A stretch of 64,000 nt of DNA, taken from Pseudomonadota bacterium. Lineage in GTDB: Bacteria > Pseudomonadota > Alphaproteobacteria > Acetobacterales > Acetobacteraceae. Under the pieces are notes generated by a model, which saw nothing but the letters and a program-made list of their open reading frames with translations, was not told where the DNA came from and searched no databases. Position 1 is the first letter of the stretch; the number at the start of each line of letters is the position of its first letter. This document shows positions 1 through 64,000 of the stretch, piece by piece. The stretch spans positions 1 through 64,000 of the forward strand of contig JAJXWD010000013.1 of the NCBI GenBank assembly GCA_021781835.1, given 5' to 3'. The position numbers and the translations under genes are program-made.

Positions 1-126
1 TTCCAGGCCACACCCTGGCTGCTCATCCACCCCAACGTCCAGTACATCATGAACCCCGGCACCTTCTCCTACAAACATGTCGCCAACGCCTGGGCGTTCG
101 GCGCGCAGGTCAAGGCGTTCTTCTAA
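1..126 (+). CDS. OprB-type carbohydrate porin, C-terminal fragment (5' end outside window)
   Basis: The first 41 codons of the window read in frame 1 to a TAA at 124-126. The peptide contains PNVQYIMNPG and ends in Phe-Phe, which resembles the last two beta-strands of OprB-family outer-membrane porins (a QYI-NPG strand, then a terminal strand ending in an aromatic residue used for BAM recognition). Only the tail is visible, so substrate and full length cannot be judged. A terminator follows directly, so this is the last gene of its transcript. Another beta-barrel porin family is possible. Confidence 0.65.
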   Translation, partial: FQATPWLLIHPNVQYIMNPGTFSYKHVANAWAFGAQVKAFF

Positions 127-144
127 GCCTCGGCTTTCTTGAGA

Positions 145-170
145 AAACCGGCCCCAGGGCCGGTTTTTTT
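145..170 (+). terminator. Rho-independent terminator after the porin gene
   Basis: A GC-rich hairpin (AACCGGCC, loop CCA, GGCCGGTT) is followed by seven T residues. It lies 20 bp past the porin stop codon and separates the porin from the TetR gene. Confidence 0.85.
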
Positions 171-234
171 ATCCTTCCCTAAGCTCGGCGCGGGGCTGTC
201 AGAACCCCGAAACCCCCGTTATGATCGCGCCAGA

Positions 235-921
235 ATGACCATGCCATCCGACCATACCCCGCTTCCTCCCCCGGCCGACTCGTCCGACCCCGTGCCGCCC
301 AAGCAGCGCGACCCCGAGCGCACGCGGGAAGATATTTTGCGCATCGCCACCGAGGAATTCTCCACCCACGGTCTCTCGGGCGCGCGGGTGGATGCCATCG
401 CCGCCCGCACCCACACCACCAAGCGCATGATCTATTATTATTTCGAGAGCAAGGAGGGGCTCTACAGCGCCGTTCTCGAACGCGCCTATGGCGGCATACG
501 CGGGGTCGAGTCGCACATGGATCTCGATCCCTTGCCGCCCGAGACGGCGCTGCGCCGGCTGGTCGAATTCACCTTCGACTACCATGAGTCACACCCCGAA
601 TTCATCCGGCTGGTGATGATCGAAAACATCCACCATGCCGCGCATGTGCGCACGTCCAAGGGCCTGCGCACCACCAACAGCCCGGCCATCGCCGTGCTCT
701 CCCATCTGCTCGCGCGCGGCCATGCCGAGGGGGTGTTCAAACGCCAGATCGATGCGGTCGAGCTGCACATGCTCATCAGCTCGTTCTGTTTCTACCGCAT
801 GTCCAACCGCTGGACCTTCGGCGCCCTCTACGACATCGACGTCTCCGACCCGCGCACCCGCGAGCGCCAGCGCCGGCTGATCGCGGATGCCATCGTACAG
901 CTGATGATGGCGCCGAACTGA
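235..921 (+). CDS. TetR/AcrR family transcriptional regulator
   Basis: A 228-residue repressor-like protein. The N-terminal helix-turn-helix (about residues 29-75) has the TetR pattern, including TKRMIYYYFESKEGLY. The C-terminal part is an all-helical ligand-binding domain. The frame stays open upstream to a TTG near 139 inside the terminator region, so the ATG at 235 (or 241) is the likely start. It converges with the dehydroshikimate dehydratase gene. In Pseudomonas and Corynebacterium such regulators control quinate/shikimate catabolism, so control of that neighbour is a reasonable inference. A candidate palindromic operator lies upstream of the neighbour at about 2899-2909. Confidence 0.88.
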   Translation: MTMPSDHTPLPPPADSSDPVPPKQRDPERTREDILRIATEEFSTHGLSGARVDAIAARTHTTKRMIYYYFESKEGLYSAVLERAYGGIRGVESHMDLDPLPPETALRRLVEFTFDYHESHPEFIRLVMIENIHHAAHVRTSKGLRTTNSPAIAVLSHLLARGHAEGVFKRQIDAVELHMLISSFCFYRMSNRWTFGALYDIDVSDPRTRERQRRLIADAIVQLMMAPN

Positions 922-962
922 GCGGGCGGCGAAGGGGGCTTTTGCCAAAGCCCCCCGCCTTG

Positions 963-2819
963 TCAGCCCGGCTCGGCGGCGAATTTGGCCATCGCCGCCA
1001 GGCGGATCGGGGCGTTTAGCGCCCCATACCCGCCATAGCCCGCGCGGTGCAGGAACTCGAAGAAAAACCGGCCATCGAAGGGCGGCAGATAGGCATGCAC
1101 GAACTCGCCGCCCGCGTCGCGGTCATAGAGCAGCCCGAGCTTGGCCATCGCCGCCAGCGCCGCCTCGTCAAACCCGAAGCGGGCCTCGAGATCCTCATAA
1201 TAATTGGCGGGAATGGAGAGCAGCGCCTCGCCGCGCGCCTTCGCCTCGCCCACCGCCTCGGCCACATCCGCCACCGCGAAGGCGATATGATGCACGCCAG
1301 AGCCCAGCACCGCCGAGACGAACTGTGCCGTCCGGGTCGCTGGGCTTTCCGAGATGTTGAGCGGAATCCGCACGCTGCCGGCGGCGTTTTTCATCGTCCG
1401 CGAGCGCACCAGCCCGAAGCGGTCGGCAAATTCCACCGTCGGCTCCGGCGCCAGCCCAAACAGCGTGCGGTAAAACAGCACGAACCGGTCCATGGCCCCG
1501 GCGCGCAACGCCTGGGCGACATGGTCGATCACCACGCCCTCGCCCGCGGGCGGGGTCTCCTCGAGCACGAAATCATCCTGCCACATTTTTCCGGCCGTAC
1601 CGGGATCGACCAGGTAAAGCAGCGTGCCGTCGGGCTCGCGCACCGCCGGAATCGGATGCTCGCCCGGCCCCAGCCGCTCGGCCCAGGTGGGGCAGAGCAG
1701 CGCCTCGGCGCGGGCCAGGGTCGCGGCGGCGTCATCCACCTTCAGCGCCAGCGCGCACACGCTCGCCCCGTGCAGCACGAAATGCTCCGAGGCCGCGCTG
1801 TCCGGCTCGGCGTTCAGCACGATATTCACCTCGCCCTGGCGATAAAGCTCCACCGCCTTCGAGCGGTGCGTGCCGGCCCGGGCAAAGCCCAGCCCCCGCA
1901 AATGCCGCCCCAGCCGGGTGCCGCTCGGCCCATCCACCGCGAACTCGACAAAGGCGAAGCCATCGAGCGTGGGCGGCGGCGGCAGCACGGCACCGCCCGC
2001 CTCGGCTTCCAGCCAGATCAGCGAGCGCAGCCCATCGAGCGCGGTCGGGCGCGTGGGGCCGGCGCGGAACTCATCGTTGAAAATCTCCAGGCTCAGCGGG
2101 CCATTATAGCCCGTGGCCAGCGCCGCGCCCAAAAACCCCTTGAGGTCGAAATCCCCCTGGCCGGGAAAATTGCGGTAATGTCGGCTCCAGGATAGCACAT
2201 CCATCGAGAGTTTCGGCGCATCGGCCAGCTGGATGAAAAAGATCTTCTCGCCCGGCACGCGCTCGATCCCGGCCAGCGTATCGCCCAGCGAGAGGGTGTG
2301 GAAACTATCCAGGCACAGCCCGAAGGCGGGGTGCGAGACACGCTGCACCTGCTCCCACGCTTGGCGCCAGAATTTCACGCCCGCCCCCCAGGCCAGCGCC
2401 TCATAGGCCACCCTTATGCCCCGCGCCCCGGCCTTTTCCGCCAGCTCGTGAAACTCATGGGTCAGGCGCGCGGGGTCGGTGCTCACATGCGGCTGGATGT
2501 TGGAGCATACCAGCAGCAGATCGGTGCCCAGCTCCGCCATCACATCGAATTTCCGCTCCGCCCGGGCCAGATTGCGCCGGAACTGCGCCTCGCCCAGCCC
2601 CTCGAAATCACGGAAAGGCTGGAACATGTAAATCGCCAGCCCCAAATCCTCCGCCATGCGCCGCACATCGCGGGGTGTGCCGTCAAAGCCGAGCAGATCG
2701 GCCTCGAAAATCTCCACACCCTGAAACCCCGCCGCCGCGGCAGCCTCCAGCTTATCCTCCAATGTACCAGACAGTGAAACAGTCGCGATGGATTTGGGCC
2801 GGGGAACGCGCGAGATCAT
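963..2819 (-). CDS. quiC: 3-dehydroshikimate dehydratase, QuiC/QsuB type (TIM barrel fused to HPPD-like VOC domain)
   Basis: A 618-residue fusion. Residues 1-270 form a xylose-isomerase-like TIM barrel and about 290-618 form a 4-hydroxyphenylpyruvate-dioxygenase-like VOC region. The four acidic/amide metal ligands of QuiC1-type enzymes are recognisable as E140 (VAYEALAWG), D171 (CLDSFH), Q197 (FIQLAD) and E245 (LEIFND). The family converts 3-dehydroshikimate to protocatechuate, feeding the beta-ketoadipate pathway. The role of the C-terminal domain in QuiC proteins is not fully settled. The ATG at 2819 agrees with the conserved N-terminal motif SIATVSLSG. Other quinate genes are not in view. 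Annotation pipelines often label this family sugar phosphate isomerase/HPPD. Confidence 0.88.
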   Translation of the reverse strand: MISRVPRPKSIATVSLSGTLEDKLEAAAAAGFQGVEIFEADLLGFDGTPRDVRRMAEDLGLAIYMFQPFRDFEGLGEAQFRRNLARAERKFDVMAELGTDLLLVCSNIQPHVSTDPARLTHEFHELAEKAGARGIRVAYEALAWGAGVKFWRQAWEQVQRVSHPAFGLCLDSFHTLSLGDTLAGIERVPGEKIFFIQLADAPKLSMDVLSWSRHYRNFPGQGDFDLKGFLGAALATGYNGPLSLEIFNDEFRAGPTRPTALDGLRSLIWLEAEAGGAVLPPPPTLDGFAFVEFAVDGPSGTRLGRHLRGLGFARAGTHRSKAVELYRQGEVNIVLNAEPDSAASEHFVLHGASVCALALKVDDAAATLARAEALLCPTWAERLGPGEHPIPAVREPDGTLLYLVDPGTAGKMWQDDFVLEETPPAGEGVVIDHVAQALRAGAMDRFVLFYRTLFGLAPEPTVEFADRFGLVRSRTMKNAAGSVRIPLNISESPATRTAQFVSAVLGSGVHHIAFAVADVAEAVGEAKARGEALLSIPANYYEDLEARFGFDEAALAAMAKLGLLYDRDAGGEFVHAYLPPFDGRFFFEFLHRAGYGGYGALNAPIRLAAMAKFAAEPG

Positions 2820-2886
2820 GGCTAATTTCCTCTATATTACCACAGGCAATACCCCAAGCTCCGGCACCCGGTCCAGATAAATTCGC

Positions 2887-2915
2887 TTGCAATGTTCTAA
2901 ACGGTACGTTATAAA
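2887..2915 (+). promoter_or_regulatory. Sigma-70-type promoter overlapping a palindromic (TetR?) operator
   Basis: On the plus strand, TTGCAA (2887-2892), a 17-bp spacer and TATAAA (2910-2915) make a good housekeeping promoter pointing away from quiC. The spacer holds the palindrome AACGGTACGTT (2899-2909), a plausible operator for the nearby TetR protein. It lies 80-90 bp upstream of the quiC start, so one site could control both directions. Binding is inferred. Confidence 0.5.
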
Positions 2916-2921
2916 GCGCCA

Positions 2922-3019
2922 CAAGACGCGCCGCCTCGCGGCGGCCCGTTTTCTGTGATGCCGTTTTACGTAACTCCCGATCTGCTTTCTCACGGCCTGA
3001 GTTCTCAGGCCGTTTTTTT
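2922..3019 (+). ncRNA. Predicted intergenic small RNA (about 98 nt), unknown family
   Basis: A plus-strand promoter-like sequence (2887-2915) is followed about 75 bp later by a strong rho-independent terminator: a 10-bp stem ACGGCCTGAG / CTCAGGCCGT at 2992-3013, then seven Ts. Both flanking genes (quiC, TauE) are on the minus strand, so this terminator serves no annotated gene. No convincing ORF with a ribosome-binding site is present. The single-stranded part contains ACTCCCG just before the terminator stem, like anti-Shine-Dalgarno sRNAs. Ends are predicted from promoter and terminator positions only. Confidence 0.5.
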
Positions 3020-3046
3020 ATCCAACCGCGCCGGGGGCGCCAGGCA

Positions 3047-3811
3047 TCACAAATGCAGCTGCCCCACCCCGCGCCAGATCATATAAAACGCCACCAGAAA
3101 AATAGCCCCGGCAAACAGGCTGGAAAGCGCGCCCCGCTGGGCGGCCAGGCGCCTGGCCAGCAGCGCGCCAAGCAGTCCGCCCGCCACGCCGCCCAGGATG
3201 AACAGCCCCGAGAGCCGCCAATCCACCAGCCCGTTGAGGGCATAATTGGCGGCGGTGGTGAACCCAAAGGCCGCCACCGCCACCAGCGAGGTACCCACCG
3301 CGTTGAGCATGGTCATGCCGGTTGAGCGCACCAGCCCCGGCACCACCAAAAACCCGCCGCCAATGCCGAAAAACCCGGCGAACATGCCAGTCAGCCCGCC
3401 ATAGCCCAGCACCTTGGGCAGGCGCTCGCGCGCGCACACCACCTGCTCGTCGCCCTCCAGATGCCGGTGGCGAAACATCAGCCCGCCCACCACCAGCATG
3501 AGCAGCGCGAAGGCCAGCAGCAGGCGCTGGCCGTCCACCTCCTTGCCGACGCTCGAGCCCAGCGCCGCGCCCAGCACGCCGGCGGCGGCAAAGGCCACGC
3601 CGCAGCGCCACACCACATTGCCCGCCCGCGCATGGTGATAAAGCCCGGTCAGGGCATTTGCCGCCACCGCCAGCGCGCTGGTGCCGATGGCGATGTGGGG
3701 ATCCTTCACCCCCACCACATAAACCATCAGCGGCACCGCCAAAATCGAGCCGCCCCCGCCGATCAGGCCCAAAATCAGCCCCACCAGCGCGCCGCAAAGA
3801 AGTGCGATCAT
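3047..3811 (-). CDS. TauE/SafE family sulfite/anion exporter
   Basis: A 254-residue, almost wholly hydrophobic protein with the duplicated glycine-rich TauE/SafE signatures (GLILGLIGGGGSILAVP near the N-terminus and GFFGIGGGFLVVPGL in the middle), giving about seven or eight membrane helices. Members export sulfite or organosulfur anions. It is the last gene of an apparent operon trxC - DUF2892 - tauE with gaps of 1-13 bp, transcribed away from a BigR-like ArsR gene. In Xylella and Agrobacterium the BigR operon also holds a DUF2892 protein, a TauE/SafE exporter and a rhodanese. Export of sulfite from persulfide oxidation is therefore the likely job. Confidence 0.88.
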   Translation of the reverse strand: MIALLCGALVGLILGLIGGGGSILAVPLMVYVVGVKDPHIAIGTSALAVAANALTGLYHHARAGNVVWRCGVAFAAAGVLGAALGSSVGKEVDGQRLLLAFALLMLVVGGLMFRHRHLEGDEQVVCARERLPKVLGYGGLTGMFAGFFGIGGGFLVVPGLVRSTGMTMLNAVGTSLVAVAAFGFTTAANYALNGLVDWRLSGLFILGGVAGGLLGALLARRLAAQRGALSSLFAGAIFLVAFYMIWRGVGQLHL

Positions 3812-3812
3812 G

Positions 3813-4019
3813 TTATTCGAACGCGCAGCCGGCCTTCACGCCGAAAAGACGCTTAAAGATCATCGCCGCGGGGCATTTGCGGCTGAACCCGGCCTGAAAC
3901 AGGTTGAGCCCGATGAAAATGGTCAACAGCGCAAACCAATGCGACACGTATTGCGTGAGCGCCACGCTCACCAGCACCATGACACCGGCGAAAGACAGAA
4001 CAATTCGGTCGAGGTTCAT
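3813..4019 (-). CDS. DUF2892 inner-membrane protein
   Basis: A 68-residue protein with two membrane helices, a conserved basic N-terminus (MNLDRIVLSFAG) and a conserved cysteine in FSRKCPA. This matches the YgaP-type DUF2892 domain, which in other proteins is fused to rhodaneses. The ATG at 4019 has an AAAGGA ribosome-binding site 8 nt upstream; a GTG three bases earlier is less likely. It is tightly packed between trxC and the TauE exporter, so co-transcription and a role in sulfane sulfur handling are inferred. No catalytic activity is known. Confidence 0.82.
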   Translation of the reverse strand: MNLDRIVLSFAGVMVLVSVALTQYVSHWFALLTIFIGLNLFQAGFSRKCPAAMIFKRLFGVKAGCAFE

Positions 4020-4032
4020 CACAAATCCTTTT

Positions 4033-4470
4033 TCACTGTGAAATCTGGGCCTTGGCCCATTGGGTAATCTGTGCCGCGCTCATGGCCCCGGCCTGCTGGC
4101 CCGCCAGCCGGCCGTTTGAGAAGACCAGCAGCGTCGGCACGCCGCGAATGGCATGGCGGCTCATGGTTTGCGGCGCCTGGTCAGCGTCGAGTTTCAGCAG
4201 CCGCCAGCGCGGCTCCAGCGTTTTGGCGGCGGCGGCGAATTGCGGCGCCATGGCGCGGCACGGCCCGCACCAGCTCGCCCACACATCCACCAGCACGGGC
4301 ACGCCGTCATGGGCGATGTGGCGCGCCAGCGCGGTCTCGTCCACGGCCGCCGGCTCGCCGGTAAAGAGCGGCGCCTTGCACGCGCCGCAGCGCGGACCAT
4401 CGGCCAAGCGCGCCTCCGGCACACGGTTTTGCGCCCCGCAGCGCGGGCAGACCAGGGTAACCGCCGTCAT
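4033..4470 (-). CDS. trxC: Thioredoxin 2 (TrxC) with N-terminal zinc finger
   Basis: A 145-residue thioredoxin. An N-terminal zinc ribbon is formed by C8/C11 and C28/C31, followed by a thioredoxin fold whose active site WCGPC spans residues 67-71. These features and the length identify thioredoxin 2 rather than TrxA. It reduces disulfides in the cytoplasm and could also reduce protein persulfides. It is the first gene of the minus-strand sulfur operon, facing the ArsR-family sensor, so induction by reactive sulfur is likely. An imperfectly placed palindrome ATGAATGTTTCAT lies about 50 bp upstream at 4519-4531. Confidence 0.92.
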   Translation of the reverse strand: MTAVTLVCPRCGAQNRVPEARLADGPRCGACKAPLFTGEPAAVDETALARHIAHDGVPVLVDVWASWCGPCRAMAPQFAAAAKTLEPRWRLLKLDADQAPQTMSRHAIRGVPTLLVFSNGRLAGQQAGAMSAAQITQWAKAQISQ

Positions 4471-4666
4471 GTCCTCACCGCCTTCCCCTCGACTTTATGG
4501 CGCCCGGCGAATTTCGAGATGAATGTTTCATAAAACGGCCAGCGCGCGGTATCCTGGGTCGTTCGCCGCCTTGCTTACCCCCCAAACGATGCTCATCGCC
4601 ACGGCTTTCGGCCCCTGTTGGTTTTTACGCTTGTTCATATATTCGTTTTATCGTATCTTCGCAACC
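4471..4666. promoter_or_regulatory. Divergent control region between trxC operon and arsR/rhodanese/RND operon
   Basis: This 196-bp gap lies between two divergent operons of sulfur genes. It is AT-richer than its surroundings. It contains the perfect palindrome ATGAATGTTTCAT (4519-4531) and an AT-rich stretch CATATATTCGTTTTATCGTA just before the regulator gene. Either could be the operator of the BigR-like repressor; the sequence alone does not decide which. Confidence 0.5.
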
Positions 4667-5005
4667 ATGAAAGTTAACCCCGACGTCATGCACTCGGCCG
4701 CGGGCCAGGCGAGCGAGCTGCTCAAATCGCTGGCCAACCCGCACAGGCTGATGATCCTCTGCCAGTTGCTCGACCATGAGCGCTCGGTCGGCGATCTCGC
4801 GGCCTTTCTCGATCTGCGCAGCTCCACCGTGTCGCAGCATTTGGCGCTGCTGCGCCGGGATGGGCTGGTGGTGCCGCGCCGCGAGGCCCAAACCATCTAT
4901 TACGGCGTGGCCAGCGCGCCCGCGCGCCGCATCCTCGAAACCTTGTTCGAGCTTTTCTGCACCAGCGCCGAGGACGCCGAATCCTCCCTCTGCGCCCCTA
5001 ATTAA
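4667..5005 (+). CDS. bigR: ArsR-family persulfide-responsive repressor, BigR/SqrR-like
   Basis: A 112-residue winged-helix protein. The recognition region STVSQHLALLRRDGLV is typical of ArsR. There are only two cysteines in the core, C32 (ILCQLL) and C98 (ELFCTS). Their spacing of 66 residues equals that of the two redox cysteines in SqrR (41/107) and BigR (42/108), which form a tetrasulfide bridge on reaction with persulfides and release DNA. The ATG at 4667 is chosen because it gives the family length; the open frame extends upstream without similarity. The gene leads an operon with rhodanese and RND genes and faces the trxC operon, so it probably represses both. Confidence 0.87.
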   Translation: MKVNPDVMHSAAGQASELLKSLANPHRLMILCQLLDHERSVGDLAAFLDLRSSTVSQHLALLRRDGLVVPRREAQTIYYGVASAPARRILETLFELFCTSAEDAESSLCAPN

Positions 5006-5032
5006 CTCACTCCCTCCAAAGGAATCCCTTCC

Positions 5033-5365
5033 ATGTTCCCCTTCGGCTCCAAACCCGCCACTCTGCGCGACATTTCCGCCCGCGAGCTCCACGAGATGCT
5101 AACCGGCGGCACCATCACCCTCATCGATGTGCGCGAGGTGGGCGAATATGAGCAGGTGCGCATCGAGGGCGCGCTCAACATGCCGCTCTCCTCCTTCGAC
5201 CCCACCCGCCTGCCCGCCGGCGCGGTGGTGCTGCATTGCGGCGTCGGCAAGCGCTCGGCCATGGCGGCCGATAAATGCGCCAAGGCCGGGCGCGAGATCA
5301 CCGGCCACCTGGCCGGCGGCCTCAATGGCTGGCTGCAGGCCGGCCTGCCCGTCATCGCCGGCTGA
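5033..5365 (+). CDS. Single-domain rhodanese-like sulfurtransferase
   Basis: A 110-residue single rhodanese domain with the conserved IDVRE motif (about residues 31-35) and an active-site loop HCGVGKRS carrying the presumed persulfide-forming C69. Rhodaneses move sulfane sulfur from thiosulfate or glutathione persulfide to acceptors. It lies 27 bp downstream of the BigR-like gene and 25 bp upstream of the RND adaptor gene, so it is probably in the same transcript. No second domain or signal peptide is seen, so it should be cytoplasmic. Confidence 0.9.
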   Translation: MFPFGSKPATLRDISARELHEMLTGGTITLIDVREVGEYEQVRIEGALNMPLSSFDPTRLPAGAVVLHCGVGKRSAMAADKCAKAGREITGHLAGGLNGWLQAGLPVIAG

Positions 5366-5390
5366 CCCCGCGACCCCAAGGAAAACCCTC

Positions 5391-6383
5391 ATGCGCGCGC
5401 GCCCCTGGCTGTTCGCCCTGGGGCTTGGGCTGGCGGCGACGCCAGCCCTGGCCCAGCCCGTCTCATTCACCGTTGCCGCCACCCCGATCGACGACCAAAA
5501 GCCTGTTTTCGCCACCGTCGAGGCCTCGCACGTGGTGCAGGCGCGCGCGCGCATCGGCGGCACGGTCATGTCCTATCTGGTCGAGGATGGCAACATGGTC
5601 AAAGCTGGCCAGGTCATCGCCTCCATCGCCGACAGCACCATGGCCCAGCAGCTCGCGGCGCTCAGCGCCGACATCACCGCCGCCCGCGCCCAGCTCGCCC
5701 AGGCCAACACCGACCTCGCCCGCGCCCAGAAACTGGTGGGCGAGGGCGCCGTGTCGCGCTCTGTGTATGACCAGGCCAAGACCGAGGTGAACGTCGCCAC
5801 CGCCACGCTCAACGCCAAAATCGCCGCCCATGGCGCCCTCGCCCAGCAAATCAGCCAGGGGGACGTGCTCGCCCCGGTCGATGGCCGGGTGCTGCTCACC
5901 CAGGTCACCGAGGGCACGGTGGTCGAGCCCGGCGAGGCCATCGCCACCATCGCCGAGGCCGGCTATGTTTTGCGCCTCGACCTGCCCGAGCGCCATGCCC
6001 GCTTCCTCCATGTCGGCGACCCGGTGCGCCTCGATGCCACCCCCGCCCAGTTCGGCCGCATCACCCTGCTCTATCCGCAAATCCAGAACGGCCAGATCGA
6101 GGCCGACGCCACCGCCCCCGATATTGGCGGCTATTTCGTCGGCGCGCGCGTGCGCGTGTGGGTGTTCGTCGGCCAGCGCCCGGGCATCGTCATCCCCTCC
6201 AGCTTCATCGATGACCGGTTCGGCCTCGATTACGCCGATGTCCGCGCCCCCAACGGCCAGGCCATCGCCGTGCCCATCCAGCCAGGCCAGCCCGCCCCCA
6301 CGCCCGGCCTGCCCGATGGTGTTGAAATCCTCTCCGGCCTCAAACCCGGCGATGTGCTGCTTCCCCCTGGCAGCGCCCCATGA
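5391..6383 (+). CDS. RND efflux periplasmic adaptor (HlyD/AcrA family)
   Basis: A 330-residue membrane-fusion protein. It has a signal peptide (about residues 1-21, ending ATPALA), a lipoyl-like half domain with GGTVMSYLVEDGNMVKAGQ, a helical hairpin (about 80-145), the second lipoyl half (LAPVDGRVLL) and a beta-barrel. The open frame continues upstream through the rhodanese gene, but the ATG at 5391 follows an AAGGAAAA ribosome-binding site and begins the signal peptide. Its stop overlaps the permease start by 4 bp (ATGA), so translation is coupled. No outer-membrane TolC component is encoded here. Confidence 0.9.
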   Translation: MRARPWLFALGLGLAATPALAQPVSFTVAATPIDDQKPVFATVEASHVVQARARIGGTVMSYLVEDGNMVKAGQVIASIADSTMAQQLAALSADITAARAQLAQANTDLARAQKLVGEGAVSRSVYDQAKTEVNVATATLNAKIAAHGALAQQISQGDVLAPVDGRVLLTQVTEGTVVEPGEAIATIAEAGYVLRLDLPERHARFLHVGDPVRLDATPAQFGRITLLYPQIQNGQIEADATAPDIGGYFVGARVRVWVFVGQRPGIVIPSSFIDDRFGLDYADVRAPNGQAIAVPIQPGQPAPTPGLPDGVEILSGLKPGDVLLPPGSAP

Positions 6384-9300
6384 GCCTGGGCATTTCCGGC
6401 GCCCTCACGCGCACCTTCATCCGCTCCAAGCTCACGCCGCTTTTCCTCATCGCGGCGGTGCTGTGCGGCCTCATCGCGCTGGCCACCATCCCGCGCGAGG
6501 AAGACCCGCAAATCCACGTCCCGCTCGTCGAGGTGATGGTCAACACCGATGGGCTGAAAGCGTCTGACGCCGTCGAGCTGGTGACCAAGCCGCTCGAGGT
6601 GGTGCTGCGCGCCATTCCGGGCGTCGAGCATATCTATTCCACCACCGTCGACAACCATGTCACCGTGGTCGCCCGCTTCGTGGTCGGCACCAACGAGGAC
6701 AAGGCGGTGCTGCTGGTCAACGACAAGATCCGCGCCAACATGAACCGCATCCCCATCGGCATCCCCGAGCCGATGGTGGTCGGGCGCGGCATCGACGATG
6801 TCGCCATCCTCACCCTCACCCTCACCCCCAAATCCGATGCCGACAAACGCTGGGACCAGGGCAGCCTGACCGAACTGGCCCAAAAACTCCAGGGCGAGCT
6901 GATCAAGGTGCCCAATGTCGGGCTCACCTACATCGCCGGCGAGGATCAGGAGCAAATCCGCATCGAGCCCGATCCCGGCAAGCTGATGCTCTATGGCGTC
7001 ACGCTCCAGCAGCTGGTGGCGCGCCTGAAAGAGGCCAACGCCGCCTTCTCGGCGGGCAGCGTCCGCCAGGATGGCGAGATGTTTGGCGTCGATGCCGGCT
7101 CCACCCTGAACGGCATCCCCGATATCGGCATGCTGCTCATCACCACCCGCGATAACCGCCCCGTCTATGTGCGCGATGTCGCCAAGGTGGTGTTCGGCCC
7201 GGCCCCGCAGGAAAGCAGCGTCTGGGCCTTCACCCGCCACGGCGCCGCCTGGGCGCAAAGCCCGGCGGTCACGCTGGCCATCGCCAAGGTCTCGGGCGCC
7301 AACGCCGTCACCGTCGCCAAGGATGTGCTGGCCCAGGTCAAAACCCTGCAAGGCGCGCTCATCCCCGGAGACATCAATGTCGAGGTCACCCGCGATTACG
7401 GCCAGACCGCGACGCAAAAAGCCAATGAGCTGCTGTTTCATCTGGCTCTGGCCACGGTCTCCATCGTGCTGCTCATCGGCTTCGCCATTGGCTGGCGCGA
7501 GGCGGGGGTGACCGCGGTGGTCATTCCCTCCACCATCCTGCTCACCCTGTTTGGCGCCGAGATGATGGGCTACACCATCAACCGCGTATCGCTCTTCGCG
7601 CTCATCTTCGCCATCGGCATATTGGTCGATGACGCGATCGTGGTGGTCGAGAACATCACCCGCCATTGGGGCATGAAAGACAACCGCCCCCGCCTGCAAG
7701 CCGCCATCGAGGCGGTGGCCGAGGTCGGCAACCCCACCATCATCGCCACCCTCACCGTCATCACCGCCCTGCTGCCCATGCTGTTCGTCGGCGGGCTCAT
7801 GGGCCCCTACATGGCGCCCATTCCGGCGGTCGCCTCGGTGGCCATGGCGTTCTCCTTCTTCGTCGCCATGATCATCGCCCCCTGGCTGATGATGAAATTC
7901 TCCTCGGGCCACGCCGCCCATGCCGGCCACGAGGAGAGCAAGCTCACCCGGCTCTATGTCCACATCGCCACGCCCATCCTGCGCACGCGCAAAAGCGCGC
8001 TCACCTTCCTGCTCCTGGTGGGCGGCGCCACCATCCTCTCCTGCTCGCTGTTTTATTTCGATCTGGTCAAGGTCAAGCTGCTGCCCTTCGACAATAAATC
8101 CGAGCTGGACGTGGTGCTGAACCTGCCCCCCGGCGCCACCCTCGAAGATACCGAGCGCACCCTGTTCGCCGCCGCGCGCATCGCCGGCAAAATGCCCGAA
8201 GTGGTCGATATGCAGGCCTATGCCGGCACCTCCGCGCCGTTCGACTTCAACGGCCTGGTGCGGCAATATTTCATGCGCGCCTCACCCGAACTGGGCGAGC
8301 TGCACATCGTGCTGGTCAACAAGGACGACCGCAAGCGCCAGAGCCATGAGATCGCCGTCGATCTGCGCCGGCAGCTCGATGCCGGCATCCCCCTGCCGCC
8401 CGGCGGCGTCATCAAGGTGGTCGAGGTGCCGCCCGGCCCGCCGGTCATCGCCACGCTGCTGGCCGAAATCTATGGCCCCACCGCGCAGGCGCGCCTGGCC
8501 GAGGCCGAGAAGGTGAAGCAGGTGTTCAAATCCATCCCCTTCATCGTCGATGTCGATGACAGTTACGGCCGGCCGCCGCCGCGCCTGCAAATCACCGTCG
8601 ATCAGGACGAGCTGGAATATTACGGCGTCACCCAGTCCGACGTGAACACCACCATCCGCGAATTGTTCGATGGCACCGGCATCGGCTATTCCTATCGCGG
8701 CGCCGACCACCCGCCGCTCGAAATCGCCGTCGGCCTGCCCAAATCCCGCCTCACCTGGAACAGCAGCATCGCCGCCACCCCGGTGCCCGCCAACGTGCTG
8801 CCCGGCGCGCGCGGCGTGGTTGAGCTGGGAGATCTCGTGCATGTCCAGCAGGTCCAGGGCTCGCGCACCATCTTCCGCCGCGACGGCCATTTCACCGACA
8901 TGGTCACCGCCGAGCTGGCCGGCAAATTCGAGGCCCCGATCTATGGCATGTTCGCCGTCGACAAGGCGATCGAGCAAGGCAATTGGGGGGCGCTGCCAAA
9001 ACCCCAAATCCGCTTCTTCGGCCAGCCCATGAACGAAACCAGACCCTCCTTGCTGTGGGATGGCGAATGGCAGATCACCTATGTCACCTTCCGCGACATG
9101 GGCATCGCCTTCGGGGTCGCCATTTTGGGCATCTATGTGCTGGTGGTGGGGCTGTTCGGCTCCTTCACGCTGCCGCTGGTGGTGCTCACGCCCATCCCGC
9201 TCACGCTCATCGGCATCATGTTCGGCCATTGGGTGCTGGGCGCCGATTTCACCGCCACCTCGATGATCGGCTTCATCGCCCTGGCCGGCATCATCGTGCG

Positions 9301-9580
9301 CAACTCCATTTTGCTGGTCGATTTCATCCGCTGCCGCCAGCGCGATGGCCGGCCGCTGCGCACCGTGCTGCTCGAGGCCGGCGCCATCCGCGCCAAGCCC
9401 ATCCTGCTCACGGCGCTCGCCGCCATGATCTCCGCCGCCACCATCCTCTCCGACCCGATCTTCCAGGGGCTCGCGACCTCGCTGCTGTTTGGTCTCGCCT
9501 CCTCCACCCTGCTCACCCTGCTCGTCATCCCGGCCATCTACGTGGTGCTGCGCGATGACGGGCGCCCCCACGTCAAATAA
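6380..9580 (+). CDS. RND-superfamily efflux permease (AcrB/MdtC type)
   Basis: A 1066-residue inner-membrane transporter with the usual RND plan of 12 membrane helices and two large periplasmic loops. Helix 4 contains the proton-relay acidic pair D417/D418 in GILVDDAIVVVEN. The length matches hydrophobe/amphiphile efflux members. The substrate cannot be read from sequence. Its place behind a BigR-like sensor and a rhodanese suggests it is induced by reactive sulfur or is used against a sulfur-related or electrophilic toxin. This is an inference, since classical bigR operons have no RND pump. Confidence 0.92.
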   Translation: MSLGISGALTRTFIRSKLTPLFLIAAVLCGLIALATIPREEDPQIHVPLVEVMVNTDGLKASDAVELVTKPLEVVLRAIPGVEHIYSTTVDNHVTVVARFVVGTNEDKAVLLVNDKIRANMNRIPIGIPEPMVVGRGIDDVAILTLTLTPKSDADKRWDQGSLTELAQKLQGELIKVPNVGLTYIAGEDQEQIRIEPDPGKLMLYGVTLQQLVARLKEANAAFSAGSVRQDGEMFGVDAGSTLNGIPDIGMLLITTRDNRPVYVRDVAKVVFGPAPQESSVWAFTRHGAAWAQSPAVTLAIAKVSGANAVTVAKDVLAQVKTLQGALIPGDINVEVTRDYGQTATQKANELLFHLALATVSIVLLIGFAIGWREAGVTAVVIPSTILLTLFGAEMMGYTINRVSLFALIFAIGILVDDAIVVVENITRHWGMKDNRPRLQAAIEAVAEVGNPTIIATLTVITALLPMLFVGGLMGPYMAPIPAVASVAMAFSFFVAMIIAPWLMMKFSSGHAAHAGHEESKLTRLYVHIATPILRTRKSALTFLLLVGGATILSCSLFYFDLVKVKLLPFDNKSELDVVLNLPPGATLEDTERTLFAAARIAGKMPEVVDMQAYAGTSAPFDFNGLVRQYFMRASPELGELHIVLVNKDDRKRQSHEIAVDLRRQLDAGIPLPPGGVIKVVEVPPGPPVIATLLAEIYGPTAQARLAEAEKVKQVFKSIPFIVDVDDSYGRPPPRLQITVDQDELEYYGVTQSDVNTTIRELFDGTGIGYSYRGADHPPLEIAVGLPKSRLTWNSSIAATPVPANVLPGARGVVELGDLVHVQQVQGSRTIFRRDGHFTDMVTAELAGKFEAPIYGMFAVDKAIEQGNWGALPKPQIRFFGQPMNETRPSLLWDGEWQITYVTFRDMGIAFGVAILGIYVLVVGLFGSFTLPLVVLTPIPLTLIGIMFGHWVLGADFTATSMIGFIALAGIIVRNSILLVDFIRCRQRDGRPLRTVLLEAGAIRAKPILLTALAAMISAATILSDPIFQGLATSLLFGLASSTLLTLLVIPAIYVVLRDDGRPHVK

Positions 9581-9592
9581 GGACCACTCCCC

Positions 9593-9940
9593 ATGATGCA
9601 GAACTGGGCTGAACTGATCGAGAACATGAATGGCGGCGTCAAGGCGCTCCGCCAGGGCGCGCCCGATGTGATGAAAGGCTTCTCCGCCCTGGCCCAGGCC
9701 GCCCTGGCCGAAAACGCGCTGGAGAAGAAAACCAAGGAGCTGATCGCCCTGGCGCTGGGCGTGGCGGCGCGCTGCGAGCCGTGCATCGCCTATCACGCCG
9801 AAGCCGCCGTCAAGCTCGGCGCCACCCGCGCCGAGATCCTCGAGGTCATGGGCATGGCGGTCTATATGGGCGCGGGCCCCAGCGTCATGTACGCCGCCAA
9901 GGCGCTCGAGGCCTACGACCAGCTGAACGACCAGGGCTGA
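9593..9940 (+). CDS. Carboxymuconolactone decarboxylase/AhpD-like protein
   Basis: A 115-residue all-helical protein of the CMD/AhpD family with the redox motif R60-C-E-P-C64 followed by H68, as in AhpD-type alkylhydroperoxidases. Proteins with CxxC and a nearby His usually act as thiol-dependent peroxidases rather than lactone decarboxylases. It starts 12 bp after the RND permease stop, so it is probably the last or next-to-last gene of the sulfur operon, and a role in peroxide or persulfide reduction is likely. A second ATG three bases downstream is also possible. Confidence 0.87.
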   Translation: MMQNWAELIENMNGGVKALRQGAPDVMKGFSALAQAALAENALEKKTKELIALALGVAARCEPCIAYHAEAAVKLGATRAEILEVMGMAVYMGAGPSVMYAAKALEAYDQLNDQG

Positions 9941-9989
9941 GTCCCGGCCGCTTTCCTCAAACCAAAGCCCCCTTGCACAGAGGCTGACT

Positions 9990-10628
9990 ATGGACCCGCA
10001 ATTCTGGCACGCACGCTGGCAAACCAACCAGATCGGCTTTCACCAAGGCGCCCCCAACGCCCTGCTCGCCGGCCATTTCGCCGCGCTGGGCCTCACCCCG
10101 CCAGGGCGCGTCTTCGTGCCCCTCTGCGGCAAATCCCACGACATGGACTGGCTGCGCGCCCAGGGCTTCGAGGTGGTGGGCGCCGAGCTGAGCCCCCTTG
10201 CCGCCGCCCAATTCTTCGCCGAGCGCGGCCTGACCCCCAAAACCACCACCGACGGCGCCCTGCAAACATGCTCCGCCGCCGGCGTCACCATGTTCGTCGG
10301 CGATATTTTCGAGCTGACGCCCGCAACCCTCGGCCCCGTCGCCGCCATTTACGACCGCGCCGCCCTCGTCGCCCTGCCGCCCGCCCTGCGCGCGCGCTAC
10401 AGCGCCCACCTCACCGCGCTCGCCGGCCCCGTGCCGCAGTTCATCGTCACCTTCACCTACGACCAAGCGCTCATCGAAGGCCCGCCTTTTTCCATCTCCG
10501 AGGCCGAGCTGCACGCCCATTACGGCGCCACCCACCACATCGCCCTGGCCCACAGCCAAGCCGTGCCCGGCGGCATGAAAGGCACCTGCCCCGCCACCGA
10601 GTCCGCCTGGCTGCTCACGCCCCGCTAG
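9990..10628 (+). CDS. tpm: Thiopurine/thiol S-methyltransferase (TPMT family)
   Basis: A 212-residue SAM-dependent methyltransferase. It begins with MDPQFWHARW and has the TPMT signature HQGAPN and the SAM-binding stretch VFVPLCGKS followed by an acidic residue in VVGAELS. Bacterial TPMT proteins methylate thiopurines, selenium or tellurium oxyanions and small thiols, and a 2-Cys/H2S-methylating role has been proposed for relatives. The gene follows the AhpD-like gene by 49 bp and may share its transcript, fitting a thiol-detoxifying module. Its TAG stop is the first triplet of a dispersed repeat also found after the OsmC gene. Confidence 0.9.
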   Translation: MDPQFWHARWQTNQIGFHQGAPNALLAGHFAALGLTPPGRVFVPLCGKSHDMDWLRAQGFEVVGAELSPLAAAQFFAERGLTPKTTTDGALQTCSAAGVTMFVGDIFELTPATLGPVAAIYDRAALVALPPALRARYSAHLTALAGPVPQFIVTFTYDQALIEGPPFSISEAELHAHYGATHHIALAHSQAVPGGMKGTCPATESAWLLTPR

Positions 10629-10745
10629 ATCAATATTGGTTTGGAGTGAGTCGGCGGACATAAGCTAACCCAATGCAATTGATCGTCAAAACAAGAGGAG
10701 AACGGGGGCGCCTCAGCGCATCCCGTCAGGGATGCGCGCTTTTTC
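10626..10745 (+). repeat. Two-hairpin dispersed repeat, copy A, ending in a terminator
   Basis: The repeat starts with the TAG stop codon of tpm (TAGATCAATATTGG). It forms an imperfect palindrome to about 10691, where GATCAATATTGG pairs with CCAATGCAATTGATC. A second hairpin GCGCATCCC / GGGATGCGC (10716-10737) is followed by a T-rich tail and probably terminates the upstream transcript. Copies lie at 33021-33125 (near identical) and 16583-16640 (diverged). Confidence 0.75.
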
Positions 10746-10889
10746 GCGCGCCGCGCGCCGCCATCACATTCGCGTCATGTCTTTGATTTTGCGGCCTGTT
10801 GAGCTTCCCGCCCCCCGCACTGCCCTGGTAATAAACCGCCGATAACGGGATAATTTCGATTCCGCTCACATTCGCCGGGAACCTGCGCA

Positions 10890-12359
10890 ATGACCACAAC
10901 CTACAGCTGGAACGGCCCGGGCACGGGCGGGGACTGGAACAACACGGCCAACTGGCTGCTCAACGGCGCCACCACCACCGGAATTCCCGGCATCACCAAT
11001 TACGCCGACTATGTGCAGTTCAACAGCGCCGCGGTGGTAACCATCGACGGCACATTTGCCCAAGGCATCGGCGAACTCGACATCAACGCGGCGGTGTCCT
11101 TCATCGGCAGCAACAGCTTCTCCGGAATCAACGGCCTGGTGATCGGCACGGGCGCCGCCCTCACCACCGGCGCGGGCATTATCCTGTCGGTCAGCGGCGC
11201 GCTCACGGTCGGCGCCAATGCGGCGCTCACGGTCGATGGAACAGCCAAGGTCAGCAACCTCATCACGATCGACGCGGGCGGCACCGTCACCATCGCCGCC
11301 GGGGGGGATTTGGCCACCAGCACCGGCGTGAACGTGACCGGCACGGCGACGATTACAGGCGCCGGCACTCTGAATACCCAGAGTAATTCGGTGACCGTGG
11401 CCGCGGGCGCCACGCTGACGGTAAGCGGCGTGACGCTGAGTGCGCCCGGCATCCAGGGCGGCGGCACCGTGCTGCTGGCCAATGGCGCGGATTTTCAGGT
11501 AACCGGCAATACCACGTCCGGCGGCTCGGTGGTGGCCTTCGCCAGTGGCTCGAACAGCACCATCACGCTGGAGATCAGCTATTCCCCCAACCTGACGATC
11601 AATAATTTCGGCGCCGGGGATGTCATCTCCTCCAGCGGCCAGCTTTATCTGTTCAATGAGGGCGGCACCTATTACCTCTCCAATTCGACGGGCTATGATT
11701 CCAAATTCGCGGTCGTCACGCTGGCCTCCAACGTCACCTTCACGCCAGATAGCGGGCAGAGTTACGAGACCCTGCCCTCCTCGGGCACGGGCGGCTACAC
11801 CATTTGCTATTGCGCGGGCACGCTGATCGCCACCCCCAACGGCGAGGTCGCGGTGGAGACGCTGCGGGCGGGAGATCTGGTGCTGACCATGGACGGTCAG
11901 GCCCTGCCGGTGCGCTGGCTGGGCGAGAGCCGGGTGGCCCGGCGCTTCGCCGATGCGATGCGCGACTATCCCATCCGCATCGCGGCGGGCGCGCTGGGCG
12001 CGGGGCTGCCGGCGCGCGCTTTGCGTGTCTCGCCCGATCACGCGCTGTTTCTCGACGGGCTGCTGGTGCAGGCCGGCGCGCTGGTGAACGGCACCACCAT
12101 ATGGCGTGAAACCCAAATACCGGCCTTGTTCAGCTATTACCATGTCGAGCTGGCGCGCCACGAGTTGCTGCTGGCCGAGGGCATGCCGGCGGAAAGCTTC
12201 GTCGACAACATCGACCGCCGGCATTTCAGTAATTTCGATGAACGCGTGACACCCGCCACGCCAGTGGCCGAAATGGCGTATCCGCGCGTGAAATCGGCCC
12301 GCCAACTGCCCGCCGCGCTGCGGGCCCGGCTGATGGGCGCGGGGGCGGCGGCGGCCTGA
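10890..12359 (+). CDS. Hint-domain protein with repetitive beta-rich N-terminus
   Basis: A 489-residue protein. Residues 1 to about 300 are Gly/Ala/Thr-rich with repeated short motifs such as AGATLTV and GANAALTV, as in parallel beta-helix or passenger domains. From C306 (YC306YCAGTLIATPNG) a Hint_2 domain follows with the VETLRAGD block and a SPDHALFLDG block containing the conserved His. Hint modules perform protein self-cleavage in inteins and hedgehog proteins. In bacterial Hint_2 proteins, which are common in Acetobacteraceae, the activity is mostly untested. No classical signal peptide is visible; the N-terminus starts TTTYSWNGPGTGGDW. The gene stands alone, bounded by terminators. Confidence 0.85.
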   Translation: MTTTYSWNGPGTGGDWNNTANWLLNGATTTGIPGITNYADYVQFNSAAVVTIDGTFAQGIGELDINAAVSFIGSNSFSGINGLVIGTGAALTTGAGIILSVSGALTVGANAALTVDGTAKVSNLITIDAGGTVTIAAGGDLATSTGVNVTGTATITGAGTLNTQSNSVTVAAGATLTVSGVTLSAPGIQGGGTVLLANGADFQVTGNTTSGGSVVAFASGSNSTITLEISYSPNLTINNFGAGDVISSSGQLYLFNEGGTYYLSNSTGYDSKFAVVTLASNVTFTPDSGQSYETLPSSGTGGYTICYCAGTLIATPNGEVAVETLRAGDLVLTMDGQALPVRWLGESRVARRFADAMRDYPIRIAAGALGAGLPARALRVSPDHALFLDGLLVQAGALVNGTTIWRETQIPALFSYYHVELARHELLLAEGMPAESFVDNIDRRHFSNFDERVTPATPVAEMAYPRVKSARQLPAALRARLMGAGAAAA

Positions 12360-12387
12360 GTTCAGACACCGCGCGGCTTATCAGGGG

Positions 12388-12416
12388 GGTGGGCCTTGGC
12401 CCGCCCCTTGTTTTTT
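12388..12416 (+). terminator. Rho-independent terminator after the Hint gene
   Basis: The hairpin GGTGGGCC TT GGCCCGCC is followed by CTTGTTTTTT. It isolates the Hint-domain gene from cysK. Confidence 0.7.
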
Positions 12417-12521
12417 GCCGCCAGGGGGGCATTCTCGCCGGGTGCAATCTGCCCGCCCGGGGTTGAAGATGGGTGGACGCGCCGTACTTGATAAAACCCT
12501 GCAAAATCCGTGGAGAAAGAC

Positions 12522-13436
12522 ATGCCGGTCAATTCAGTGCTCGAAACCATTGGCAAGACGCCGCATATCCGGCTCAGCCGGCTGTTCCCCACGGCGCATG
12601 TGTGGGTGAAATCCGAGCGCGCCAACCCGGGCGGCTCGATCAAGGACCGCATCGCGCTGGCCATGATCGAGGCGGCCGAGGCCGATGGCCGGCTGCGGCC
12701 GGGCGGGCTGATCATCGAGCCGACCTCGGGCAATACCGGCGTTGGCCTGGCGCTGGTCGCGGCGGTGAAGGGGTATCGGCTGATCCTGGTCATGCCGGAG
12801 AGCATGTCAGTTGAGCGGCGGCGGCTGATGCAGGCTTACGGGGCGAGCTTCGACCTGACACCGCGCGAGAAGGGCATGAAAGGCGCCATTGCCCGCGCCG
12901 CCGAGCTGGCCGAGCAAAATCCCGGCGCCTTTGTGCCCCAGCAATTCGAGAACCCCGCCAATATCGACATCCACACCCGCACCACCGCGCTGGAAATTCT
13001 GGCCGATTTCCCGGCCGGGCTTGATTACATCATCACCGGCGTGGGCACGGGCGGGCACATCACCGGCATCGCCGAGGCGCTCAAAAAACACTGGCCGAAC
13101 CTGAAGGTGCTGGCCGTGGAGCCGGCCGCCTCGCCGGTGATTTCAGGCGGGGCGCCGGCGCCGCACCCGATTCAGGGCATCGGCGCCGGGTTCATCCCGG
13201 TCAATCTGCACACCGATGCCATTGACGGCGTGATCACGGTGGAAGGCGAGGAGGCCAAGGAATTCGCCCGCCGCTCGGCGCTGACCGAGGGGCTGCTGGT
13301 GGGCATTTCCTCGGGCGCCACGCTGGCCGCCATCGCCAAAAAGCTTCCCGAGCTGCCGGCCGGCGCGCGGGTGCTGGGCTTTAACTACGACACGGGCGAG
13401 CGCTATCTTTCGGTGCCTGATTTCCTGCCAACTTGA
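12522..13436 (+). CDS. cysK: Cysteine synthase (O-acetylserine sulfhydrylase), first paralogue
   Basis: A 304-residue PLP-dependent fold-type II enzyme. K41 in NPGGSIKDR is the Schiff-base lysine, [10 protein letters not shown] is the substrate-binding loop and [10 protein letters not shown] holds the PLP phosphate. It makes cysteine from O-acetylserine and sulfide. The ATG at 12522 has GGAGAAA just upstream; a GTG at 12510 is less likely. Its TGA lies inside an FNR-type box that precedes hemN. A second synthase gene is at 52703. The two differ clearly in sequence, so this is not a recent duplication. Confidence 0.92.
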
Positions 13437-13446
13437 CGTGAATCAA
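13433..13446 (+). promoter_or_regulatory. FNR-type box upstream of hemN
   Basis: TTGACGTGAATCAA matches the FNR consensus TTGAT-N4-ATCAA at 9 of 10 positions. Its centre is about 42 bp before the chosen hemN ATG (13482). An activator at the usual -41.5 position would therefore start transcription almost exactly at the ATG. It overlaps the cysK stop codon. Confidence 0.7.
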
Positions 13447-13481
13447 TGTCGGGACGGCGCGGGCCGGTCATGGTCCGCGCC

Positions 13482-14843
13482 ATGACCTCTGATGCCTCGC
13501 TGATCGCGCGCTACGATGCGCGCGTGCCCCGCTACACCAGCTACCCCACCGCGCCGCATTTCGCGCCGCTGGGGGATGAGACCTATGGCGGGTGGCTGGC
13601 GGCCATTCCCCGGGGGGCGGAGCTTTCGCTTTACGTGCATGTGCCGTTTTGCGACCGTCTGTGCCTCTATTGCGGCTGCAACACCGCCGTGGTGCGCCAG
13701 GAGCGGCCAAAACGCGCTTATGCGGCCAATCTCATCAAGGAGATCGGGCTGGTGGCGCAGCGCATCGGCGGGGCGGGGCGGGTGACGCATGTGCATTGGG
13801 GCGGCGGCACGCCCACCGCCCTGCCGGCCGATTGCATGGTCGCGGTGATGGCGGAGATTCGCGCCCGCTTCGCCATGCCCGCTGACGCCGAGGTGGCGAT
13901 CGAGATCGACCCCACCTCGCTCGATGCGGCGGCGCTGGCGGCGCTCAAGGAGATGGGGGTGACCCGCGCCAGCCTGGGGGTGCAGGATTTCGACCTCAAG
14001 GTGCAACAAGCCATCGGCCGCCACCAGAGTTTCGAGGAAACCCGCGCCGCCGCCGAGGCGCTGCGCGGGCTTGGCATCAACTCGCTCAATCTCGACCTGA
14101 TTTACGGCCTGCCAGAGCAGACCCCCGATTCGGTGCGCATCACCGCCTCGCGGGCGCTGGCGCTCGATGCCGACCGCATCGCGGTGTTTGGCTATGCCCA
14201 TGTGCCCTGGATGAAAAAGCACCAGGCGCTGATCGCCGATGAGACCCTGCCCGATGCCGCCTCGCGCCTCGCCCAGGCCAATGTCATCCGCGAAATCCTC
14301 GAGGGGCCGGGCGGTTATGTGGCGGTCGGGCTCGACCATTTCGCCAAACCGTCCGACAGCATGGCCCAGGCCATGAGCACGGGCACGCTGCACCGCTCCT
14401 TTCAGGGCTATACCACCGATGCCGCGCCGATCCTGATCGGGCTTGGGGCGTCGTCCATCGGCACGCTGCCCGCTGGGTATGCGCAAAACACGCCCTCGGT
14501 GTCCGCCTATAACGCCGCCATCGCGGCGGGCAGGCTGGCGGCGGCCAAGGGCGTGGCGCTAACGGCCGATGACCGGCTGCGGCGCGCGGTGATCGAGCGG
14601 ATCATGTGCGATCTGGCGGTGGATTTACCGGCCATGGCGGCGGCCTTTGGCGCCGACCCCGCGCCCCTGCTGCGCGATGGCGCGGGGGTGGCGCCCTTTG
14701 TCGCGGACGGGCTGGCGCGGTTTGACGGCGCGCGCCTGGAGGTGACCGAGCGCGGCCGGCCGTTTGTGCGCAACATTGCCGCGCTGTTCGATGTTTATTT
14801 GCAAAAGGGCGCCACGGCGCCCCGCCACGCCCAGGCTGTTTGA
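13482..14843 (+). CDS. hemN: Oxygen-independent coproporphyrinogen III oxidase (radical SAM)
   Basis: A 453-residue enzyme of anaerobic heme synthesis that decarboxylates coproporphyrinogen III. Residues 50-66 carry YVHVPFCDRLCLYCGC, with C57, C61 and C64 binding the radical-SAM 4Fe-4S cluster and C66 the extra conserved cysteine. PRYTSYPTA near the N-terminus is a HemN hallmark that separates it from HemW. The ATG at 13482 gives the family length; an in-frame ATG at 13446 lies inside the FNR box and is less likely. The ferritin-like gene follows 7 bp downstream and is probably co-transcribed. Confidence 0.93.
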   Translation: MTSDASLIARYDARVPRYTSYPTAPHFAPLGDETYGGWLAAIPRGAELSLYVHVPFCDRLCLYCGCNTAVVRQERPKRAYAANLIKEIGLVAQRIGGAGRVTHVHWGGGTPTALPADCMVAVMAEIRARFAMPADAEVAIEIDPTSLDAAALAALKEMGVTRASLGVQDFDLKVQQAIGRHQSFEETRAAAEALRGLGINSLNLDLIYGLPEQTPDSVRITASRALALDADRIAVFGYAHVPWMKKHQALIADETLPDAASRLAQANVIREILEGPGGYVAVGLDHFAKPSDSMAQAMSTGTLHRSFQGYTTDAAPILIGLGASSIGTLPAGYAQNTPSVSAYNAAIAAGRLAAAKGVALTADDRLRRAVIERIMCDLAVDLPAMAAAFGADPAPLLRDGAGVAPFVADGLARFDGARLEVTERGRPFVRNIAALFDVYLQKGATAPRHAQAV

Positions 14844-14850
14844 GGCTGCC

Positions 14851-15387
14851 ATGTCCCCACTTGCCGCTTCCTCCCCTTTTGCCCAGGAAATTTCAGGGCT
14901 GCGCGCGCGCGCGGCGGCGCTGATGCGGGGCGCTCCCGATCCCGCCCTGACCGACATACGCGCGCTGCTGCAAATGCTGCTCGAGGCCGAGCTGGTGTGC
15001 GCGCGGCGCTATGCGTCGCTGGCCCGGGCGCAGATCGAGGCCGGACACGACCGGCTGGGGGCGCTGTTTTTGGAGCAGGCCGAGGATGAGCTGCGCCACG
15101 CGCTGAAGCTGGGCGCGCGCATAGAGACGCTGGGCGGCGCGCCGTTCACCGGGCTCGATGATTGGGTGGCGGGAAGCATGGCGGTGGAGGCCGGGCGGCT
15201 CGAAATTGTCGCCGCCAACCTGCTCGGCGAGCGGGGCGTGATCAAGCTGTACCGCGCGGCGCTGCGCTATCTCGCCGGGCGCGACCGGGACAGCCGGGCG
15301 CTGCTGATGGCGCTGCTGGCCGATGAGGAGCGCCATATCGCCGGCATGGGCGAGCTGGTGGGCGGCCCCGCGCATCCCCTCCACTGA
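14851..15387 (+). CDS. Ferritin-like (diiron four-helix) protein
   Basis: A 178-residue mostly helical protein with glutamate/histidine motifs typical of ferritin-like diiron folds: LLEAELVCARRY, QAEDELRHALKLG and LLADEERHIAGMGEL. The three E...E-x-x-H type helices could bind two irons. The family includes iron stores, peroxidases and hydroxylases, and this sequence does not decide between them. The ATG at 14851 is 7 bp after hemN, so the pair is probably one FNR-controlled operon and an iron or oxygen role is likely. The frame extends upstream into hemN without similarity. Confidence 0.75.
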   Translation: MSPLAASSPFAQEISGLRARAAALMRGAPDPALTDIRALLQMLLEAELVCARRYASLARAQIEAGHDRLGALFLEQAEDELRHALKLGARIETLGGAPFTGLDDWVAGSMAVEAGRLEIVAANLLGERGVIKLYRAALRYLAGRDRDSRALLMALLADEERHIAGMGELVGGPAHPLH

Positions 15388-15436
15388 ATAGCCGCGCGGC
15401 TTTCCCCCTATCGAGACCATCCTCCAGATCGGTCTC

Positions 15437-15480
15437 AAAAGTTTTTTGGGTCCGCCCCTTTTTTACAAAACAGGGGCGGT
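15437..15480 (+). repeat. Terminator-like intergenic repeat R1 (AAAGTTTTTTGGG + hairpin)
   Basis: The sequence AAAAGTTTTTTGGG is followed by a hairpin CCGCCCC-TTTTTTACAAAACA-GGGGCGG. It lies 50 bp after the ferritin-like gene and may end the hemN transcript. Copies of the same plan are at 20939, 49976 (reverse), 59308 and 62451. The rest of 15388-15632 holds no gene I can support. Confidence 0.65.
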
Positions 15481-15632
15481 GTCTCCACGGAACCCCCTCC
15501 GTACGCAAAAAAGCAATCAATATCAATTAACTGCCCCCTGAAAACGGCGCCCCAGGCGGCTCCCCGTGAGGGCGGTGTATCGTTTGCGAGGCGGTTGCAA
15601 CGCGCCGCGAGCTGCGCTAACCTGGCTGTCAT

Positions 15633-15696
15633 AAAAAAAATCCTGTCGTGGAGTCCACGACAGGATTAAGTCTGGGGAGTGTATCCGCTTTGGGAT
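15633..15696 (-). ncRNA. Predicted FNR-controlled small RNA (about 64 nt)
   Basis: On the minus strand a perfect FNR box (15731-15744) is followed at the proper distance by a -10-like CATAAA (15708-15703) and an A at 15696 as the expected start. The transcript then reads 64 nt to a strong terminator: a stem AATCCTGTCGTGGA / TCCACGACAGGATT (15667-15639) and eight Ts. No gene on this strand uses that terminator. The 5' part is unstructured and contains ACACTCCCCAG, resembling anti-Shine-Dalgarno motifs of alphaproteobacterial sRNAs. FnrS of E. coli is the functional parallel, without sequence similarity that I can see. Ends are predicted. Confidence 0.62.
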
Positions 15697-15730
15697 GACC
15701 TGTTTATGGTCATTTCCCCGGGCCCGGTCC

Positions 15731-15744
15731 TTGATTCAAATCAA
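15731..15744 (-). promoter_or_regulatory. Perfect FNR box in front of predicted sRNA
   Basis: TTGATTCAAATCAA matches TTGAT-N4-ATCAA at every conserved position. It lies beyond the 3' end of the CBS-BON gene, so it cannot drive that gene. Read on the minus strand it is centred at -41.5 relative to 15696, the predicted sRNA start. Confidence 0.75.
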
Positions 15745-15777
15745 ACACTGATCGTTCCGGCGTTTTTTCCGTAAAAT

Positions 15778-16479
15778 TCATTCGGCGCGCAGCGTGTGGG
15801 CACGCGCCGGCTCGTTGACCCGCAAGGCATCAACGACATGTTTCACCCCCTTGGTATTTTGCGCCAGCACCCGCAGGGCGCGCGCCTCGGCGCTCGAGAA
15901 AACCTGGCCTTCAAGCCGCACGCAGCCCGCTTGCACGGCATAGCGTACCCCGCTTTGGGGCGCCCAGGGCTGGCTGGCGAGCGCACTGGCTATGGCGGCG
16001 TGGATTTCATCGTCGGGGGCTTCGCCATTATGCTCGGGCAGGCGGGCGCTCAGCGCGGTGAGCAGGTCGAAGCGGGTGAGCATGCCCACCAGACGCTCGG
16101 CGCGGAGCACCGGCAGGCGCTTGACCCGCCGCCCGATCATCAGCTCGGTGGCTTTGGTCAGGCTCATTTCGGGGCGGATGAACACGGGGTTGGGGGTCAT
16201 CACATCGCCCACAAAGCGGCTGTTGGTATGGGCATAGGCGCTGGCGAGGTCAGCGCTGGTGGCCAGGCCCTTGAGCCAGCCGGCTTGGCGCCCGCCAGTG
16301 CCGAGTTCGGGCCGGCGCAGCAAATCGCCCTCGGTCAAAATGCCGGCCAGGCGGTCGGTGCCATCGAGCACCGGCACGCCGCTGATATGGCGGGTAACCA
16401 TCAGCCGCGCGGCGGCGGCCAGGCTGGTGGTGGTCACGACCGTGGTGACCTCACGCGACATGACATCGGCAACGATCAT
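15778..16479 (-). CDS. Two CBS domains plus BON domain protein
   Basis: A 233-residue protein. CBS domain 1 covers about residues 1-60 (VADVMSREV...GILTEGDLL), CBS domain 2 about 90-145 (VGDVMTPNP...GMLTRFDLL), and a C-terminal BON domain about 160-225 (VQAGCVRLEGQVFS). CBS pairs bind adenine nucleotides and BON domains bind membranes or other proteins. The function of this fusion is unknown, though relatives are often induced at low oxygen. The ATG at 16479 starts the CBS motif; a TTG at 16500 is less likely. An FNR-like box is centred 66 bp upstream of the ATG, implying a 24-nt leader. Confidence 0.87.
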   Translation of the reverse strand: MIVADVMSREVTTVVTTTSLAAAARLMVTRHISGVPVLDGTDRLAGILTEGDLLRRPELGTGGRQAGWLKGLATSADLASAYAHTNSRFVGDVMTPNPVFIRPEMSLTKATELMIGRRVKRLPVLRAERLVGMLTRFDLLTALSARLPEHNGEAPDDEIHAAIASALASQPWAPQSGVRYAVQAGCVRLEGQVFSSAEARALRVLAQNTKGVKHVVDALRVNEPARAHTLRAE

Positions 16480-16537
16480 GGCTGCGGCGCCTTTTCGCAA
16501 AGGCGCTCAGCTAGAGGGAGGGCGGGAGGGCTTGTCC

Positions 16538-16551
16538 TTGATGCAGGTCAA
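16538..16551 (-). promoter_or_regulatory. FNR-type box upstream of the CBS-BON gene
   Basis: TTGATGCAGGTCAA matches the FNR consensus at 9 of 10 positions. At the class II spacing, transcription would start near 16503, with a weak -10 TCTAGC at 16515-16510. It is the third FNR-type site within 3.1 kb. Confidence 0.55.
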
Positions 16552-16582
16552 AGCCGCGGGGCGAAGCTGAATTTTATTGGTT

Positions 16583-16640
16583 TAGGTCAATATTGGCTTG
16601 AGTCGTCCGCCCCAAGCCCCCCACGTGATTGATCGCTCAA
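16583..16640 (+). repeat. Dispersed repeat, diverged copy C
   Basis: TAGGTCAATATTGG ... TTGAGTCGTCCGCC ... GATTGATCGCTCAA follows the same order of blocks as the copies at 10626 and 33021, including the terminal inverted GATCAAT/ATTGATC. Here it lies between two minus-strand genes and no stop codon uses it. Confidence 0.5.
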
Positions 16641-16693
16641 CCAAAGCGCGGGCGCATTATCCCAAAAATGGCGGCGTCCGCCCGAGGCGCTCT

Positions 16694-17326
16694 TTATAAA
16701 CCCGAGCTCCGCGCGGCCCGCACAAACGCCTCGATCAGCGCGGGCGATTTCACCCCCGGCGCGCTCTCCACGCCCGATGACACATCCGCCCCATCCGCGC
16801 CCGTCACCCGCAGCCCCTCGGCCACATTGTCAGGGCGCAGCCCGCCCGCCAGCAGCCACGGCTTGGGGGAGCGGAATTGCGCCAGCAGCCCCCAATCGGC
16901 CATCACCGCGTTGCCGCCCGGGCGGGTCGCGCCCTGGGGCGGCTTGGCTTCCAAAATAAACCCGTCCGCCACCTCATCGGGCGCCGGAAACTCCGCCGCG
17001 CTCGCCACCCCCGCCTGGCGCCACACGGGCCGGCCAAACCGGTCGCGCAGCGCCGCCACCAGGGCCGGGTTGCCATGCACCTGCACCACATCCAGCGAGA
17101 TCACCCGCAGCACATCCTCAACCTCATCGAAGCCGGGATTGACAAACAGCCCCACCCGCAGCGGCATCTTCGCCGCCGTGCGCTGCGAGAGCATCAGCGC
17201 CTCCACCGGTGTCACAAAGCGCGGCGAGGGCGGGTAGAATACCAGCCCGATCATATCGGCGCGCGCCGCCACCGCCGCATCCATGGCGGCGGCCGAATTA
17301 ATCCCGCAAATCTTGACGATCTTCAC
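16694..17326 (-). CDS. trpF: Phosphoribosylanthranilate isomerase
   Basis: A 210-residue TIM barrel for the third step of tryptophan synthesis. The N-terminal VKICGIN carries the catalytic C7, VQVHG binds near the ribose, and D181 in ADVSSGVES is the general acid; LLAGGLRPDNV is the phosphate loop. Its ATG overlaps the pyrF stop by 4 bp, so the pyrimidine and tryptophan genes are translationally coupled. The usual trpBA partners are not adjacent. Confidence 0.95.
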   Translation of the reverse strand: MKIVKICGINSAAAMDAAVAARADMIGLVFYPPSPRFVTPVEALMLSQRTAAKMPLRVGLFVNPGFDEVEDVLRVISLDVVQVHGNPALVAALRDRFGRPVWRQAGVASAAEFPAPDEVADGFILEAKPPQGATRPGGNAVMADWGLLAQFRSPKPWLLAGGLRPDNVAEGLRVTGADGADVSSGVESAPGVKSPALIEAFVRAARSSGL

Positions 17327-18012
17327 GCCACGCTGGCGGCAATCGCCGCCGCCGCCCGCGCCGGGTCGTCGGCGCCGGTAATCGGGCGCCCCACCACAAT
17401 ATAATCCGCCCCCGCCGCCACCGCCTCTTCCGGCGTCATCACCCGCGTCTGATCCCCCAGCGCCGCGCCCCTGGGGCGGATTCCGGGCACCACCAGCAGC
17501 GGCTTGGCGCCAAACTCGGCGCGCAGCGCGGCAATCTCATGGGCCGAGCACACCAGCCCGTCGGCGCCGTTCTCCAGCGCCACGCGGGCCAAGCGCAGCA
17601 CTTGCGCGCCCACCTCGCCCGCCACGCCCATCTCGGCCAAATCCGGCGCTCCCAGCGAGGTCAGCACCGTCACCGCCAAAATTTTCGGGCGCTCCGGCCC
17701 CAGCTGGGCGGCGGCCTCGGCGGCGGCGGCCACCATGCGCGCCCCGCCCTGGGCATGAATGGTCAGCATTTTCGGCCGCAACCCCAGCAGCGAGCGCACG
17801 CCCCCCGCCACGGTATTGGGAATATCGTGCAGCTTGAGGTCCAAAAACACCGGCGCCCCCTCGGCCGCGCGCCGGTATCCCTCGGGTCCATGATGGAGAA
17901 AAAACTCCAGCCCCAGCTTCACCAGCCCGCAATGGGGGGCGAGTTCGGCAATCAGCCCGCGCGCCCGCGCGATATCGGGCGTGTCGATCGCCGCGATCAG
18001 TTTTTTGGTCAT
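17323..18012 (-). CDS. pyrF: Orotidine 5'-phosphate decarboxylase
   Basis: A 229-residue enzyme that makes UMP from OMP. The catalytic array appears as D58-x-K60-x-x-D63 in FLDLKLHDIPNT, and VVPGIRPRG is the phosphate-gripping loop. The ATG at 18012 has an AAGGAG ribosome-binding site; a GTG at 18018 is also open. It lies 2 bp after the lapA stop and overlaps trpF, in a run ihfB - lapA - pyrF - trpF on the minus strand. Confidence 0.95.
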   Translation of the reverse strand: MTKKLIAAIDTPDIARARGLIAELAPHCGLVKLGLEFFLHHGPEGYRRAAEGAPVFLDLKLHDIPNTVAGGVRSLLGLRPKMLTIHAQGGARMVAAAAEAAAQLGPERPKILAVTVLTSLGAPDLAEMGVAGEVGAQVLRLARVALENGADGLVCSAHEIAALRAEFGAKPLLVVPGIRPRGAALGDQTRVMTPEEAVAAGADYIVVGRPITGADDPARAAAAIAASVA

Positions 18013-18014
18013 GG

Positions 18015-18293
18015 TCACTCCTTGGCGCTGGCCGCCGCGTCTTTTTCGCTCAGCTGCGCCATTTTTTTCTCAGCCGCCCTGGCCCGGCGGCGATAGTGAA
18101 AATGTTTCGGCAGCCCCGCGACCATCCCGGCCGCAAAGCCAAACAGCAGCGTGCCCACCAGCAGCGGCCCCAGCCACACGCTCACGCCGCCCAGCGGCCA
18201 CAGGCTCAGCGGCACCAGCACCCGGTTGGAAAGCACAAACAGCACCAGCGCCGCGATGGCGGCGAGGTCAACGGCGAAAACGACGAGTTTCAG
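18015..18293 (-). CDS. lapA: LapA-domain small membrane protein, probable CTG start
   Basis: A 92-residue protein with two membrane helices, the family motif [18 protein letters not shown] between them, and a charged coiled C-terminus with [13 protein letters not shown]. It matches the DUF1049/LapA family involved in LPS assembly or membrane organisation. No ATG or GTG fits. The conserved N-terminus (KLVVFAVDL) is preceded by CTG at 18293, whose last two bases begin the TGA stop of ihfB (CTGA), so reinitiation from a CTG codon is the simplest reading. Gene order ihfB-lapA is widely conserved. Confidence 0.8.
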
Positions 18294-18616
18294 CTTTTCG
18301 CTCCCGCGGCGTTTTTGCGGGCGGGCGCCGGGCTGCCGGGCTTGTTGATCCGCTCGCGCAGCTCCTTGCCGGCCTTGAAGAAGGGCACGCATTTCTGCGC
18401 CACCTCCACCGCCTCGCCGGTGCGCGGGTTGCGCCCCGCGCGCGCCTGGCGCTGCTTGACGGTAAACGCGCCGAACCCGCGCAGCTCCACGCGCTCGCCG
18501 CGCGAGAGGGCGGCGGTCATCTCGTCGAACAAGGCGCCGACGATGCGTTCGACATCCGCGATGGTCAAATGCGGATTTTCCTCGGCCAAACTGGCAATCA
18601 ACTCAGAGCGTGTCAT
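18290..18616 (-). CDS. ihfB: Integration host factor beta subunit
   Basis: A 108-residue DNA-bending protein of the HU/IHF family. It begins [11 protein letters not shown] and has the signature [22 protein letters not shown] that forms the DNA-inserting beta-arm. The C-terminal tail after [14 protein letters not shown] is about ten residues longer than in E. coli and Lys/Ala-rich. The ATG at 18616 fits the family; the open frame continues upstream into the 6S RNA without similarity. It heads the ihfB-lapA-pyrF-trpF run. Confidence 0.94.
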
Positions 18617-18738
18617 GGAAATCCCCCGCCCCACGATGCCAGCATGGCGGCTCTGGGTCAATAACACTTTGCCCGGCCACGAAATTTCCATCCGCTCCGG
18701 CTGCCCCGCCCGGAACAAGGGCGGCGCTGGAAAAAAGT

Positions 18739-18891
18739 GGAGCCGCCCTGGCCGTTGGCGTGTCCATCCACCCAAGGCCTGCTAGTGCAGGTGGGCGCCA
18801 GATACCCAGGCCACGGCCTGGGCAGTGCCAGCTCCCTTGGGAGATGCTTAACGGCCCCGGGGATGATAGGCCTGACGCACCGGGCAGCTCC
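18739..18891 (-). ncRNA. ssrS: 6S RNA
   Basis: About 153 nt on the minus strand, starting 10 bp after the zapA stop. The 5' end GGAGCTGCCC pairs with the 3' end GGGCGGCTCC to form the terminal stem. The middle contains long complementary arms (GCCCAGGCC / GGCCTGGG) around an open bubble, the open-promoter mimic that binds sigma-70 RNA polymerase. A run of six Ts follows the closing stem. The position directly downstream of zapA is the conserved alphaproteobacterial location. Exact ends come from the stem, not from data. Confidence 0.87.
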
Positions 18892-18900
18892 GAATCCTAT

Positions 18901-19218
18901 TTAAGCGCCCGTGATGTCGGCTGCAATCTCTTCCGCGCGCGCGGCCAGGCGGCGCAGGCGGGCGCGGCGTTCGGGGCTGGCGGGCTCTGGGTCTGCGGGC
19001 GCCTGGGGACGGGCCTTGTTGAGGTCGTGCACCTCATCGGCCAGCAGCAGGGCGGCCAGCATCAGCAGCCTGGCCTCGCCAGACTGCCCGCCAATCGCCT
19101 TGATCGAGTTGATCCGCTTTTCCACCTCTTCGGCCATGCGGCCCAGATGCTCTTCCTGCCCATCATCGCAGCTCACCATATAGGTAAAGCCATTGATACG
19201 GAACGTAACCTGCGCCAT
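18901..19218 (-). CDS. zapA: Cell division protein ZapA
   Basis: A 105-residue protein with the ZapA N-terminal strand VTFRINGFTYMVSC and the conserved GQEEHLGRMAEEVEKRI, followed by helices and a coiled-coil C-terminus. It bundles FtsZ filaments at mid-cell. It lies 3 bp downstream of a small coiled-coil gene and immediately upstream of 6S RNA. Confidence 0.93.
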   Translation of the reverse strand: MAQVTFRINGFTYMVSCDDGQEEHLGRMAEEVEKRINSIKAIGGQSGEARLLMLAALLLADEVHDLNKARPQAPADPEPASPERRARLRRLAARAEEIAADITGA

Positions 19219-19221
19219 GTC

Positions 19222-19440
19222 TCACTCCGCCTTCGGGTGGTGGCCAAGGTCCAGGCCGGCGCGCAATCTGCCGATCACCTCATCGAGCGCCTCGCGCAGC
19301 AATTCGCGGTCGAGCTCATCGTCGCCGGCGATCACGCGCGGCTCCCCGGCGCCGGGCTGGCTCGTGCCCGCCTGGGCAATGCGGCGCAACGCGGTCTCGA
19401 TGCGCTGGAGGATTTCGTCTTCGGATTCCGACTCGGACAT
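19222..19440 (-). CDS. Small coiled-coil protein upstream of zapA (DUF4164-like)
   Basis: A 72-residue acidic, mostly helical protein beginning MSESESEDEILQRIETALRRI. Small helical proteins occur in this place in many alphaproteobacteria and are thought to act with ZapA. I do not recognise a catalytic motif. The 3-bp gap to zapA shows co-translation. Confidence 0.65.
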   Translation of the reverse strand: MSESESEDEILQRIETALRRIAQAGTSQPGAGEPRVIAGDDELDRELLREALDEVIGRLRAGLDLGHHPKAE

Positions 19441-19501
19441 AAGGGCTATTCAACCCGACGCCACCATGCGAGGTCAAGGCAAGTTTCTTCAGGCTTTATT
19501 A

Positions 19502-19906
19502 ATGCCCGCTCCGCCCGCGCTCATCATTCACGGCCTGGCCGACCTGCGCCGCGCCCACGCGCCGGGCCTGCCCGTCACGCTGCTTTCCGCCCCGGGCGCG
19601 GCCGATTATGCCGGCCCGGCCTGGTGGGCGGCGCTGCTCCGCGCGGGCAACCACACCGGCCCCAGCCTGCTTGACTGCGCAACCTCCCCCGGCCGCGCGC
19701 TCGAGTCCCTGGCGCTTGGCCTGCCTGGCCTCGTTTTGCGGCCCTGCCCGGCCTGGGCGCGTCTGGCCGCCCTGGCCCAGGCTCAAGGCGCGTGCCTGCT
19801 CGCCGCGCCCCCGCCGGCGCTCGACCTCGCCAGCCCCGCCGCCGCGCGGCGCCTCGCCCTCTGGCTGTCTGGCGAAATTTCGCGTCCTCCCACGCCGCCA
19901 CCATGA
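19502..19906 (+). CDS. Hypothetical protein upstream of fructose-bisphosphate aldolase
   Basis: A 134-residue Ala/Leu/Pro-rich protein starting MPAPPALIIHGLADLR. The composition and third-codon GC are those of real genes here. The sequence includes a motif GPSLLDCATSPGRALESLALG, which suggests a Rossmann-like or hydrolase-like fold, but I cannot assign a family. It is divergent from the zapA cluster and 115 bp upstream of fbaB. The open frame extends further upstream, but the ATG at 19502 is the first sensible start. Confidence 0.6.
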   Translation: MPAPPALIIHGLADLRRAHAPGLPVTLLSAPGAADYAGPAWWAALLRAGNHTGPSLLDCATSPGRALESLALGLPGLVLRPCPAWARLAALAQAQGACLLAAPPPALDLASPAAARRLALWLSGEISRPPTPPP

Positions 19907-20020
19907 TTATGCCGCAAATTTCTGCGCAAAACCCGCCCGCGCCCAGGCCCCGCGGATGACATTTCCGCAAGTTTCGGCTACACGGCGCACGGTCTTTATT
20001 CATTCGAGGGTGAAACACCT

Positions 20021-20935
20021 ATGGCGATCACGCAGACGGTCAAGAACATTCTGTCGCACTATGAGTCCGACAATCCCGGCACCAAAACCAACCTGGCCCG
20101 CATCCTCATGCAGGGCAAGCTGGGCGGCACCGGCAAGCTGGTCATTCTGCCCGTCGATCAGGGTTTCGAGCACGGCCCCGCCCGCTCCTTCGCCCCCAAC
20201 CCCGCCGCCTACGACCCGTACTACCATTACCAGCTGGCCATCGATGCCGGGCTCTCCGCCTATGCCGCCCCGCTTGGCATGCTCGAGGTGGGCGCCGCCG
20301 AGTTCGCCGGCCAGATCCCGACCATCCTCAAGGTCAATTCCTCCAACTCGCTGGCGACCGACAAGAACCAGGCCATCACCGCCTCGGTGTCGGATGCGCT
20401 GCGCCTCGGCTGCGCGGCCATCGGCTTCACCATCTATCCCGGCTCCGAATTCGCCTTCGACCTGATGGAAGAGATCCGCGAAATGTCGGAAGAGGCCAAG
20501 GCCGCGGGCCTGGCCGTGGTGGTGTGGTCCTATCCGCGCGGCCCCAACCTCGACAAGGCGGCCGAGACCGCGCTCGACATCTGCGCCTATGCCGCGCACA
20601 TGGCGGCCCTGCTCGGCGCCCACATCATCAAGGTCAAGCCCCCCACGGATGTCATCTCGCTTGACGCCGCCAAGAAATCCTATGCCGGGTTCGATGGCTC
20701 GACCATGGCCAAGCGCGTCGCCCACGTCGTGCAGTCCTGCTTCAACGGCAAGCGCATCGTGGTGTTCTCGGGCGGCGAATCCAAGAGCCTCGAGGGTCTC
20801 TACGAGGAAATCCGCGGCCTGCGCGATGGCGGCGCCAATGGCTCGATCATCGGCCGCAACACCTTCCAGCGCCCGCGCGAGGAAGCGCTCGCCATGCTCC
20901 AGACCATCATCGACATCTACCTGAACAAGGCCTGA
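20021..20935 (+). CDS. fbaB: Class I fructose-bisphosphate aldolase (DhnA/FbaB type)
   Basis: A 304-residue TIM-barrel aldolase of the archaeal-type class I group. D46 in LPVDQGFEHGP and a lysine in HIIKVKPPTD (K204 or K206, Schiff base) are the expected catalytic residues; FSGGESKS is the phosphate-binding loop. It interconverts fructose 1,6-bisphosphate with two triose phosphates. The ATG has GAGGGTGA upstream. The 114 bp before it hold no feature I can name, and two terminators follow. Confidence 0.94.
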   Translation: MAITQTVKNILSHYESDNPGTKTNLARILMQGKLGGTGKLVILPVDQGFEHGPARSFAPNPAAYDPYYHYQLAIDAGLSAYAAPLGMLEVGAAEFAGQIPTILKVNSSNSLATDKNQAITASVSDALRLGCAAIGFTIYPGSEFAFDLMEEIREMSEEAKAAGLAVVVWSYPRGPNLDKAAETALDICAYAAHMAALLGAHIIKVKPPTDVISLDAAKKSYAGFDGSTMAKRVAHVVQSCFNGKRIVVFSGGESKSLEGLYEEIRGLRDGGANGSIIGRNTFQRPREEALAMLQTIIDIYLNKA

Positions 20936-20938
20936 GCC

Positions 20939-20981
20939 AAAGTTTTTGGGGGTGTGGGGCCTTTTTACAAAAAGGCCCCAC
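20939..20981 (+). repeat. Terminator-like intergenic repeat R2
   Basis: AAAGTTTTTGGGG is followed by the hairpin GTGGGGCCTTTTT-ACA-AAAAGGCCCCAC directly after the fbaB stop. It has the same plan as R1, R3, R4 and R5, with the stem sequence varied but the AAAGTTTTTGGG header kept. Confidence 0.7.
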
Positions 20982-20990
20982 ATAGGCCAC

Positions 20991-21027
20991 AAAAAAAGCC
21001 CCCGGAAACCGGGGGCTTTTTTTGTGG
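20991..21027. terminator. Bidirectional rho-independent terminator
   Basis: Seven As, the stem GCCCCCGG-AAA-CCGGGGGC, and seven Ts lie between convergent fbaB and the SGNH hydrolase gene. It can end both transcripts. Confidence 0.88.
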
Positions 21028-21078
21028 CAAACGCCCAGAGGCGGCCCCTGTTTTAAAACAGAACCGCCCCAAAAGCCT

Positions 21079-21828
21079 TTATTTCACATACCGCGCCACC
21101 ACCGGCGCCAGTGCCTCGGCAATCCGGCGCATGCCCTGGGCGTCTGGGTGCAGCGCGGGCGCGGGCGGGGTCAGGCGCGGGTCCACAAACAAGCCGGCAT
21201 CGGCCTTGCCGCCCTGCTCGAGCACCCCGCCCACATCCATAAACGTCACCTCGGCCGAGCCGGCATAATGGCGCGCCAGCGCCGCGTTGGTGGCCAGCGT
21301 CTGCTCATCCACCCAAGCGCTCCGGATCGAAGGCAGCACGCCGAGCAGCAAGATATGCGCGCCCGGCAGACGCTGATGCGCATTCTTCACCACCGCCTCC
21401 ACGGCCGGCACGGTCATCGCGGCATCCCAATGCACCCGGCCAAAATTATTGGCCCCGATCAGAATAATGACCAGCCGCGGGTGCAGCCCCGCCACCTGCC
21501 CATGGTCGAGCCGCCAGATCAGGCTCGCGGTGGTATCGCCGATAAACCCGAAATCCAGCGCCTGATAGGGCGCGTAATACTGGTCCCATACCGGCCGCAC
21601 ATCGTCATAGCCATGCCCGCCCTGGCGCTGCCAGTAATAGGTGATCGAATCCCCCAGCCAGACAATCCGCGCCCCCAGGTCCGCCCGCGCCTCGGCGCGC
21701 GATTCGTCAAACTGCCTGTGCCACCAGGGCAGATCCATGCGGCCAATCGGCGCCATGGCGATATTGCCCTTCGCCCAAGCCGCCCCCGACGCCGCCAGCA
21801 GCGCGCATGCCAGCAGCCAGCGCCGCAT
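21079..21828 (-). CDS. SGNH/GDSL-family hydrolase, exported
   Basis: A 249-residue esterase/lipase-like protein. A signal peptide (MRRWLLACALLAASGAAWA) precedes the catalytic blocks: S61 in WLGDSITYYW, the oxyanion Gly/Asn in LIGANNFG, and the His in ALHPDAQG near the C-terminus with an Asp before it. The likely role is hydrolysis of acyl groups on a periplasmic glycan or lipid. Its ATG overlaps the uppP stop (TGATG), so the two are coupled, which points to envelope work. The substrate is unknown. Confidence 0.85.
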   Translation of the reverse strand: MRRWLLACALLAASGAAWAKGNIAMAPIGRMDLPWWHRQFDESRAEARADLGARIVWLGDSITYYWQRQGGHGYDDVRPVWDQYYAPYQALDFGFIGDTTASLIWRLDHGQVAGLHPRLVIILIGANNFGRVHWDAAMTVPAVEAVVKNAHQRLPGAHILLLGVLPSIRSAWVDEQTLATNAALARHYAGSAEVTFMDVGGVLEQGGKADAGLFVDPRLTPPAPALHPDAQGMRRIAEALAPVVARYVK

Positions 21829-22661
21829 CACAGCCCCGCCAGCAGCAGCAAAAAGCTGCCCGCCCCGAACAGCGCGCAATAAAGCGCGAACGGCTTGAGC
21901 GCCCAGCTGTCGTGATTGGCGAAATAGCGCATCAAAAACGCCGTGCTGAGGTAAGACACCACCCCCGCCGCCAAGGCGGCCAGCAGCGAGACGCCAAACA
22001 GCGCATGGAGCTGGTGGGCATGGGCAAGCTTGGGCAGCACCTTCACGGCGGCGGCCAAAATCGCCGGCGTGCCGATCAAAAACGCGAATCGCGCCGATTC
22101 CTCATGGTTGATGCCCCGGTAAAGCCCGCCCACCATCGCCGCGCCCGAGCGCGAAATGCCGGGCAGAAACGCCAGACATTGAAACACCCCGATCACCAGC
22201 GCATCGCCAACGGTAATGCGCGAGCCGCGCAAACTCCGCCCGCGCAGCCGCTCGCCCCCCAGCAACAGCCCGGCATTGGCGACCAGAAACAGCGAGGCCA
22301 CCAGCGGCGTGCCCATCAAATGGCGCACCGGCTTTTCAATCAGCACGCCCACCACCACCAGCGGCAGGGTCGCGGCCACCAGCTTCCACAGCAGCGCCCG
22401 CGCGCTCTGAATCTCGGCCTCATAGCCAATCCCCAGCACGCCGCGCGCCAGCGCCGTCCACTCTCCGGCGAAATAGATCAGCAGCCCGGCCGCCGTGCCC
22501 ACATGCAACATCACCAGAAACGGCAAAAACCCGGCGCTTTTCTGGTCTATGCCCCAATGCAGCAGGGCGGGCACCACCACCGCGTGGCCCAGGCTGCTCA
22601 CGGGGAACAGCTCCGTCGCCCCCTGCAGAACGGCAAACAGCATGGCATGCAGGAAATCCAT
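21828..22661 (-). CDS. uppP: Undecaprenyl-diphosphate phosphatase
   Basis: A 277-residue polytopic membrane protein of the BacA/UppP family. The active-site motif QGATELFPVSSLGH (E17, H26) and the second motif LPGISRSGAAM are intact. It recycles the undecaprenyl carrier for peptidoglycan and O-antigen and gives bacitracin resistance. It is first in a two-gene operon with the SGNH hydrolase. Confidence 0.95.
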   Translation of the reverse strand: MDFLHAMLFAVLQGATELFPVSSLGHAVVVPALLHWGIDQKSAGFLPFLVMLHVGTAAGLLIYFAGEWTALARGVLGIGYEAEIQSARALLWKLVAATLPLVVVGVLIEKPVRHLMGTPLVASLFLVANAGLLLGGERLRGRSLRGSRITVGDALVIGVFQCLAFLPGISRSGAAMVGGLYRGINHEESARFAFLIGTPAILAAAVKVLPKLAHAHQLHALFGVSLLAALAAGVVSYLSTAFLMRYFANHDSWALKPFALYCALFGAGSFLLLLAGL

Positions 22662-22744
22662 GTAAACTCCCGAAACGATTGGGCGGCGCGCGCCGCGATG
22701 AAAACGGTGATTGCAGAATTTTGGCGCTGCGTTAAGCCATAGCC

Positions 22745-23935
22745 ATGCGCAATGCAGACCCGCCCGTTTCCGCCCCCGTGCTGCTGCTGGCCATCGCCTG
22801 CGGCGTTCTGGTGGCCAATATCTACGATGCCCAGCCGCTCATCGCGCTGATCGGGCCAGACATCGCCTTGGGTCCGCGCGGCATGGGGCTCATCGTCAGC
22901 CTCACCCAGGTGGGTTACGCGGTGGGGCTGGTGGGGCTCGTGCCGCTGGCGGACCTGTTTGAAACCCGCCGCCTTGTTCTCGCAACTGTCACGGTCTCTC
23001 TGCCCGCCCTGCTTCTGGCCGCCGCCGCCCGCTCGGGCCCGGTCATGCTCATCGCCAGCCTCCTCATCGGCCTCACCTCGGTCTCGGTGCAAATGCTGGT
23101 GCCCATCGCCGCGCGCCTCACACCGCTCCACAAGCGCGGCCAGGTGGTCGGCACGGTCATGAGCGGCCTGCTGTTCGGCATCCTGCTGGCCCGCCCGGCG
23201 GCGGCGCTCATTGCCGGCTGGCTGGGCTGGCGGGCGGTGTTTCTGGTCTCTTTCGCGGTCACCTCGGCCATGGCGCTGGCCCTGCGGGCAACGCTGCCCC
23301 CCTGCCCCCCTGAGTCCCGCCTCGGCTATGGCGCTCTGGTCGCCTCCATGCTCGCCCTGCCCTTCCGCCTGCCCATGCTGCGCGTGCGCATGCTCATCCA
23401 GGCGGTCAGCTTTTTTGGTGTCTCGGTATTCTGGACCCAGGCGCCCGTCTATCTGCACAATGTTTTCGGCTTTTCCTCCTTCGGCATTTCGGGTTTCGCG
23501 CTGGCCGGGGCGGCGGGCGCGCTGGTGGCGCCGCTCGCCGGCCGCCTGGCCGATTTCGGCTATGGCCGCCAAGCCACCTGGGCGGGGCTTTTATGCATCG
23601 CGGGCGGCTTTGTCCTGGGCTGGCTGGGCGGGCAATGGCACAGCCTGGCGCTTCTGGTGGCCGCCGCCATCGCGGTCGATGGCGGGGTGCAGTTCAACCT
23701 CCCCGTCGGCCAGCGCGCCATCTACACCGAGGCGCCCGAGCTGCGCGCGCGCCTCACCGGCCTGTTCATCGCCAGCTTTTTCGCCGCCGGGGCGGCCGGC
23801 ACGGCGCTCTCGGGCCCGGCCATGGCGCTGTTTGGCTGGGGCGGCCTGTGCCTGGCCTGCGCGGTCCTGGCGCTGCTGGTGCTGGCCGCCATCCTCATCC
23901 GGGGCGCCTACGCGCCGGGCATGGCCCCGGCATGA
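22745..23935 (+). CDS. Major facilitator superfamily transporter
   Basis: A 396-residue protein with about 12 hydrophobic segments. It resembles the YnfM/AraJ-type drug or sugar exporters. Motif A-like loops appear at PLADLFETRRLV and GRLADFGYGR. Substrate is unknown. It is divergent from uppP over an 83-bp gap and overlaps the next gene by 4 bp (ATGA), so transporter and amidohydrolase are made together. Confidence 0.88.
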   Translation: MRNADPPVSAPVLLLAIACGVLVANIYDAQPLIALIGPDIALGPRGMGLIVSLTQVGYAVGLVGLVPLADLFETRRLVLATVTVSLPALLLAAAARSGPVMLIASLLIGLTSVSVQMLVPIAARLTPLHKRGQVVGTVMSGLLFGILLARPAAALIAGWLGWRAVFLVSFAVTSAMALALRATLPPCPPESRLGYGALVASMLALPFRLPMLRVRMLIQAVSFFGVSVFWTQAPVYLHNVFGFSSFGISGFALAGAAGALVAPLAGRLADFGYGRQATWAGLLCIAGGFVLGWLGGQWHSLALLVAAAIAVDGGVQFNLPVGQRAIYTEAPELRARLTGLFIASFFAAGAAGTALSGPAMALFGWGGLCLACAVLALLVLAAILIRGAYAPGMAPA

Positions 23936-24954
23936 GCGCCCCGCCCCCCTTCACCCTGCACCGTCCGGCGCGCCAGCGCGCGGCCCTGGTGCTCACCTCG
24001 CCCCATTCCGGGCGCCTCTACAGCGCCGCCTTCCTGGCCGGCTCGCGCCTCGATGCCCAGGCCATCCGCCGCTCCGAGGATTGCTTCGTCGATGAGCTGT
24101 TCGCCGCCGCCCCCGCGCTCGGCGTGCCCCTGCTCGCCGCCACCTTCCCCCGCGCCTATTGCGACGCCAACCGCGAAGCCTGGGAGCTCGACCCCGCGAT
24201 GTTCTCAGACCCCCTGCCCCCCTATGCCAACACCAGCTCGCCGCGCGTGGCCGCCGGGCTTGGTACCATCGCGCGCATCGTCGGCACCTCCGAGCCCATT
24301 TACGGCCGCCGTCTCAGCTTCGCCGAGGCGCGGGCGCGCATCGAGCAATGCTGGCAGCCCTTCCACGCCGCGCTGCAAGCGCTGATCTCCGAAACCGTCA
24401 CCGAATTCGGCCATTGCCTGGTGCTGGACTGCCACTCCATGCCCTCCGCCCCTGGCCGCGCCGGCCCCCGCGCCGAGCTGGTGCTGGGCGATGGCCACGG
24501 CGAATCCTGCGCCCCCGCCTGGAGCCGCTTCGTGGCCGCCGAGTTCACCGCCCTGGGGCTGAAAGTGCGCCGCAACGACCCCTATGCCGGCGGCTACATC
24601 ACCCGCCATTACGGCCGCCCGGCCGCGGGCGTGCAGGTCATGCAGATCGAGCTGGCGCGCGGGCTCTACATGCATGAGCGCCAGTTTCTCAAACATGCCG
24701 GGTTCGAGGATCTGCGCGCCCGCCTCACCCGCTTCCTCGAAACCATGCGCGATGCCGTGCGCCAGTTCGGCGCCCCCGGCCCCGAGGCGCGCGCCGCCGC
24801 CGAAGAGCCCGCCCCCCCCAAACCCCCCCCCCAACCGCGCGTGGGAGAAAAAAAGCGGCGAAAAAAAAAGGCGGCGCAAAAATGCGCCGCCAAGTTTAGG
24901 GAGGAAACGTCCAAGAAACAGGGGAGAAAACTCACCCTGTGCCTCAATATGTAG
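23932..24954 (+). CDS. N-formylglutamate amidohydrolase family protein with odd C-terminal extension
   Basis: A 340-residue open frame. Residues 1 to about 275 match the FGase family (LTSPHSGRLY, DCFVDELF, CHSMPS, GGYITRHYG), including presumed zinc ligands His and Glu. The family hydrolyses N-formylglutamate and related N-acyl amino acids. The last 65 or so residues are abnormal: proline-rich from C8 and C11 tracts, then Lys/Arg-rich from poly-A. They are encoded by DNA that reads as a strong terminator on the other strand. The true C-terminus may therefore lie earlier, through a homopolymer indel, real or from sequencing. Confidence 0.8.
   Translation: MSAPPPFTLHRPARQRAALVLTSPHSGRLYSAAFLAGSRLDAQAIRRSEDCFVDELFAAAPALGVPLLAATFPRAYCDANREAWELDPAMFSDPLPPYANTSSPRVAAGLGTIARIVGTSEPIYGRRLSFAEARARIEQCWQPFHAALQALISETVTEFGHCLVLDCHSMPSAPGRAGPRAELVLGDGHGESCAPAWSRFVAAEFTALGLKVRRNDPYAGGYITRHYGRPAAGVQVMQIELARGLYMHERQFLKHAGFEDLRARLTRFLETMRDAVRQFGAPGPEARAAAEEPAPPKPPPQPRVGEKKRRKKKAAQKCAAKFREETSKKQGRKLTLCLNM
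24862..24945 (-). ncRNA. Predicted small RNA ending in a strong terminator
   Basis: The minus strand carries a textbook terminator: GGCGGCGCA-TTT-TGCGCCGCC (24890-24870) followed by nine Ts. No minus-strand gene lies upstream before the tRNA-Ser region, so a short independent transcript is likely. Just before the stem comes GTTTCCTCCCTAAACTT, with an anti-Shine-Dalgarno-like CCTCCC. A possible -35 TTGCAG lies near 24979 with TACATA-like sequence about 17 bp on. The start near 24945 is a guess. The inverted repeat GCTGCAA...TTGCAGC at about 24967-24998 could bind a regulator. Confidence 0.42.
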
Positions 24955-25146
24955 CTCAGGCTTATGCTGCGCTGCAAGATAAATTTTGCATTGCAGCATG
25001 CGCTGGCCGCACTGCACCAATGCGTAAAGCTTTTTCCGCCTCCGCACGTATTTTCCGTCTTTTCCTCCCCAAAAGAGGCTTTACGGCCAGCCCAACGCCG
25101 CTTATGAGCGGTCTGCACCCGGCGGCTTGCCCGCCTGGCGCGGCGT

Positions 25147-25239
25147 GGAGGGGTGGCCGAGAGGCTGAAGGCGGCGGTTTGCTAAACCGTTATACGCTGT
25201 CAAGGCGTATCGTGGGTTCGAATCCCATCTCCTCCGCCA
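25147..25239 (+). tRNA. tRNA-Ser (anticodon GCT)
   Basis: A 93-nt class II tRNA. The acceptor arm GGAGGGG pairs with CTCCTCC (one G-T), the T-arm is GTGGG-TTCGAAT-CCCAT, and the anticodon loop reads TTTGCTAAA giving GCT. A long variable arm (TACGCTGTCAAGGCGTA) confirms serine identity. The CCA end is encoded. Decodes AGC/AGT. Confidence 0.96.
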
Positions 25240-25487
25240 GCCGCACTTTTCCCGGTCGCATTTTCCATGAAAACCGTTTCCCGCCACGCCAAGGGCCTGG
25301 GTATCGCGTTTGGCTTCACGTGCCAGGCTCACCGGCCTCCGCCTTGTCTGGCCCTTCCAGAGCCGCGCATCCGCGCTCCCCAACCCGCCCTTGCCGGGTC
25401 GTGGTTTGCCCGTTTCAGCCCGCCCCGGCGTTTCTCGTGGAACTGAATTTATTCAGCTTGACAGGGACGGGGGGCCTCGTTACGTCT

Positions 25488-25542
25488 GTTTATACGAGGG
25501 TAAAAATAATTCGGGCGGAACATCTTTGCGCAGACATATAAT
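25488..25542 (+). promoter_or_regulatory. Putative ROK-regulator operator and promoter of the sugar ABC operon
   Basis: The block 25488-25512 (GTTTATACGAGGGTAAAA followed by ATAATTC) is nearly identical to the reverse complement of 31194-31219 in front of the ROK regulator and porin genes. A perfect -10 TATAAT follows at 25537-25542. The operator sits over the -35 zone, which itself is poor. The remainder of the 355-bp gap after the tRNA shows nothing else I can name. Confidence 0.65.
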
Positions 25543-25594
25543 GCGCCTGGGCTCTGCCCTACTTTCGAGAAACAGTCCAACGGGAGAAAACCAA

Positions 25595-26695
25595 ATGAAG
25601 TCCACCAGCCTTTTTGGCGTGACGGCGCTGTCTCTGTCTCTGGCCCTGGCCGGGGTGTTGCCCGCCATGGCGCAAACCGTTGCCGCGCCACAGGTGAGCC
25701 AGATCAGCGGCAAAAAAGTGACCATCGCCTTCCTGCTGCCGGAGAATTCCTCGCCGCGTTACGAGCAGGTTGACCGCCCTGAATTCACCAAGATGGCGAT
25801 GGCCGCCGACCCCAACGCCACGCTGATCATCACCAACGCCAACTCCAACCCGGACACGCAGCTGAATCAGGCCCAGTCGGCGATCACCAACGGCGCCGAT
25901 GTGCTGGTGGTTGACCCGGTGGACGGCAAGGCCGGCGCCGCGATCGTGGCGTTCGCCGCGCGCAACCACGTGCCGGTCATCTCCTATGACCGGCTGATCC
26001 AGGACTCCAAGCCCGCCGGCTACGTCTCCTTCGACAACAAGAAGGTCGGCGAACTGCAGGGCCAGTATATCGCCCAGCACGTGCCCGCGGGCGGCTCAAT
26101 CATCATGATCAACGGCGCGCCGACCGACCCGAACGCGTTCGACTTCAAGAACGGCGCGCTCTCGGTGCTGAACCCGCTGGTGAAAGCTGGCAAGTTGAAG
26201 ATCTCCTACACGGTGATGACGCCGGACTGGAGCCCCGAGAACGCCTTCGAGGAAACCCAGCAGGCACTCACCCGCCTGGGCAACAAGGTTGATGGCGTGC
26301 TGGCCGCGAATGACGGCACCGCCTCGGGCGCCATCCGCGCGCTGCAAGCGGTCGGGCTGGCCGGCAAGGTGCCGGTAACCGGCCAGGACGCGACGAATGG
26401 CGGCCTGACCTTCATCCTTGAAGGTCTGCAATCCATGACCGTGTTCAAATATGTGCCGCAGGAAGCGGCGGCGGCGGCGCAGTTCGCCGTCTCCCTGGCC
26501 GCCAACGGCCAGCCGCCCGCGGGTCTGGTGAACGCGCAGGTGAATAACGGCAAGATCAATGTTCCCTCGGTGCTGCTGACACCGATCGTGGTAACCGCCG
26601 CCAACATGAACGATACCGTGATCAAGTCCGGTTATACCACCCTGCCCTCGATCTGCGTTGGCAACGCGGCCTCGGCCACACTCTGCCAGAAATAA
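25595..26695 (+). CDS. xylF: CUT2 sugar ABC transporter, periplasmic binding protein (XylF-like)
   Basis: A 366-residue exported protein. A signal peptide (about residues 1-26, ending LPAMAQ) is followed by a two-lobed periplasmic binding fold with XylF-like features: NANSNPDTQLNQAQ, GADVLVVDPVDG, VISYDRLIQD and YVSFDNKKVGELQ. Xylose or a related aldose is the likely ligand, but this is family-level inference. The ATG at 25595 has GGGAGAAAA upstream. It is first in an operon with an ATPase and a permease, and the high-copy binding protein is separated from them by 65 bp. Confidence 0.87.
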   Translation: MKSTSLFGVTALSLSLALAGVLPAMAQTVAAPQVSQISGKKVTIAFLLPENSSPRYEQVDRPEFTKMAMAADPNATLIITNANSNPDTQLNQAQSAITNGADVLVVDPVDGKAGAAIVAFAARNHVPVISYDRLIQDSKPAGYVSFDNKKVGELQGQYIAQHVPAGGSIIMINGAPTDPNAFDFKNGALSVLNPLVKAGKLKISYTVMTPDWSPENAFEETQQALTRLGNKVDGVLAANDGTASGAIRALQAVGLAGKVPVTGQDATNGGLTFILEGLQSMTVFKYVPQEAAAAAQFAVSLAANGQPPAGLVNAQVNNGKINVPSVLLTPIVVTAANMNDTVIKSGYTTLPSICVGNAASATLCQK

Positions 26696-26760
26696 TCAAA
26701 TAACAACGCGAGAAGGTGAAGCGCCCGGCGTTTCATCTTCTCGTTTTTTCGGAGATTTCC

Positions 26761-27528
26761 ATGAATTCAGCCAGCACGCATGATTTGTTGAGCGTGAAGG
26801 GCCTGCACAAAAAGTACGGGGCTGTCACGGCGTTGCGCGATGTGAGTTTCACAGTGCGCCGCGGCGAGGTCACGGCGTTGCTAGGCGATAACGGCGCGGG
26901 CAAATCCACCACCATCAAGGCCATTGCCGGCGTGGCACCGGCCGATAGCGGCTCCATCCGGCTCGAGGGTCAGGAGGTTCATATCCGCCGCCCCGCCGAC
27001 GCGACGAGCCTCGGCATCCAGACCGTCTATCAGGATCTGGCGCTGTGCGACAATCTCGGCATCTGCGCCAATCTCTTTCTCGGGCGCGAGCGCGTGAGCG
27101 GGCCGTTCGGGCTGCTGCGCGACGTGGACATGGAAGAAGAGGCCCGGCGGGTTTTGAAAACCCTGCGGGTAAACCTGCCCGCTCTGGATACCCCCGTGGC
27201 CGCTCTTTCCGGCGGGCAACGCCAGGCCGTGGCGATCGCGCGCGCGGTGCTGTGGGGCAAGAAGATCGTCATCATGGATGAGCCGACGGCCGCCCTTGGC
27301 GTGGCGCAGACGGCGGAGGTTCTGCGCCTGGTGCGCGACCTCGCCGAGCACGGCTTTGGCGTCATCCTCATCACCCACAACATGCAAAACGTGTTCGAGG
27401 TGGCCGACAGCGTGGTGGTCCTGCGCCTTGGCCAGACGGTGATGGAAGAGCGCAAATCCAATCTCACACCCGAGGCCGTGGTGGGCTGCATTACCGGCTC
27501 GCGCACCACCATCGGGGGCATGGCCTGA
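26761..27528 (+). CDS. CUT2 sugar ABC transporter, single-domain ATPase
   Basis: A 255-residue ATP-binding protein with Walker A GDNGAGKST (residues 42-50), signature LSGGQRQAVAIARA, Walker B IVIMDEPTAAL and the H-loop ITHN. Most XylG/RbsA ATPases are tandem proteins of about 500 residues. This one has a single domain, as in the FrcA fructose-type systems, so it should work as a homodimer. The ATG at 26761 is preceded by GGAGATTTCC. Two bases separate it from the permease. Confidence 0.9.
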   Translation: MNSASTHDLLSVKGLHKKYGAVTALRDVSFTVRRGEVTALLGDNGAGKSTTIKAIAGVAPADSGSIRLEGQEVHIRRPADATSLGIQTVYQDLALCDNLGICANLFLGRERVSGPFGLLRDVDMEEEARRVLKTLRVNLPALDTPVAALSGGQRQAVAIARAVLWGKKIVIMDEPTAALGVAQTAEVLRLVRDLAEHGFGVILITHNMQNVFEVADSVVVLRLGQTVMEERKSNLTPEAVVGCITGSRTTIGGMA

Positions 27529-27530
27529 GC

Positions 27531-28739
27531 ATGAACGCGGTGAATCAAATGACAACAACACAAAATGAATCGAAGTTGAAAGGCTGGATCGAGAAACTTT
27601 TCAACTCAACGGATCTCGGCATGATGCCCGTGATCGCGGCGTTGATCGCGATCTGGATCATCTTCGAAATCCTCAATCCGCATTTCCTCACCCCCCGCAA
27701 TCTCAGCAATCTATCGGCGCAGATCGTGGTGACGGGCACGCTGGCGCTGGCGGAGACCCTGGTGATCCTGCTCGGCATGATCGACCTGTCGATCGGCTGG
27801 AGCAGCGTGGTTGCCGCCTCGGTCTTTTCCGTCGGCACGGTGTTTTTCAATCTTCCTGTCTGGCCCTGCGTGTTTCTCGGCATCGGCGCCTCCGTGGTGA
27901 TCGGCTTCCTGCAAGGCATCCTGATCTCGCGGGTCGGCGTGCCGAGCTTCGTGGTCTCGCTGGGCGGCGCGATGATCGCCGAGGGGCTGGTGCTGGCGAT
28001 GCTCACCCAGCATGGTGGCTCGGTGCCTCTGTCCGATAATCTCTCCACCGCCGTCGGTACGCTGAACGTACCGCCGCTCTGGAGCTGGGTGATTTCCCTG
28101 ACGCTGTTCGCGGTGTTCGCGGTCTTTTCGCTCAGGCGCCACGCCGACCGGCGCCGGCGCGGGGCTGGCGAGGCACACACCATCGTCTTCGCCAAGCTCG
28201 CCTCCATGCTGGTGGTTCTGGTCATCGGCGTCGGGCTGCTCTGCGCCTACCAAGGCATGCCGGTACTTCTGGTGATCTTCCTGGCGGCCCTGTTCGCCAG
28301 CGCCTTCCTCACCAAATCCACGCGCTTTGGCCGGTATCTCTATGCGGTCGGCGGCAATGCCGAGGCGGCGCGGCGCGCGGGCATCAATGTGCGCTTCGTG
28401 CAGCTGGCGGCCTTCACCTTGGCTGGCGCGCTGGTCGGGCTTGGCGGGCTTCTGGATGCGGCGCGTCTGGGTGTCGCCTCCGCCACGGTGGGTGATTCCG
28501 ACATCATGCTGAACGCGGTCGCCGCGGCGGTCATTGGCGGCACCAGCCTGTTCGGCGGGCGCGGCTCGGTCTATGGTGCCTTCTTCGGCGCGCTGGTGAT
28601 CGCCTCGGTCGGCAACGGCATGGATCTGATCGGCGCCCCCTCGTCCGTGCGGTTTGGGGTGGAGGGCGTCATCCTGCTCGCCGCCATCACCATCGACACG
28701 CTCCTGCGCCAGCGCCGGCTGCGCTCCGGCCGCGCCTGA
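27531..28739 (+). CDS. xylH: CUT2 sugar ABC transporter, permease (XylH-like)
   Basis: A 402-residue inner-membrane protein with about ten hydrophobic segments and the CUT2 permease motif VGGNAEAARRAGINVRFVQL near the EAA-like loop. A charged insertion (SLRRHADRRRRGAGEA) splits the middle, as in XylH. It forms the channel with the upstream ATPase and binding protein. The stop is followed by a terminator, closing the operon. Confidence 0.9.
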   Translation: MNAVNQMTTTQNESKLKGWIEKLFNSTDLGMMPVIAALIAIWIIFEILNPHFLTPRNLSNLSAQIVVTGTLALAETLVILLGMIDLSIGWSSVVAASVFSVGTVFFNLPVWPCVFLGIGASVVIGFLQGILISRVGVPSFVVSLGGAMIAEGLVLAMLTQHGGSVPLSDNLSTAVGTLNVPPLWSWVISLTLFAVFAVFSLRRHADRRRRGAGEAHTIVFAKLASMLVVLVIGVGLLCAYQGMPVLLVIFLAALFASAFLTKSTRFGRYLYAVGGNAEAARRAGINVRFVQLAAFTLAGALVGLGGLLDAARLGVASATVGDSDIMLNAVAAAVIGGTSLFGGRGSVYGAFFGALVIASVGNGMDLIGAPSSVRFGVEGVILLAAITIDTLLRQRRLRSGRA

Positions 28740-28743
28740 AAGC

Positions 28744-28852
28744 AACGGCGAGCCTCCCGGCTCGCCGTTTCCTAAACCCAACAAGGGGGCTTTGCCCCAT
28801 AGGCGCCAACTTAACACCGAAGAGCACTCCAAGTGATTGGAGTGCTCTTTTT
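28744..28852 (+). terminator. Two tandem terminator hairpins after xylH
   Basis: The first hairpin is ACGGCGAGCC-TCCC-GGCTCGCCGT (28744-28768). The second is GAGCACTCCAA-GTGA-TTGGAGTGCTC (28822-28847) with five Ts. The second is the stronger intrinsic terminator. Confidence 0.75.
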
Positions 28853-28925
28853 CGTGATGGTTCGCATCGTCGCCTCCACATTGTCCCAAGCCCTGAGCAG
28901 GCCTTTGCAAACCCTGCATTGACCG

Positions 28926-28955
28926 ATACCCGTCAGCCCTGAGGCTGACGGGTAT
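28926..28955. repeat. ATACC-type palindromic hairpin, copy 1
   Basis: A perfect 13-bp stem ATACCCGTCAGCC / GGCTGACGGGTAT with loop CTGA. A near copy with one mismatch is at 44516-44545. Neither has a T tract, so this is a REP-like intergenic repeat rather than a plain terminator. Confidence 0.55.
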
Positions 28956-29039
28956 TAAGCTTGGGGTTGGCGGGGCGGCCACGCGCGAAATAAAAGAGTT
29001 ATGCCATCACGCCACGAGACGAGAAAGCGAGCTTTTCCG

Positions 29040-29415
29040 TTTTGTGCGCCTGCCTCATCCCCCGCTCCTTATGCCCGGCTGTGCCGCAAGGGCAACGGCC
29101 AGCCTGCGCGCTTGTGCCATATGGGGCATGTTGATGAAAATCGCACCGCTCTGGTGGTGGGCGGCACGCTCACCCATGCCACCGCGCCACCAGGCGCGCA
29201 GCACCCCTGACCATGCCCGACCGCGGCGCATCACGCCGGGTGCTGACAAATCCTACGATGTCGCTGATGTCACACGCGGCGAAAGAGCGCCGCCGAAAAC
29301 GCATCGCGGCGGTCTTCGGCCGGGCCAAGGCCAGCGCCGGGCTCACCACGTCCAAGCTCAAAGGTTTCAACCCCCTTCACCGCGGCCTATAACCTTCGTC
29401 AGACGGCCAAAACGG
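29040..29415 (+). pseudogene. Decayed IS5-family transposase remnant
   Basis: Fragments of an IS5-type transposase are spread over shifted frames. They include ARLCRKGNGQPARLCHMGHV then ENRTALVVGGTLTHAT (to about 29195), GADKSYDVAD (about 29240-29270) and TAAYNL near 29385-29395, in the order expected for the C-terminal half of the family. Several frameshifts and deletions separate them, and no DDE-complete frame or clear terminal repeats remain. It occupies most of the otherwise empty 835-bp gap between xylH and the porin. Confidence 0.72.
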
Positions 29416-29461
29416 CTCAGCCAACAGCCCGCTTGAGCCAGAATCACGCCCCCCCTCAAGG

Positions 29462-29496
29462 AAAAAGGCCATGCCTGGGTCAAACCAGGCATGGCC
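29462..29496 (-). terminator. Terminator of the porin gene
   Basis: On the minus strand GGCCATGCCTGG-TTTGA-CCCAGGCATGGCC is followed by five Ts. It lies 79 bp past the porin stop. Confidence 0.82.
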
Positions 29497-29574
29497 TCTA
29501 CAACATTGCCACCGGGACAGAGCCTGCCCCGCAACCCGCCGCTCCGCCGCCGGTGGCGCGGAGCGGCGTCGCGC

Positions 29575-30993
29575 TCAGAACGCGTATTTCAGATAAAAAC
29601 GGCTGCTGAAATACGGGTTTTCATAATACACGTTGGTGGTCGAGCTGTTCTGCGCGAAGGCCGCATCCGTGTCCCACGCAACCGACAGGCCCTTCAGCAC
29701 ATCGGCGAGATCATAGGTGAAGCCCGCATCGATAACGTGGATCGATTCGTTATGAATGGGCGTCATGCCCGTGGGGAAGCCATACGCGCCGCCATAGGTG
29801 AAGGTGTTGCCGCCAAAACCATAATCGGCGTTATATTCGACATAGGTGGGGTTGATCTTCAGCTTGCCGTTGAGCGCCATGATGGTGCCGGTGATGCCAT
29901 AGGCGTAGCCGGGCCCGAGATCGGGAATGCCAACCTGCATCGTGTCGGTGAAGGTCGTGCCGGAATTATCGTTATAGGGATGGATCATCCCGCCATGATG
30001 GAAGGCGTTATAGGATTGCGGGCTGTAGCTGCCAATCAGCGCGACATTGTCGTCCCCAAAGCTCATGCCCAGCTTGCCGCCAAACACATGCGCGTCAACC
30101 TTGTAGGTCACGCCATTGGGGGTGTAGCCATCGCCGGAATTGCCCTCGGAGGCGACCTGCGCCGAGCCGAACAAGGAGCTGGTGCTGCTCATCGGCGTCG
30201 AGAAATCCGCCTGGCCGTAGAAAAGCTGGGCGAGGCCATAGAAATTATAATACCAGCCCTGCAACGCATAATTGATGTTTTGGAAGCTGTTCTGATATTT
30301 CGACCCAAAAACGATAAAGCCGTTGGACTTCGCCTCGTAGCGATTGCCGTCGGTGAACGTGCTGCTGTAGCGCGAATTATAATTGAACATGCGCGCGGCC
30401 AACACGGAGAGCGTGGCCGTGCTGCTGTTCAGGCTCATCGGCGCGGAATCGGCATCGCTGGTATTTTGACCGATGACGTTGATGACCCCCGAAACGCCCG
30501 TGAAGGCACGCGGGCTAAAGGTGTAGAGATCCTGGTTGGCATAAGGCGTGTTGATGAACTGCCGCCCGCCGCGCACTTCCAGAAAGCTGTTCTCGTACTG
30601 CAAATAGGCTTCACGCAGAGACTGCATGCCATGTGTGCGGCTGGTCAGTTCCGAGCTGCCGTCATGGGCCGGATTGTGTGAATAAAGCCCGAGTGACTGG
30701 CCGGTATAACCGCCGAGCCCGACGCTAAAGCCCTCGAACGCGCCGGTATGCAGGTTCAGATTGCCGCCCACCGCGAAGGCGTTCTTGGTATCCGCGCCAT
30801 GGCCGGCATTGGCGTAGGTGAAATCATACGCGCCGACCTGGCCGGAAATCGTGGTCTGCTTCAGCGCGTCCTGCAGGCTCTGCGCGTGGGCCGGCAGCGC
30901 CAGCCCGGCCAGCGGCAGCATGCCGGACACGAAAAAAGCCGCCTTGCTGCAAGAATTTTTCATAGCTGCGATGGTTTTTGTTACCCTGGACAT
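29575..30993 (-). CDS. OprD-like outer-membrane porin
   Basis: A 472-residue exported beta-barrel protein. A signal peptide ending LALPAHAQ is followed by alternating strands; REAYLQYENSFLEVRGGRQFIN is typical of OprD-family porins. The C-terminus ends FYLKYAF, with the terminal Phe needed for BAM assembly. OprD porins admit amino acids, sugars or organic acids. The ATG at 30993 with GAGGATGA upstream starts the signal peptide; the longer open frame is rejected. It is divergent from the ROK regulator across a shared operator, so it probably supplies the same sugar taken up by the ABC system at 25.6 kb. Confidence 0.86.
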   Translation of the reverse strand: MSRVTKTIAAMKNSCSKAAFFVSGMLPLAGLALPAHAQSLQDALKQTTISGQVGAYDFTYANAGHGADTKNAFAVGGNLNLHTGAFEGFSVGLGGYTGQSLGLYSHNPAHDGSSELTSRTHGMQSLREAYLQYENSFLEVRGGRQFINTPYANQDLYTFSPRAFTGVSGVINVIGQNTSDADSAPMSLNSSTATLSVLAARMFNYNSRYSSTFTDGNRYEAKSNGFIVFGSKYQNSFQNINYALQGWYYNFYGLAQLFYGQADFSTPMSSTSSLFGSAQVASEGNSGDGYTPNGVTYKVDAHVFGGKLGMSFGDDNVALIGSYSPQSYNAFHHGGMIHPYNDNSGTTFTDTMQVGIPDLGPGYAYGITGTIMALNGKLKINPTYVEYNADYGFGGNTFTYGGAYGFPTGMTPIHNESIHVIDAGFTYDLADVLKGLSVAWDTDAAFAQNSSTTNVYYENPYFSSRFYLKYAF

Positions 30994-31193
30994 GTCGTCA
31001 TCCTCATTGTTGCTGTACAAAGTTTTTTGGTCTGCTTCCACGTTTTCGCCACGCGCCTGATTTTCACCACGAGCCCGCGCTGCATCGCAGCGTATGCCAC
31101 TGGCGGCGCAATCCGGGCGGGCGCGGTCAAAAAATCCTTTATTGCTGTCTGTGCCGTTCCTCATTTCCGCGGGCCGCCCCGCTTGGTTTACGC

Positions 31194-31219
31194 GATAATT
31201 ATTTTATCCTCAAATAAAC
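31194..31219 (-). promoter_or_regulatory. Putative ROK operator between porin and regulator genes
   Basis: Read on the minus strand, GTTTATTTGAGGATAAAA followed by TAATTATC matches the site at 25488-25512 in about 20 of 25 positions. It lies 76 bp before the ROK start and about 200 bp before the porin start. The 300-bp divergent region holds no other gene. Confidence 0.65.
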
Positions 31220-31294
31220 CAAATATGAATCTCCCGCGACGCTGTCAAATAAAAAATTGCCGACCTGTGACGATTAAGCTAAGCCTGTGGCGCC

Positions 31295-32488
31295 ATGCAC
31301 ACACGTCGGATAAATTCCAACACCATCCGCAAGATCAATGCCGCGCGGGTATTTCACGGCATCCGCAAGGCGCCAGGCATTTCCCCGCAAGGCCTCTCCA
31401 AGGCAACCGGCATAGATCTCGCCACCATCTCGATCATTCTCGCCTCTCTGGAGCAGGACGGGCTGGTGGAGCGCACCCAGGGCCAACGCACCGGCCGCTC
31501 CGGGCGGCCCAACAGCCTGCTCAGCATCAACGAGAAAACCGGCGTGCTGGCGGGCGTGGCGGTGGATGTGGATGAGAGCGAGGCGGTGCTGTGCAGCTTC
31601 GCCGGCACGCGCCTGGCGAGCCTGCGTTTCGCCGGCGGCACAGACCAGGCGCGCGTGATCGCGGCGATCAAGGCGGCGCTCGCCACCTTGCTCAAACAGG
31701 CTGGCTATCCGCGCAAGGCGCTGGCGGGTGTGGGTGTGGGTGTGCCCGGGCTGGTGGGGCTCAACGGGCGGCTGGCGCTGGCGCCCAATCTGGATTGGCA
31801 CGATGTCGATTTCGGCGGCGCGCTGTCGGCGGCTCTGGCGGTGCCGGTGCAGCTGGAAAACGACATCAAGGCGGCGGCGGCGGCGGAGCATCTTTTCGGG
31901 CAGGGCGCGCCGGATGCGGATTTCATCTATCTGTCTGGCCGTTCGGGCGTTGGCGGCGGGCTTTATCTCGGCGGCGCGGTCTATCGCGGGCCGCTCGGCA
32001 TGGCGGGCGAGGTGGGGCACATGAAACTGGTGCCCAATGGCCGGCCCTGCGCCTGCGGCGGCTTTGGCTGTTTCGAGACCTATGTCTCCGAACGCGCCAT
32101 CTTCGACAGCCTGCTGCGCGAAGCGAAACTGGTCTTCCCCGATATCGCGGCGGTACGCGAGGCGGCCTTACGCGGCGAGGCGCCGGTTTGCGCGGTGCTG
32201 GCCGAATGTGGCCGGCATCTGGGGCTGGGCCTGGCCAATCTGGCCAATATTTTTGCCCCCAGCCGGATCGTGCTGGGCGGCGCCATGGGGGAGTTGTCGG
32301 CGTTTCTGCTGCCGGCGGCGCGGCCGGTGTTCGAGGCCAATGCGCTACGCGAAATACGCTGCGCGATCGCGATCAGCGTCTCCTCGCTGGGCGCGTTCGC
32401 GGTGCCCATGGGCGGCATCGCCATTGCATTGCAACATTTTTTAGAAGAGCCCCACGCGGCCGCCCTGCGCCCGCACCATCTCGCCTGA
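31295..32488 (+). CDS. ROK-family transcriptional regulator (XylR/NagC-like)
   Basis: A 397-residue protein. Residues 1-75 form a winged helix (GLSKATGIDLATISIILASLEQDGLV) and the rest a sugar-kinase-like ROK domain with the zinc-binding motif CACGGFGCFE and the glycine-rich VGVGVPGLVG. The ATP site looks incomplete, as expected for a regulator. It faces the porin gene, and an identical-type operator stands before the ABC sugar operon. Repression of both, relieved by the transported sugar, is inferred. In other bacteria such genes beside xylFGH encode XylR. Confidence 0.88.
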   Translation: MHTRRINSNTIRKINAARVFHGIRKAPGISPQGLSKATGIDLATISIILASLEQDGLVERTQGQRTGRSGRPNSLLSINEKTGVLAGVAVDVDESEAVLCSFAGTRLASLRFAGGTDQARVIAAIKAALATLLKQAGYPRKALAGVGVGVPGLVGLNGRLALAPNLDWHDVDFGGALSAALAVPVQLENDIKAAAAAEHLFGQGAPDADFIYLSGRSGVGGGLYLGGAVYRGPLGMAGEVGHMKLVPNGRPCACGGFGCFETYVSERAIFDSLLREAKLVFPDIAAVREAALRGEAPVCAVLAECGRHLGLGLANLANIFAPSRIVLGGAMGELSAFLLPAARPVFEANALREIRCAIAISVSSLGAFAVPMGGIAIALQHFLEEPHAAALRPHHLA

Positions 32489-32582
32489 GCCCCGGGCCGC
32501 GCGCAAACATGGCACGGCCGCCAGTCCCGCTCTATATAAATAACCGGCACAAAACCAGCGTCCCGCCCTCGAGGAGACCCAC

Positions 32583-33023
32583 ATGAGCGATGTCACCATC
32601 ACCATCACCCGCCAGGCGGGCTATCGCTTCCTCATTGATTTCGGCCCTCATTACGCCTCGCTGATGGTCGACGAGCCCGCCCCCCTCGGCGCCGATTGCG
32701 GCCCCTCGCCCGAGCATCTTCTGGCTGGGGCCATCGCCAACTGCCTGTGCGCCAGCCTCACCTTCGCGTGCGACAAATATCACGAGGATCCCGGCCCCTT
32801 GCGCGCGCGCGTCACCTGCCATACCGGCCGCAACGAGCGCAACCGCATCCGCATCACCGGCCTCGAGGTCCAGATCGACATGGGCACCACCCCTGGCCTG
32901 CTCCCTCATCTAGACCGCGCGCTCGCCAGTTTCGAGGATTTCTGCACCGTCACCCAAAGCGTTCAGCAAGGCATCCCCGTGCAGGTCAGCGTCCACGGCC
33001 CAGACGGCGCCGTGTTGCGTTAG
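32583..33023 (+). CDS. OsmC family protein
   Basis: A 146-residue OsmC-fold protein. The conserved region PSPEHLLAGAIANCLCASL carries one of the two cysteines expected in Ohr/OsmC peroxidases; a second (FEDFCTVTQSV) lies near the C-terminus. Such proteins reduce organic peroxides, though YhfA-like members have no proven function. The ATG follows a GAGGAGA ribosome-binding site. The TAG stop is the first triplet of a dispersed repeat, exactly as for tpm. Confidence 0.88.
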   Translation: MSDVTITITRQAGYRFLIDFGPHYASLMVDEPAPLGADCGPSPEHLLAGAIANCLCASLTFACDKYHEDPGPLRARVTCHTGRNERNRIRITGLEVQIDMGTTPGLLPHLDRALASFEDFCTVTQSVQQGIPVQVSVHGPDGAVLR

Positions 33024-33125
33024 ATCAATATTGGTTTGGATTGAGTCGACAGACGCAAGTTAAACCAATGAAATTGATCGTCAAAATATGACTAGAGCGG
33101 GTGCGTCACAACGCATCCCGCTCTA
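33021..33125 (+). repeat. Two-hairpin dispersed repeat, copy B
   Basis: It starts with the OsmC stop codon (TAGATCAATATTGG) and shares about 85% of the first 66 bases with copy A at 10626. The second hairpin, TAGAGCGGGTGCGT / ACGCATCCCGCTCTA (33093-33125), corresponds to the GCGCATCCC hairpin of copy A. It lies between OsmC and the convergent GntR gene. Confidence 0.75.
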
Positions 33126-33169
33126 ACGCGGACAACACCAAACCCGCCGCCCGCGCGCCGGGCAGCGGC

Positions 33170-33940
33170 TCATTTCCCGCTCTGCACCACATCCGCGCGC
33201 TCGATTCGCCTGAGCGAGGTCGCCAGCCGCGCCTCCTCCTCGCGGATCTGCGCGGTGGTTGAGCGCGTGAAGCGTATATGCGCGCTCGCCGCCGCCTCGG
33301 CCGCCGCCGCGTCGCCCGCCAGCACCGCCTCGCCAATGGCCAGATGCTGCTCGAGCAGCAAATCGCGCACCCCCGCCCGGCGGTAGAGCTGGTCGCGGTT
33401 ATAAAATATGTTCTTGCGCAACAAATCGGCCAGCACGGTCATGATGTGGAGCAGAAACACATTATGCGTGGCTTCATAAACGGCGGTGTGCAGCGCCACA
33501 TCGGCATTGGCCTCGGTGGTCGGGTCGTCGGCGCCGTGGGCGGCGCGCATCGCCGCCACACAGCGCGCGATCTCGCCGCGGTCGATCTCGGTGGCGCGCT
33601 CTGCCGCCAGCGCGCTGGCCTGGGGCTCCAGCATCAGCCTGAACTCGAAATAATCCGCCACGGCGCGTTCATCGCTGCCCAGCAGCTCGGCCAGCGGGTC
33701 GGCCAGCCGGTCGAGAAACCGCGCCACCACCGTACCGCCCTTGCTGGTCACCAGCAGCCCCTTTTCCTCCAGCAGCGCCAGCCCGTCGCGCAGCGAGGGG
33801 CGCGAAACCCCCAGCGCCTCGGCCAGCTCGCGCTCCGCGATCAGTTTTTCCCCGGGCTTCAACACCCCTTCCAAAATCATGGTCTGAATCCGCTCGGCAA
33901 TGGCCTCGGCGAGTTTCACGGGGCGAATCGGTTCTGGCAC
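33170..33940 (-). CDS. GntR-family (FCD domain) regulator, LldR/PdhR-like
   Basis: A 256-residue regulator. The N-terminal winged helix (LAEAIAERIQTMI...LGVSRPSLRDGLALLEEKGLL) is followed by an all-helical FCD domain with presumed metal-binding Asp/His positions (FRLMLEPQ, ADVALHTAVYEATHN, LEQHLAIGEAV). No ATG exists near the conserved start; GTG at 33940 has GAGGA about 8 nt upstream, while a TTG 15 bases earlier is an alternative. It is divergent from lutABC, so lactate-responsive control of that operon is likely. Confidence 0.85.
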   Translation of the reverse strand: MPEPIRPVKLAEAIAERIQTMILEGVLKPGEKLIAERELAEALGVSRPSLRDGLALLEEKGLLVTSKGGTVVARFLDRLADPLAELLGSDERAVADYFEFRLMLEPQASALAAERATEIDRGEIARCVAAMRAAHGADDPTTEANADVALHTAVYEATHNVFLLHIMTVLADLLRKNIFYNRDQLYRRAGVRDLLLEQHLAIGEAVLAGDAAAAEAAASAHIRFTRSTTAQIREEEARLATSLRRIERADVVQSGK

Positions 33941-33970
33941 GGCTTTGGTCCTCAACTCCTGCCGGTGATT

Positions 33971-34057
33971 TGACCATATTTTGCCAGACCTTGGAAATAT
34001 CCGCCCGCCCCAGTCTTGGTAAAATTTTCTTGCCAAACACCCCGCCTCCGGTATAGG
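33971..34057 (+). promoter_or_regulatory. lut promoter with paired operator half sites
   Basis: The motif TGGYAAAATWT occurs twice in opposite orientations: minus strand at about 33976-33986 (TGGCAAAATAT) and plus strand at 34018-34028 (TGGTAAAATTT). They flank the divergent starts and may bind the GntR protein. A plus promoter TTGCCA (34030-34035), 16 bp, TATAGG (34052-34057) points at lutA. Confidence 0.55.
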
Positions 34058-34090
34058 CCGGGCCAACACCCATCTCAAGGGGCCGGAACC

Positions 34091-34864
34091 ATGTCCACAC
34101 CCACCTCCCCCGCGCCGCGCGTGGCGCTGTTCGCCACCTGTCTGGTCGATGCCTTGCGCCCCGCCATCGGGTTTTCCGCGCTTGAGCTGCTCGAGCAGGC
34201 GGGCTGCACCGTCGAAATCCCGCCCACCCAAACCTGTTGCGGCCAGCCCGCCCTCAATTCGGGCGACCAGGCTGGCGCCGCCGCCCTGGCGCGCCGCAAC
34301 ATCGCGCTGCTCGAAGGGTTCGATGCCATCATCATCCCATCCGGCTCCTGCGCGGGCACCCTGCGCAGCCATTACCCCGAACTATTCCCCCCCACCTCGC
34401 CCTGGCACGCCCGCGCCCAGTCATTGGCCGCCAAAACCTTCGAGCTGCTCTCCTACCTGCACGACATCCGCCACTGGCGCCCGCAAAACCTGGCCCTCCC
34501 CGCCAGCTGCACCTATCACGACAGCTGCTCCGGCCTGCGTGAGCTGGGCGTCAAGCACCAGCCCCGCGCCCTGCTCGCCGGCATCGCGGGCCTCACCCTC
34601 ACCGAAATGCCCGAGGCCGAAACCTGCTGCGGCTTCGGCGGCACGTTCTGCGTCAAATACCCCGCCATCTCCACCGCCATCGTGTCCGAGAAAACCGCCA
34701 ACATCGCCGCCACCGGCGCCGATCTGCTGCTCGGCGGCGATCTTGGCTGTCTCATGAACATGGCCGGCCGCCTGCACCGCCAGGGCGTGCCCGTGCGCGC
34801 CTTCCACGCCGCCGAGCTGCTGGCCGGGCGCGGCCACGGCCCCGCCATCGGAGAGCCCGAATGA
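34091..34864 (+). CDS. lutA: L-lactate utilisation protein LutA (Fe-S protein)
   Basis: A 257-residue cytoplasmic protein with two CCG-type cysteine-rich motifs (TQTCCGQPALNSG at C49/C50 and AETCCGFGGTFC near the C-terminus), the hallmark of LutA/YkgE and heterodisulfide-reductase-like subunits. With LutB and LutC it oxidises L-lactate to pyruvate. The ATG at 34091 gives the family length. The stop overlaps lutB by 4 bp (ATGA). Confidence 0.93.
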   Translation: MSTPTSPAPRVALFATCLVDALRPAIGFSALELLEQAGCTVEIPPTQTCCGQPALNSGDQAGAAALARRNIALLEGFDAIIIPSGSCAGTLRSHYPELFPPTSPWHARAQSLAAKTFELLSYLHDIRHWRPQNLALPASCTYHDSCSGLRELGVKHQPRALLAGIAGLTLTEMPEAETCCGFGGTFCVKYPAISTAIVSEKTANIAATGADLLLGGDLGCLMNMAGRLHRQGVPVRAFHAAELLAGRGHGPAIGEPE

Positions 34865-36264
34865 CCGCCGCCTTCACCGCCCGCGTCAGCGCCGCGCTCA
34901 CCGACCCCACGCTCAAAACCGCCATCGAGCGCACCACCGGCAATGCCCGCGCCAAGCGCGCCGCCGCCGTCGCCGCCTGGCCGAGCTTCGAGGCCGCGCG
35001 TGACCTCGGCCGCGACATCAAAGACCACGTCACCCAAAACCTCGCCTTTTACCTGGCCGCGTTCGAGCGCAACGCCCTGGCCTCGGGCGCCCAAATCCAT
35101 TGGGCCCGCACGGCCGATGAAGCCTGCGACATCGTGGTCCGGCTCTGCCGCCAGGCGGGCGCCACATCCGTCACCCGCGCCAAATCCATGCTGGGCGAGG
35201 AAATCGGCCTGCCCCACGCGCTCGAGGCGGCGGGCATCGCCCGTGTCGAGACCGACCTCGCCGAGCACATCGTGCAGCTGGCGGGCGACCGCCCCTCCCA
35301 CATCGTCTGGCCGGCCTTGCACAAAACCCGCGAGCAGGTGCGCGAGATGTTCGCCTGCCTGCATCACGAGCCCGGCGGGCTGGACAGCGTCGAGGCCATG
35401 GTCGCCTCGGCGCGGCGCGAGCTGCGGCAAAAATTCATGCGCGCCGATGTCGGCATCTCCGGCGCCAATTTCCTGGTGGCCGACACTGGCGCCATCTGCA
35501 CCGTCACCAACGAGGGCAATGCCGAGCTCACCACCACGCCGCCGCGCGTGCACATCGTCACGGCGGGCATCGAGAAGCTGGTGCCCTCCACCGCCCACGC
35601 CATGAGCCTGCTGCGCCTGCTGGTGCGCTCGGCCACGGGCGCCGAGCTCACCCAGTACACCACCTTCCATTGCGGCCCCAAACGCGCCGATGACGCCGAC
35701 GGCCCGCGGGAATTCCACATCGTGCTGGTCGATAATGGCCGCACCCGCATGTTGACCGAAGGTCTGGAAGACATGCTGCGCTGCCTGCGCTGCGGCGCCT
35801 GCCTCAATCATTGCGTGGTCTATCGCCAGATCGGCGGCCACGCTTATGGCGGCACCTATCCCGGCCCCATGGGCGCCGTGCTCACCCCCGTGCTCGACGG
35901 GCTGCCCACCGCCCAGGACCTGCCCCGCGCCTGCACCCTCAACGGGCTGTGCGCCGAGGTCTGCCCGGTCAAAATCCCCCTGCCCACGCTCATCAAGGGC
36001 TGGCGGAACAAATCCTGGCGCCTGGGGCTGGAGCCGCGCGCCGTCACGCTGGCGCTGCGCCTGTGGCGTTTCGCGGCCACGCGCCCGGCGCTCTACCGTC
36101 TGGGCACGCGCCTGGCGCTGCCGGTGCTGCGGCTGTTCGCGCGCTCTGGCTGGGCGCGCGCCCTGCCGTTCGCCAGCGGCTGGACCGGCCAGCGCGACTT
36201 CCCCGCCCCCGCCCGCCAAAGCTTCCTCGACCAGATAAAGGAGCGCCGCCATGACCGCGCGTGA
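34861..36264 (+). CDS. lutB: L-lactate utilisation iron-sulfur protein LutB
   Basis: A 467-residue protein. The N-terminal LUD-type domain is followed by two ferredoxin-like cluster motifs, C308-x2-C311-x2-C314-x3-C318 and a second set starting C358 (CTLNGLCAEVCPVKIP). A basic helical C-terminus follows. It carries electrons in the LutABC lactate-oxidising complex. It overlaps lutA by 4 bp and lutC by 14 bp. Confidence 0.93.
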   Translation: MTAAFTARVSAALTDPTLKTAIERTTGNARAKRAAAVAAWPSFEAARDLGRDIKDHVTQNLAFYLAAFERNALASGAQIHWARTADEACDIVVRLCRQAGATSVTRAKSMLGEEIGLPHALEAAGIARVETDLAEHIVQLAGDRPSHIVWPALHKTREQVREMFACLHHEPGGLDSVEAMVASARRELRQKFMRADVGISGANFLVADTGAICTVTNEGNAELTTTPPRVHIVTAGIEKLVPSTAHAMSLLRLLVRSATGAELTQYTTFHCGPKRADDADGPREFHIVLVDNGRTRMLTEGLEDMLRCLRCGACLNHCVVYRQIGGHAYGGTYPGPMGAVLTPVLDGLPTAQDLPRACTLNGLCAEVCPVKIPLPTLIKGWRNKSWRLGLEPRAVTLALRLWRFAATRPALYRLGTRLALPVLRLFARSGWARALPFASGWTGQRDFPAPARQSFLDQIKERRHDRA

Positions 36265-36919
36265 CGACATCTTCGCCGCCCTCCCGCGCGCGGCCGGCAC
36301 CGCCCCCCACGCCGAAGCCGCCGCCCTGCTGGCCCGCGTGCCGGCCCTCCGCCCCGCGCGCGTCGGCCCCGACCAGGTGGCCAGCTTTCTCGAGCGCCTG
36401 ACCGGCCCGGTCATCGCCGCCACCGCCACCCGCCTCGCCACCCGCGCCGAAATCCCCGCCGCCGTGCGCGCCTATCTCGCGGCCAACACCCTCGGCCCGC
36501 AAATCGCCCTCCAGCCCACCCAAGCCCTCCAGACGCTCGACTGGTCAGGCCTCACCCCCCACCCCACCATCGCGGTCGATGAGCCCGTCTCCGTCTGCGA
36601 AGCCGATTACGCGGTGGCCGAAACCGCCTCCCTGGTGTTCCGCTCCTCGCCCCACATGCCCACGCTGTTCGCCTTCCTGCCGCTTCACCACATCGTGGTG
36701 CTCGAAGCCGCGCGCATCGTCCCCTGGCTCGAGGACGCCGCCGCCCTCGAAGCCGCCCGCCCAGCACCCCGCAACCTCAATTTCGTCACCGGCGCATCGG
36801 GCACCACCGACATCGAGGGCACCCTCGTCCGCGGCGCCCACGGCCCCGCGCATCTGCACGTTCTGCTCATCGGTGGACAAATGCCCGCACCCGCGCCACA
36901 ACCCGCCAATGTCCCATGA
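36251..36919 (+). CDS. lutC: L-lactate utilisation protein LutC (LUD domain)
   Basis: A 222-residue LUD-domain (DUF162) protein. Motifs [29 protein letters not shown] and [20 protein letters not shown] are those of LutC/YkgG. It completes the LutABC lactate dehydrogenase complex. Translation starts inside lutB, and its own last 11 bases contain the thiE start. Confidence 0.92.
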
Positions 36920-37532
36920 TTGCCGCCTCTACCTGATCACCCCGCCCACCCTGCCGGCCGATTTCGAGCGCCAGCTGGCCGAAGCCCTCGATGCCGGCGA
37001 CATCGCCGCCCTCCAGCTGCGGCTCAAAAACACCCCAGATGATGAGCTGCGCCGCACCATCGACCGGCTCCGCCCCATCGCCCAGTCGCGCGGCGTGGCC
37101 TTCCTGCTCAATGACCGCCCCGACCTGGCCGTGCAATCGGGCTGCGACGGCGCCCATGTCGGCCAAACCGACCTCAGCGCCAAAGAGGCCCGCAAGATCC
37201 TGGGCGATCTCACCCTCGGCGTCACCTGTCACAACTCCCGCCACCTGGCCATGGAAGCCAGCGAGGCGGGCGCCGATTACGTGGCCTTCGGCGCCTTCTT
37301 CGCCACCCAGACCAAAGAGCCGCCAGAAATGGCCGATCTCGAAACGCTGGAAATCTGGGCCCAGACCATGGAAATACCCTGCGTCGCCATCGGCGGCATC
37401 ACGGCGCAAAACTGCGCCCCGCTGGTGCGCGCGGGCGCCGAGTTCCTGGCCGTCGTCGGCGCGGTATGGGCCCATGAAAACGGCCCGGCCGCGGGTGTGC
37501 GCGCCCTGCTCGCGGCCATCCGGGCGGCATAA
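36909..37532 (+). CDS. thiE: Thiamine-phosphate synthase
   Basis: A 207-residue TIM-barrel enzyme. [21 protein letters not shown] and GVTCHNSRH resemble the pyrophosphate-binding and substrate loops, and [10 protein letters not shown] is the C-terminal phosphate loop. It joins the thiazole and pyrimidine phosphates. The conserved ThiE motif is slightly altered, so a TenI-like role cannot be excluded. The ATG lies inside lutC, suggesting coupling to lactate genes. No THI-box riboswitch is visible. Confidence 0.85.
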
Positions 37533-37535
37533 AAA

Positions 37536-37557
37536 CGCCCGCGCCTCATGGCGCGGG
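37536..37557. terminator. Hairpin between thiE and the lipoprotein gene
   Basis: GCCCGCGCC-TCAT-GGCGCGGGC follows thiE by 4 bp between convergent genes. There is no T tract, so it is a weak intrinsic terminator or a transcript-end stabiliser. Confidence 0.55.
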
Positions 37558-37592
37558 CCACCTCACCCCGGCGCGGCCTTCACTCGCGGCCT

Positions 37593-37940
37593 TTACCGGC
37601 AGGCATTGCCCTTGAACGCCACGCCCAGCACCTTGGCGTTCTGCACGGCAAACGTAATCTCGCAGCGCCACACCACCACATCGTCTGGCCCCACCATCAT
37701 CGGCATGCCGTAAGGCCCCCAGATCGGCCCGGAAATATCAGGCTCAAACTGGGTATCCGCGCGCACATACGCCAGATACTCATAGCCATTCACGGCGATC
37801 TGCTTATCGGGCACGCCCAATTCCTGCACCAGCTTTTGCTCGGGCTGGCCCACATAGCCCCGCATCCGCGCCTGCAAACCGGGCTCGCGCGCGCAGCCGG
37901 CCAGTGTCATCACCATCAAAAGCGGCATCATGTATTTCAT
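37593..37940 (-). CDS. Small lipoprotein, unknown function
   Basis: A 115-residue protein with a lipobox LAGC (C16) after a short hydrophobic signal (MKYMMPLLMVMT), so it should be lipidated and anchored in the envelope. The mature part contains MRGYVGQPEQKLVQELGVPDK, which resembles the SmpA/BamE-like fold, and two further cysteines. The ATG at 37940 precedes the signal; the frame extends upstream without support. It sits 40 bp downstream of epmA. Confidence 0.72.
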   Translation of the reverse strand: MKYMMPLLMVMTLAGCAREPGLQARMRGYVGQPEQKLVQELGVPDKQIAVNGYEYLAYVRADTQFEPDISGPIWGPYGMPMMVGPDDVVVWRCEITFAVQNAKVLGVAFKGNACR

Positions 37941-37980
37941 GACACCTCTATACACCCATCCGCGTAACATGTTGATGACA

Positions 37981-38943
37981 TTACGCCGGCAGCCATAAAA
38001 TATCGGCAATCCGGCGGGCATTGGTGGCCAGCATCACCAGCCGGTCAAACCCCAGCGCAATGCCCGCGCAGGCCGGCAACCGGCCAACAGCCTCCAAAAA
38101 CCCCTCATCCATCTCCCAGTCGGGGCCATGAAGCGCATGGCGCCGGGCGCGGTCGGCCACAAAGCGCGCGCGCTGCACGGGCGCGTCGGTCAGCTCCACA
38201 AAGGCATTGGCCAGCTCCATGCCGCACACATAAAGCTCAAACCGCTCGGCCACGCGGGGGTCTTGCGGGCACACGCGGGCCAGCGCCGCCTGGGCCACCG
38301 GCCAATGGGTCAAAAACGTCGCCCGCTCGCGGCCCAGATGCGGCTCCACTTTCTCGAGCATCAGCCGGAAGAACAAATCCTCCCAGTCCTCGCCCTCGCG
38401 CAGCCGCACCCCGGCCTGCGCCGCCAGCGCCCTGGCATCGTCGGCGGTGCCCAGCACATCGGCCCCCACATAGCGCTCAAAGGCCTCGGCCACGGTCAAA
38501 AATTCCGGCGCGTTCAGCCGCGTGGTCACGCCCCGGCAGGTCACCTCGGGCGCCAGCACGGCGGTGAGCAGCGCGAAGCTCTCGGCCATCAGCGCGCCCA
38601 TGTCGTCATGCAGCGCATACCATTCCAGCATGGTGAATTCCGGCGCGTGCGTGTCCGACCACGGCTCATCGCGCCACACCCGCGCCATTTGAAACAGCGG
38701 CCCCGCGCCCCCGGCCAGCAGTTTTTTCATGGCGAATTCCGGCGAGGTATGCAGCCACGCGTCCTTGCCGGCGGGGCGGGCGCGCACATGCACCTCCTCG
38801 CCGGGCGCGGCCACCGCATAGGGCGTCTCGGCCTCCATATAGCCCCGGGCGGCAAAAAACGCCCGCACCCCGCGGGCGATCTCGGCGCGCCGGCGCAGCA
38901 TTGGCATGCGGTCTTCGATGGTCTTCCAGGATTGTCCGCTCAT
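37981..38943 (-). CDS. epmA: EF-P beta-lysylation ligase EpmA (GenX/PoxA)
   Basis: A 320-residue class II aminoacyl-tRNA-synthetase-like protein lacking an anticodon-binding domain, which separates it from LysS. Motif 2 (FQMARVWRDEPWSDTHAPEFTMLEWY) and motif 3 (GIALGFDRLVML) are intact. It attaches (R)-beta-lysine to elongation factor P, easing proline-rich translation. The ATG at 38943 fits; 14 extra in-frame residues upstream look spurious. It is divergent from epmB across 23 bp. Confidence 0.93.
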   Translation of the reverse strand: MSGQSWKTIEDRMPMLRRRAEIARGVRAFFAARGYMEAETPYAVAAPGEEVHVRARPAGKDAWLHTSPEFAMKKLLAGGAGPLFQMARVWRDEPWSDTHAPEFTMLEWYALHDDMGALMAESFALLTAVLAPEVTCRGVTTRLNAPEFLTVAEAFERYVGADVLGTADDARALAAQAGVRLREGEDWEDLFFRLMLEKVEPHLGRERATFLTHWPVAQAALARVCPQDPRVAERFELYVCGMELANAFVELTDAPVQRARFVADRARRHALHGPDWEMDEGFLEAVGRLPACAGIALGFDRLVMLATNARRIADILWLPA

Positions 38944-38966
38944 ACCGAAGCCTCTACATCGCCCCG

Positions 38967-39929
38967 ATGCCAGACGCGACCCCATCTTGCACGCTCAAAA
39001 CCCCCGCCGCGCTGATCGAGGCCGGGCTGCTGCCCGAGGCCGCGCGCGCCGGCGCCGAAGCGGTGGCGGCGCGCTACGCCATCGCCGTGCCACCCGCCCT
39101 GGCCGCGCGCATCACCTCACCGGCCGATCCCCTCGGCCTGCAATTCCTCCCCGATCCCGCCGAGCTGACCCTGGCGCCCCACGAAAGCGCCGACCCCATC
39201 GCCGATGAAGCGCTTTCCCCCCTGCCCGGCATCGTCCACCGCTACCCCGACCGCGCGCTCCTCAAGCCCCTGCTCGCCTGCCCGGTCTATTGCCGCTTTT
39301 GCTTCCGCCGCGAGCAGGTCGGCCCCGATGGCGGGCTGCTCACCCCCGCCCAGCTCGAAGCCGCCTTCGCCTATCTCGAAGCCCGCCCCGCCATCCGCGA
39401 GGTCATCTTGACCGGCGGCGACCCGCTGATCCTCTCGCCCCGCCGGCTCTCGGCCATTTTGCGCCGGCTCGAGGCCATCCCCCATATCGAGCTTTTGCGC
39501 ATCCATAGCCGCGTGCCGGTGGCCACGCCCGAGGCCATCACCCCGGCCCTGCTCGGCGCGCTGGAGACCGAAAAACCCCTCTACATCGCGGTGCATGCCA
39601 ATCACGCGGCCGAATTCTCCCCCGCCGCCTTCACCGCCACGCGCGCTTTATCCCGGCTGGGCATTCCGCTGCTCGGCCAAACCGTGCTGCTCAAGGGCGT
39701 CAATGACAGTGAAGCCGCCCTGGCGGATTTGTTTGGCACCATGCTGCGCGCGCGCATAAAACCCTATTACCTGCACCAGCTCGACGCCGCGCCCGGCACC
39801 GCGCGCTTCTTCGTGCCCCCTGAGCGCGGCCGCGAAATCCTGGCCACTCTGCGCGGCCAGATTTCCGGCACCGCCTTCCCCACCTACATCCTCGACCGCC
39901 CAGGCGGCCTGGGCAAAATCCCGCTCTAA
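38967..39929 (+). CDS. epmB: EF-P beta-lysine aminomutase EpmB (radical SAM)
   Basis: A 320-residue radical-SAM, PLP-dependent lysine 2,3-aminomutase-like protein. C105, C109 and C112 in ACPVYCRFCFRRE bind the 4Fe-4S cluster; ILTGGDPL and HSRVPV are family motifs. The short length matches EpmB rather than catabolic KamA. It makes the beta-lysine that EpmA attaches to EF-P. The efp gene is not in the window. Confidence 0.92.
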   Translation: MPDATPSCTLKTPAALIEAGLLPEAARAGAEAVAARYAIAVPPALAARITSPADPLGLQFLPDPAELTLAPHESADPIADEALSPLPGIVHRYPDRALLKPLLACPVYCRFCFRREQVGPDGGLLTPAQLEAAFAYLEARPAIREVILTGGDPLILSPRRLSAILRRLEAIPHIELLRIHSRVPVATPEAITPALLGALETEKPLYIAVHANHAAEFSPAAFTATRALSRLGIPLLGQTVLLKGVNDSEAALADLFGTMLRARIKPYYLHQLDAAPGTARFFVPPERGREILATLRGQISGTAFPTYILDRPGGLGKIPL

Positions 39930-39991
39930 CCTTATTTGGTGTTATCCGGTTTTGTCGTGCCCGAACGCCCAGCATCCAGAACGCCCCCGCT

Positions 39992-40768
39992 TCACACCAG
40001 CATCCGCCCCCCAACCACGGCCAAAACCACCCCTAAGCCAAATTTCAGCAACTTGTCGGGTGCCCAGCGCGCCAGCAGCGCCCCGGCGACAATGCCCGGC
40101 ACCGAGCCCAGCAGCAGCGCCCCCAGCAGCGTGAAATTGATCGTCCCCAGCCACCAATGGCCGCAGCCGGCGAGCAAGGTCAGCGGCACCGCATGGGCAA
40201 TATCGGCGCCCACGATCCGCACCATCGGCAGGCGCGGATAGAGCACCACCAGCGCCACCGTGCCCAGCGCCCCGGCCCCCACGCTCGAGAGCGTCACCAG
40301 CCCGCCCAGCACCGCGCCCACCAGCATTGTCACCCAGGCCGGGCTGTCTTGCTCCAGCCGTGGAAACCACGCCCCCGCCCGGGCGATGATCCAGCCCTTG
40401 CACAGCAGCGAGGCGCCAGACAGCAGCAGCGCCACGCCCAGCGTGGTGGTCACCATCGCCCCCACGGCCCGGCTGCCGGTGCCAAAATGCGCCACCACCC
40501 ACAGCGAGAGCAGGGTCATCGGCACCGAGCCAGCCGCCAGCCGGCGCACAATGCGCCATTCCACCGTCTTGCCGGCCGAATAAATGGTTGTGCCCACGCT
40601 TTTGGTCGCCGCCGCGAACAACAGGTCCGTGCCTACCGCCGTGCTCGGATGCACCCCAAACAGCAGCACCAGCAGCGGCGTCATGAGCGAGCCGCCCCCC
40701 ACGCCGGTCATGCCCACCAGCAGCCCGACCAGCAGCCCGGAACCCACATAAGCAGGTGCAATCATCAT
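39992..40768 (-). CDS. TauE/SafE family anion exporter, second paralogue
   Basis: A 258-residue polytopic membrane protein with the two TauE/SafE repeats (GLLVGMTGVGGGSLMTPLLVLLFGVHP and VGGLVTLSSVGAGALGTVAL). It is unlike the copy at 3047 and closer to the group annotated as sulfite exporters near cys genes. It is monocistronic, with no sulfur genes adjacent. Substrate unknown. Confidence 0.87.
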   Translation of the reverse strand: MMIAPAYVGSGLLVGLLVGMTGVGGGSLMTPLLVLLFGVHPSTAVGTDLLFAAATKSVGTTIYSAGKTVEWRIVRRLAAGSVPMTLLSLWVVAHFGTGSRAVGAMVTTTLGVALLLSGASLLCKGWIIARAGAWFPRLEQDSPAWVTMLVGAVLGGLVTLSSVGAGALGTVALVVLYPRLPMVRIVGADIAHAVPLTLLAGCGHWWLGTINFTLLGALLLGSVPGIVAGALLARWAPDKLLKFGLGVVLAVVGGRMLV

Positions 40769-40842
40769 AATTCCTAGTGTATCAGTCGGGTGTTCATACC
40801 CTGCCTCACACCAACATTCAATTCCCTATCGGCAAACAAAGC

Positions 40843-41745
40843 TTATGCCCGTGGATGCGCCCGCCGCCACACCGCCATAAGCTGGCTGGTCTCCACATCC
40901 GTATAACGCTGGGTGGTCGAGAGCGCGCCATGCCCGAGCAGCTCCTGGATGGACCTCAAATCCGCGCCGCCGGCCAATAAATGCGTGGCGAACGAGTGCC
41001 TTAACGCATGGGGCGTGGTATGTTCGGGCAGGCCGCGCAGGCGCCGGTAATCGCGCAGCTGCTTCTGCGCCACGCCCGCGTTCAGCCGTCCGCCCCGCAC
41101 GCCGGTAAATAGCGGCTCATCGGCCCGCGCGCAGGGGTGGTGCCTCAGCCAGGCGGCAATTCCCCGCCTTACAATAGGCAATAGCGGCACCAGGCGCGTC
41201 CTGCCGCCCTTGCCGGTCACGCGCAGCGCGTCGTCGCTGGCAGGCAAATCGCCCACATCCAGCCCCAACGCCTCGGCAATGCGCAGGCCCGCGCCATATA
41301 GCAGCAGCATCAGCGCCTCGTCGCGCGCCTGCGTGGCGGCCACCTCGCTCACCTCGCCAATCCCCGCCACCACCTCGCGCGCCTGCGCTTCCGAGAGCGC
41401 CTTGGGCAGCGGCCGTTTGGGCCTGGGGCGGGCGATCAAATCCAGCGCCACGCCCGCCACGCCGTGGCGGACCTTCAAAAACCGGTAAAATGTCTTCACC
41501 GCCGAGAGCTTGCGCGCGCGGGTGGCGTTGACATCCCCCTTCGCCGCCGCCTTGGCCAAAAAGGCCCGCACATCGGCGGCGCTCAGGGCGCCCAGCGTGC
41601 TCAGCCCGGCCTCTGCGCCCACGCTCTCGGCCATGTGCGCCAAAAACGCCCGCACATCGCGGGCGTATGTCTCAACCGTCAGGCCCCCGGCGCGGCGTTC
41701 AAGGCCGAGCCAGGCGCAAAATTCAGCAACCAGTGCCTCAGACAA
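40843..41745 (-). CDS. xerC: Tyrosine recombinase XerC
   Basis: A 300-residue integrase-family recombinase. A SAM-like N-terminal domain is followed by the catalytic domain with Arg in [12 protein letters not shown], the HxxR pair in [10 protein letters not shown], a second His in LLGHGAL and the nucleophilic Tyr in TTQRYTDV. With XerD it resolves chromosome dimers. The start is TTG at 41745, overlapping the transaldolase stop by 8 bp. Placement next to priA suggests XerC rather than XerD. Confidence 0.9.
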
Positions 41746-42394
41746 TGCTCTGGCCGGTGCCGGCCCAGTCCTTCAAAAACCCGGCCAGCCCCTTGTCGGT
41801 CAGCGGGTGATTGTAGAGCTGCTTGATCACGCCGGGCGGGATGGTCGCCACATCGGCGCCCATCTTGGCCGCCTCGATCAGATGGATCGGGTGGCGGATG
41901 GAGGCCGCGAGCACCTCGGTCTTGATGTTGGGGTAATTGGCGTAAATCTGCACGATATCGGCGATCAGCCCCATGCCGTCCTGGCCGATATCATCGAGCC
42001 GGCCGATGAAGGGCGAGATAAACGCCGCCCCCGCCTTGGCGGCGAGCAGCGCCTGGGCGGCGCTGAAGCACAGCGTCACGTTCACCATCACGCCTTCCTG
42101 CGCGAGCGCATGGCAGGTTTTCAGCCCATCCACCGTCAGCGGCACCTTAATCGCCACATTGGGGGCGATCTTGCGCAGCACCGCGGCCTCTTTCATCATC
42201 TGCCCATGCTCGGTGGCGGCCACCTCGGCGCTCACCGGCCCGCTCACCACCTCGCAAATCTCGGCGATCACGTCCAAAATCCTGCGCCCGGACTTGGCGA
42301 TCAGCGACGGGTTGGTGGTCACGCCATCCAGCAGGCCGGTCGCGGCCAGTTCACGGATTTCGTTGATCTCGGCGGTATCGACAAAGAATTTCAT
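41738..42394 (-). CDS. fsa: Fructose-6-phosphate aldolase/transaldolase (TalC type)
   Basis: A 218-residue small-form transaldolase. It starts [16 protein letters not shown], has TTNPSLI and the Schiff-base K83 in [11 protein letters not shown]. It belongs to the decameric FSA/TalC group. Proteins of this type can act as transaldolase in the pentose phosphate pathway or as fructose-6-phosphate aldolase, and sequence alone does not decide. The ATG at 42394 fits; it overlaps xerC. Confidence 0.92.
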
Positions 42395-42438
42395 GGCACT
42401 CTTTCGGGTCAGGAGATGAATTGCGATAAGCTTACAGC

Positions 42439-44421
42439 ATGGAGCCGCCTCCCCAAACAAGCCGTGTCAGCGTATTGCTCCCCTTCAAATTCGGGGCTGC
42501 CTTCACCTATGCCAGCGCCACGCCGCTTCCCTTGGGCGCGGTGGTGCGCGTGCCGCTGGGGCGGCGCACCGTCGCCGGCGTGGTGTGGGATGAACCGCCC
42601 GACCCGGCCATCGCCACCAAGCCCGTCGCCAGCGTCTATGATGTCCCGCCCTACCCCGCCGATCTCCGCCAGTTCATAGATTGGGTGGCCGCCTACACCC
42701 TCGCCCCCAAGGGCGACGTGCTGGCGCTCTCCCTGAAGGAGCCTCTGCTGGCGCCGCTCAAGCGCGCGGGCAAAACCATCGCCTTCACGCCTGCCGATGC
42801 CCACCACCCCGGCCCCACCCTCTCGCCCGCGCAAGCCGCCGCCTCGGCCGCGCTCCGCGCCCGCGTCAGCGCGCGAAATTTCTCCGTCACCCTGCTCGAT
42901 GGCGTCACCGGCTCAGGCAAAACCGAAACCTATCTCGAGGCCGTGGCCGAGGCCTTGCGCCTGAACAAGCAAATCCTCATCCTGCTCCCCGAAATCGCCC
43001 TTTCCGTGCAGGCGGTGGCGCGCATCGGCGCGCGCTTTGGCGCCAAACCCGCCGCCTGGCACTCAGACCTCACCCCCGCCCAGCGCCGCGAAACCCTGCA
43101 CGCGGTGGCCGAGGGCCGGGCCGACATCGTGGTCGGCGCCCGCTCGGCGCTGTTTCTTCCCTTCGCCGATCTCGGCCTCATCGTGGTCGATGAGGAGCAC
43201 GAATCCGCCTTCAAACAAGAAGACGGCGTCATCTACCATGCGCGCGACATGGCGGTGGTGCGCGCCAAGCTGTGCGCCGCCCCCCTCATCCTGGTCAGCG
43301 CCACGCCAAGCCTTGAAACGGTCGAGAACGCGGCCCAAGGCCGCTATCACCGGCTCGACCTGCCAACCCGCCATGGCGGCGCGCTCATGCCCCAGGTCGA
43401 GGCCATAGATCTGCGCGCCCACCCGCCCGCGCGCGGGCGCTTCCTCTCGCCGCTCATAGTCTCGGCCATCGCCGACACGCTCGCGCGCGGCGAGCAGGCC
43501 ATGCTGTTCCTCAACCGCCGGGGCTATGCGCCGCTCACCCTCTGCCGCGCCTGCGGCCACCGGCTCTCCTGTCCGCATTGCGCGGCCTGGCTGGTCGAGC
43601 ACAAAGCCTCGCCCCGGCTCTCTTGCCATCATTGCGGCCACACGGTGCGCCGCCCCAGCCATTGCCCCTCCTGCGACGCCGAAAACAGTTTCGTGCCCAT
43701 CGGCCCGGGCGTCGAGCGCATTGCCGAGGAAATCGCCGAGGACTTCCCCGATCACCCGCCTTTGATCATGGCCTCCGACCTCATCAGCGGCCCCCAGCAG
43801 GCCGAGTCCGCCGCCGCGCGCATTTCCCGGCGCGAGGTCAACCTCATCATCGGCACGCAAATGGTCGCCAAGGGCTGGCATTTCCCCCATCTCACCCTGG
43901 TCGGCGTGGTCGATGCCGATCTGGGCTTGAGCGGCGGCGATCTCCGCGCCGGCGAGCACACGGTGCAAATGCTCCACCAGGTCGCGGGCCGGGCGGGGCG
44001 CGCGGAAAATCCGGGCCGCGTGCTGCTGCAAAGCTTCGACCCCACCCACCCGGTCATCCAAGCCCTCATCTCGGGCAACCTGCCGCACTTCCTGGCGCAG
44101 GAATCAGCCCTCCGCCGCCCCGGCCACTGGCCGCCCTTCGGACGCCTGGCCGCGCTCATCATTTCCTCGGAGAAAGAGCGCGAAGCCGACGACATCGCCC
44201 GCACCCTCGCCCGCACCGCGCCCCAAGGCCCCGGCATCACCGTGCTCGGCCCGGCCCCCGCGCCCATCGCGCTGCTGCGCGGACGCTTCCGCCGCCGCCT
44301 GCTGCTCAAAACCCCGCGTGAAGTCGCCGTTCAACCGCTGCTGCGCGCCTGGGTCACCCACCTCGCCCTGCCCCGCGGCGCCCGGCTCGACATCGACATC
44401 GACCCGGTCTCCTTCATGTAA
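42439..44421 (+). CDS. priA: Primosomal protein N' (PriA helicase)
   Basis: A 660-residue replication-restart helicase. After the 3'-DNA-binding domain (about 1-100) comes Walker A GVTGSGKT, the DEEH box ([15 protein letters not shown]) and eight zinc-binding cysteines in four CxxC pairs ([13 protein letters not shown] and [17 protein letters not shown]). It is about 70 residues shorter than E. coli PriA, which is usual in alphaproteobacteria. It is divergent from fsa over 44 bp. Confidence 0.95.
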
Positions 44422-44471
44422 TACCATCCCGCCAAATGCTTGGCTCTTCACATCCGGTGGCGGGATGGTAT
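44421..44471. repeat. Long inverted repeat after priA
   Basis: ATACCATCCCGCCA at 44421-44434 is an exact inverted repeat of TGGCGGGATGGTAT at 44458-44471, around a 23-nt loop. It overlaps the last base of the priA stop. No T tract follows directly. It shares the ATACC end with the hairpins at 44516 and 28926. Confidence 0.6.
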
Positions 44472-44515
44472 AACTCTTTGATTTTGCGCGTGGCCGCCCC
44501 GCCAACCCCACGCGC

Positions 44516-44545
44516 ATACCAGTCAGCCTTGGGGCTGACTTGTAT
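44516..44545. repeat. ATACC-type palindromic hairpin, copy 2
   Basis: ATACCAGTCAGCC and GGCTGACTTGTAT form a 13-bp stem with one mismatch around a TTGG loop. It is a near copy of 28926-28955. Confidence 0.55.
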
Positions 44546-44581
44546 AACCAAAATCATTCAAACGTTTTTTGCGCGGCGCCC

Positions 44582-44809
44582 TCAAACCAGGCGGGCATCA
44601 AACCCCGCGCCCTCGATGGCCTCTTGGTAAACCCCGGCCGCCAGCGTGCCCTTCACCTTCACCCGCCGCGCCTCCAGCTCGGCCACCACCAGGGCATCCG
44701 GCTCCACCGCCTTCACCGCCGCCTCGATCGCCCTCACACAGCCGCCGCAATGCATCTCGGGCACCGCGAACTCATGCCATTGCCCCTCGGCCTTCTGAAT
44801 TCCAGTCAT
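44582..44809 (-). CDS. copZ: Heavy-metal-associated (HMA) copper chaperone, CopZ-like
   Basis: A 75-residue single HMA domain. The metal site is MHCGGC with C21 and C24, then VRAIEAAVKAVEP as the first helix. It would carry Cu(I) to the CopA ATPase encoded 0.8 kb away. A CueR-like operator stands directly upstream. A Met two residues before the first Cys fits a copper site. Confidence 0.88.
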   Translation of the reverse strand: MTGIQKAEGQWHEFAVPEMHCGGCVRAIEAAVKAVEPDALVVAELEARRVKVKGTLAAGVYQEAIEGAGFDARLV

Positions 44810-44835
44810 CGCGCGAACTCCTTTGCGCCCCTCAT

Positions 44836-44862
44836 CAACCCTCCCATCATGGCAAGGTCAAG
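44836..44862 (-). promoter_or_regulatory. CueR-type promoter/operator of copZ
   Basis: On the minus strand TTGACC is followed by the dyad ACCTTGCCAT-G-ATGGGAGGGT and then GATGAG about 19 bp from TTGACC. This is the MerR-family layout, a palindrome inside an overlong 19-bp spacer, and the half site ACCTTGCC is the copper CueR type. Confidence 0.75.
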
Positions 44863-45463
44863 CGGCTGGCGGCAGGCGCCGCCCCTCGCGGCGCTCATAA
44901 ACCACCGAGACCAGATAATCCGTCACCTCGCCATATCCCAGCACCGCGAGATGATCCGCCACCCCCGCCAGCTGGTCCCGGTCCAGCGCCCGGAGCAGCC
45001 ATTCCGACATGTTCAGCCGCTCGATCATGTCCGCCACCCGCGCCGCGAATTCCAGCATCCCGTCGCGCGCCGCCTCGTCAAAGCCGCGCCTGGCCGGGTC
45101 ATAGGCGCACACGGTCCCCAGCGGCTCGCGGTTGCGCCCCAGCACCGGCGCGCCGAGATAAGAGCGCACCCCCGGCGCCCCGGCCACAAACGGGTTGGCG
45201 GCAAAGCGGGCCAGCTCGTCCATATTCTCCAGCGCCAGCAGGCCGCCCTGCTCCATGGTGGCCACACAGGGCGCGGCGTCATAAGGCACATGCGTGGCGC
45301 CCAGCCGCACATCCCGGCCCAAAATCCGGGTCGTCCGGGCCGGCACCGAAACCGCCACGAACGGCACCTCCAGCCGCGCCGCCACCTCGCGCGAGAGCCC
45401 GGCCAGCAACCGGCTCAAGCTCTCATGGGCCACATCCCGCCCCTCATCACCAGCTTCCCCCAT
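44858..45463 (-). CDS. GAF-domain protein
   Basis: A 201-residue cytoplasmic protein with one GAF domain at about residues 15-150 (FVAVSVPARTTRILG, AAPCVATMEQGG, VRSYLGAPVLGRNREPLGTVCAYDP) and a helical C-terminal region. GAF domains bind small ligands or nucleotides. No output domain is attached. It lies between copZ and copA; a copper link is only positional. The ATG at 45463 starts MGEAGDEG. Confidence 0.75.
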   Translation of the reverse strand: MGEAGDEGRDVAHESLSRLLAGLSREVAARLEVPFVAVSVPARTTRILGRDVRLGATHVPYDAAPCVATMEQGGLLALENMDELARFAANPFVAGAPGVRSYLGAPVLGRNREPLGTVCAYDPARRGFDEAARDGMLEFAARVADMIERLNMSEWLLRALDRDQLAGVADHLAVLGYGEVTDYLVSVVYERREGRRLPPAA

Positions 45464-45549
45464 CGCCCCTCTCCTCACGGCAATCTTGAGCACCACCGCC
45501 CCGCCAATTTCAACTTAAAACTGCCAAACTGAACCACGGCACCACCGTC

Positions 45550-45581
45550 TTGACCTTCCCATCATGTCAACCCCATATACG
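45550..45581 (+). promoter_or_regulatory. MerR-type promoter of copA
   Basis: TTGACC (45550-45555) and ATATAC/TATACG (45575-45581) are 19-20 bp apart. The left CueR half site ACCTTCCC is present, the right half is degenerate. The predicted transcription start falls at or within a few bases of the copA ATG (45587). Confidence 0.55.
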
Positions 45582-45586
45582 CACCG

Positions 45587-47626
45587 ATGGACCATTCCCC
45601 CCCCTCACCCCGCATCGAGCTGGCCATCGAGGGCATGAGCTGCGCGGCCTGCGCGGCGCGGCTGGAAAAGCAGCTCAACAAAACCCCCGGCGTGCGCGAT
45701 GCCCGGGTCAATTTCGCCACCGAGCGCGCCAGCCTCACCGCCACGCCCCAAATCACCCTCCAAACCCTGGCCGAAGTGGTCGCCAAGGCCGGCTTCACCG
45801 CCACCCCCATCGCCCAGCCCGCCCCCGCGCGCCACGGGCGCGAAGCGTTCGAGCTTGCCGCCGCCTTCGCCCTCGCCCTGCCGCTCTGGGCGGGCATGGT
45901 CTGGCCCTTGCCGGCCTGGGTGGCCCTGGCGCTGGCCAGCCTCGCGCAAATCTGGCTGGCGGCGCGCTTTTATCGCGGCGCCTACGCGGCGCTGCGCGCC
46001 GGCGGCGCCGACATGGACGTGCTCATCGCGCTGGGCACCAGCGCCGCCTACGGCCTCTCGCTGCATGATTTCCTGACCACCGGCCCGCTTTATTTCGACA
46101 GCGCGGTATCCATCATCGCCTTCATCCGCCTGGGCAAATTCCTCGAAACGCGCATCAAGCGCCAAACCGCCTCGGCCCTCACCAGCCTCAAATCCCTGGC
46201 CCCCGCCATCGCCCACCTGCCGGGCGGGGCCGACATCGCCGCCGCCGCCCTCTGCCCTGGCCAAACCATCGAAATCCGCCCCGCCGAGCGCATCCCGGCC
46301 GATGGCGTCATCACCCAGGGCCGCGCGCTCATCGATGAAAGCCTGCTCACCGGCGAATCCCGCCCGCTCGCCAAATCCCCGGGCGATCCGCTGCTCACCG
46401 GCGCCCTCAACCTCGATGGCCTGCTCCAGCTCCGCGTCACCGCCCCCCCGGGCGAACATTTCATCGACCATCTGGCCCGCCTGGTTGCCGACGCCCAGGC
46501 CGCCAAACCGCCCTTCCAACGCCTGGCGGACCGTCTGGCCGCCTGGTTCGTGCCCAGCGTGCTGCTGCTCTCTGGCCTCACCTTCGCCGGCTGGTGGCTG
46601 CATGGCGCCACGCCGGCCCATGCCCTCATCGTCGCGGTCTCGGTGCTGGTCATCGCCTGCCCGTGCGCGCTCGGCCTCGCCACCCCGGCCGCCATCCTGG
46701 CCGCCACGCTGGCGGCGGCCAAGCGCGGCATCGTGCTGCGCGAGCCCGCCGCCCTCGAGCGCGCCGCCAAAATCGACACCATGGTGCTCGACAAAACCGG
46801 CACCCTCACCTCGGGCGCGCTCACCCTCGCCACAACCGAGTGCTTCGGCATCCCCGAACCCGAGGCGCTGACCTTGGCCGCCGCGCTGGCCGCCGCCAAC
46901 CCCCACCCGCTCGGCCGCGCGCTCGCCCGGCCAGACATGCCCGCCCCGCCCGATTTCACCCTCATCCCCGGCCAGGGCGTGCGCGCCACCATTGGCGGCG
47001 TTCCCTATCTGCTGGGCTCGGCGCGCCTCATCCCCCACGCCCCGGCGCGCCCCGGCGCCACCTATCTGGCGCGCGAAAACGGCCCCGTGCTCGCCGCCTT
47101 CACCTTCACAGACACGCTCCGCCCCCATGTGCCCGCCACCCTGGCGCGGCTCAAAACCATGGGCATCACCCCGCTCATCCTCACCGGCGACACCGAATCC
47201 GCCACCCGCGCGCTGGGGCTGGACGCCGCCATCATCGCCTCCGCCAGCCCTGAGCAAAAACTCGCCGCCATCCGCGCCCTGCAAGCCCAGGGCCATGCCG
47301 TCGCCATGCTGGGCGACGGCATCAACGACCTCGCCGCCCTGGCCGGCGCCGATCTCTCGCTCAGCCTCGCCACCGCCACCGACGCCGCCCAGGACAGCGC
47401 CGCCCTGCTGCTCCTCCGCCCCGACCCCGCCCTCGCCGCCGAGGCGCTGAGCCTGGCGCGCGCCGCCTGGCGGGTGCTCTGGCAGGGCCTCGCCTGGGCG
47501 CTGATCTACAACATCATCGCCCTCCCGGCGGCGGCATTGGGCCTGCTTTCCCCCGGCCTCGCCGCGGCGGCCATGGCTGCCTCCTCGCTTTCGGTACTTG
47601 GCAACGCGCTGCGTCTGCGCCATTGA
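45587..47626 (+). CDS. copA: Copper-exporting P1B-type ATPase
   Basis: A 679-residue heavy-metal pump. It has one N-terminal HMA domain with C19/C22 (MSCAACAARLEK), the CPC transport motif in VIACPCALGLATPAAI, phosphorylation site DKTGTL, the HP motif region (NPHPLGRA) and the hinge GDGINDLAAL. The CPC motif and neighbouring CueR/CopZ genes indicate Cu(I)/Ag(I) export. It is followed 8 bp later by cueR. Confidence 0.95.
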   Translation: MDHSPPSPRIELAIEGMSCAACAARLEKQLNKTPGVRDARVNFATERASLTATPQITLQTLAEVVAKAGFTATPIAQPAPARHGREAFELAAAFALALPLWAGMVWPLPAWVALALASLAQIWLAARFYRGAYAALRAGGADMDVLIALGTSAAYGLSLHDFLTTGPLYFDSAVSIIAFIRLGKFLETRIKRQTASALTSLKSLAPAIAHLPGGADIAAAALCPGQTIEIRPAERIPADGVITQGRALIDESLLTGESRPLAKSPGDPLLTGALNLDGLLQLRVTAPPGEHFIDHLARLVADAQAAKPPFQRLADRLAAWFVPSVLLLSGLTFAGWWLHGATPAHALIVAVSVLVIACPCALGLATPAAILAATLAAAKRGIVLREPAALERAAKIDTMVLDKTGTLTSGALTLATTECFGIPEPEALTLAAALAAANPHPLGRALARPDMPAPPDFTLIPGQGVRATIGGVPYLLGSARLIPHAPARPGATYLARENGPVLAAFTFTDTLRPHVPATLARLKTMGITPLILTGDTESATRALGLDAAIIASASPEQKLAAIRALQAQGHAVAMLGDGINDLAALAGADLSLSLATATDAAQDSAALLLLRPDPALAAEALSLARAAWRVLWQGLAWALIYNIIALPAAALGLLSPGLAAAAMAASSLSVLGNALRLRH

Positions 47627-47634
47627 AGACCGGC

Positions 47635-48060
47635 ATGACACTGGTAACGATCAAGCAAGCCTCGGAGGCCACGGGCGTCAGCCCCAAAATGATCCGCCAT
47701 TACGAGAGTATCGGGCTGATCAAGGCGCCCACGCGCACCGAAAACGGCTATCGCTACTACAGCCCCGAGGATATCAGCGGCCTCTGCTTCATCCGCCGCG
47801 CCCGCGATCTCGGCTTCCCCTTCGAAGACATCCGCCAGCTCCTCGCCCTGCTGCGCGACAAGCGCCGCTCCTCGGCCGAGGTCAAGCAAATCGCGCTGCG
47901 CCATGTCGCCGAGCTGGAAGCCAAGGCCGCCCAGCTCGCCGCCATGGGCGAGGCGCTCAAACGCCTGACCACCGCCTGCCCCGGCAATTCCTCCCCCCAC
48001 TGCCCGATCCTGGACGCGCTCGACCCGCCCCAGCTCGGCAAATTATGGTGTAATTCTTGA
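47635..48060 (+). CDS. cueR: Cu(I)-responsive MerR-family regulator CueR
   Basis: A 141-residue MerR protein. The DNA-binding domain (TIKQASEATGVSPKMIRHYESIGL) and dimer helix are followed by the CueR metal loop C115-PGNSSPH-C123 (C-x7-C), and Ser79/80 at the end of the dimer helix marks a monovalent-metal sensor. It activates promoters with long spacers such as those of copZ and copA. The ATG at 47635 fits better than a TTG 12 bases earlier. Confidence 0.93.
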   Translation: MTLVTIKQASEATGVSPKMIRHYESIGLIKAPTRTENGYRYYSPEDISGLCFIRRARDLGFPFEDIRQLLALLRDKRRSSAEVKQIALRHVAELEAKAAQLAAMGEALKRLTTACPGNSSPHCPILDALDPPQLGKLWCNS

Positions 48061-49919
48061 CTTCCCCGCCGGGTTTGCCGATACCGGGCACGCGCAAACT
48101 GGTCGGGCTGCTGCGCCGCCTGTTTTTGCGCGCGCCACCCTCACACGAACAGGCCGGATTTTTGTCAGACATTCACCACGCCGAAACGCTCCCCGCAGAC
48201 GGTCACCCCGCTCCGCACGAAGGCGACACGGCCCCCGCCGCGCCCACCGCCGCCGCCCCCGCGCCCGGCGCCGAGGCATCTGACCCGTCCGCGCACAGCG
48301 CCCCCGCCGAGGCCCCGCCCGCCGAGGAACCCGGCTTCGCCGCGCTCGGCCTGTCCGACCCGATCTTAAAAGCCCTGCACGACAAGGGCTATCTGCGCCC
48401 CACCCCCATCCAGGCCCAGGCCATCCCGGCCGTGCTCATGGGGCAAGACGTTCTGGGCACCGCCCAGACCGGCACCGGCAAAACCGCCAGCTTCACCCTG
48501 CCGATGCTCGACATCCTGCAAGGCTCGCGCTCGCGCGCCCGCATGCCGCGCTCGCTCATCCTCGAGCCCACGCGCGAGCTGGCCCTCCAGGTCGCCGAGA
48601 ATTTCGTCCAGTACGGCAAGCACCTCAAGCTCAACCACGCGCTGCTCATCGGCGGCGAGAGCATGGCCGACCAGAAGGAAGTGCTGACCAAGGGCGTCGA
48701 TGTGCTCATCGCCACCCCCGGCCGCCTGATCGACCTGTTCGAGCGTGGCGGCCTGCTGCTCACCGATGTCCGCGTGCTGGTGATCGACGAAGCCGACCGC
48801 ATGCTCGACATGGGCTTCATCCCCGACATTGAGCGCATCGTCTCGCTGCTGCCCCGCAAGCGCCAGACGCTGTTCTTCTCCGCCACCATGGCGCCCGAGA
48901 TCCGCCGCCTGGCGGATGCCTTCCTCTCCCATCCCAAGGAAATCACCGTCGCCCGCCCGGCGACGGTCGCCACCACCATCACCACCGGCCTCGTGCTGGT
49001 GAATGAGCACGACAAGCGCGAGGCGCTGCGCCGCCTGATCCGTGGCCAGGACGTGCAAAACGCCCTGATCTTCTGCAACCGCAAGCGCGATGTCGATATT
49101 CTGCTCAAATCGCTCAGCCGCCACGGTTTCTCCGCCGGCGCCCTGCATGGCGACCTGCCGCAGCCCGTGCGCTTCGCGACCCTTGAGAAATTCAAGGCCG
49201 GCGAGTTACAGCTCCTGGTCTGCTCCGATGTCGCGGCCCGTGGCATCGACATTGGCGGCCTCTCCCACGTCTTCAATTTCGACGTGCCCCACCATTCCGA
49301 GGATTACGTCCACCGCATCGGCCGCACCGGCCGCGCCGGGCGCGAGGGCCACGCCTACACCATCGCCACCCCCGAGGACCGGCTGGCCGTCGAGGCGGTG
49401 GAAAAACTCATCGCCGCCCCCATCCCGCGCGTCACGGTCGAGGGACTCGACGAAGTCGAATGGGCCGAGGATGACGGGCGCGGCCGCCGTGGCCGTGGCG
49501 GCCGTGGCGACAAACGCGCGCCGCGCGACAAAGACCGCAAACCCGCCCGCGGCGACCGCCCCGAACGCGGCGAGCGTCCCGAGCGTGGCGAGCGCCCTGA
49601 ACGCGGTGAGCGCCCCGAACGTGGTGAGCGTGGTGAGCGCGCCGAAGCCCAGCCCCGCCGCGAGCGCGAAGAGCGCCGCCCCGAACGCCGTGACGAGCCG
49701 CGCCGCGACGATCAGCGCCGCGATGAGCCGCGCCGCGAGGACCCCGCGCGTGACGAGCGCCGCCGCGACCGCTTCGAGCGCCATGATCTCGGCCCCTCCG
49801 TGCGCGGCTTTGGCGGCGCGGTTCCAGCCTTCATGCTGCTCCGCCGCCGTGGCCAGCACCCCCCCATCGAAACCGGCGACGACGAAACCCCCGACATCCT
49901 CCCCCACGACGAGGACTAA
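48057..49919 (+). CDS. DEAD-box RNA helicase with charged repetitive tail
   Basis: A protein of up to 620 residues. An acidic, Ala/Pro-rich N-terminus precedes the helicase core: Q-motif GYLRPTPIQAQAIP, motif I AQTGTGKT, DEAD in VIDEADRML, SAT, and HRIGRTGRAG. The C-terminal 150 residues are disordered and Arg/Glu/Asp-rich with a five-fold RPERGE-like repeat. RhlE/CsdA-type roles in ribosome assembly or RNA decay are likely. No ATG precedes the core; TTG at 48057 overlaps the cueR stop (TTGA), and TTG at 48162 is an alternative. Confidence 0.87.
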   Translation: MTSPPGLPIPGTRKLVGLLRRLFLRAPPSHEQAGFLSDIHHAETLPADGHPAPHEGDTAPAAPTAAAPAPGAEASDPSAHSAPAEAPPAEEPGFAALGLSDPILKALHDKGYLRPTPIQAQAIPAVLMGQDVLGTAQTGTGKTASFTLPMLDILQGSRSRARMPRSLILEPTRELALQVAENFVQYGKHLKLNHALLIGGESMADQKEVLTKGVDVLIATPGRLIDLFERGGLLLTDVRVLVIDEADRMLDMGFIPDIERIVSLLPRKRQTLFFSATMAPEIRRLADAFLSHPKEITVARPATVATTITTGLVLVNEHDKREALRRLIRGQDVQNALIFCNRKRDVDILLKSLSRHGFSAGALHGDLPQPVRFATLEKFKAGELQLLVCSDVAARGIDIGGLSHVFNFDVPHHSEDYVHRIGRTGRAGREGHAYTIATPEDRLAVEAVEKLIAAPIPRVTVEGLDEVEWAEDDGRGRRGRGGRGDKRAPRDKDRKPARGDRPERGERPERGERPERGERPERGERGERAEAQPRREREERRPERRDEPRRDDQRRDEPRREDPARDERRRDRFERHDLGPSVRGFGGAVPAFMLLRRRGQHPPIETGDDETPDILPHDED

Positions 49920-49975
49920 GACCCGCACCATCAGCCCCGAAGATCGTGGGGCGCGGCCCCTGCAGGGGCCGCCTT

Positions 49976-50019
49976 CCCGCCACCTTTTTTAACAAAAAGG
50001 CGGCACCCAAAAACTTTCA
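49976..50019 (-). repeat. Terminator-like intergenic repeat R3 (reverse orientation)
   Basis: On the minus strand GAAAGTTTTTGGGTGCCGCC is followed by TTTTTGTTAAAAAA and GGTGGCGG. The plan is the same as R1-R5, but the orientation is opposite to both flanking genes. A second hairpin GCGGCCCCTGCAGGGGCCGC lies beside it at 49954-49973. Confidence 0.6.
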
Positions 50020-50036
50020 AAACGCTTCGGCCCGCC

Positions 50037-51104
50037 ATGTCCCATTGCATCCATTTCGGCATTTGCGGCGGCTGCGCCCACACCACCGGCCAAACGCCCA
50101 ACAAATCCGCCCGCCTGCAAGCCGCCCTCGCCCGGGCCGGCTACGCCGCGCCCAGCCTCGCCCCGCTCATCGCCGTGCCCCCCGCCTCGCGCCGCCGGGT
50201 CGATCTGGGCGCCGAGCGCATCGGCCCGGCGCTCCATCTCGGCCTGCACAAGCCTCGCGGCCGCGAGGTGGTGGACATGGCCGAATGCGCCCTGCTGCGC
50301 CCCGAGCTGCTGGCCCTGCTGGCGCCGCTCCGCGTGGTGCTGCGCAGCCTCCAGGCCCTCAAGCGCACCGCCGCCGTGCACATCAACTGGCTCGATACCG
50401 GCGCCGACCTGCTCATCCGCACCGACGCCCCCTTTCAGCAGCCAGACCGCGCCCGCCTCATCGCCTTCGCCAAAACCCACGATCTGCCGCGCATCTCCAT
50501 CGCCTCGGGGTCCGACCTGCCCGAGCCCCTGGCCGTGCTGCGCCCGCCGGTCATCCAGTTTGGCGGCGTCCCCGTCACCCCGCCGCCCGGCGGGTTTTTG
50601 CAGGCCAGCGCCGAGGGCGAGGCCGCCATCGTGGCGGCGGTGCTCGCCGCCTTGCCCAAACTCACCCAAAAATCCCGGCTCATCGAGCTTTATTGCGGCA
50701 GCGGCACGCTCACCTTCCCGCTCGCCCCCCATGCCCGGCTCGAGGCGTTCGAGGGCGCCGAACCCGCCGTCTATGCCGCCCAGCAGGCCGCCAACGCCCG
50801 CGCCCTCACCGGCCGCCTCACCATCACCAAACGCGATCTCGCCAGGCGCCCCCTGCAAGCTTCCGAACTGAACGGCGCCGCCGCCATCATCCTCGACCCG
50901 CCCTTCACCGGCGCGGGCCCGCAAATCCGTTTCATTATCAAATCAGATGTCAAGCGCCTGATCTATATCAGCTGCAACCCCGACGCGCTCAGCACCGACG
51001 CCGCCCAGCTCCACCACGCCGGCTTCGCCCTCCTCCACGCCACCCCGATCGACCAGTTTTTATATTCGGATAATCTGGAAAGCGTGGTGGTGTTCGAGCG
51101 GTGA
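50037..51104 (+). CDS. TrmA/RlmD-family uracil-C5 RNA methyltransferase
   Basis: A 355-residue SAM-dependent enzyme. N-terminal cysteines in HFGICGGCAH (and one in AECALL) probably hold a 4Fe-4S cluster. The Rossmann domain has ELYCGSGTLTFPLA, the substrate motif DPPFTG and the catalytic cysteine in YISCNPDALSTD. It methylates U in 23S rRNA or tRNA. The TRAM domain usual in RlmD seems absent, as in alphaproteobacterial homologues. The ATG is at 50037. Confidence 0.9.
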   Translation: MSHCIHFGICGGCAHTTGQTPNKSARLQAALARAGYAAPSLAPLIAVPPASRRRVDLGAERIGPALHLGLHKPRGREVVDMAECALLRPELLALLAPLRVVLRSLQALKRTAAVHINWLDTGADLLIRTDAPFQQPDRARLIAFAKTHDLPRISIASGSDLPEPLAVLRPPVIQFGGVPVTPPPGGFLQASAEGEAAIVAAVLAALPKLTQKSRLIELYCGSGTLTFPLAPHARLEAFEGAEPAVYAAQQAANARALTGRLTITKRDLARRPLQASELNGAAAIILDPPFTGAGPQIRFIIKSDVKRLIYISCNPDALSTDAAQLHHAGFALLHATPIDQFLYSDNLESVVVFER

Positions 51105-51221
51105 TTTACCCAGAAAATAGAGCCCCAGTACTGCAAATACCCGGCAATCGTTTTATTTACATTCTAAATAAAAATTTTTCATTTCAAATATGACATGACC
51201 ATGTCACGTCATATAGAAGCG

Positions 51222-52073
51222 TTATAGTGAGTAATACGGGCGACCTCCAAAAATTGCCGCTTGCTTCGGAAAAGATGAATTTTTTGTTCCAAAAACATTT
51301 TTACATTTTGCTAAAAAAAGAAATTGAACAAAAGAAAATTCTACCGGAGACAATATTTTTGTCAAGCCGTCTATATTTAACGGACAATTCGATTTAGTTC
51401 TTATCTTTTCCAAATACTCACTATCGTCACTAAAAATAATTTTCGGGCCATTCAATAGGCTAATTTTTTCACACATTTTCTCAACACTAATATCTGCTTC
51501 CGGGTAATATTTCATTAAATTTCCCCGTCTAATTGAAACACCATTTTCGATAACAGGCAGGCTTTCTAGCATTTCTTTCCATCGTCCCGCCGGTTGAAAA
51601 TTTTCTTGATAAATTTGGCTCATCAACATCTCTTGAAAAGACTCCATATGAGGTAGCCGTAACTCCAACGAAGTTTCTACCAAAATTATATCTGCAGAAC
51701 TTGAAGCGATCTCAGAAGCATCTTGAAACGGTTCTGCTCGCTTACTTTTTATTCTATGATCGAAAATTAAATGACTTTGAGCCGTCGACTGCTCCTTATA
51801 CCAACCATCATCCGGCATCCATTCAGTAAAACACACATCAACATGTGTCCCCTCAAACAAAGGAATTTTAATGTCAAAAAAATGAGTAGGATCCGTTTCC
51901 TTCATGTAATTAACATGATCAACAATGCTTAAAGCCGAATCCTTAATCCAAAAATGATAAACTTCTCGGCCAGTCAGAAGCCCCAATAGCTTCGCAGAAC
52001 AAAGAGCTCTCAGCCTATTGCCAAATCCCGCCTGAGGAGAAATAATCAATTTCTTTTTACTCATTTCAGTCAT
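51222..52073 (-). CDS. Fucosyltransferase-like (NodZ/GT11-GT23-like) protein
   Basis: A 283-residue protein with strongly AT-biased codons unlike any neighbour. SPQAGFGNRLRALCSAKLLG resembles the donor-loop glycine/Arg motif of fucosyltransferases; VSIRRGNL matches the GDP-fucose-binding H/R-R-G motif, and FSDDSEYLE and FGTKNSSFPKQA match the later motifs. No signal peptide or membrane segment is seen, so a cytoplasmic glycosyltransferase for a surface glycan is likely. The start is ATG 52073 or 52064. Horizontal transfer is clear. Assignment is by motif only. Confidence 0.68.
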   Translation of the reverse strand: MTEMSKKKLIISPQAGFGNRLRALCSAKLLGLLTGREVYHFWIKDSALSIVDHVNYMKETDPTHFFDIKIPLFEGTHVDVCFTEWMPDDGWYKEQSTAQSHLIFDHRIKSKRAEPFQDASEIASSSADIILVETSLELRLPHMESFQEMLMSQIYQENFQPAGRWKEMLESLPVIENGVSIRRGNLMKYYPEADISVEKMCEKISLLNGPKIIFSDDSEYLEKIRTKSNCPLNIDGLTKILSPVEFSFVQFLFLAKCKNVFGTKNSSFPKQAAIFGGRPYYSL

Positions 52074-52100
52074 CCGATGCTCAGCTTATTTTTACGGAGT

Positions 52101-52239
52101 TCAGAGAAAAAATTTCTCAAAAACGTCTTTTTTAAACGCAACACAGACACCGTCTCTCACCTCCAAAATATGGCTCAAATTTATTTTTCTTGCCCCACAC
52201 GAATCAAGAAACCCTAAGTTATTTTGTTGTTTTACAAAA
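52101..52239 (-). pseudogene. 3' fragment of an unidentified AT-rich gene
   Basis: Reading the minus strand, a frame free of stops crosses the islet edge and ends at a TGA at 52101-52103. The last 40 or so residues (FLDSCGARKINLSHILEVRD and on to VFEKFFL) have protein-like composition and islet-like codons. The 5' part is missing at the border with the rhodanese gene. It looks like the tail of a truncated gene, perhaps another surface-glycan enzyme. Function unknown. Confidence 0.4.
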
Positions 52240-52650
52240 CTATCCCTGCTTCCAGGGCAGCCCCTCAACCTTCCAGCCCGCCACCGTGCCGCGGTGCCCC
52301 CTCGCGTCCAGCGGCCCCTCGAATCCGTCCTTGATGTTATAAACCTGCCGATATCCGGCCGCCCGGGCCACCAGCGCCGCCGCCTTCGAGCGCACACCCG
52401 ACCGGCAGAGAAAATAAACCTTGGCGCCAACCCCAATATGCGCGGCCTTCAGCCCGTCCACAAATTCCGGGTTCTCCGTCACCGTCACCGGCCCCGCCCA
52501 GGAAATCAGCACCGGCTGCTTGCCCGCCTCGCCCAGTTCCGGCACGCCGACAAAATTCCACTCCGCCTGGGTGCGCACATCCACCAGCACGGCGTCGGGG
52601 TCGCTCATCAGCGCCTCCCACACATCCCGCGGCATGACGTCTTCAATCAT
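52240..52650 (-). CDS. Rhodanese-like sulfurtransferase, second
   Basis: A 136-residue single rhodanese domain. LVDVRTQAEW is the CH2A-like motif and C82 in YFLCRSGVRS is the active-site cysteine. The longer spacing around the WAGPVTVTEN insertion resembles the alphaproteobacterial group next to cysK. The ATG at 52650 has GGAGGG upstream. It is divergent from cysK over 52 bp, so a joint role in sulfur assimilation is plausible. Confidence 0.9.
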   Translation of the reverse strand: MIEDVMPRDVWEALMSDPDAVLVDVRTQAEWNFVGVPELGEAGKQPVLISWAGPVTVTENPEFVDGLKAAHIGVGAKVYFLCRSGVRSKAAALVARAAGYRQVYNIKDGFEGPLDARGHRGTVAGWKVEGLPWKQG

Positions 52651-52702
52651 CGGGCCCTCCGTCGTATAGAGTTTGGCACAAACATAGCGAGGATGAACGC
52701 TC

Positions 52703-53689
52703 ATGGGAACAGCAGTGGCGGACGGTCTGGTTGGCGCGATCGGTAACACCCCGCTCATCCGCCTCAAACGGGCCTCGGCGGCCACCGGGTGCGAGATTCT
52801 GGCCAAGGCCGAATTCTGCTCCCCCGGCGGCTCGGTCAAAGACCGCGCGGCCCTCGCCATCATCCAAGATGCCGAGGCGCGCGGCCTGCTCTCGCCTGGC
52901 GGCACCATCGTCGAGGGCACGGCGGGCAATACCGGCATCGGCCTCACCTTGGTCGCCAATGCGCGGGGCTATAAAAGCATCATCGTCATGCCCGAAACCC
53001 AAAGCCGCGAGAAGATCGACTTCCTGCGCATGATCGGCGCCGATCTCCGCCTCGTGCCCGCCAAGCCTTTCAAGGATCCAGGCAATTACGTGCATGTTTC
53101 GCGCGCCCTGGCCGAGGAGCAAGGCGCGCTCTGGGCCAACCAGTTCGATAATCTGGCCAACCGCGAAGGCCACCGCCGCACCACCGGCCCCGAAATCTGG
53201 GCTCAGACCGGCGGCAAGATCGATGCCTTCACCTGCGCCTGCGGCACCGGCGGCACGCTGGCCGGTGTCTCGTTCGCGCTCAAAGAACACAACCCCCATA
53301 TCAAAATCGTGCTGGCCGATCCTGAAGGTTCCGGGCTTTACGGGTGGGTGAAGCACAACGACCTCACCGTCACCGGCTCCTCCATCACCGAAGGCATCGG
53401 CCAGTCGCGCGTGCCCGGCAATCTCGATGGCGCCCCGATCGACGACGCCGTGAAAATCCCCGATCCCGAAGCCCTCGAACAGATTTTCGACCTGATGATT
53501 CATGAAGGTTTGAGCATCGGCGGTTCGGCGGGCATCAATGTCGCCGCCGCCATCCGCGTCGCGCGCGATCTGGGGCCGGGCCACACCGTGGTCACCATGC
53601 TCTGCGATTCCGGCGCGCGTTATCAAAGCAAATTATTCAACCCCGACTTCCTGAAATCGAAAAACCTGCCGGTGCCGTCATGGATGTAA
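52703..53689 (+). CDS. cysK: Cysteine synthase, second paralogue
   Basis: A 328-residue PLP enzyme of the O-acetylserine sulfhydrylase family. K46 in SPGGSVKDRAAL is the Schiff-base lysine, EGTAGNTGIGL is the substrate loop (TSGNT in most CysK, here TAGNT) and CGTGGTLAG binds the phosphate. The TAGNT variant and extended C-terminus resemble the CysK1-like synthases of alphaproteobacteria. It overlaps the amidase gene by 10 bp and is divergent from a rhodanese. Confidence 0.9.
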   Translation: MGTAVADGLVGAIGNTPLIRLKRASAATGCEILAKAEFCSPGGSVKDRAALAIIQDAEARGLLSPGGTIVEGTAGNTGIGLTLVANARGYKSIIVMPETQSREKIDFLRMIGADLRLVPAKPFKDPGNYVHVSRALAEEQGALWANQFDNLANREGHRRTTGPEIWAQTGGKIDAFTCACGTGGTLAGVSFALKEHNPHIKIVLADPEGSGLYGWVKHNDLTVTGSSITEGIGQSRVPGNLDGAPIDDAVKIPDPEALEQIFDLMIHEGLSIGGSAGINVAAAIRVARDLGPGHTVVTMLCDSGARYQSKLFNPDFLKSKNLPVPSWM

Positions 53690-55047
53690 GCGAACCCGCC
53701 CTGCTCGACGCCACCGAGCTGCTGAGCGCCTACCAAACCCGCGCGCTCACCCCGCTCGCGGCCTTGCAGGCGGTGATGGAGCGCATCGCCCGCCGCAACC
53801 CCGAAATCAACGCCTTCTCGGTCATGAACCCCGAGGCGCTCGATGCCGCGCGCGCCAGCACCGCGCGCTGGGCGCAGGGCACGCCGTGCGGCCCGATTGA
53901 CGGCGTGCCTGTCACAATCAAGGATTTTCTCGACGTCAAAACCCTGCCCACGCGGCGCGGCAGCAAGGCCACCAGCGCCGCCCCCGCCCCCCATGATGCC
54001 CCGGTGGTCGAGTTTCTGCGCGCCGCCGGGGCGGTCATCATCGGCAAAACCACCGCTCCCGAATTTGGCTGGAAAATCGCCGGAGATTCGCCCCTCACCG
54101 GCGTCACCCGCAACCCGTGGGACAAATCGCGCGACACGGGCGGCTCATCTTCGGGGGCGGCGGCGGCGGCGGCGGCGTTTTTCGGCCCGCTCCATGTCGG
54201 CACCGATGCTTATGGCAGCATCAGACTTCCCGCCGCCTGGTGCGGGGTGGTGGGGGTGAAGCCAAGTTTCGGCCTCACGCCGCAATGGCCGCTCGGCGCC
54301 TTCGGCCATGTCGGCGCCGCTGGGCCAATCGCGCGGACTGTCAAAGATGCCGCTTTGCTGCTGGGAAGTTTGGCGGGCTATCACAAAGCCGATCCGTTCT
54401 CCCTCGATCTGCCCCGGCGCGATTACACCGCCACCCTCGAAGATGGTGTAGCGGGGCTCAAGATCGGCATTCTGCGCACGCCCGGTTTCGCCGCCCCGGC
54501 CGATGACGAACAATGGCAGGTGCTCGACCAGGCGCGCCAACTGCTCGAACAGCAAGGCGCCATCATCAGCGATGTCACCCTCCCCCTCCCCGATGTTTCG
54601 CGCCTGCTGGTCACGCTCTGGGGCATCGCCCAGGCCCGCCAGCTGGCGCTCATCACCCCCGAAAAACACCCCGAACTCGACCCGCTCTTTGTCGAAACCG
54701 CCAGGAAATTCCAGAATGTTTCGGGGCTTGACCTGCTCGATGCGGAAGCAAGGCGGCTGCGCGCCGCGCATGACATGGCGGCGCTCGGGCATGATGCCCT
54801 GCTCTGCCCCGCCGTGCCCCACGCCGCGCCGCTGGCCCAGGCCCTGCTCGAAGACCCGCCGCACGCCCTGGTGCACAACTGGGCGCCCTGGAGCTTTTTG
54901 TTCAACCTCACCCGCCAACCCGCCCTCACCCTGCCGGTTGGTGTGAACACAAACAATCTGCCGCTCGCCGTGCAAATCGCCGCGCCGCTCTACCGCGACG
55001 ATCTGGCGCTCAAAATCGCCCGCGCCATCGAGCGCGCGCTGGGCTGA
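53680..55047 (+). CDS. Amidase-signature family hydrolase
   Basis: A 455-residue enzyme with the Ser-cisSer-Lys triad: K81 in VPVTIKDF, S156 in DTGGSSSGA and S180 in GTDAYGSIRLPAA. It hydrolyses a carboxamide. It is not GatA in context, since gatB and gatC are absent, and the AYG before S180 departs from the usual GGG. Its first 10 bp lie inside cysK, so translation is coupled. Substrate unknown. Confidence 0.87.
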   Translation: MDVSEPALLDATELLSAYQTRALTPLAALQAVMERIARRNPEINAFSVMNPEALDAARASTARWAQGTPCGPIDGVPVTIKDFLDVKTLPTRRGSKATSAAPAPHDAPVVEFLRAAGAVIIGKTTAPEFGWKIAGDSPLTGVTRNPWDKSRDTGGSSSGAAAAAAAFFGPLHVGTDAYGSIRLPAAWCGVVGVKPSFGLTPQWPLGAFGHVGAAGPIARTVKDAALLLGSLAGYHKADPFSLDLPRRDYTATLEDGVAGLKIGILRTPGFAAPADDEQWQVLDQARQLLEQQGAIISDVTLPLPDVSRLLVTLWGIAQARQLALITPEKHPELDPLFVETARKFQNVSGLDLLDAEARRLRAAHDMAALGHDALLCPAVPHAAPLAQALLEDPPHALVHNWAPWSFLFNLTRQPALTLPVGVNTNNLPLAVQIAAPLYRDDLALKIARAIERALG

Positions 55048-55067
55048 CCCGCGCATAACATCACGCC

Positions 55068-55104
55068 CCCACACAAACCCACATTTTTTGTGGTTTTGTG
55101 TGGG
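55068..55104. terminator. Bidirectional terminator between amidase and CorC genes
   Basis: CCCACACAAACCCAC pairs imperfectly with GTGGTTTTGTGTGGG around a T-rich loop, between convergent genes. Confidence 0.6.
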
Positions 55105-55130
55105 TTTGGCGCCCAATTGGCGTGGGCGGG

Positions 55131-56423
55131 CTATTCGCCCGTGTCGCGCGCCACTTTCACCCGCTCCACCCGCCGCCCATCCATCGAGAGCACCTCGAAT
55201 TTCCAGCCGCCGAAGATCAGCGCATCGCCCCGGCGCGCCGGGCGCAGCAGCAGGGCGAGCAGCAGCCCGCCCAGCGTGTGGTAGGTGCCCTCGGAGGGGA
55301 GGTCTGGCAGATGCAGCCGGGCCTTGATTTCATCGATGGGGGTGAGCCCGTCCAGCTCATAGCTCGAATCGGTGTCGGGTTCGGGGGCATGGGCCGGGGG
55401 GCCCTGGTCCTCGGCATCGCCGACGATCGCCTCGAGCACATCGGCGGCGGTGATGATGCCCTCGAAGCTGCCATATTCGTCGAGCACCAGGGCAAGGCCC
55501 AGCGGGTCGGCCTTCAGCCGCTCCAGGGCTTCCAGGGCGGTCACCGAATCGGGCAGGGCGATGGGCTGGCGGATGGCGCTGGCCAGGCTGACATCGCGGC
55601 CATCAAGCACGCGGTCGAGCACATCCTTGGTCAAAACGATGCCGGTGACGTTATCGACCGTGCGGTCGCAGACCACGAAGCGCGAATGGGGGGCGGTGCG
55701 CAGGCGGGCGATGATGTCGGCGCGCGGCGCGGTGCGGTCGATCCAGACGATCTCGGTGCGCGGGGTCATGATGGCGCGCACCGGCTTGTCGGCCAGGCGC
55801 AGCACGCGCTCGATGATGTCGCGCTCCTCGGTTTCCAGCACGCCGGTCTCCGCGCCCTCGACCAGCATGGCCTTCAGCTCTTCTTCCGACATGGCGCGGC
55901 GGTCCTCGGGGGCGGGGCCGAAGAGTTTCAGCACCAGCTGGGTCGAGGCATCGAGCGCCCAGACGGCGGGGGCGAACAGGCGGGCCAGCAGGCTGAGCGG
56001 GGCGGCGATGAAGCTGGCCACCTGCTCGGGGTGGCGCAGCGCCAGCTGCTTGGGCACCAGCTCGCCAAACACCAGCGTGAAGAAGGTGATGAAAATCACC
56101 GTCACCACCACCGAGAGCGGCCCGGCATAGGGGCTGAGGACGGGCACGGCGCGCAGCGGGGCCTCGAGCTGCCCGGCCAGCTGGTCGCCGCCGAAGGCGC
56201 CGGTGAGGATGCCGATCAGCGTGATGCCGAATTGCGAGGCGGGCAGAAAGCTTTGCGGGTTGTCGGCCAGCTGGCGGGCCTTGGCGGCGCCGCTCAGGCC
56301 CTGGCGCTCGAGCAGGGCGAGCAGGGCGCGGCGGGTGGAGACGAGCGCCAGCTCGGACAGCGCGAACGCGCCGTTGAGCAGGATGAGGAGGGCCAGGACC
56401 AGGAGTTGCAGCGGCAGGGACAT
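55131..56423 (-). CDS. CNNM/CBS/CorC-domain protein (HlyC/CorC family)
   Basis: A 430-residue inner-membrane protein. An N-terminal CNNM (DUF21) domain with three or four helices (about 1-190) precedes two CBS domains (about 215-335, motif MTPRTEIVWIDR) and a C-terminal CorC_HlyC domain (about 350-430). Relatives act in magnesium/cobalt efflux or resistance. The ATG at 56423 starts the first helix (MSLPLQLLVLALLILLN); the upstream extension is not conserved-looking. Confidence 0.9.
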   Translation of the reverse strand: MSLPLQLLVLALLILLNGAFALSELALVSTRRALLALLERQGLSGAAKARQLADNPQSFLPASQFGITLIGILTGAFGGDQLAGQLEAPLRAVPVLSPYAGPLSVVVTVIFITFFTLVFGELVPKQLALRHPEQVASFIAAPLSLLARLFAPAVWALDASTQLVLKLFGPAPEDRRAMSEEELKAMLVEGAETGVLETEERDIIERVLRLADKPVRAIMTPRTEIVWIDRTAPRADIIARLRTAPHSRFVVCDRTVDNVTGIVLTKDVLDRVLDGRDVSLASAIRQPIALPDSVTALEALERLKADPLGLALVLDEYGSFEGIITAADVLEAIVGDAEDQGPPAHAPEPDTDSSYELDGLTPIDEIKARLHLPDLPSEGTYHTLGGLLLALLLRPARRGDALIFGGWKFEVLSMDGRRVERVKVARDTGE

Positions 56424-56585
56424 GCCCCCACCATAGCGGTTCGCGCGCCAAAACGCAGCCCGCGCCACCACGATCATGAATATTTTGCCATAGTTGGGAC
56501 ACAATCGCGCCCAGCGTCTGCCGCACTGGAATGACACTCTTCGTCACAACGGGGATCGTCCCGGGTCAGTGTGGATTTAGCAGCC

Positions 56586-59291
56586 ATGACGTACCAGTCG
56601 CCCATCCGGCCGCAAGCGGCGCAGATTTCAACCACCAAGCCCCGCAAGGGCTGGCTCAACGCCAAGTCCTGGGCCGCGGTTTTGGGGGTTGGCGCGGTGG
56701 CGCTGGGCATCTGGAGCTATACCAACCGGCCGGTGACCGATATTCCCGCCTATCGCGGCGAGATCGGCGGCTTCGCCTTCTCGCCGTTTCATCGGGGCGA
56801 GAGCCCCCAGACCGGCAAATACCCCACCACCGCTGAAATCAAATCCGACCTGACCCTGGCCGCGCGCTACACGCATAACATCCGCACCTATACGGTCGAG
56901 GGGGATCTTGGGCAGATCCCGGCGCTCGCCGAGGGCATGAACCTGAACGTGACCCTGGGCGGCTGGCTGGACCGCCACCCCAACGCCAACGCCGCCGAGC
57001 TGAAGAAGCTGGTGGCGGTGGCCAATGCCAACCCGGATGTCAAGCAGATCATGGTCGGCAACGAGACCCTGCTGCGCGGCGACCTGCCGGTGAATGAGCT
57101 GATCTCGGACATCGACACCGTGAAGGCCGAGACGCATGTGCCGGTCTCGACCGCCGAGCCCTGGCATGTGTGGCTGAAATATCCGCAGCTCGCCGCGCAT
57201 GTGGATTTCATCACCGTGCATCTGCTGCCTTACTGGGAGGGCGTGCCGGAAAATATCGCGGTGCAGGACGCCATGAACCGCCTGGCGGCCGTGCATGCCG
57301 CCTACCCGGGCAAGCGCATCGTGATCGGTGAGATCGGCTGGCCGTCGAACGGTATCGACATTGGCGCGGCGCGCGCCAGCACGGTCAACCAGGCCCGCTT
57401 CATGCGCGATTTCTTCAATCTCGCGCAGCAGCGCCATCTGCAATATTTCGTCATGGAGGCGTTCGACCAGCCCTGGAAGACCAGCTTCGAGGGGCGCGCC
57501 GCCGGGTACTGGGGCATGTTCAACCTCGACCGGCAGCAGAAATGGTCTCTGACCGGGCCGGTTGAGAATAATCCGGGCTGGATCTTCTTCGCGCTCGGCG
57601 CGGTGCTGTTCTCGGCGCTCGCCACCATGGCGCTGCTCTCGCGCCGGCCGGATGTGCGCTTTACGGGCAAGCTGATCTTCGCCGGGCTGGTCGAGGGCTT
57701 CACCACCATCCTGGCCATGCTGTTCATGAACATGAGCGAGACCTATCTCAGCTTCGGCGCGGCCGCGGTGTGGGGCGGGCTGGCGGCGGGCCAGGGGCTG
57801 CTGCTCTTCTTGCTGATCGCCGACAGTTTCGACCTGGTGGAGACGATTTATGGCCGCGTCTCGAAGCGCCATTACGAGCCGATGCCCGCCCCCGCCGGCG
57901 CCAAGCTGCCGAAAGTCTCGATCCATCTGCCGATCTGCAATGAGCCGCCCGAGATGGTGAAGCTCACCCTCGATGCGCTGGCCGCGCAGGATTATGACCG
58001 GTTCGAGGTGCTGGTGATCGACAACAACACCATGGACCCTGGCGTCTGGGAGCCGGTGGCCGAGCATTGCGCCCGGCTGGGGCCCAAATTCCGCTTCTTC
58101 ACCCTTGGCAAATACAAGGGCTACAAGGCGGGCGCGCTCAATTTCGGCCTGCGCGAGACGGCGGCGGACGCCGAGATCATCGGGGTGATCGACAGCGACT
58201 ATCTGGTCGATCCGGACTGGCTGCGCTCGATGGTGCCGGCCTTTGACAACCCCGCCGTCGGCTTCACCCAGTCGCCGCAGGATTACCGCGACAATGATGG
58301 CGGGCTGTTCAAGCGCATGATGTTTTGGGAATATGCCGGGTTCTTCCATGCCGGCATGGTCACCCGCAATGAGCGCAACGCCATCATTCAGCACGGCACC
58401 ATGACGCTGGTGCGCAAGCAGGCGCTGATCAACGAAAATGGCTGGGCGGAATGGTGCATCACCGAGGACTCGCAGCTGGGGCTGCGGCTGTTCCGGGCTG
58501 GCTATGAGGCGGTCTATTCGAAGAAGAGCTTTGGCAAGGGCGTGATGCCCGACGATTACACGGCCTTCCGCAAGCAGCGCTTCCGCTGGGCCTATGGCGC
58601 CATGCGCATTGTGCGCGCCAATGCCGACGCGCTCTTCAACCCCTTTAACAAGGAGCTGACGCTGGGCCAGCGCTGGCACTTCATCACCGGCTGGCTGCCC
58701 TGGTTTGGCGATGCGCTGGGCATTGTCTTCCTGGCCATGGGTCTGGCCTGGTCGGTTGGGCTGGTGATGGACCCGGTGCGGTTCGAGTTCCCGATCGTGC
58801 TGTTCATGCTGCCGTCCATCGGGTTGTTCTTCTTCAAGATCGTGCAGATTTTGGCGCTCTATAAAAACCGCGTGCCGTGCGGCTTCGCCGACCGGCTGGG
58901 CGCGGCGGCGGCGGGCTTGGCTCTGTCCCACGCCATTGGCAAGGCGGTGTGGAAGGGGCTGTTCTCCGACAAGCTGCCCTTCCTGCGCACCCCTAAGATG
59001 AAGGACGCGCCGGCTTTGGTGCAGGGGCTGGTGATGGCCCGCGAGGAGCTGGTGATTTTGGCCGCCACCTGGGGCTTGGCGCTGGCGGTCGGGTTTGGCC
59101 ACCATTGGGCGACGCCGGAGACCAAGCTGTGGGTGGCGGTGATGTTTGTGCAGTCGATGCCTTATCTGGCCTCGGTCGGGGTTTCGATCCTGGCGTCGCT
59201 GCCGGCGCCCGAGCACAAGCCGGTGGCGGTGATGAAGCCGGTGGCGGCGCCCGCGCAACTGGGCGCCATGCACCCGGCGGCCGGCGACTGA
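56586..59291 (+). CDS. GH17-GT2 fusion, NdvB-like beta-glucan synthase
   Basis: A 901-residue membrane protein. After one N-terminal helix, residues 55-320 form a GH17-like domain with the acid/base Glu in MVGNETLL and the nucleophile Glu in VIGEIGWPS. Membrane helices follow, then a family-2 glycosyltransferase (about 440-690) with DSDY, TEDSQLG and QRFRW motifs, and about four more helices. The same domain set occurs in NdvB of Pseudomonas aeruginosa, which makes periplasmic beta-1,3-glucans. The glycosidase part probably trims or transfers the chain. It is monocistronic. The start ATG 56586 is preferred to a GTG at 56571. Confidence 0.88.
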   Translation: MTYQSPIRPQAAQISTTKPRKGWLNAKSWAAVLGVGAVALGIWSYTNRPVTDIPAYRGEIGGFAFSPFHRGESPQTGKYPTTAEIKSDLTLAARYTHNIRTYTVEGDLGQIPALAEGMNLNVTLGGWLDRHPNANAAELKKLVAVANANPDVKQIMVGNETLLRGDLPVNELISDIDTVKAETHVPVSTAEPWHVWLKYPQLAAHVDFITVHLLPYWEGVPENIAVQDAMNRLAAVHAAYPGKRIVIGEIGWPSNGIDIGAARASTVNQARFMRDFFNLAQQRHLQYFVMEAFDQPWKTSFEGRAAGYWGMFNLDRQQKWSLTGPVENNPGWIFFALGAVLFSALATMALLSRRPDVRFTGKLIFAGLVEGFTTILAMLFMNMSETYLSFGAAAVWGGLAAGQGLLLFLLIADSFDLVETIYGRVSKRHYEPMPAPAGAKLPKVSIHLPICNEPPEMVKLTLDALAAQDYDRFEVLVIDNNTMDPGVWEPVAEHCARLGPKFRFFTLGKYKGYKAGALNFGLRETAADAEIIGVIDSDYLVDPDWLRSMVPAFDNPAVGFTQSPQDYRDNDGGLFKRMMFWEYAGFFHAGMVTRNERNAIIQHGTMTLVRKQALINENGWAEWCITEDSQLGLRLFRAGYEAVYSKKSFGKGVMPDDYTAFRKQRFRWAYGAMRIVRANADALFNPFNKELTLGQRWHFITGWLPWFGDALGIVFLAMGLAWSVGLVMDPVRFEFPIVLFMLPSIGLFFFKIVQILALYKNRVPCGFADRLGAAAAGLALSHAIGKAVWKGLFSDKLPFLRTPKMKDAPALVQGLVMAREELVILAATWGLALAVGFGHHWATPETKLWVAVMFVQSMPYLASVGVSILASLPAPEHKPVAVMKPVAAPAQLGAMHPAAGD

Positions 59292-59307
59292 CGCCCACGA
59301 AAGAGTT

Positions 59308-59356
59308 TTAAAAGTTTTTGCGGGGTGCGGGGGGCTTTTTTCAAAAAGCCCCCCGC
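59308..59356 (+). repeat. Terminator-like intergenic repeat R4
   Basis: AAAAGTTTTTGCGGGG is followed by GCGGGGGGCTTTTTT-C-AAAAAGCCCCCCGC and a T-rich end (CTTCTTTTT). It terminates the glucan synthase gene and has the same plan as R1-R5. The next 230 bp before rhlE hold no gene I can support. Confidence 0.72.
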
Positions 59357-59589
59357 TTCTTTTTGGCCTTTACCCCCTGGCGCAGTGCTGGGGTGCGCGG
59401 GTTTTGCTTGCGCAGGGCTGGCCGCTTGGGCTAGGCAGGCCACGCTTGCCGCCCTGGCGCGACCGGTTTGAGCCGGCTGGGGTGGTGTGGGGGTTTTGAG
59501 ACCCCGTTCTGATTGTGCTTTTCCAGTTTCGCGCATGGATGGCGAACAGCGCCCCGGAGATGCCGGCGGCGCCGGAGGCTTATTGTTTT

Positions 59590-60873
59590 ATGAGTGATGT
59601 GACCTTTGCCAGCCTGGGGCTGGCCTCGACCATTTTGGGCGCCTTGAAGGCCGCCGGGTTCGAGAAACCCACCCCCATTCAGGCCGGTGCCATTCCGCAC
59701 GGGCTGTTGGGCAAGGACGTGCTGGGCCTGGCCCAGACCGGCACCGGCAAGACCGCGGCATTTTTGCTGCCCATGCTCCACCACATGGCCGGGCAGAAGC
59801 TGCATGGCCATAAATTTTCCACCCGGGCGCTGATTTTGGCCCCCACCCGCGAGCTGGCCCAGCAGATTGAGCAAGAGGCGCGCAAATTCGCCGCCGGGCT
59901 GGGCTTGCGCGTGGTGCTGATTGTGGGCGGCGTGGGGCGCAGCCCGCAGGTGCAGCGCATGTCGCGCGGGGCCGATATTGTGGTGGGCTGCCCTGGCCGC
60001 GTGCTGGATTTGATGAACACGCGGGAGCTGGTGATCGATCATTGCCAGTTCTTTGTGCTCGATGAGGCGGACCGGATGCTCGATCTGGGCTTCATGCCCG
60101 ATATCCGCAAGATCGTGCACAAGCTGCCGGCGCGCAAGCAATCGGCCTTGTTCTCGGCCACCATGCCGGCCGAAATCTCCAAGCTGGCCGAGGGGCTGTT
60201 GCATGAGCCGGTGAAGGTGGCGGTGGCCGCCGTGGCTTCCACCCCGAAGCGCATTGAGCAGAGCGTGCATTTTGTCGAGGGCGCGGCCAAGCGGACGCTG
60301 CTGGTGGAGCTGATTCGCGCCCCGGCGGTGGAGCGGGCCATTGTGTTCACGCGCACCAAGCGCGGCGCCGACCGGGTGGCCGTGCATTTGCGCGCCCAGG
60401 GGATTGAGGCCGTGGCGCTGCATGGCGATATGGGCCAGGGGGCGCGGGTGAAGTCGATGGAGGCGTTTCGCTGCGGGGACTCGCGCGTGCTGGTGGCGAC
60501 CGATATCGCGGCCCGCGGCATCGATGTGAACGGCGTTTCGCATGTGTTCAATTTCGAGCTGCCCAATGAGGCGGAGTCTTATGTGCACCGCATAGGCCGC
60601 ACGGCGAGGAACGGCGCCGAGGGCGTGGCGGTGGCGTTTTGCGATGCCACGGAGCTGACCTATCTCACCCAGATTGAGAAACTGACCGGGGTGAAGATGA
60701 AGGTGGCGGGCGGGGTGCGCCCGGCCCAGGCGCTGCCGGTGAAAAAGGCGCCAAAACACCCGGCCATGGTGGTGCGCAAGGTGAAGGACAACAAGCCGGG
60801 CACGGCCAAACCCGCCGCCAAGAGCGCCAAACCACGGCGGGCGCAATATGGTGAGCGCAAGAAGGTGGCGTGA
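59590..60873 (+). CDS. rhlE: DEAD-box RNA helicase RhlE-type
   Basis: A 427-residue helicase. Q-motif GFEKPTPIQAGAIP, AQTGTGKTAAF, DEAD in VLDEADRML, SAT, and HRIGRTARNG are intact, followed by a short basic tail. It is shorter and differently tailed than the helicase at 48057. The ATG at 59590 starts MSDVTFASLGL, the family N-terminus. Confidence 0.92.
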   Translation: MSDVTFASLGLASTILGALKAAGFEKPTPIQAGAIPHGLLGKDVLGLAQTGTGKTAAFLLPMLHHMAGQKLHGHKFSTRALILAPTRELAQQIEQEARKFAAGLGLRVVLIVGGVGRSPQVQRMSRGADIVVGCPGRVLDLMNTRELVIDHCQFFVLDEADRMLDLGFMPDIRKIVHKLPARKQSALFSATMPAEISKLAEGLLHEPVKVAVAAVASTPKRIEQSVHFVEGAAKRTLLVELIRAPAVERAIVFTRTKRGADRVAVHLRAQGIEAVALHGDMGQGARVKSMEAFRCGDSRVLVATDIAARGIDVNGVSHVFNFELPNEAESYVHRIGRTARNGAEGVAVAFCDATELTYLTQIEKLTGVKMKVAGGVRPAQALPVKKAPKHPAMVVRKVKDNKPGTAKPAAKSAKPRRAQYGERKKVA

Positions 60874-60933
60874 GGGTCAGGCCGGGGCGCAACAATGCCC
60901 CGGCCTTTGCTTTGGAAAGCTGAGAAAGCCGGA

Positions 60934-61860
60934 TTACTCGAAGAACTCTTCGTCGATCTTCTTGAAATAAAGCGTCTCTTCGACCCGGCAGCCGATATTG
61001 TAGCGGATCATGAGGTTTGTGAGTTGAACGCCATCGATCAACACGATTCGCTTGCTCAAAAATTCCGCCGTTTCGCGGGCTGAAGATGAAAACGACGACG
61101 TGGTGACAAACAAGCCCTTCGAGGCTTTGTGCCTGTCGAGGCTGCCGAAGAAATCCCGGATGGCGCCAGAGCTGACCTTGTTGTCCGGCCCATAGCGCTT
61201 GGCCTGGATATAGATACGATCCAACCCAAGCGCGTCCTGGTCAATGACACCATCAACGCCGCCATCACCGCTGCGGCCCAAGGCACGGCCAGCTGCTGTC
61301 GCGGTGCCGCCAAACCCCATGCCCAGGAGCAGGCTTACGATCAGGCGCTCAAAAAAATCAGGCGGGGAGGAAAGAATCCGGTCGAGCAGATCCTGCGCAA
61401 GGGCAGATTCAATTTGCCGATGAGCGGCACGCATGACCTCATCGGGCGTGGCGTTCGCGCCTTGCACTGGCTTGGGTTCGCTGCTGGCGTCTTCGGTTGC
61501 TCCGGGAAAATACTCCACGGTCCGCTCGCGGAAACTCCTGAACTCCTCAAACTGGTTGAGGAAATTATTGTCTATTTGCCAGGGGTTCGCGGTCAGAACT
61601 TCTTTCCCGCGCGGCGTAATTTGAAAATAGCCCCGGCGGGTCGATTCAACCAACATTGCTTTAGCTAGATAGGTCTTGGCCCAGTGAACGCGGTTGGCAA
61701 AAAGAGTTTGCTTGCCCGAGGGCAGCAGGATGACCCGTTCATCGGAGGTGAGCTGCAAGTGGTCGGCCAATCGTGCAACCACCTCCCCGATACGAACCTC
61801 CCCGACGGCCGCTTCTTTCAGGACCGGTAGCATCAAAGACTGGTAATCAGGGATTGCCAT
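60934..61860 (-). CDS. mrr: Mrr-type modification-dependent restriction endonuclease
   Basis: A 308-residue protein. The N-terminal winged helix (Mrr_N, about 1-100) is followed by the Mrr catalytic domain with GDGGVDGVIDQD and IYIQAKRY, the D...QxK form of the PD-(D/E)xK nuclease site. Mrr enzymes cut DNA bearing foreign methylation (type IV restriction). No methylase or second subunit is adjacent. It is 3 bp from the next gene, so it may share a transcript with fthC. Codon usage is slightly less GC-rich than in the neighbours. Confidence 0.92.
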   Translation of the reverse strand: MAIPDYQSLMLPVLKEAAVGEVRIGEVVARLADHLQLTSDERVILLPSGKQTLFANRVHWAKTYLAKAMLVESTRRGYFQITPRGKEVLTANPWQIDNNFLNQFEEFRSFRERTVEYFPGATEDASSEPKPVQGANATPDEVMRAAHRQIESALAQDLLDRILSSPPDFFERLIVSLLLGMGFGGTATAAGRALGRSGDGGVDGVIDQDALGLDRIYIQAKRYGPDNKVSSGAIRDFFGSLDRHKASKGLFVTTSSFSSSARETAEFLSKRIVLIDGVQLTNLMIRYNIGCRVEETLYFKKIDEEFFE

Positions 61861-61863
61861 GGT

Positions 61864-62403
61864 TCAAAGCCTCTGGGTTCTTTTTTCGGTGGCGATGAAG
61901 TGCAACGGCAGGTCGTGCTCGCCGGTGGGGACGAGGGGGACTTGCTGGGCGCCATAAGCGATGCCGATGCGCAGCGCCGCCGGGTGGCGGGCGAAGGTGC
62001 GGTCGTAATAGCCGGCGCCAAAGCCCAGCCGGTTGCCCGCCTCATCGAACGCCACCAGGGGGGTGAGGATGATGGCGGGCGTGAGTTGCTCGGTGAGCGG
62101 GTGCCGCGTGCCGAAGCGCCCGGTGGTGAGCGGCACGTGCGGCGCCCAGGCGCGGAAAATGAGCGGGTGGCCGCGGGGCGGGGTTTCGGGGAGGCAAAGC
62201 GGGTGGCCGCGCTCATGCAGGGCGTGGAGCAGGGGCAGGATGTCGATTTCGCCCTTGAGCGGGATATAGCCGGCGATGACGGCATGGGCGGGTATGATGT
62301 TGGCGGCCAGCAAATGCTGGGCGAGCGCGTGGCCGAGCGCGGGGTCGAGCGCCGCGCGCAGCGCCAGCATGCGGGCGCGCAGCGCTGGCTTGGTCTCGGT
62401 CAC
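61864..62403 (-). CDS. fthC: 5-formyltetrahydrofolate cyclo-ligase
   Basis: A 179-residue enzyme converting 5-formyl-THF to 5,10-methenyl-THF. VAGYIPLKGEIDILPLL, TPLVAFDEAGNRLGFGAGYYDR and the C-terminal HDLPLHFIATEKR are the conserved motifs. The start is uncertain: GTG 62403 (VTETKPALRARM) matches the family, while TTG 62427 is also open. In many alphaproteobacteria this gene lies next to 6S RNA and zapA; here it is 43 kb away. Confidence 0.9.
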   Translation of the reverse strand: MTETKPALRARMLALRAALDPALGHALAQHLLAANIIPAHAVIAGYIPLKGEIDILPLLHALHERGHPLCLPETPPRGHPLIFRAWAPHVPLTTGRFGTRHPLTEQLTPAIILTPLVAFDEAGNRLGFGAGYYDRTFARHPAALRIGIAYGAQQVPLVPTGEHDLPLHFIATEKRTQRL

Positions 62404-62450
62404 GGCGGGCACGCGCGGAAGCGGCAAGAGTAGGCACCGCCCCGAGGATC

Positions 62451-62490
62451 AAAAATTTTTTGGGGCGCCTTTTTTATAAAAAAGGCGCGC
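62451..62490 (+). repeat. Terminator-like intergenic repeat R5
   Basis: AAAAATTTTTTGGGGCGCC is followed by TTTTTTATAAAAAA and GGCGC. It has the same plan as R1-R4, though the flanking genes are both on the minus strand. A partial inverted header (CCCCCAAAAACTTTTGAACGG) occurs at 62561-62581. Confidence 0.6.
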
Positions 62491-62591
62491 GATGGGGGGG
62501 CTTTTGGAAAACTAAGCGGCGGTACGCCATTGGTTCGCGTATGCCGCGAAGCCCACACCCCCAAAAACTTTTGAACGGTTTGAGTCATGTC

Positions 62592-63737
62592 TCAGGGCGT
62601 GGTGAGGCGGAATTCGATGCGGCGGTTCTGGGCGTAGTCGGCCTGGGTGGTGCCGGGGGCGATGGGGTTGTTGGCGCCCATGCCCGATGCCGCCAGATAT
62701 TGCTGGGGCACGCCATCGGCGATCAGCTGGTCGAGCACGGCCAGGGCGCGGGCGGTCGAGAGGTCGAAATTCGATTTGTACGGCCCGCCGGTGATGGGCT
62801 GGGCGTCGGCATAGCCATCGACCGAGAGCACCCAGTTGACGCTGGGCGGGATTTTGGTGGCGATCTGCTTGATGGCGACCGCGACATCGGCGATCTCGGC
62901 CTGGCCCGCCGGGGTGATGGTGGCTTCATCGACGGGGAACAGCACGTCTGATTCGAACACGAAGCGGTCGCCGACCACCTTGATGTTGGGCTCGCCTTTC
63001 AGGCTCTCCGACAGGGCGCGGAAGAAATCGCTCTGATATTGGCGCAACTCCTCGACCTTGCGGGCCAGCGCCTCGTTGAGCTGCTTGCCGAGATCGGTGA
63101 TCTGCACCTTGTCGGCCGTATCGGCGGTTTGGGCGGCGTCGAGGGCGGTTTGCAGGGCGGCGAGCTGGGCGCGCAACGCGGCGAGCTGCTGGTTGAGCAG
63201 GGTGATCTGGGCCGCGTCCTGGGCGGTGAGCTGTTGCTGGGCGGCAAGCTGGGTTTTGGCGGTGGCCAGTTCGGTTTGCACATCCGGCGTGCCGGCAACC
63301 GCGACCATCTGCGCTTGCAGGGCCGAGAGGCGCGCGGCGGCGGCGGCGGATTGGGTTTGGGCGTCGGAGAGCTGGGCTTGCAGGGTTTTTTGCTGGTCCT
63401 GCAGGGTGGTGAGCTGGCTGCTGGAGGTGGCCAGCTGGGCAGTGAGGCCGGCATTGGCCGATTGAGCGGTGGCCAGCTGGGCGTTGAGGGCAGCCAGCTC
63501 CTGGGAGAGCGTGGCATCCTTGCTGGTTTCCATCGAGAGCGAGGAGGTCAGCTCGGCGATCTGCTCTTTCAGCGTGGTGATGGTGTTGTTGGAGCCGGTG
63601 AGGGCGGCGGAGAGAAACGCCTCGGCCAGCACGAACACCAGCAGCACGAAGATGGTGACCATGAGCAGGGTGGAGAGCGCATCCACATAGCCGGGCCAGG
63701 CCTCCAACCCGTTGCCGCCGGCGCGCTTGCCTCTCAT
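62592..63737 (-). CDS. MotB/OmpA-like peptidoglycan-binding protein with long coiled coil
   Basis: A 381-residue protein. It has one N-terminal membrane helix (YVDALSTLLMVTIFVLLVFVLA), a coiled-coil stretch rich in Ala/Gln/Leu (about 55-245), and a C-terminal OmpA-like domain ending NRRIEFRL. The Asp in PGYVDALST sits where MotB has its proton-binding Asp. It overlaps the upstream MotA-like gene by 4 bp. The pair resembles non-flagellar MotA/MotB-like stator couples of alphaproteobacteria; no flagellar genes are nearby. Confidence 0.87.
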   Translation of the reverse strand: MRGKRAGGNGLEAWPGYVDALSTLLMVTIFVLLVFVLAEAFLSAALTGSNNTITTLKEQIAELTSSLSMETSKDATLSQELAALNAQLATAQSANAGLTAQLATSSSQLTTLQDQQKTLQAQLSDAQTQSAAAAARLSALQAQMVAVAGTPDVQTELATAKTQLAAQQQLTAQDAAQITLLNQQLAALRAQLAALQTALDAAQTADTADKVQITDLGKQLNEALARKVEELRQYQSDFFRALSESLKGEPNIKVVGDRFVFESDVLFPVDEATITPAGQAEIADVAVAIKQIATKIPPSVNWVLSVDGYADAQPITGGPYKSNFDLSTARALAVLDQLIADGVPQQYLAASGMGANNPIAPGTTQADYAQNRRIEFRLTTP

Positions 63738-64000
63738 TGGCGGGGGCTGTCGGCCAGCGAGGCCAGGGTGCGGGTGAGCAGCTTGAGGTCCGAGCGCAGC
63801 TCGGACAGGCTTTGCGCCCGGCCCTGCTCGGTCTCGGCCACCAAACGCTGGAGCAGCAGCTCGAGATTGCGCAGATGGGCGCGGCTCACCTCATCGCCCC
63901 GCGTGTCGGAGAGTTTTTGCAGCGCCGGCCCCAGCGCCACCTGATTGGCGGCCAGACGCTCCATGAGCTGCTGGTTGACGTGCAGCGTGTCGGCCAGCAG
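63734..64000 (-). CDS. MotA/TolQ/ExbB-like partner, C-terminal part (cut by window end)
   Basis: The last 88 codons of a gene entering from beyond the window. The visible part is helical and polar (LLADTLHVNQQLMERL and LLLQRLVAETEQGRAQSLSE), as in the cytoplasmic tail of MotA/ExbB-like proteins that precede OmpA-domain partners. The membrane segments are outside the window, so the assignment rests mainly on context. Confidence 0.55.
   Translation of the reverse strand: MLADTLHVNQQLMERLAANQVALGPALQKLSDTRGDEVSRAHLRNLELLLQRLVAETEQGRAQSLSELRSDLKLLTRTLASLADSPRQ

Follow-up and report, generated by a model that had tools for sequence, protein, structure and literature searches.

Does the minus strand of positions 15633-15744 carry a free-standing small RNA (sRNA) gene under the control of FNR, and if so, to which known sRNAs is its product related? 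The interval lies in a 64,000-nt stretch of an Acidocella genome, referred to here as the window. We consider it well supported, and probable on balance, that the locus encodes an FNR-activated, alphaR8-like trans-acting sRNA that represses mRNAs at their ribosome-binding sites at low oxygen and that probably represents a branch of the alphaR8 class. Comparison between genomes supports the architecture, the promoter register, the covariation and the co-occurrence with FNR. To our knowledge, FNR-controlled sRNAs have been worked out in few bacteria only. The features of the locus are as follows.

15731-15744, minus strand: FNR box, TTGATTTGAATCAA in the minus-strand reading, from -48 to -35 with its centre at -41.5
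15703-15708, minus strand: -10 element CATAAA, from -12 to -7 when 15696 is taken as +1
15633-15696, minus strand: predicted 64-nt sRNA, +1 A at 15696 (17-row alignment and match to model R2)
15683-15696, minus strand: 5' hairpin, +1 to +4 paired with +11 to +14 (fold and covariation)
15673-15682, minus strand: unpaired ACACUCCCCA, predicted anti-Shine-Dalgarno seed (fold and 17-row alignment)
15633-15667, minus strand: intrinsic terminator, hairpin 15667-15639 and 8-T run 15640-15633 (fold and covariation)
15778-16500, minus strand: CBS-BON protein gene (PF00571, PF04972), same strand as the sRNA and upstream of it
14854-15387, plus strand: ferritin-like protein gene (PF00210), convergent to the sRNA
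13446-14843, plus strand: hemN-like gene (PF04055, PF06969), anaerobic coproporphyrinogen oxidase-type radical SAM, convergent to the sRNA
24855-24926, minus strand: canonical alphaR8 (MmgR, Rfam RF00519 suhB) sRNA, 51.9 bits, used as a comparison object

Read along the minus strand, the FNR box (15744-15731) precedes CATAAA (15708-15703), the predicted start A (15696) and the RNA end (15633). The sequence-only reading had called the box perfect and the -10 element in register with it, and both descriptions hold: TTGATTCAAATCAA at 15731-15744 is the sole exact match to TTGATNNNNATCAA in the whole window, and its centre lies at -41.5 from 15696. With up to one mismatch allowed, the box pattern matched three times in the window, compared with 0.64 on average over 100 shuffles, three of which reached three matches. 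In the fold of the predicted RNA, a 5' hairpin of 4 bp is followed by an unpaired stretch containing ACACUCCCCAGACUU, a terminator hairpin of 13 bp and eight Us. The terminator reaches -23.8 kcal/mol (z -5.24; 0 of 200 shuffles equally good); the hairpin and eight Ts described earlier were recovered, with a stem of 13 pairs rather than 14. At gathering cut-offs, no Rfam family covered the 15633-15696 RNA in a search of the window. The statement that no gene on this strand uses any of these elements goes too far. The CBS-BON gene, which lies upstream on the same strand, stops at 15778, 33 nt before the FNR box, and its mRNA may share the sRNA terminator. Several other elements were seen in the window. 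An FNR box with one mismatch, TTGATGCAGGTCAA, lies at 16538-16551 upstream of the CBS-BON gene, which may also belong to the FNR regulon judging by this site, and another, TTGACGTGAATCAA, at 13433-13446 overlaps the start of the hemN-like gene. A palindrome, ATGACC-N7-GGTCAT, spans the -10 region at 15695-15713; a mismatch breaks it in the best-matching relative (G007), and it is probably due to chance. A 6S RNA (RF00013, 69.4 bits) at 18736-18893 on the minus strand adjoins an HU-like gene (PF00216).

A DNA search with 15600-15790 gave matches in 18 of 147 genomes, including the window's own, all from the single genus Acidocella; one of these genomes, G005, matched at the CBS-BON end only. 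In NCBI, Acidocella is placed in Acetobacterales, Acidocellaceae, and the family of the genome searches described below is a wider group. Loci L018 and L019 (CBS-BON end; terminator on the opposite strand) were excluded before counting. The aligned loci share a block, ATCC[CG]NAAGCGGATACACTCCCC, that has few variants, lies behind an FNR box and begins exactly at the predicted +1. Within this block the unpaired ACACUCCCC is invariant in the 17 alignment rows of the main group, its last A being kept in 16 of 17. Two models were used for further searches, R1 being built from the transcript only (17 rows) and R2 with the promoter included (25 rows). At E<=1.4e-4, R1 found seven new loci, none of which had been used in building it, and all seven carry an FNR box. 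Among its weaker matches, L163 (E 0.009) has a box, which is missing from L161 (E 0.001) and L162 (E 0.003). Model R2 found 26 loci in 25 of 38 Acidocella genomes at E<=1.4e-12, and these are the members counted here; because 25 of the 26 built R2, it is the R1 test that supports the box independently. The window locus itself, which is among the model rows, scored 102.4 bits (E 1.3e-18), and two near-identical copies on short contigs of G016 were counted as two loci in one genome. It had been stated beforehand that the proposal would be refuted if close relatives failed to conserve the box and the terminator, and the locus passed this test in these 25 genomes. The conserved sRNA is predicted in named acidophiles, i.e. 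A. aromatica, A. aminolytica and A. aquatica.

The sRNA is absent from 13 of the 38 genomes. In G013 (L164) and G015 (L162), an sRNA-like element without an FNR box lies beside cysK, and the sequence fetched around it has no hemN match; the sRNA gene may have decayed or been rewired there. Separately, locus L238 of G002 (contig C77, 19939-20017) has an FNR box, a TATAGT-like -10 element and an sRNA-like ATCCC start, and in place of the terminator come a short tandem repeat and then a coding start.

The position of the box is fixed relative to the RNA. From the end of TTGATNNNN[AG]TCAA to the conserved RTCC, the distance is 34 nt in 20 loci and 33 nt in six, which would place the box centre at -41.5 or -40.5 if the RNA starts at RTCC. 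An A/T-rich hexamer stands at the -10 place in most of the other Acidocella sRNA loci. A box near -41.5 together with a -10 element is the arrangement of a class II promoter, here with a start site predicted from the alignment. A pattern combining box and hairpin matched in 26 of 38 Acidocella genomes, at the sRNA in 24 and elsewhere in two (G002, G015), and read backwards it matched in 0 of 38. With the box at a constant position in 26 loci and no match to the reversed pattern, the unit of box, -10 element, RNA and terminator is beyond chance.

Both stems of the RNA covary. Over 25 rows, 98.6% of the cells in the structure are paired and both partners change in 8 of 12 pairs, and neither value was reached in 500 shuffles; the count of pair types was reached in 16 of the 500. 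Slid versions of the structure paired 30-48% of cells. Two-sided changes affect three of the four pairs of the 5' hairpin and five of the eight counted terminator pairs. Those in the 5' hairpin come from three rows only, with A-U replaced by G-C in G001 and G005 and a shifted hairpin in G004.

The earlier suggestion of linkage to CBS-BON genes holds in the window and in few other places, an upstream CBS-BON gene on the same strand being present in 6 of 26 loci and a ferritin-like gene in between in four of 26. The constant neighbour is a hemN homologue, convergent to the sRNA in 24 of 26 loci; at G014 and G004 none was found within the fetched stretch. The seed varies, with ACUUUCCC in the G006 clade and CUUUCCUCC in G001 and G005, and the convergent hemN homologue therefore identifies these members as the same gene by position. 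In one clade, all five genomes (G006, G010, G018, G027 and G031; loci L381, L345, L348, L380 and L339, respectively) carry fnr, an ompW-like gene and the sRNA on one strand. This fnr is cysteine-bearing and lies two genes upstream of the sRNA, with the ompW-like gene (assigned to OmpW by Pfam in G006) in between and ending ~75 nt before the sRNA start. Each of the three has its own FNR box in 5/5 genomes, an arrangement that may place fnr itself, and also the ompW-like gene, under FNR control.

If the box is functional, a suitable FNR protein should accompany it. FNR was called in the 38 genomes from fetched HTH_Crp_2 hits by the recognition helix ETVSR and the cysteine pattern C-X2-C-X7-C. 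Cysteine FNR was present in 30 of 38 genomes, namely 24 of 25 with the sRNA versus 6 of 13 without it (Fisher p 9e-4, a value weakened by relatedness and incomplete assemblies). The sole sRNA genome without cysteine FNR, G029, is 85% complete. These counts leave out 13 HTH_Crp_2 hits weaker than 2e-9, and 19 of the 81 fetched loci have no frame with the helix motif, so divergent FNR proteins may be missed. The window genome (G000) encodes on contig C23 an FNR with both ETVSR and the cysteines CDDCAARHHGLC as Fe-S ligands.

We propose that 15633-15696 on the minus strand is a free-standing trans-acting sRNA gene that would work as follows. As oxygen falls, Fe-S-cluster FNR would bind the box at -41.5 and activate transcription from 15696 in the manner of a class II promoter. 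The resulting 64-nt RNA would comprise a weak 5' hairpin, ACACUCCCCA in an exposed position and a terminator hairpin that ends in a U tail. Its C-rich stretch would pair with Shine-Dalgarno regions, repressing translation of a set of mRNAs in the manner of the alphaR8 RNAs SisA and MmgR, and its role in Acidocella would be the counterpart of that of FnrS in E. coli. It would probably trace back to the alphaR8 class, as a diverged branch captured by FNR. What we infer in this model is that the gene is transcribed, that oxygen controls it, that the RNA depends on Hfq and acts on targets, and that it stems from alphaR8.

Two other readings would do away with a regulatory RNA altogether. The hairpin could simply be the terminator of the upstream gene, here CBS-BON, with the FNR box a chance or unrelated element. 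The CBS-BON mRNA would indeed reach the hairpin, its gene ending so close before the box on the same strand, but that gene is upstream in too few loci for this to hold generally; moreover, the box keeps its distance in all 26 loci and was present at every one of the seven loci found without using it, and conservation is strongest in the unpaired 5' stretch rather than in the terminator. We judge this explanation very improbable. Even less credence is given to a small-protein gene in place of a non-coding RNA. In the window genome, a 15-codon ATG frame does run from upstream of +1 to the base of the terminator, but its ATG overlies the -10 element, upstream of the predicted start, and just 5 of 26 loci have any ATG between -23 and +3.

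On the side of the targets, CUCCCC had been singled out as able to pair with ribosome-binding sites. It is unpaired in the fold and invariant in the main group, and such pairing is plausible; we infer that an invariant, unpaired C-rich stretch is a natural seed for Shine-Dalgarno regions. The pattern TGGGGAGTG-N0..12-ATG gave 29 matches in 17 genomes and its reversed form 11; for GGGGAGTG-N0..12-ATG in eight genomes the corresponding numbers were 93 and 38. An excess over the reversed pattern is expected because the word is Shine-Dalgarno-like before ATG. When 53 frames of at least 70 residues from the loci read were clustered, seven two-genome groups and none larger were obtained, with no conserved target set. 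G000/G007 and G012/G034, pairs with very similar sRNA loci, account for five of the seven, and G012/G017 for one. The remaining group, in G035 and G037, is a molybdopterin-oxidoreductase-like protein, as read from its sequence. Targets and low-oxygen repression are accordingly proposed by analogy with FnrS, with SisA and with the FNR promoter.

The RNA resembles the alphaR8 class (MmgR of Sinorhizobium meliloti, SisA-D of Caulobacter crescentus), which excerpts of PMC12559287 define by a weak hairpin, an unpaired 10-mer, UUUCCUCCCU, and a terminator; SisA is described there as repressing mRNAs through that 10-mer, at the ribosome-binding site. Acidocella members share this layout, with a weak hairpin upstream of an unpaired C-rich anti-Shine-Dalgarno stretch and a Rho-independent terminator downstream, and some share the run CUCCCCAAACUUGGC or UUUCCUCC...AAACUUGGC. 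They differ in having an FNR promoter, in lacking the exact 10-mer, in place of which they carry ACACUCCCCA, ACACUCCCCU, ACUUUCCCAA, CUUUCCUCCA or ACACUCCCGG, and in falling under the Rfam cut-off. For RF00519 that cut-off is 41 bits, and four of 20 loci were listed at E<=5 with 21.5-27.9 bits. The Acidocella scores (27.9 for G007, 26.8 for G017) overlap background, and FNR-driven RNAs of G375 and G398 scored 40.7 and 35.4 bits. At E<=1, RF00519 also matched in 13 of 14 control genomes, in one of them over the cut-off. Canonical alphaR8 copies are a separate matter: each of the 34 genomes tested has at least one match over the cut-off, and the 10-mer is present in the 30 loci fetched. No FNR box was seen in the upstream sequence read for the canonical copy at 24855-24926. 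A second over-cut-off copy lies on contig C48 of the window genome.

Whether this likeness reflects descent was assessed against 300 shuffles. The 5' part of the window sRNA scored 14 against alphaR8, a value reached by 18% of shuffles and not significant. Eleven of 26 members were matched by at most three shuffles: none was as good for G001/G005 (score 29), G024/G037/G021 (25), G033 and G035, and two or three were for G012, G017, G034 and G029. The other 15, the window's included, did not rise above the shuffles, and the Acidocella sRNA is therefore called alphaR8-like on sequence grounds and not a member of the class. A genuine FNR-driven sRNA of other origin, which converged on an anti-Shine-Dalgarno C-rich loop, would agree with those 15 members, with the low RF00519 scores, with the missing 10-mer and with the FNR-driven RNAs of other genera, which have no hemN homologue within flanks of up to 1.5 kb a side. 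Against it stand the scores of the syntenic G001/G005 and of G024/G037/G021, equalled by 0 of 300 shuffles each, and the exact 10-mer in the FNR-driven RNAs of g152 and g115. We regard such convergence as a real but doubtful possibility. It is unlikely that the sRNA acts on RNA regulators instead, whether as prey or partner of an alphaR8 sponge or as a competitor that frees canonical alphaR8 RNAs. An alphaR8 sponge, CrfA, is described for Caulobacter in excerpts of PMC12559287; the unpaired stretch here is C-rich and not G/A-rich as in CrfA, so the RNA would not be an alphaR8 sponge by that pairing. We retain the alphaR8-like trans-acting sRNA as the preferred reading. With regard to the proposal of an independently evolved anaerobic sRNA, the absence of an Rfam FnrS match agrees with it, but the RNA may be an alphaR8 offshoot; independent evolution would then likely mean derivation from that class, not origin from nothing.

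The same design appears beyond Acidocella. In 397 family genomes, R2 found promoter-bearing loci in three other genera; it matched in 12 genomes outside Acidocella, and among ten loci read, seven have the box and three do not. The pattern box-N50..80-CTCCC-N1..3-RACT occurred in 26 of the 397 genomes (Acidocella 7, g152 5, g156 8, g115 4, g116 1 and g118 1) and its reversed control in none. Across the class it matched in four of 385 genomes, one being the window's own and three lying outside the family. Those three lack a terminator with a T run and were taken as chance, the g118 match (G276) was taken as probable chance, and weak R1 hits outside the genus (17 loci read) were not counted, having no FNR box in register; they resemble canonical alphaR8, other terminators or the ends of coding regions. 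The same layout was recognized at 19 loci in four other genera (g152, g156, g115 and g116, including the g116 locus L234 found by R2). When 34 nt are counted from the box, pairing starts at +1 to +4 in all 19, a test that separates little, as the four rejected loci begin at +4, +4, +24 and +5. A run of at least four Ts follows the hairpin in 18 of the 19, the last having T5 short of the searched stretch, and in none of the four rejected loci; it is the C-rich motif and the terminator, not the fold start, that separate the two sets. The exact alphaR8 10-mer is present in 9/9 FNR-driven RNAs of g152 and g115; those of g156 carry CUCCUCCCC in 8/8 without the exact 10-mer, and the two of g116 have neither. 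In the g156 RNAs (L232, L235, L290-L295), CUCCUCC sits in the loop of a UUGG/CCAA mini-hairpin, the corresponding stretch being open in Acidocella.

These observations raise the idea that FNR repeatedly captured copies of the near-universal alphaproteobacterial alphaR8 RNA in Acetobacterales, in at least five genera, apparently at different loci and with one promoter geometry. Each capture would have yielded a sibling switched by oxygen, which would share targets with canonical alphaR8 or compete with it for them. We hold this tentatively, as a reading with slightly less in its favour than against it; if true, one seed class would receive two environmental inputs in the same cell. More generally, the alphaR8 likeness suggests that a new promoter alone is enough to bring an ancient anti-Shine-Dalgarno sRNA under a new signal, and such rewiring is testable in a genome that carries both canonical and FNR-driven copies. 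The predicted sRNA also offers a direct test of how functions are cut back without oxygen in this order. Open-access literature searches returned no report of FNR control over an sRNA in Acidocella or Acetobacteraceae. Within the reach of those searches, four things are new: the family of sRNAs, the constant geometry of its promoter, its linkage to hemN and the class of FNR-driven, alphaR8-like RNAs.

Among known systems, FnrS is comparable in proposed function. The Acidocella sRNA is presumably shorter than FnrS and has another seed, and Rfam FnrS had no match in the window at gathering cut-offs or, at E<=5, in 20 loci of relatives plus the window. FnrS of Escherichia coli is presented in excerpts of PMC8139620 as an FNR-activated sRNA that lowers functions dispensable without oxygen, and by analogy the Acidocella RNA would likewise be an FNR-activated repressor. 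The promoters of the canonical relatives are of other kinds as far as excerpts of PMC12559287 and PMC7143759 go, in which no motif is common to the sisA-D promoters and MmgR is linked with NtrC and AniA. PcrZ, RSs0019 and RSs2461 of Rhodobacter sphaeroides are also alphaproteobacterial sRNAs under low-oxygen control, the latter two with FnrL ChIP-seq sites at their putative promoters (excerpts of PMC4263372). They belong to another bacterial order and are likened to the Acidocella sRNA by control, not by sequence. Unpaired C-rich seeds are found in RoxS/RsaE as well. This redox-controlled sRNA of Bacillus subtilis and Staphylococcus aureus (excerpts of PMC8139620) is under ResDE control in another phylum, and it is likened to the Acidocella sRNA by its type of control and of seed.
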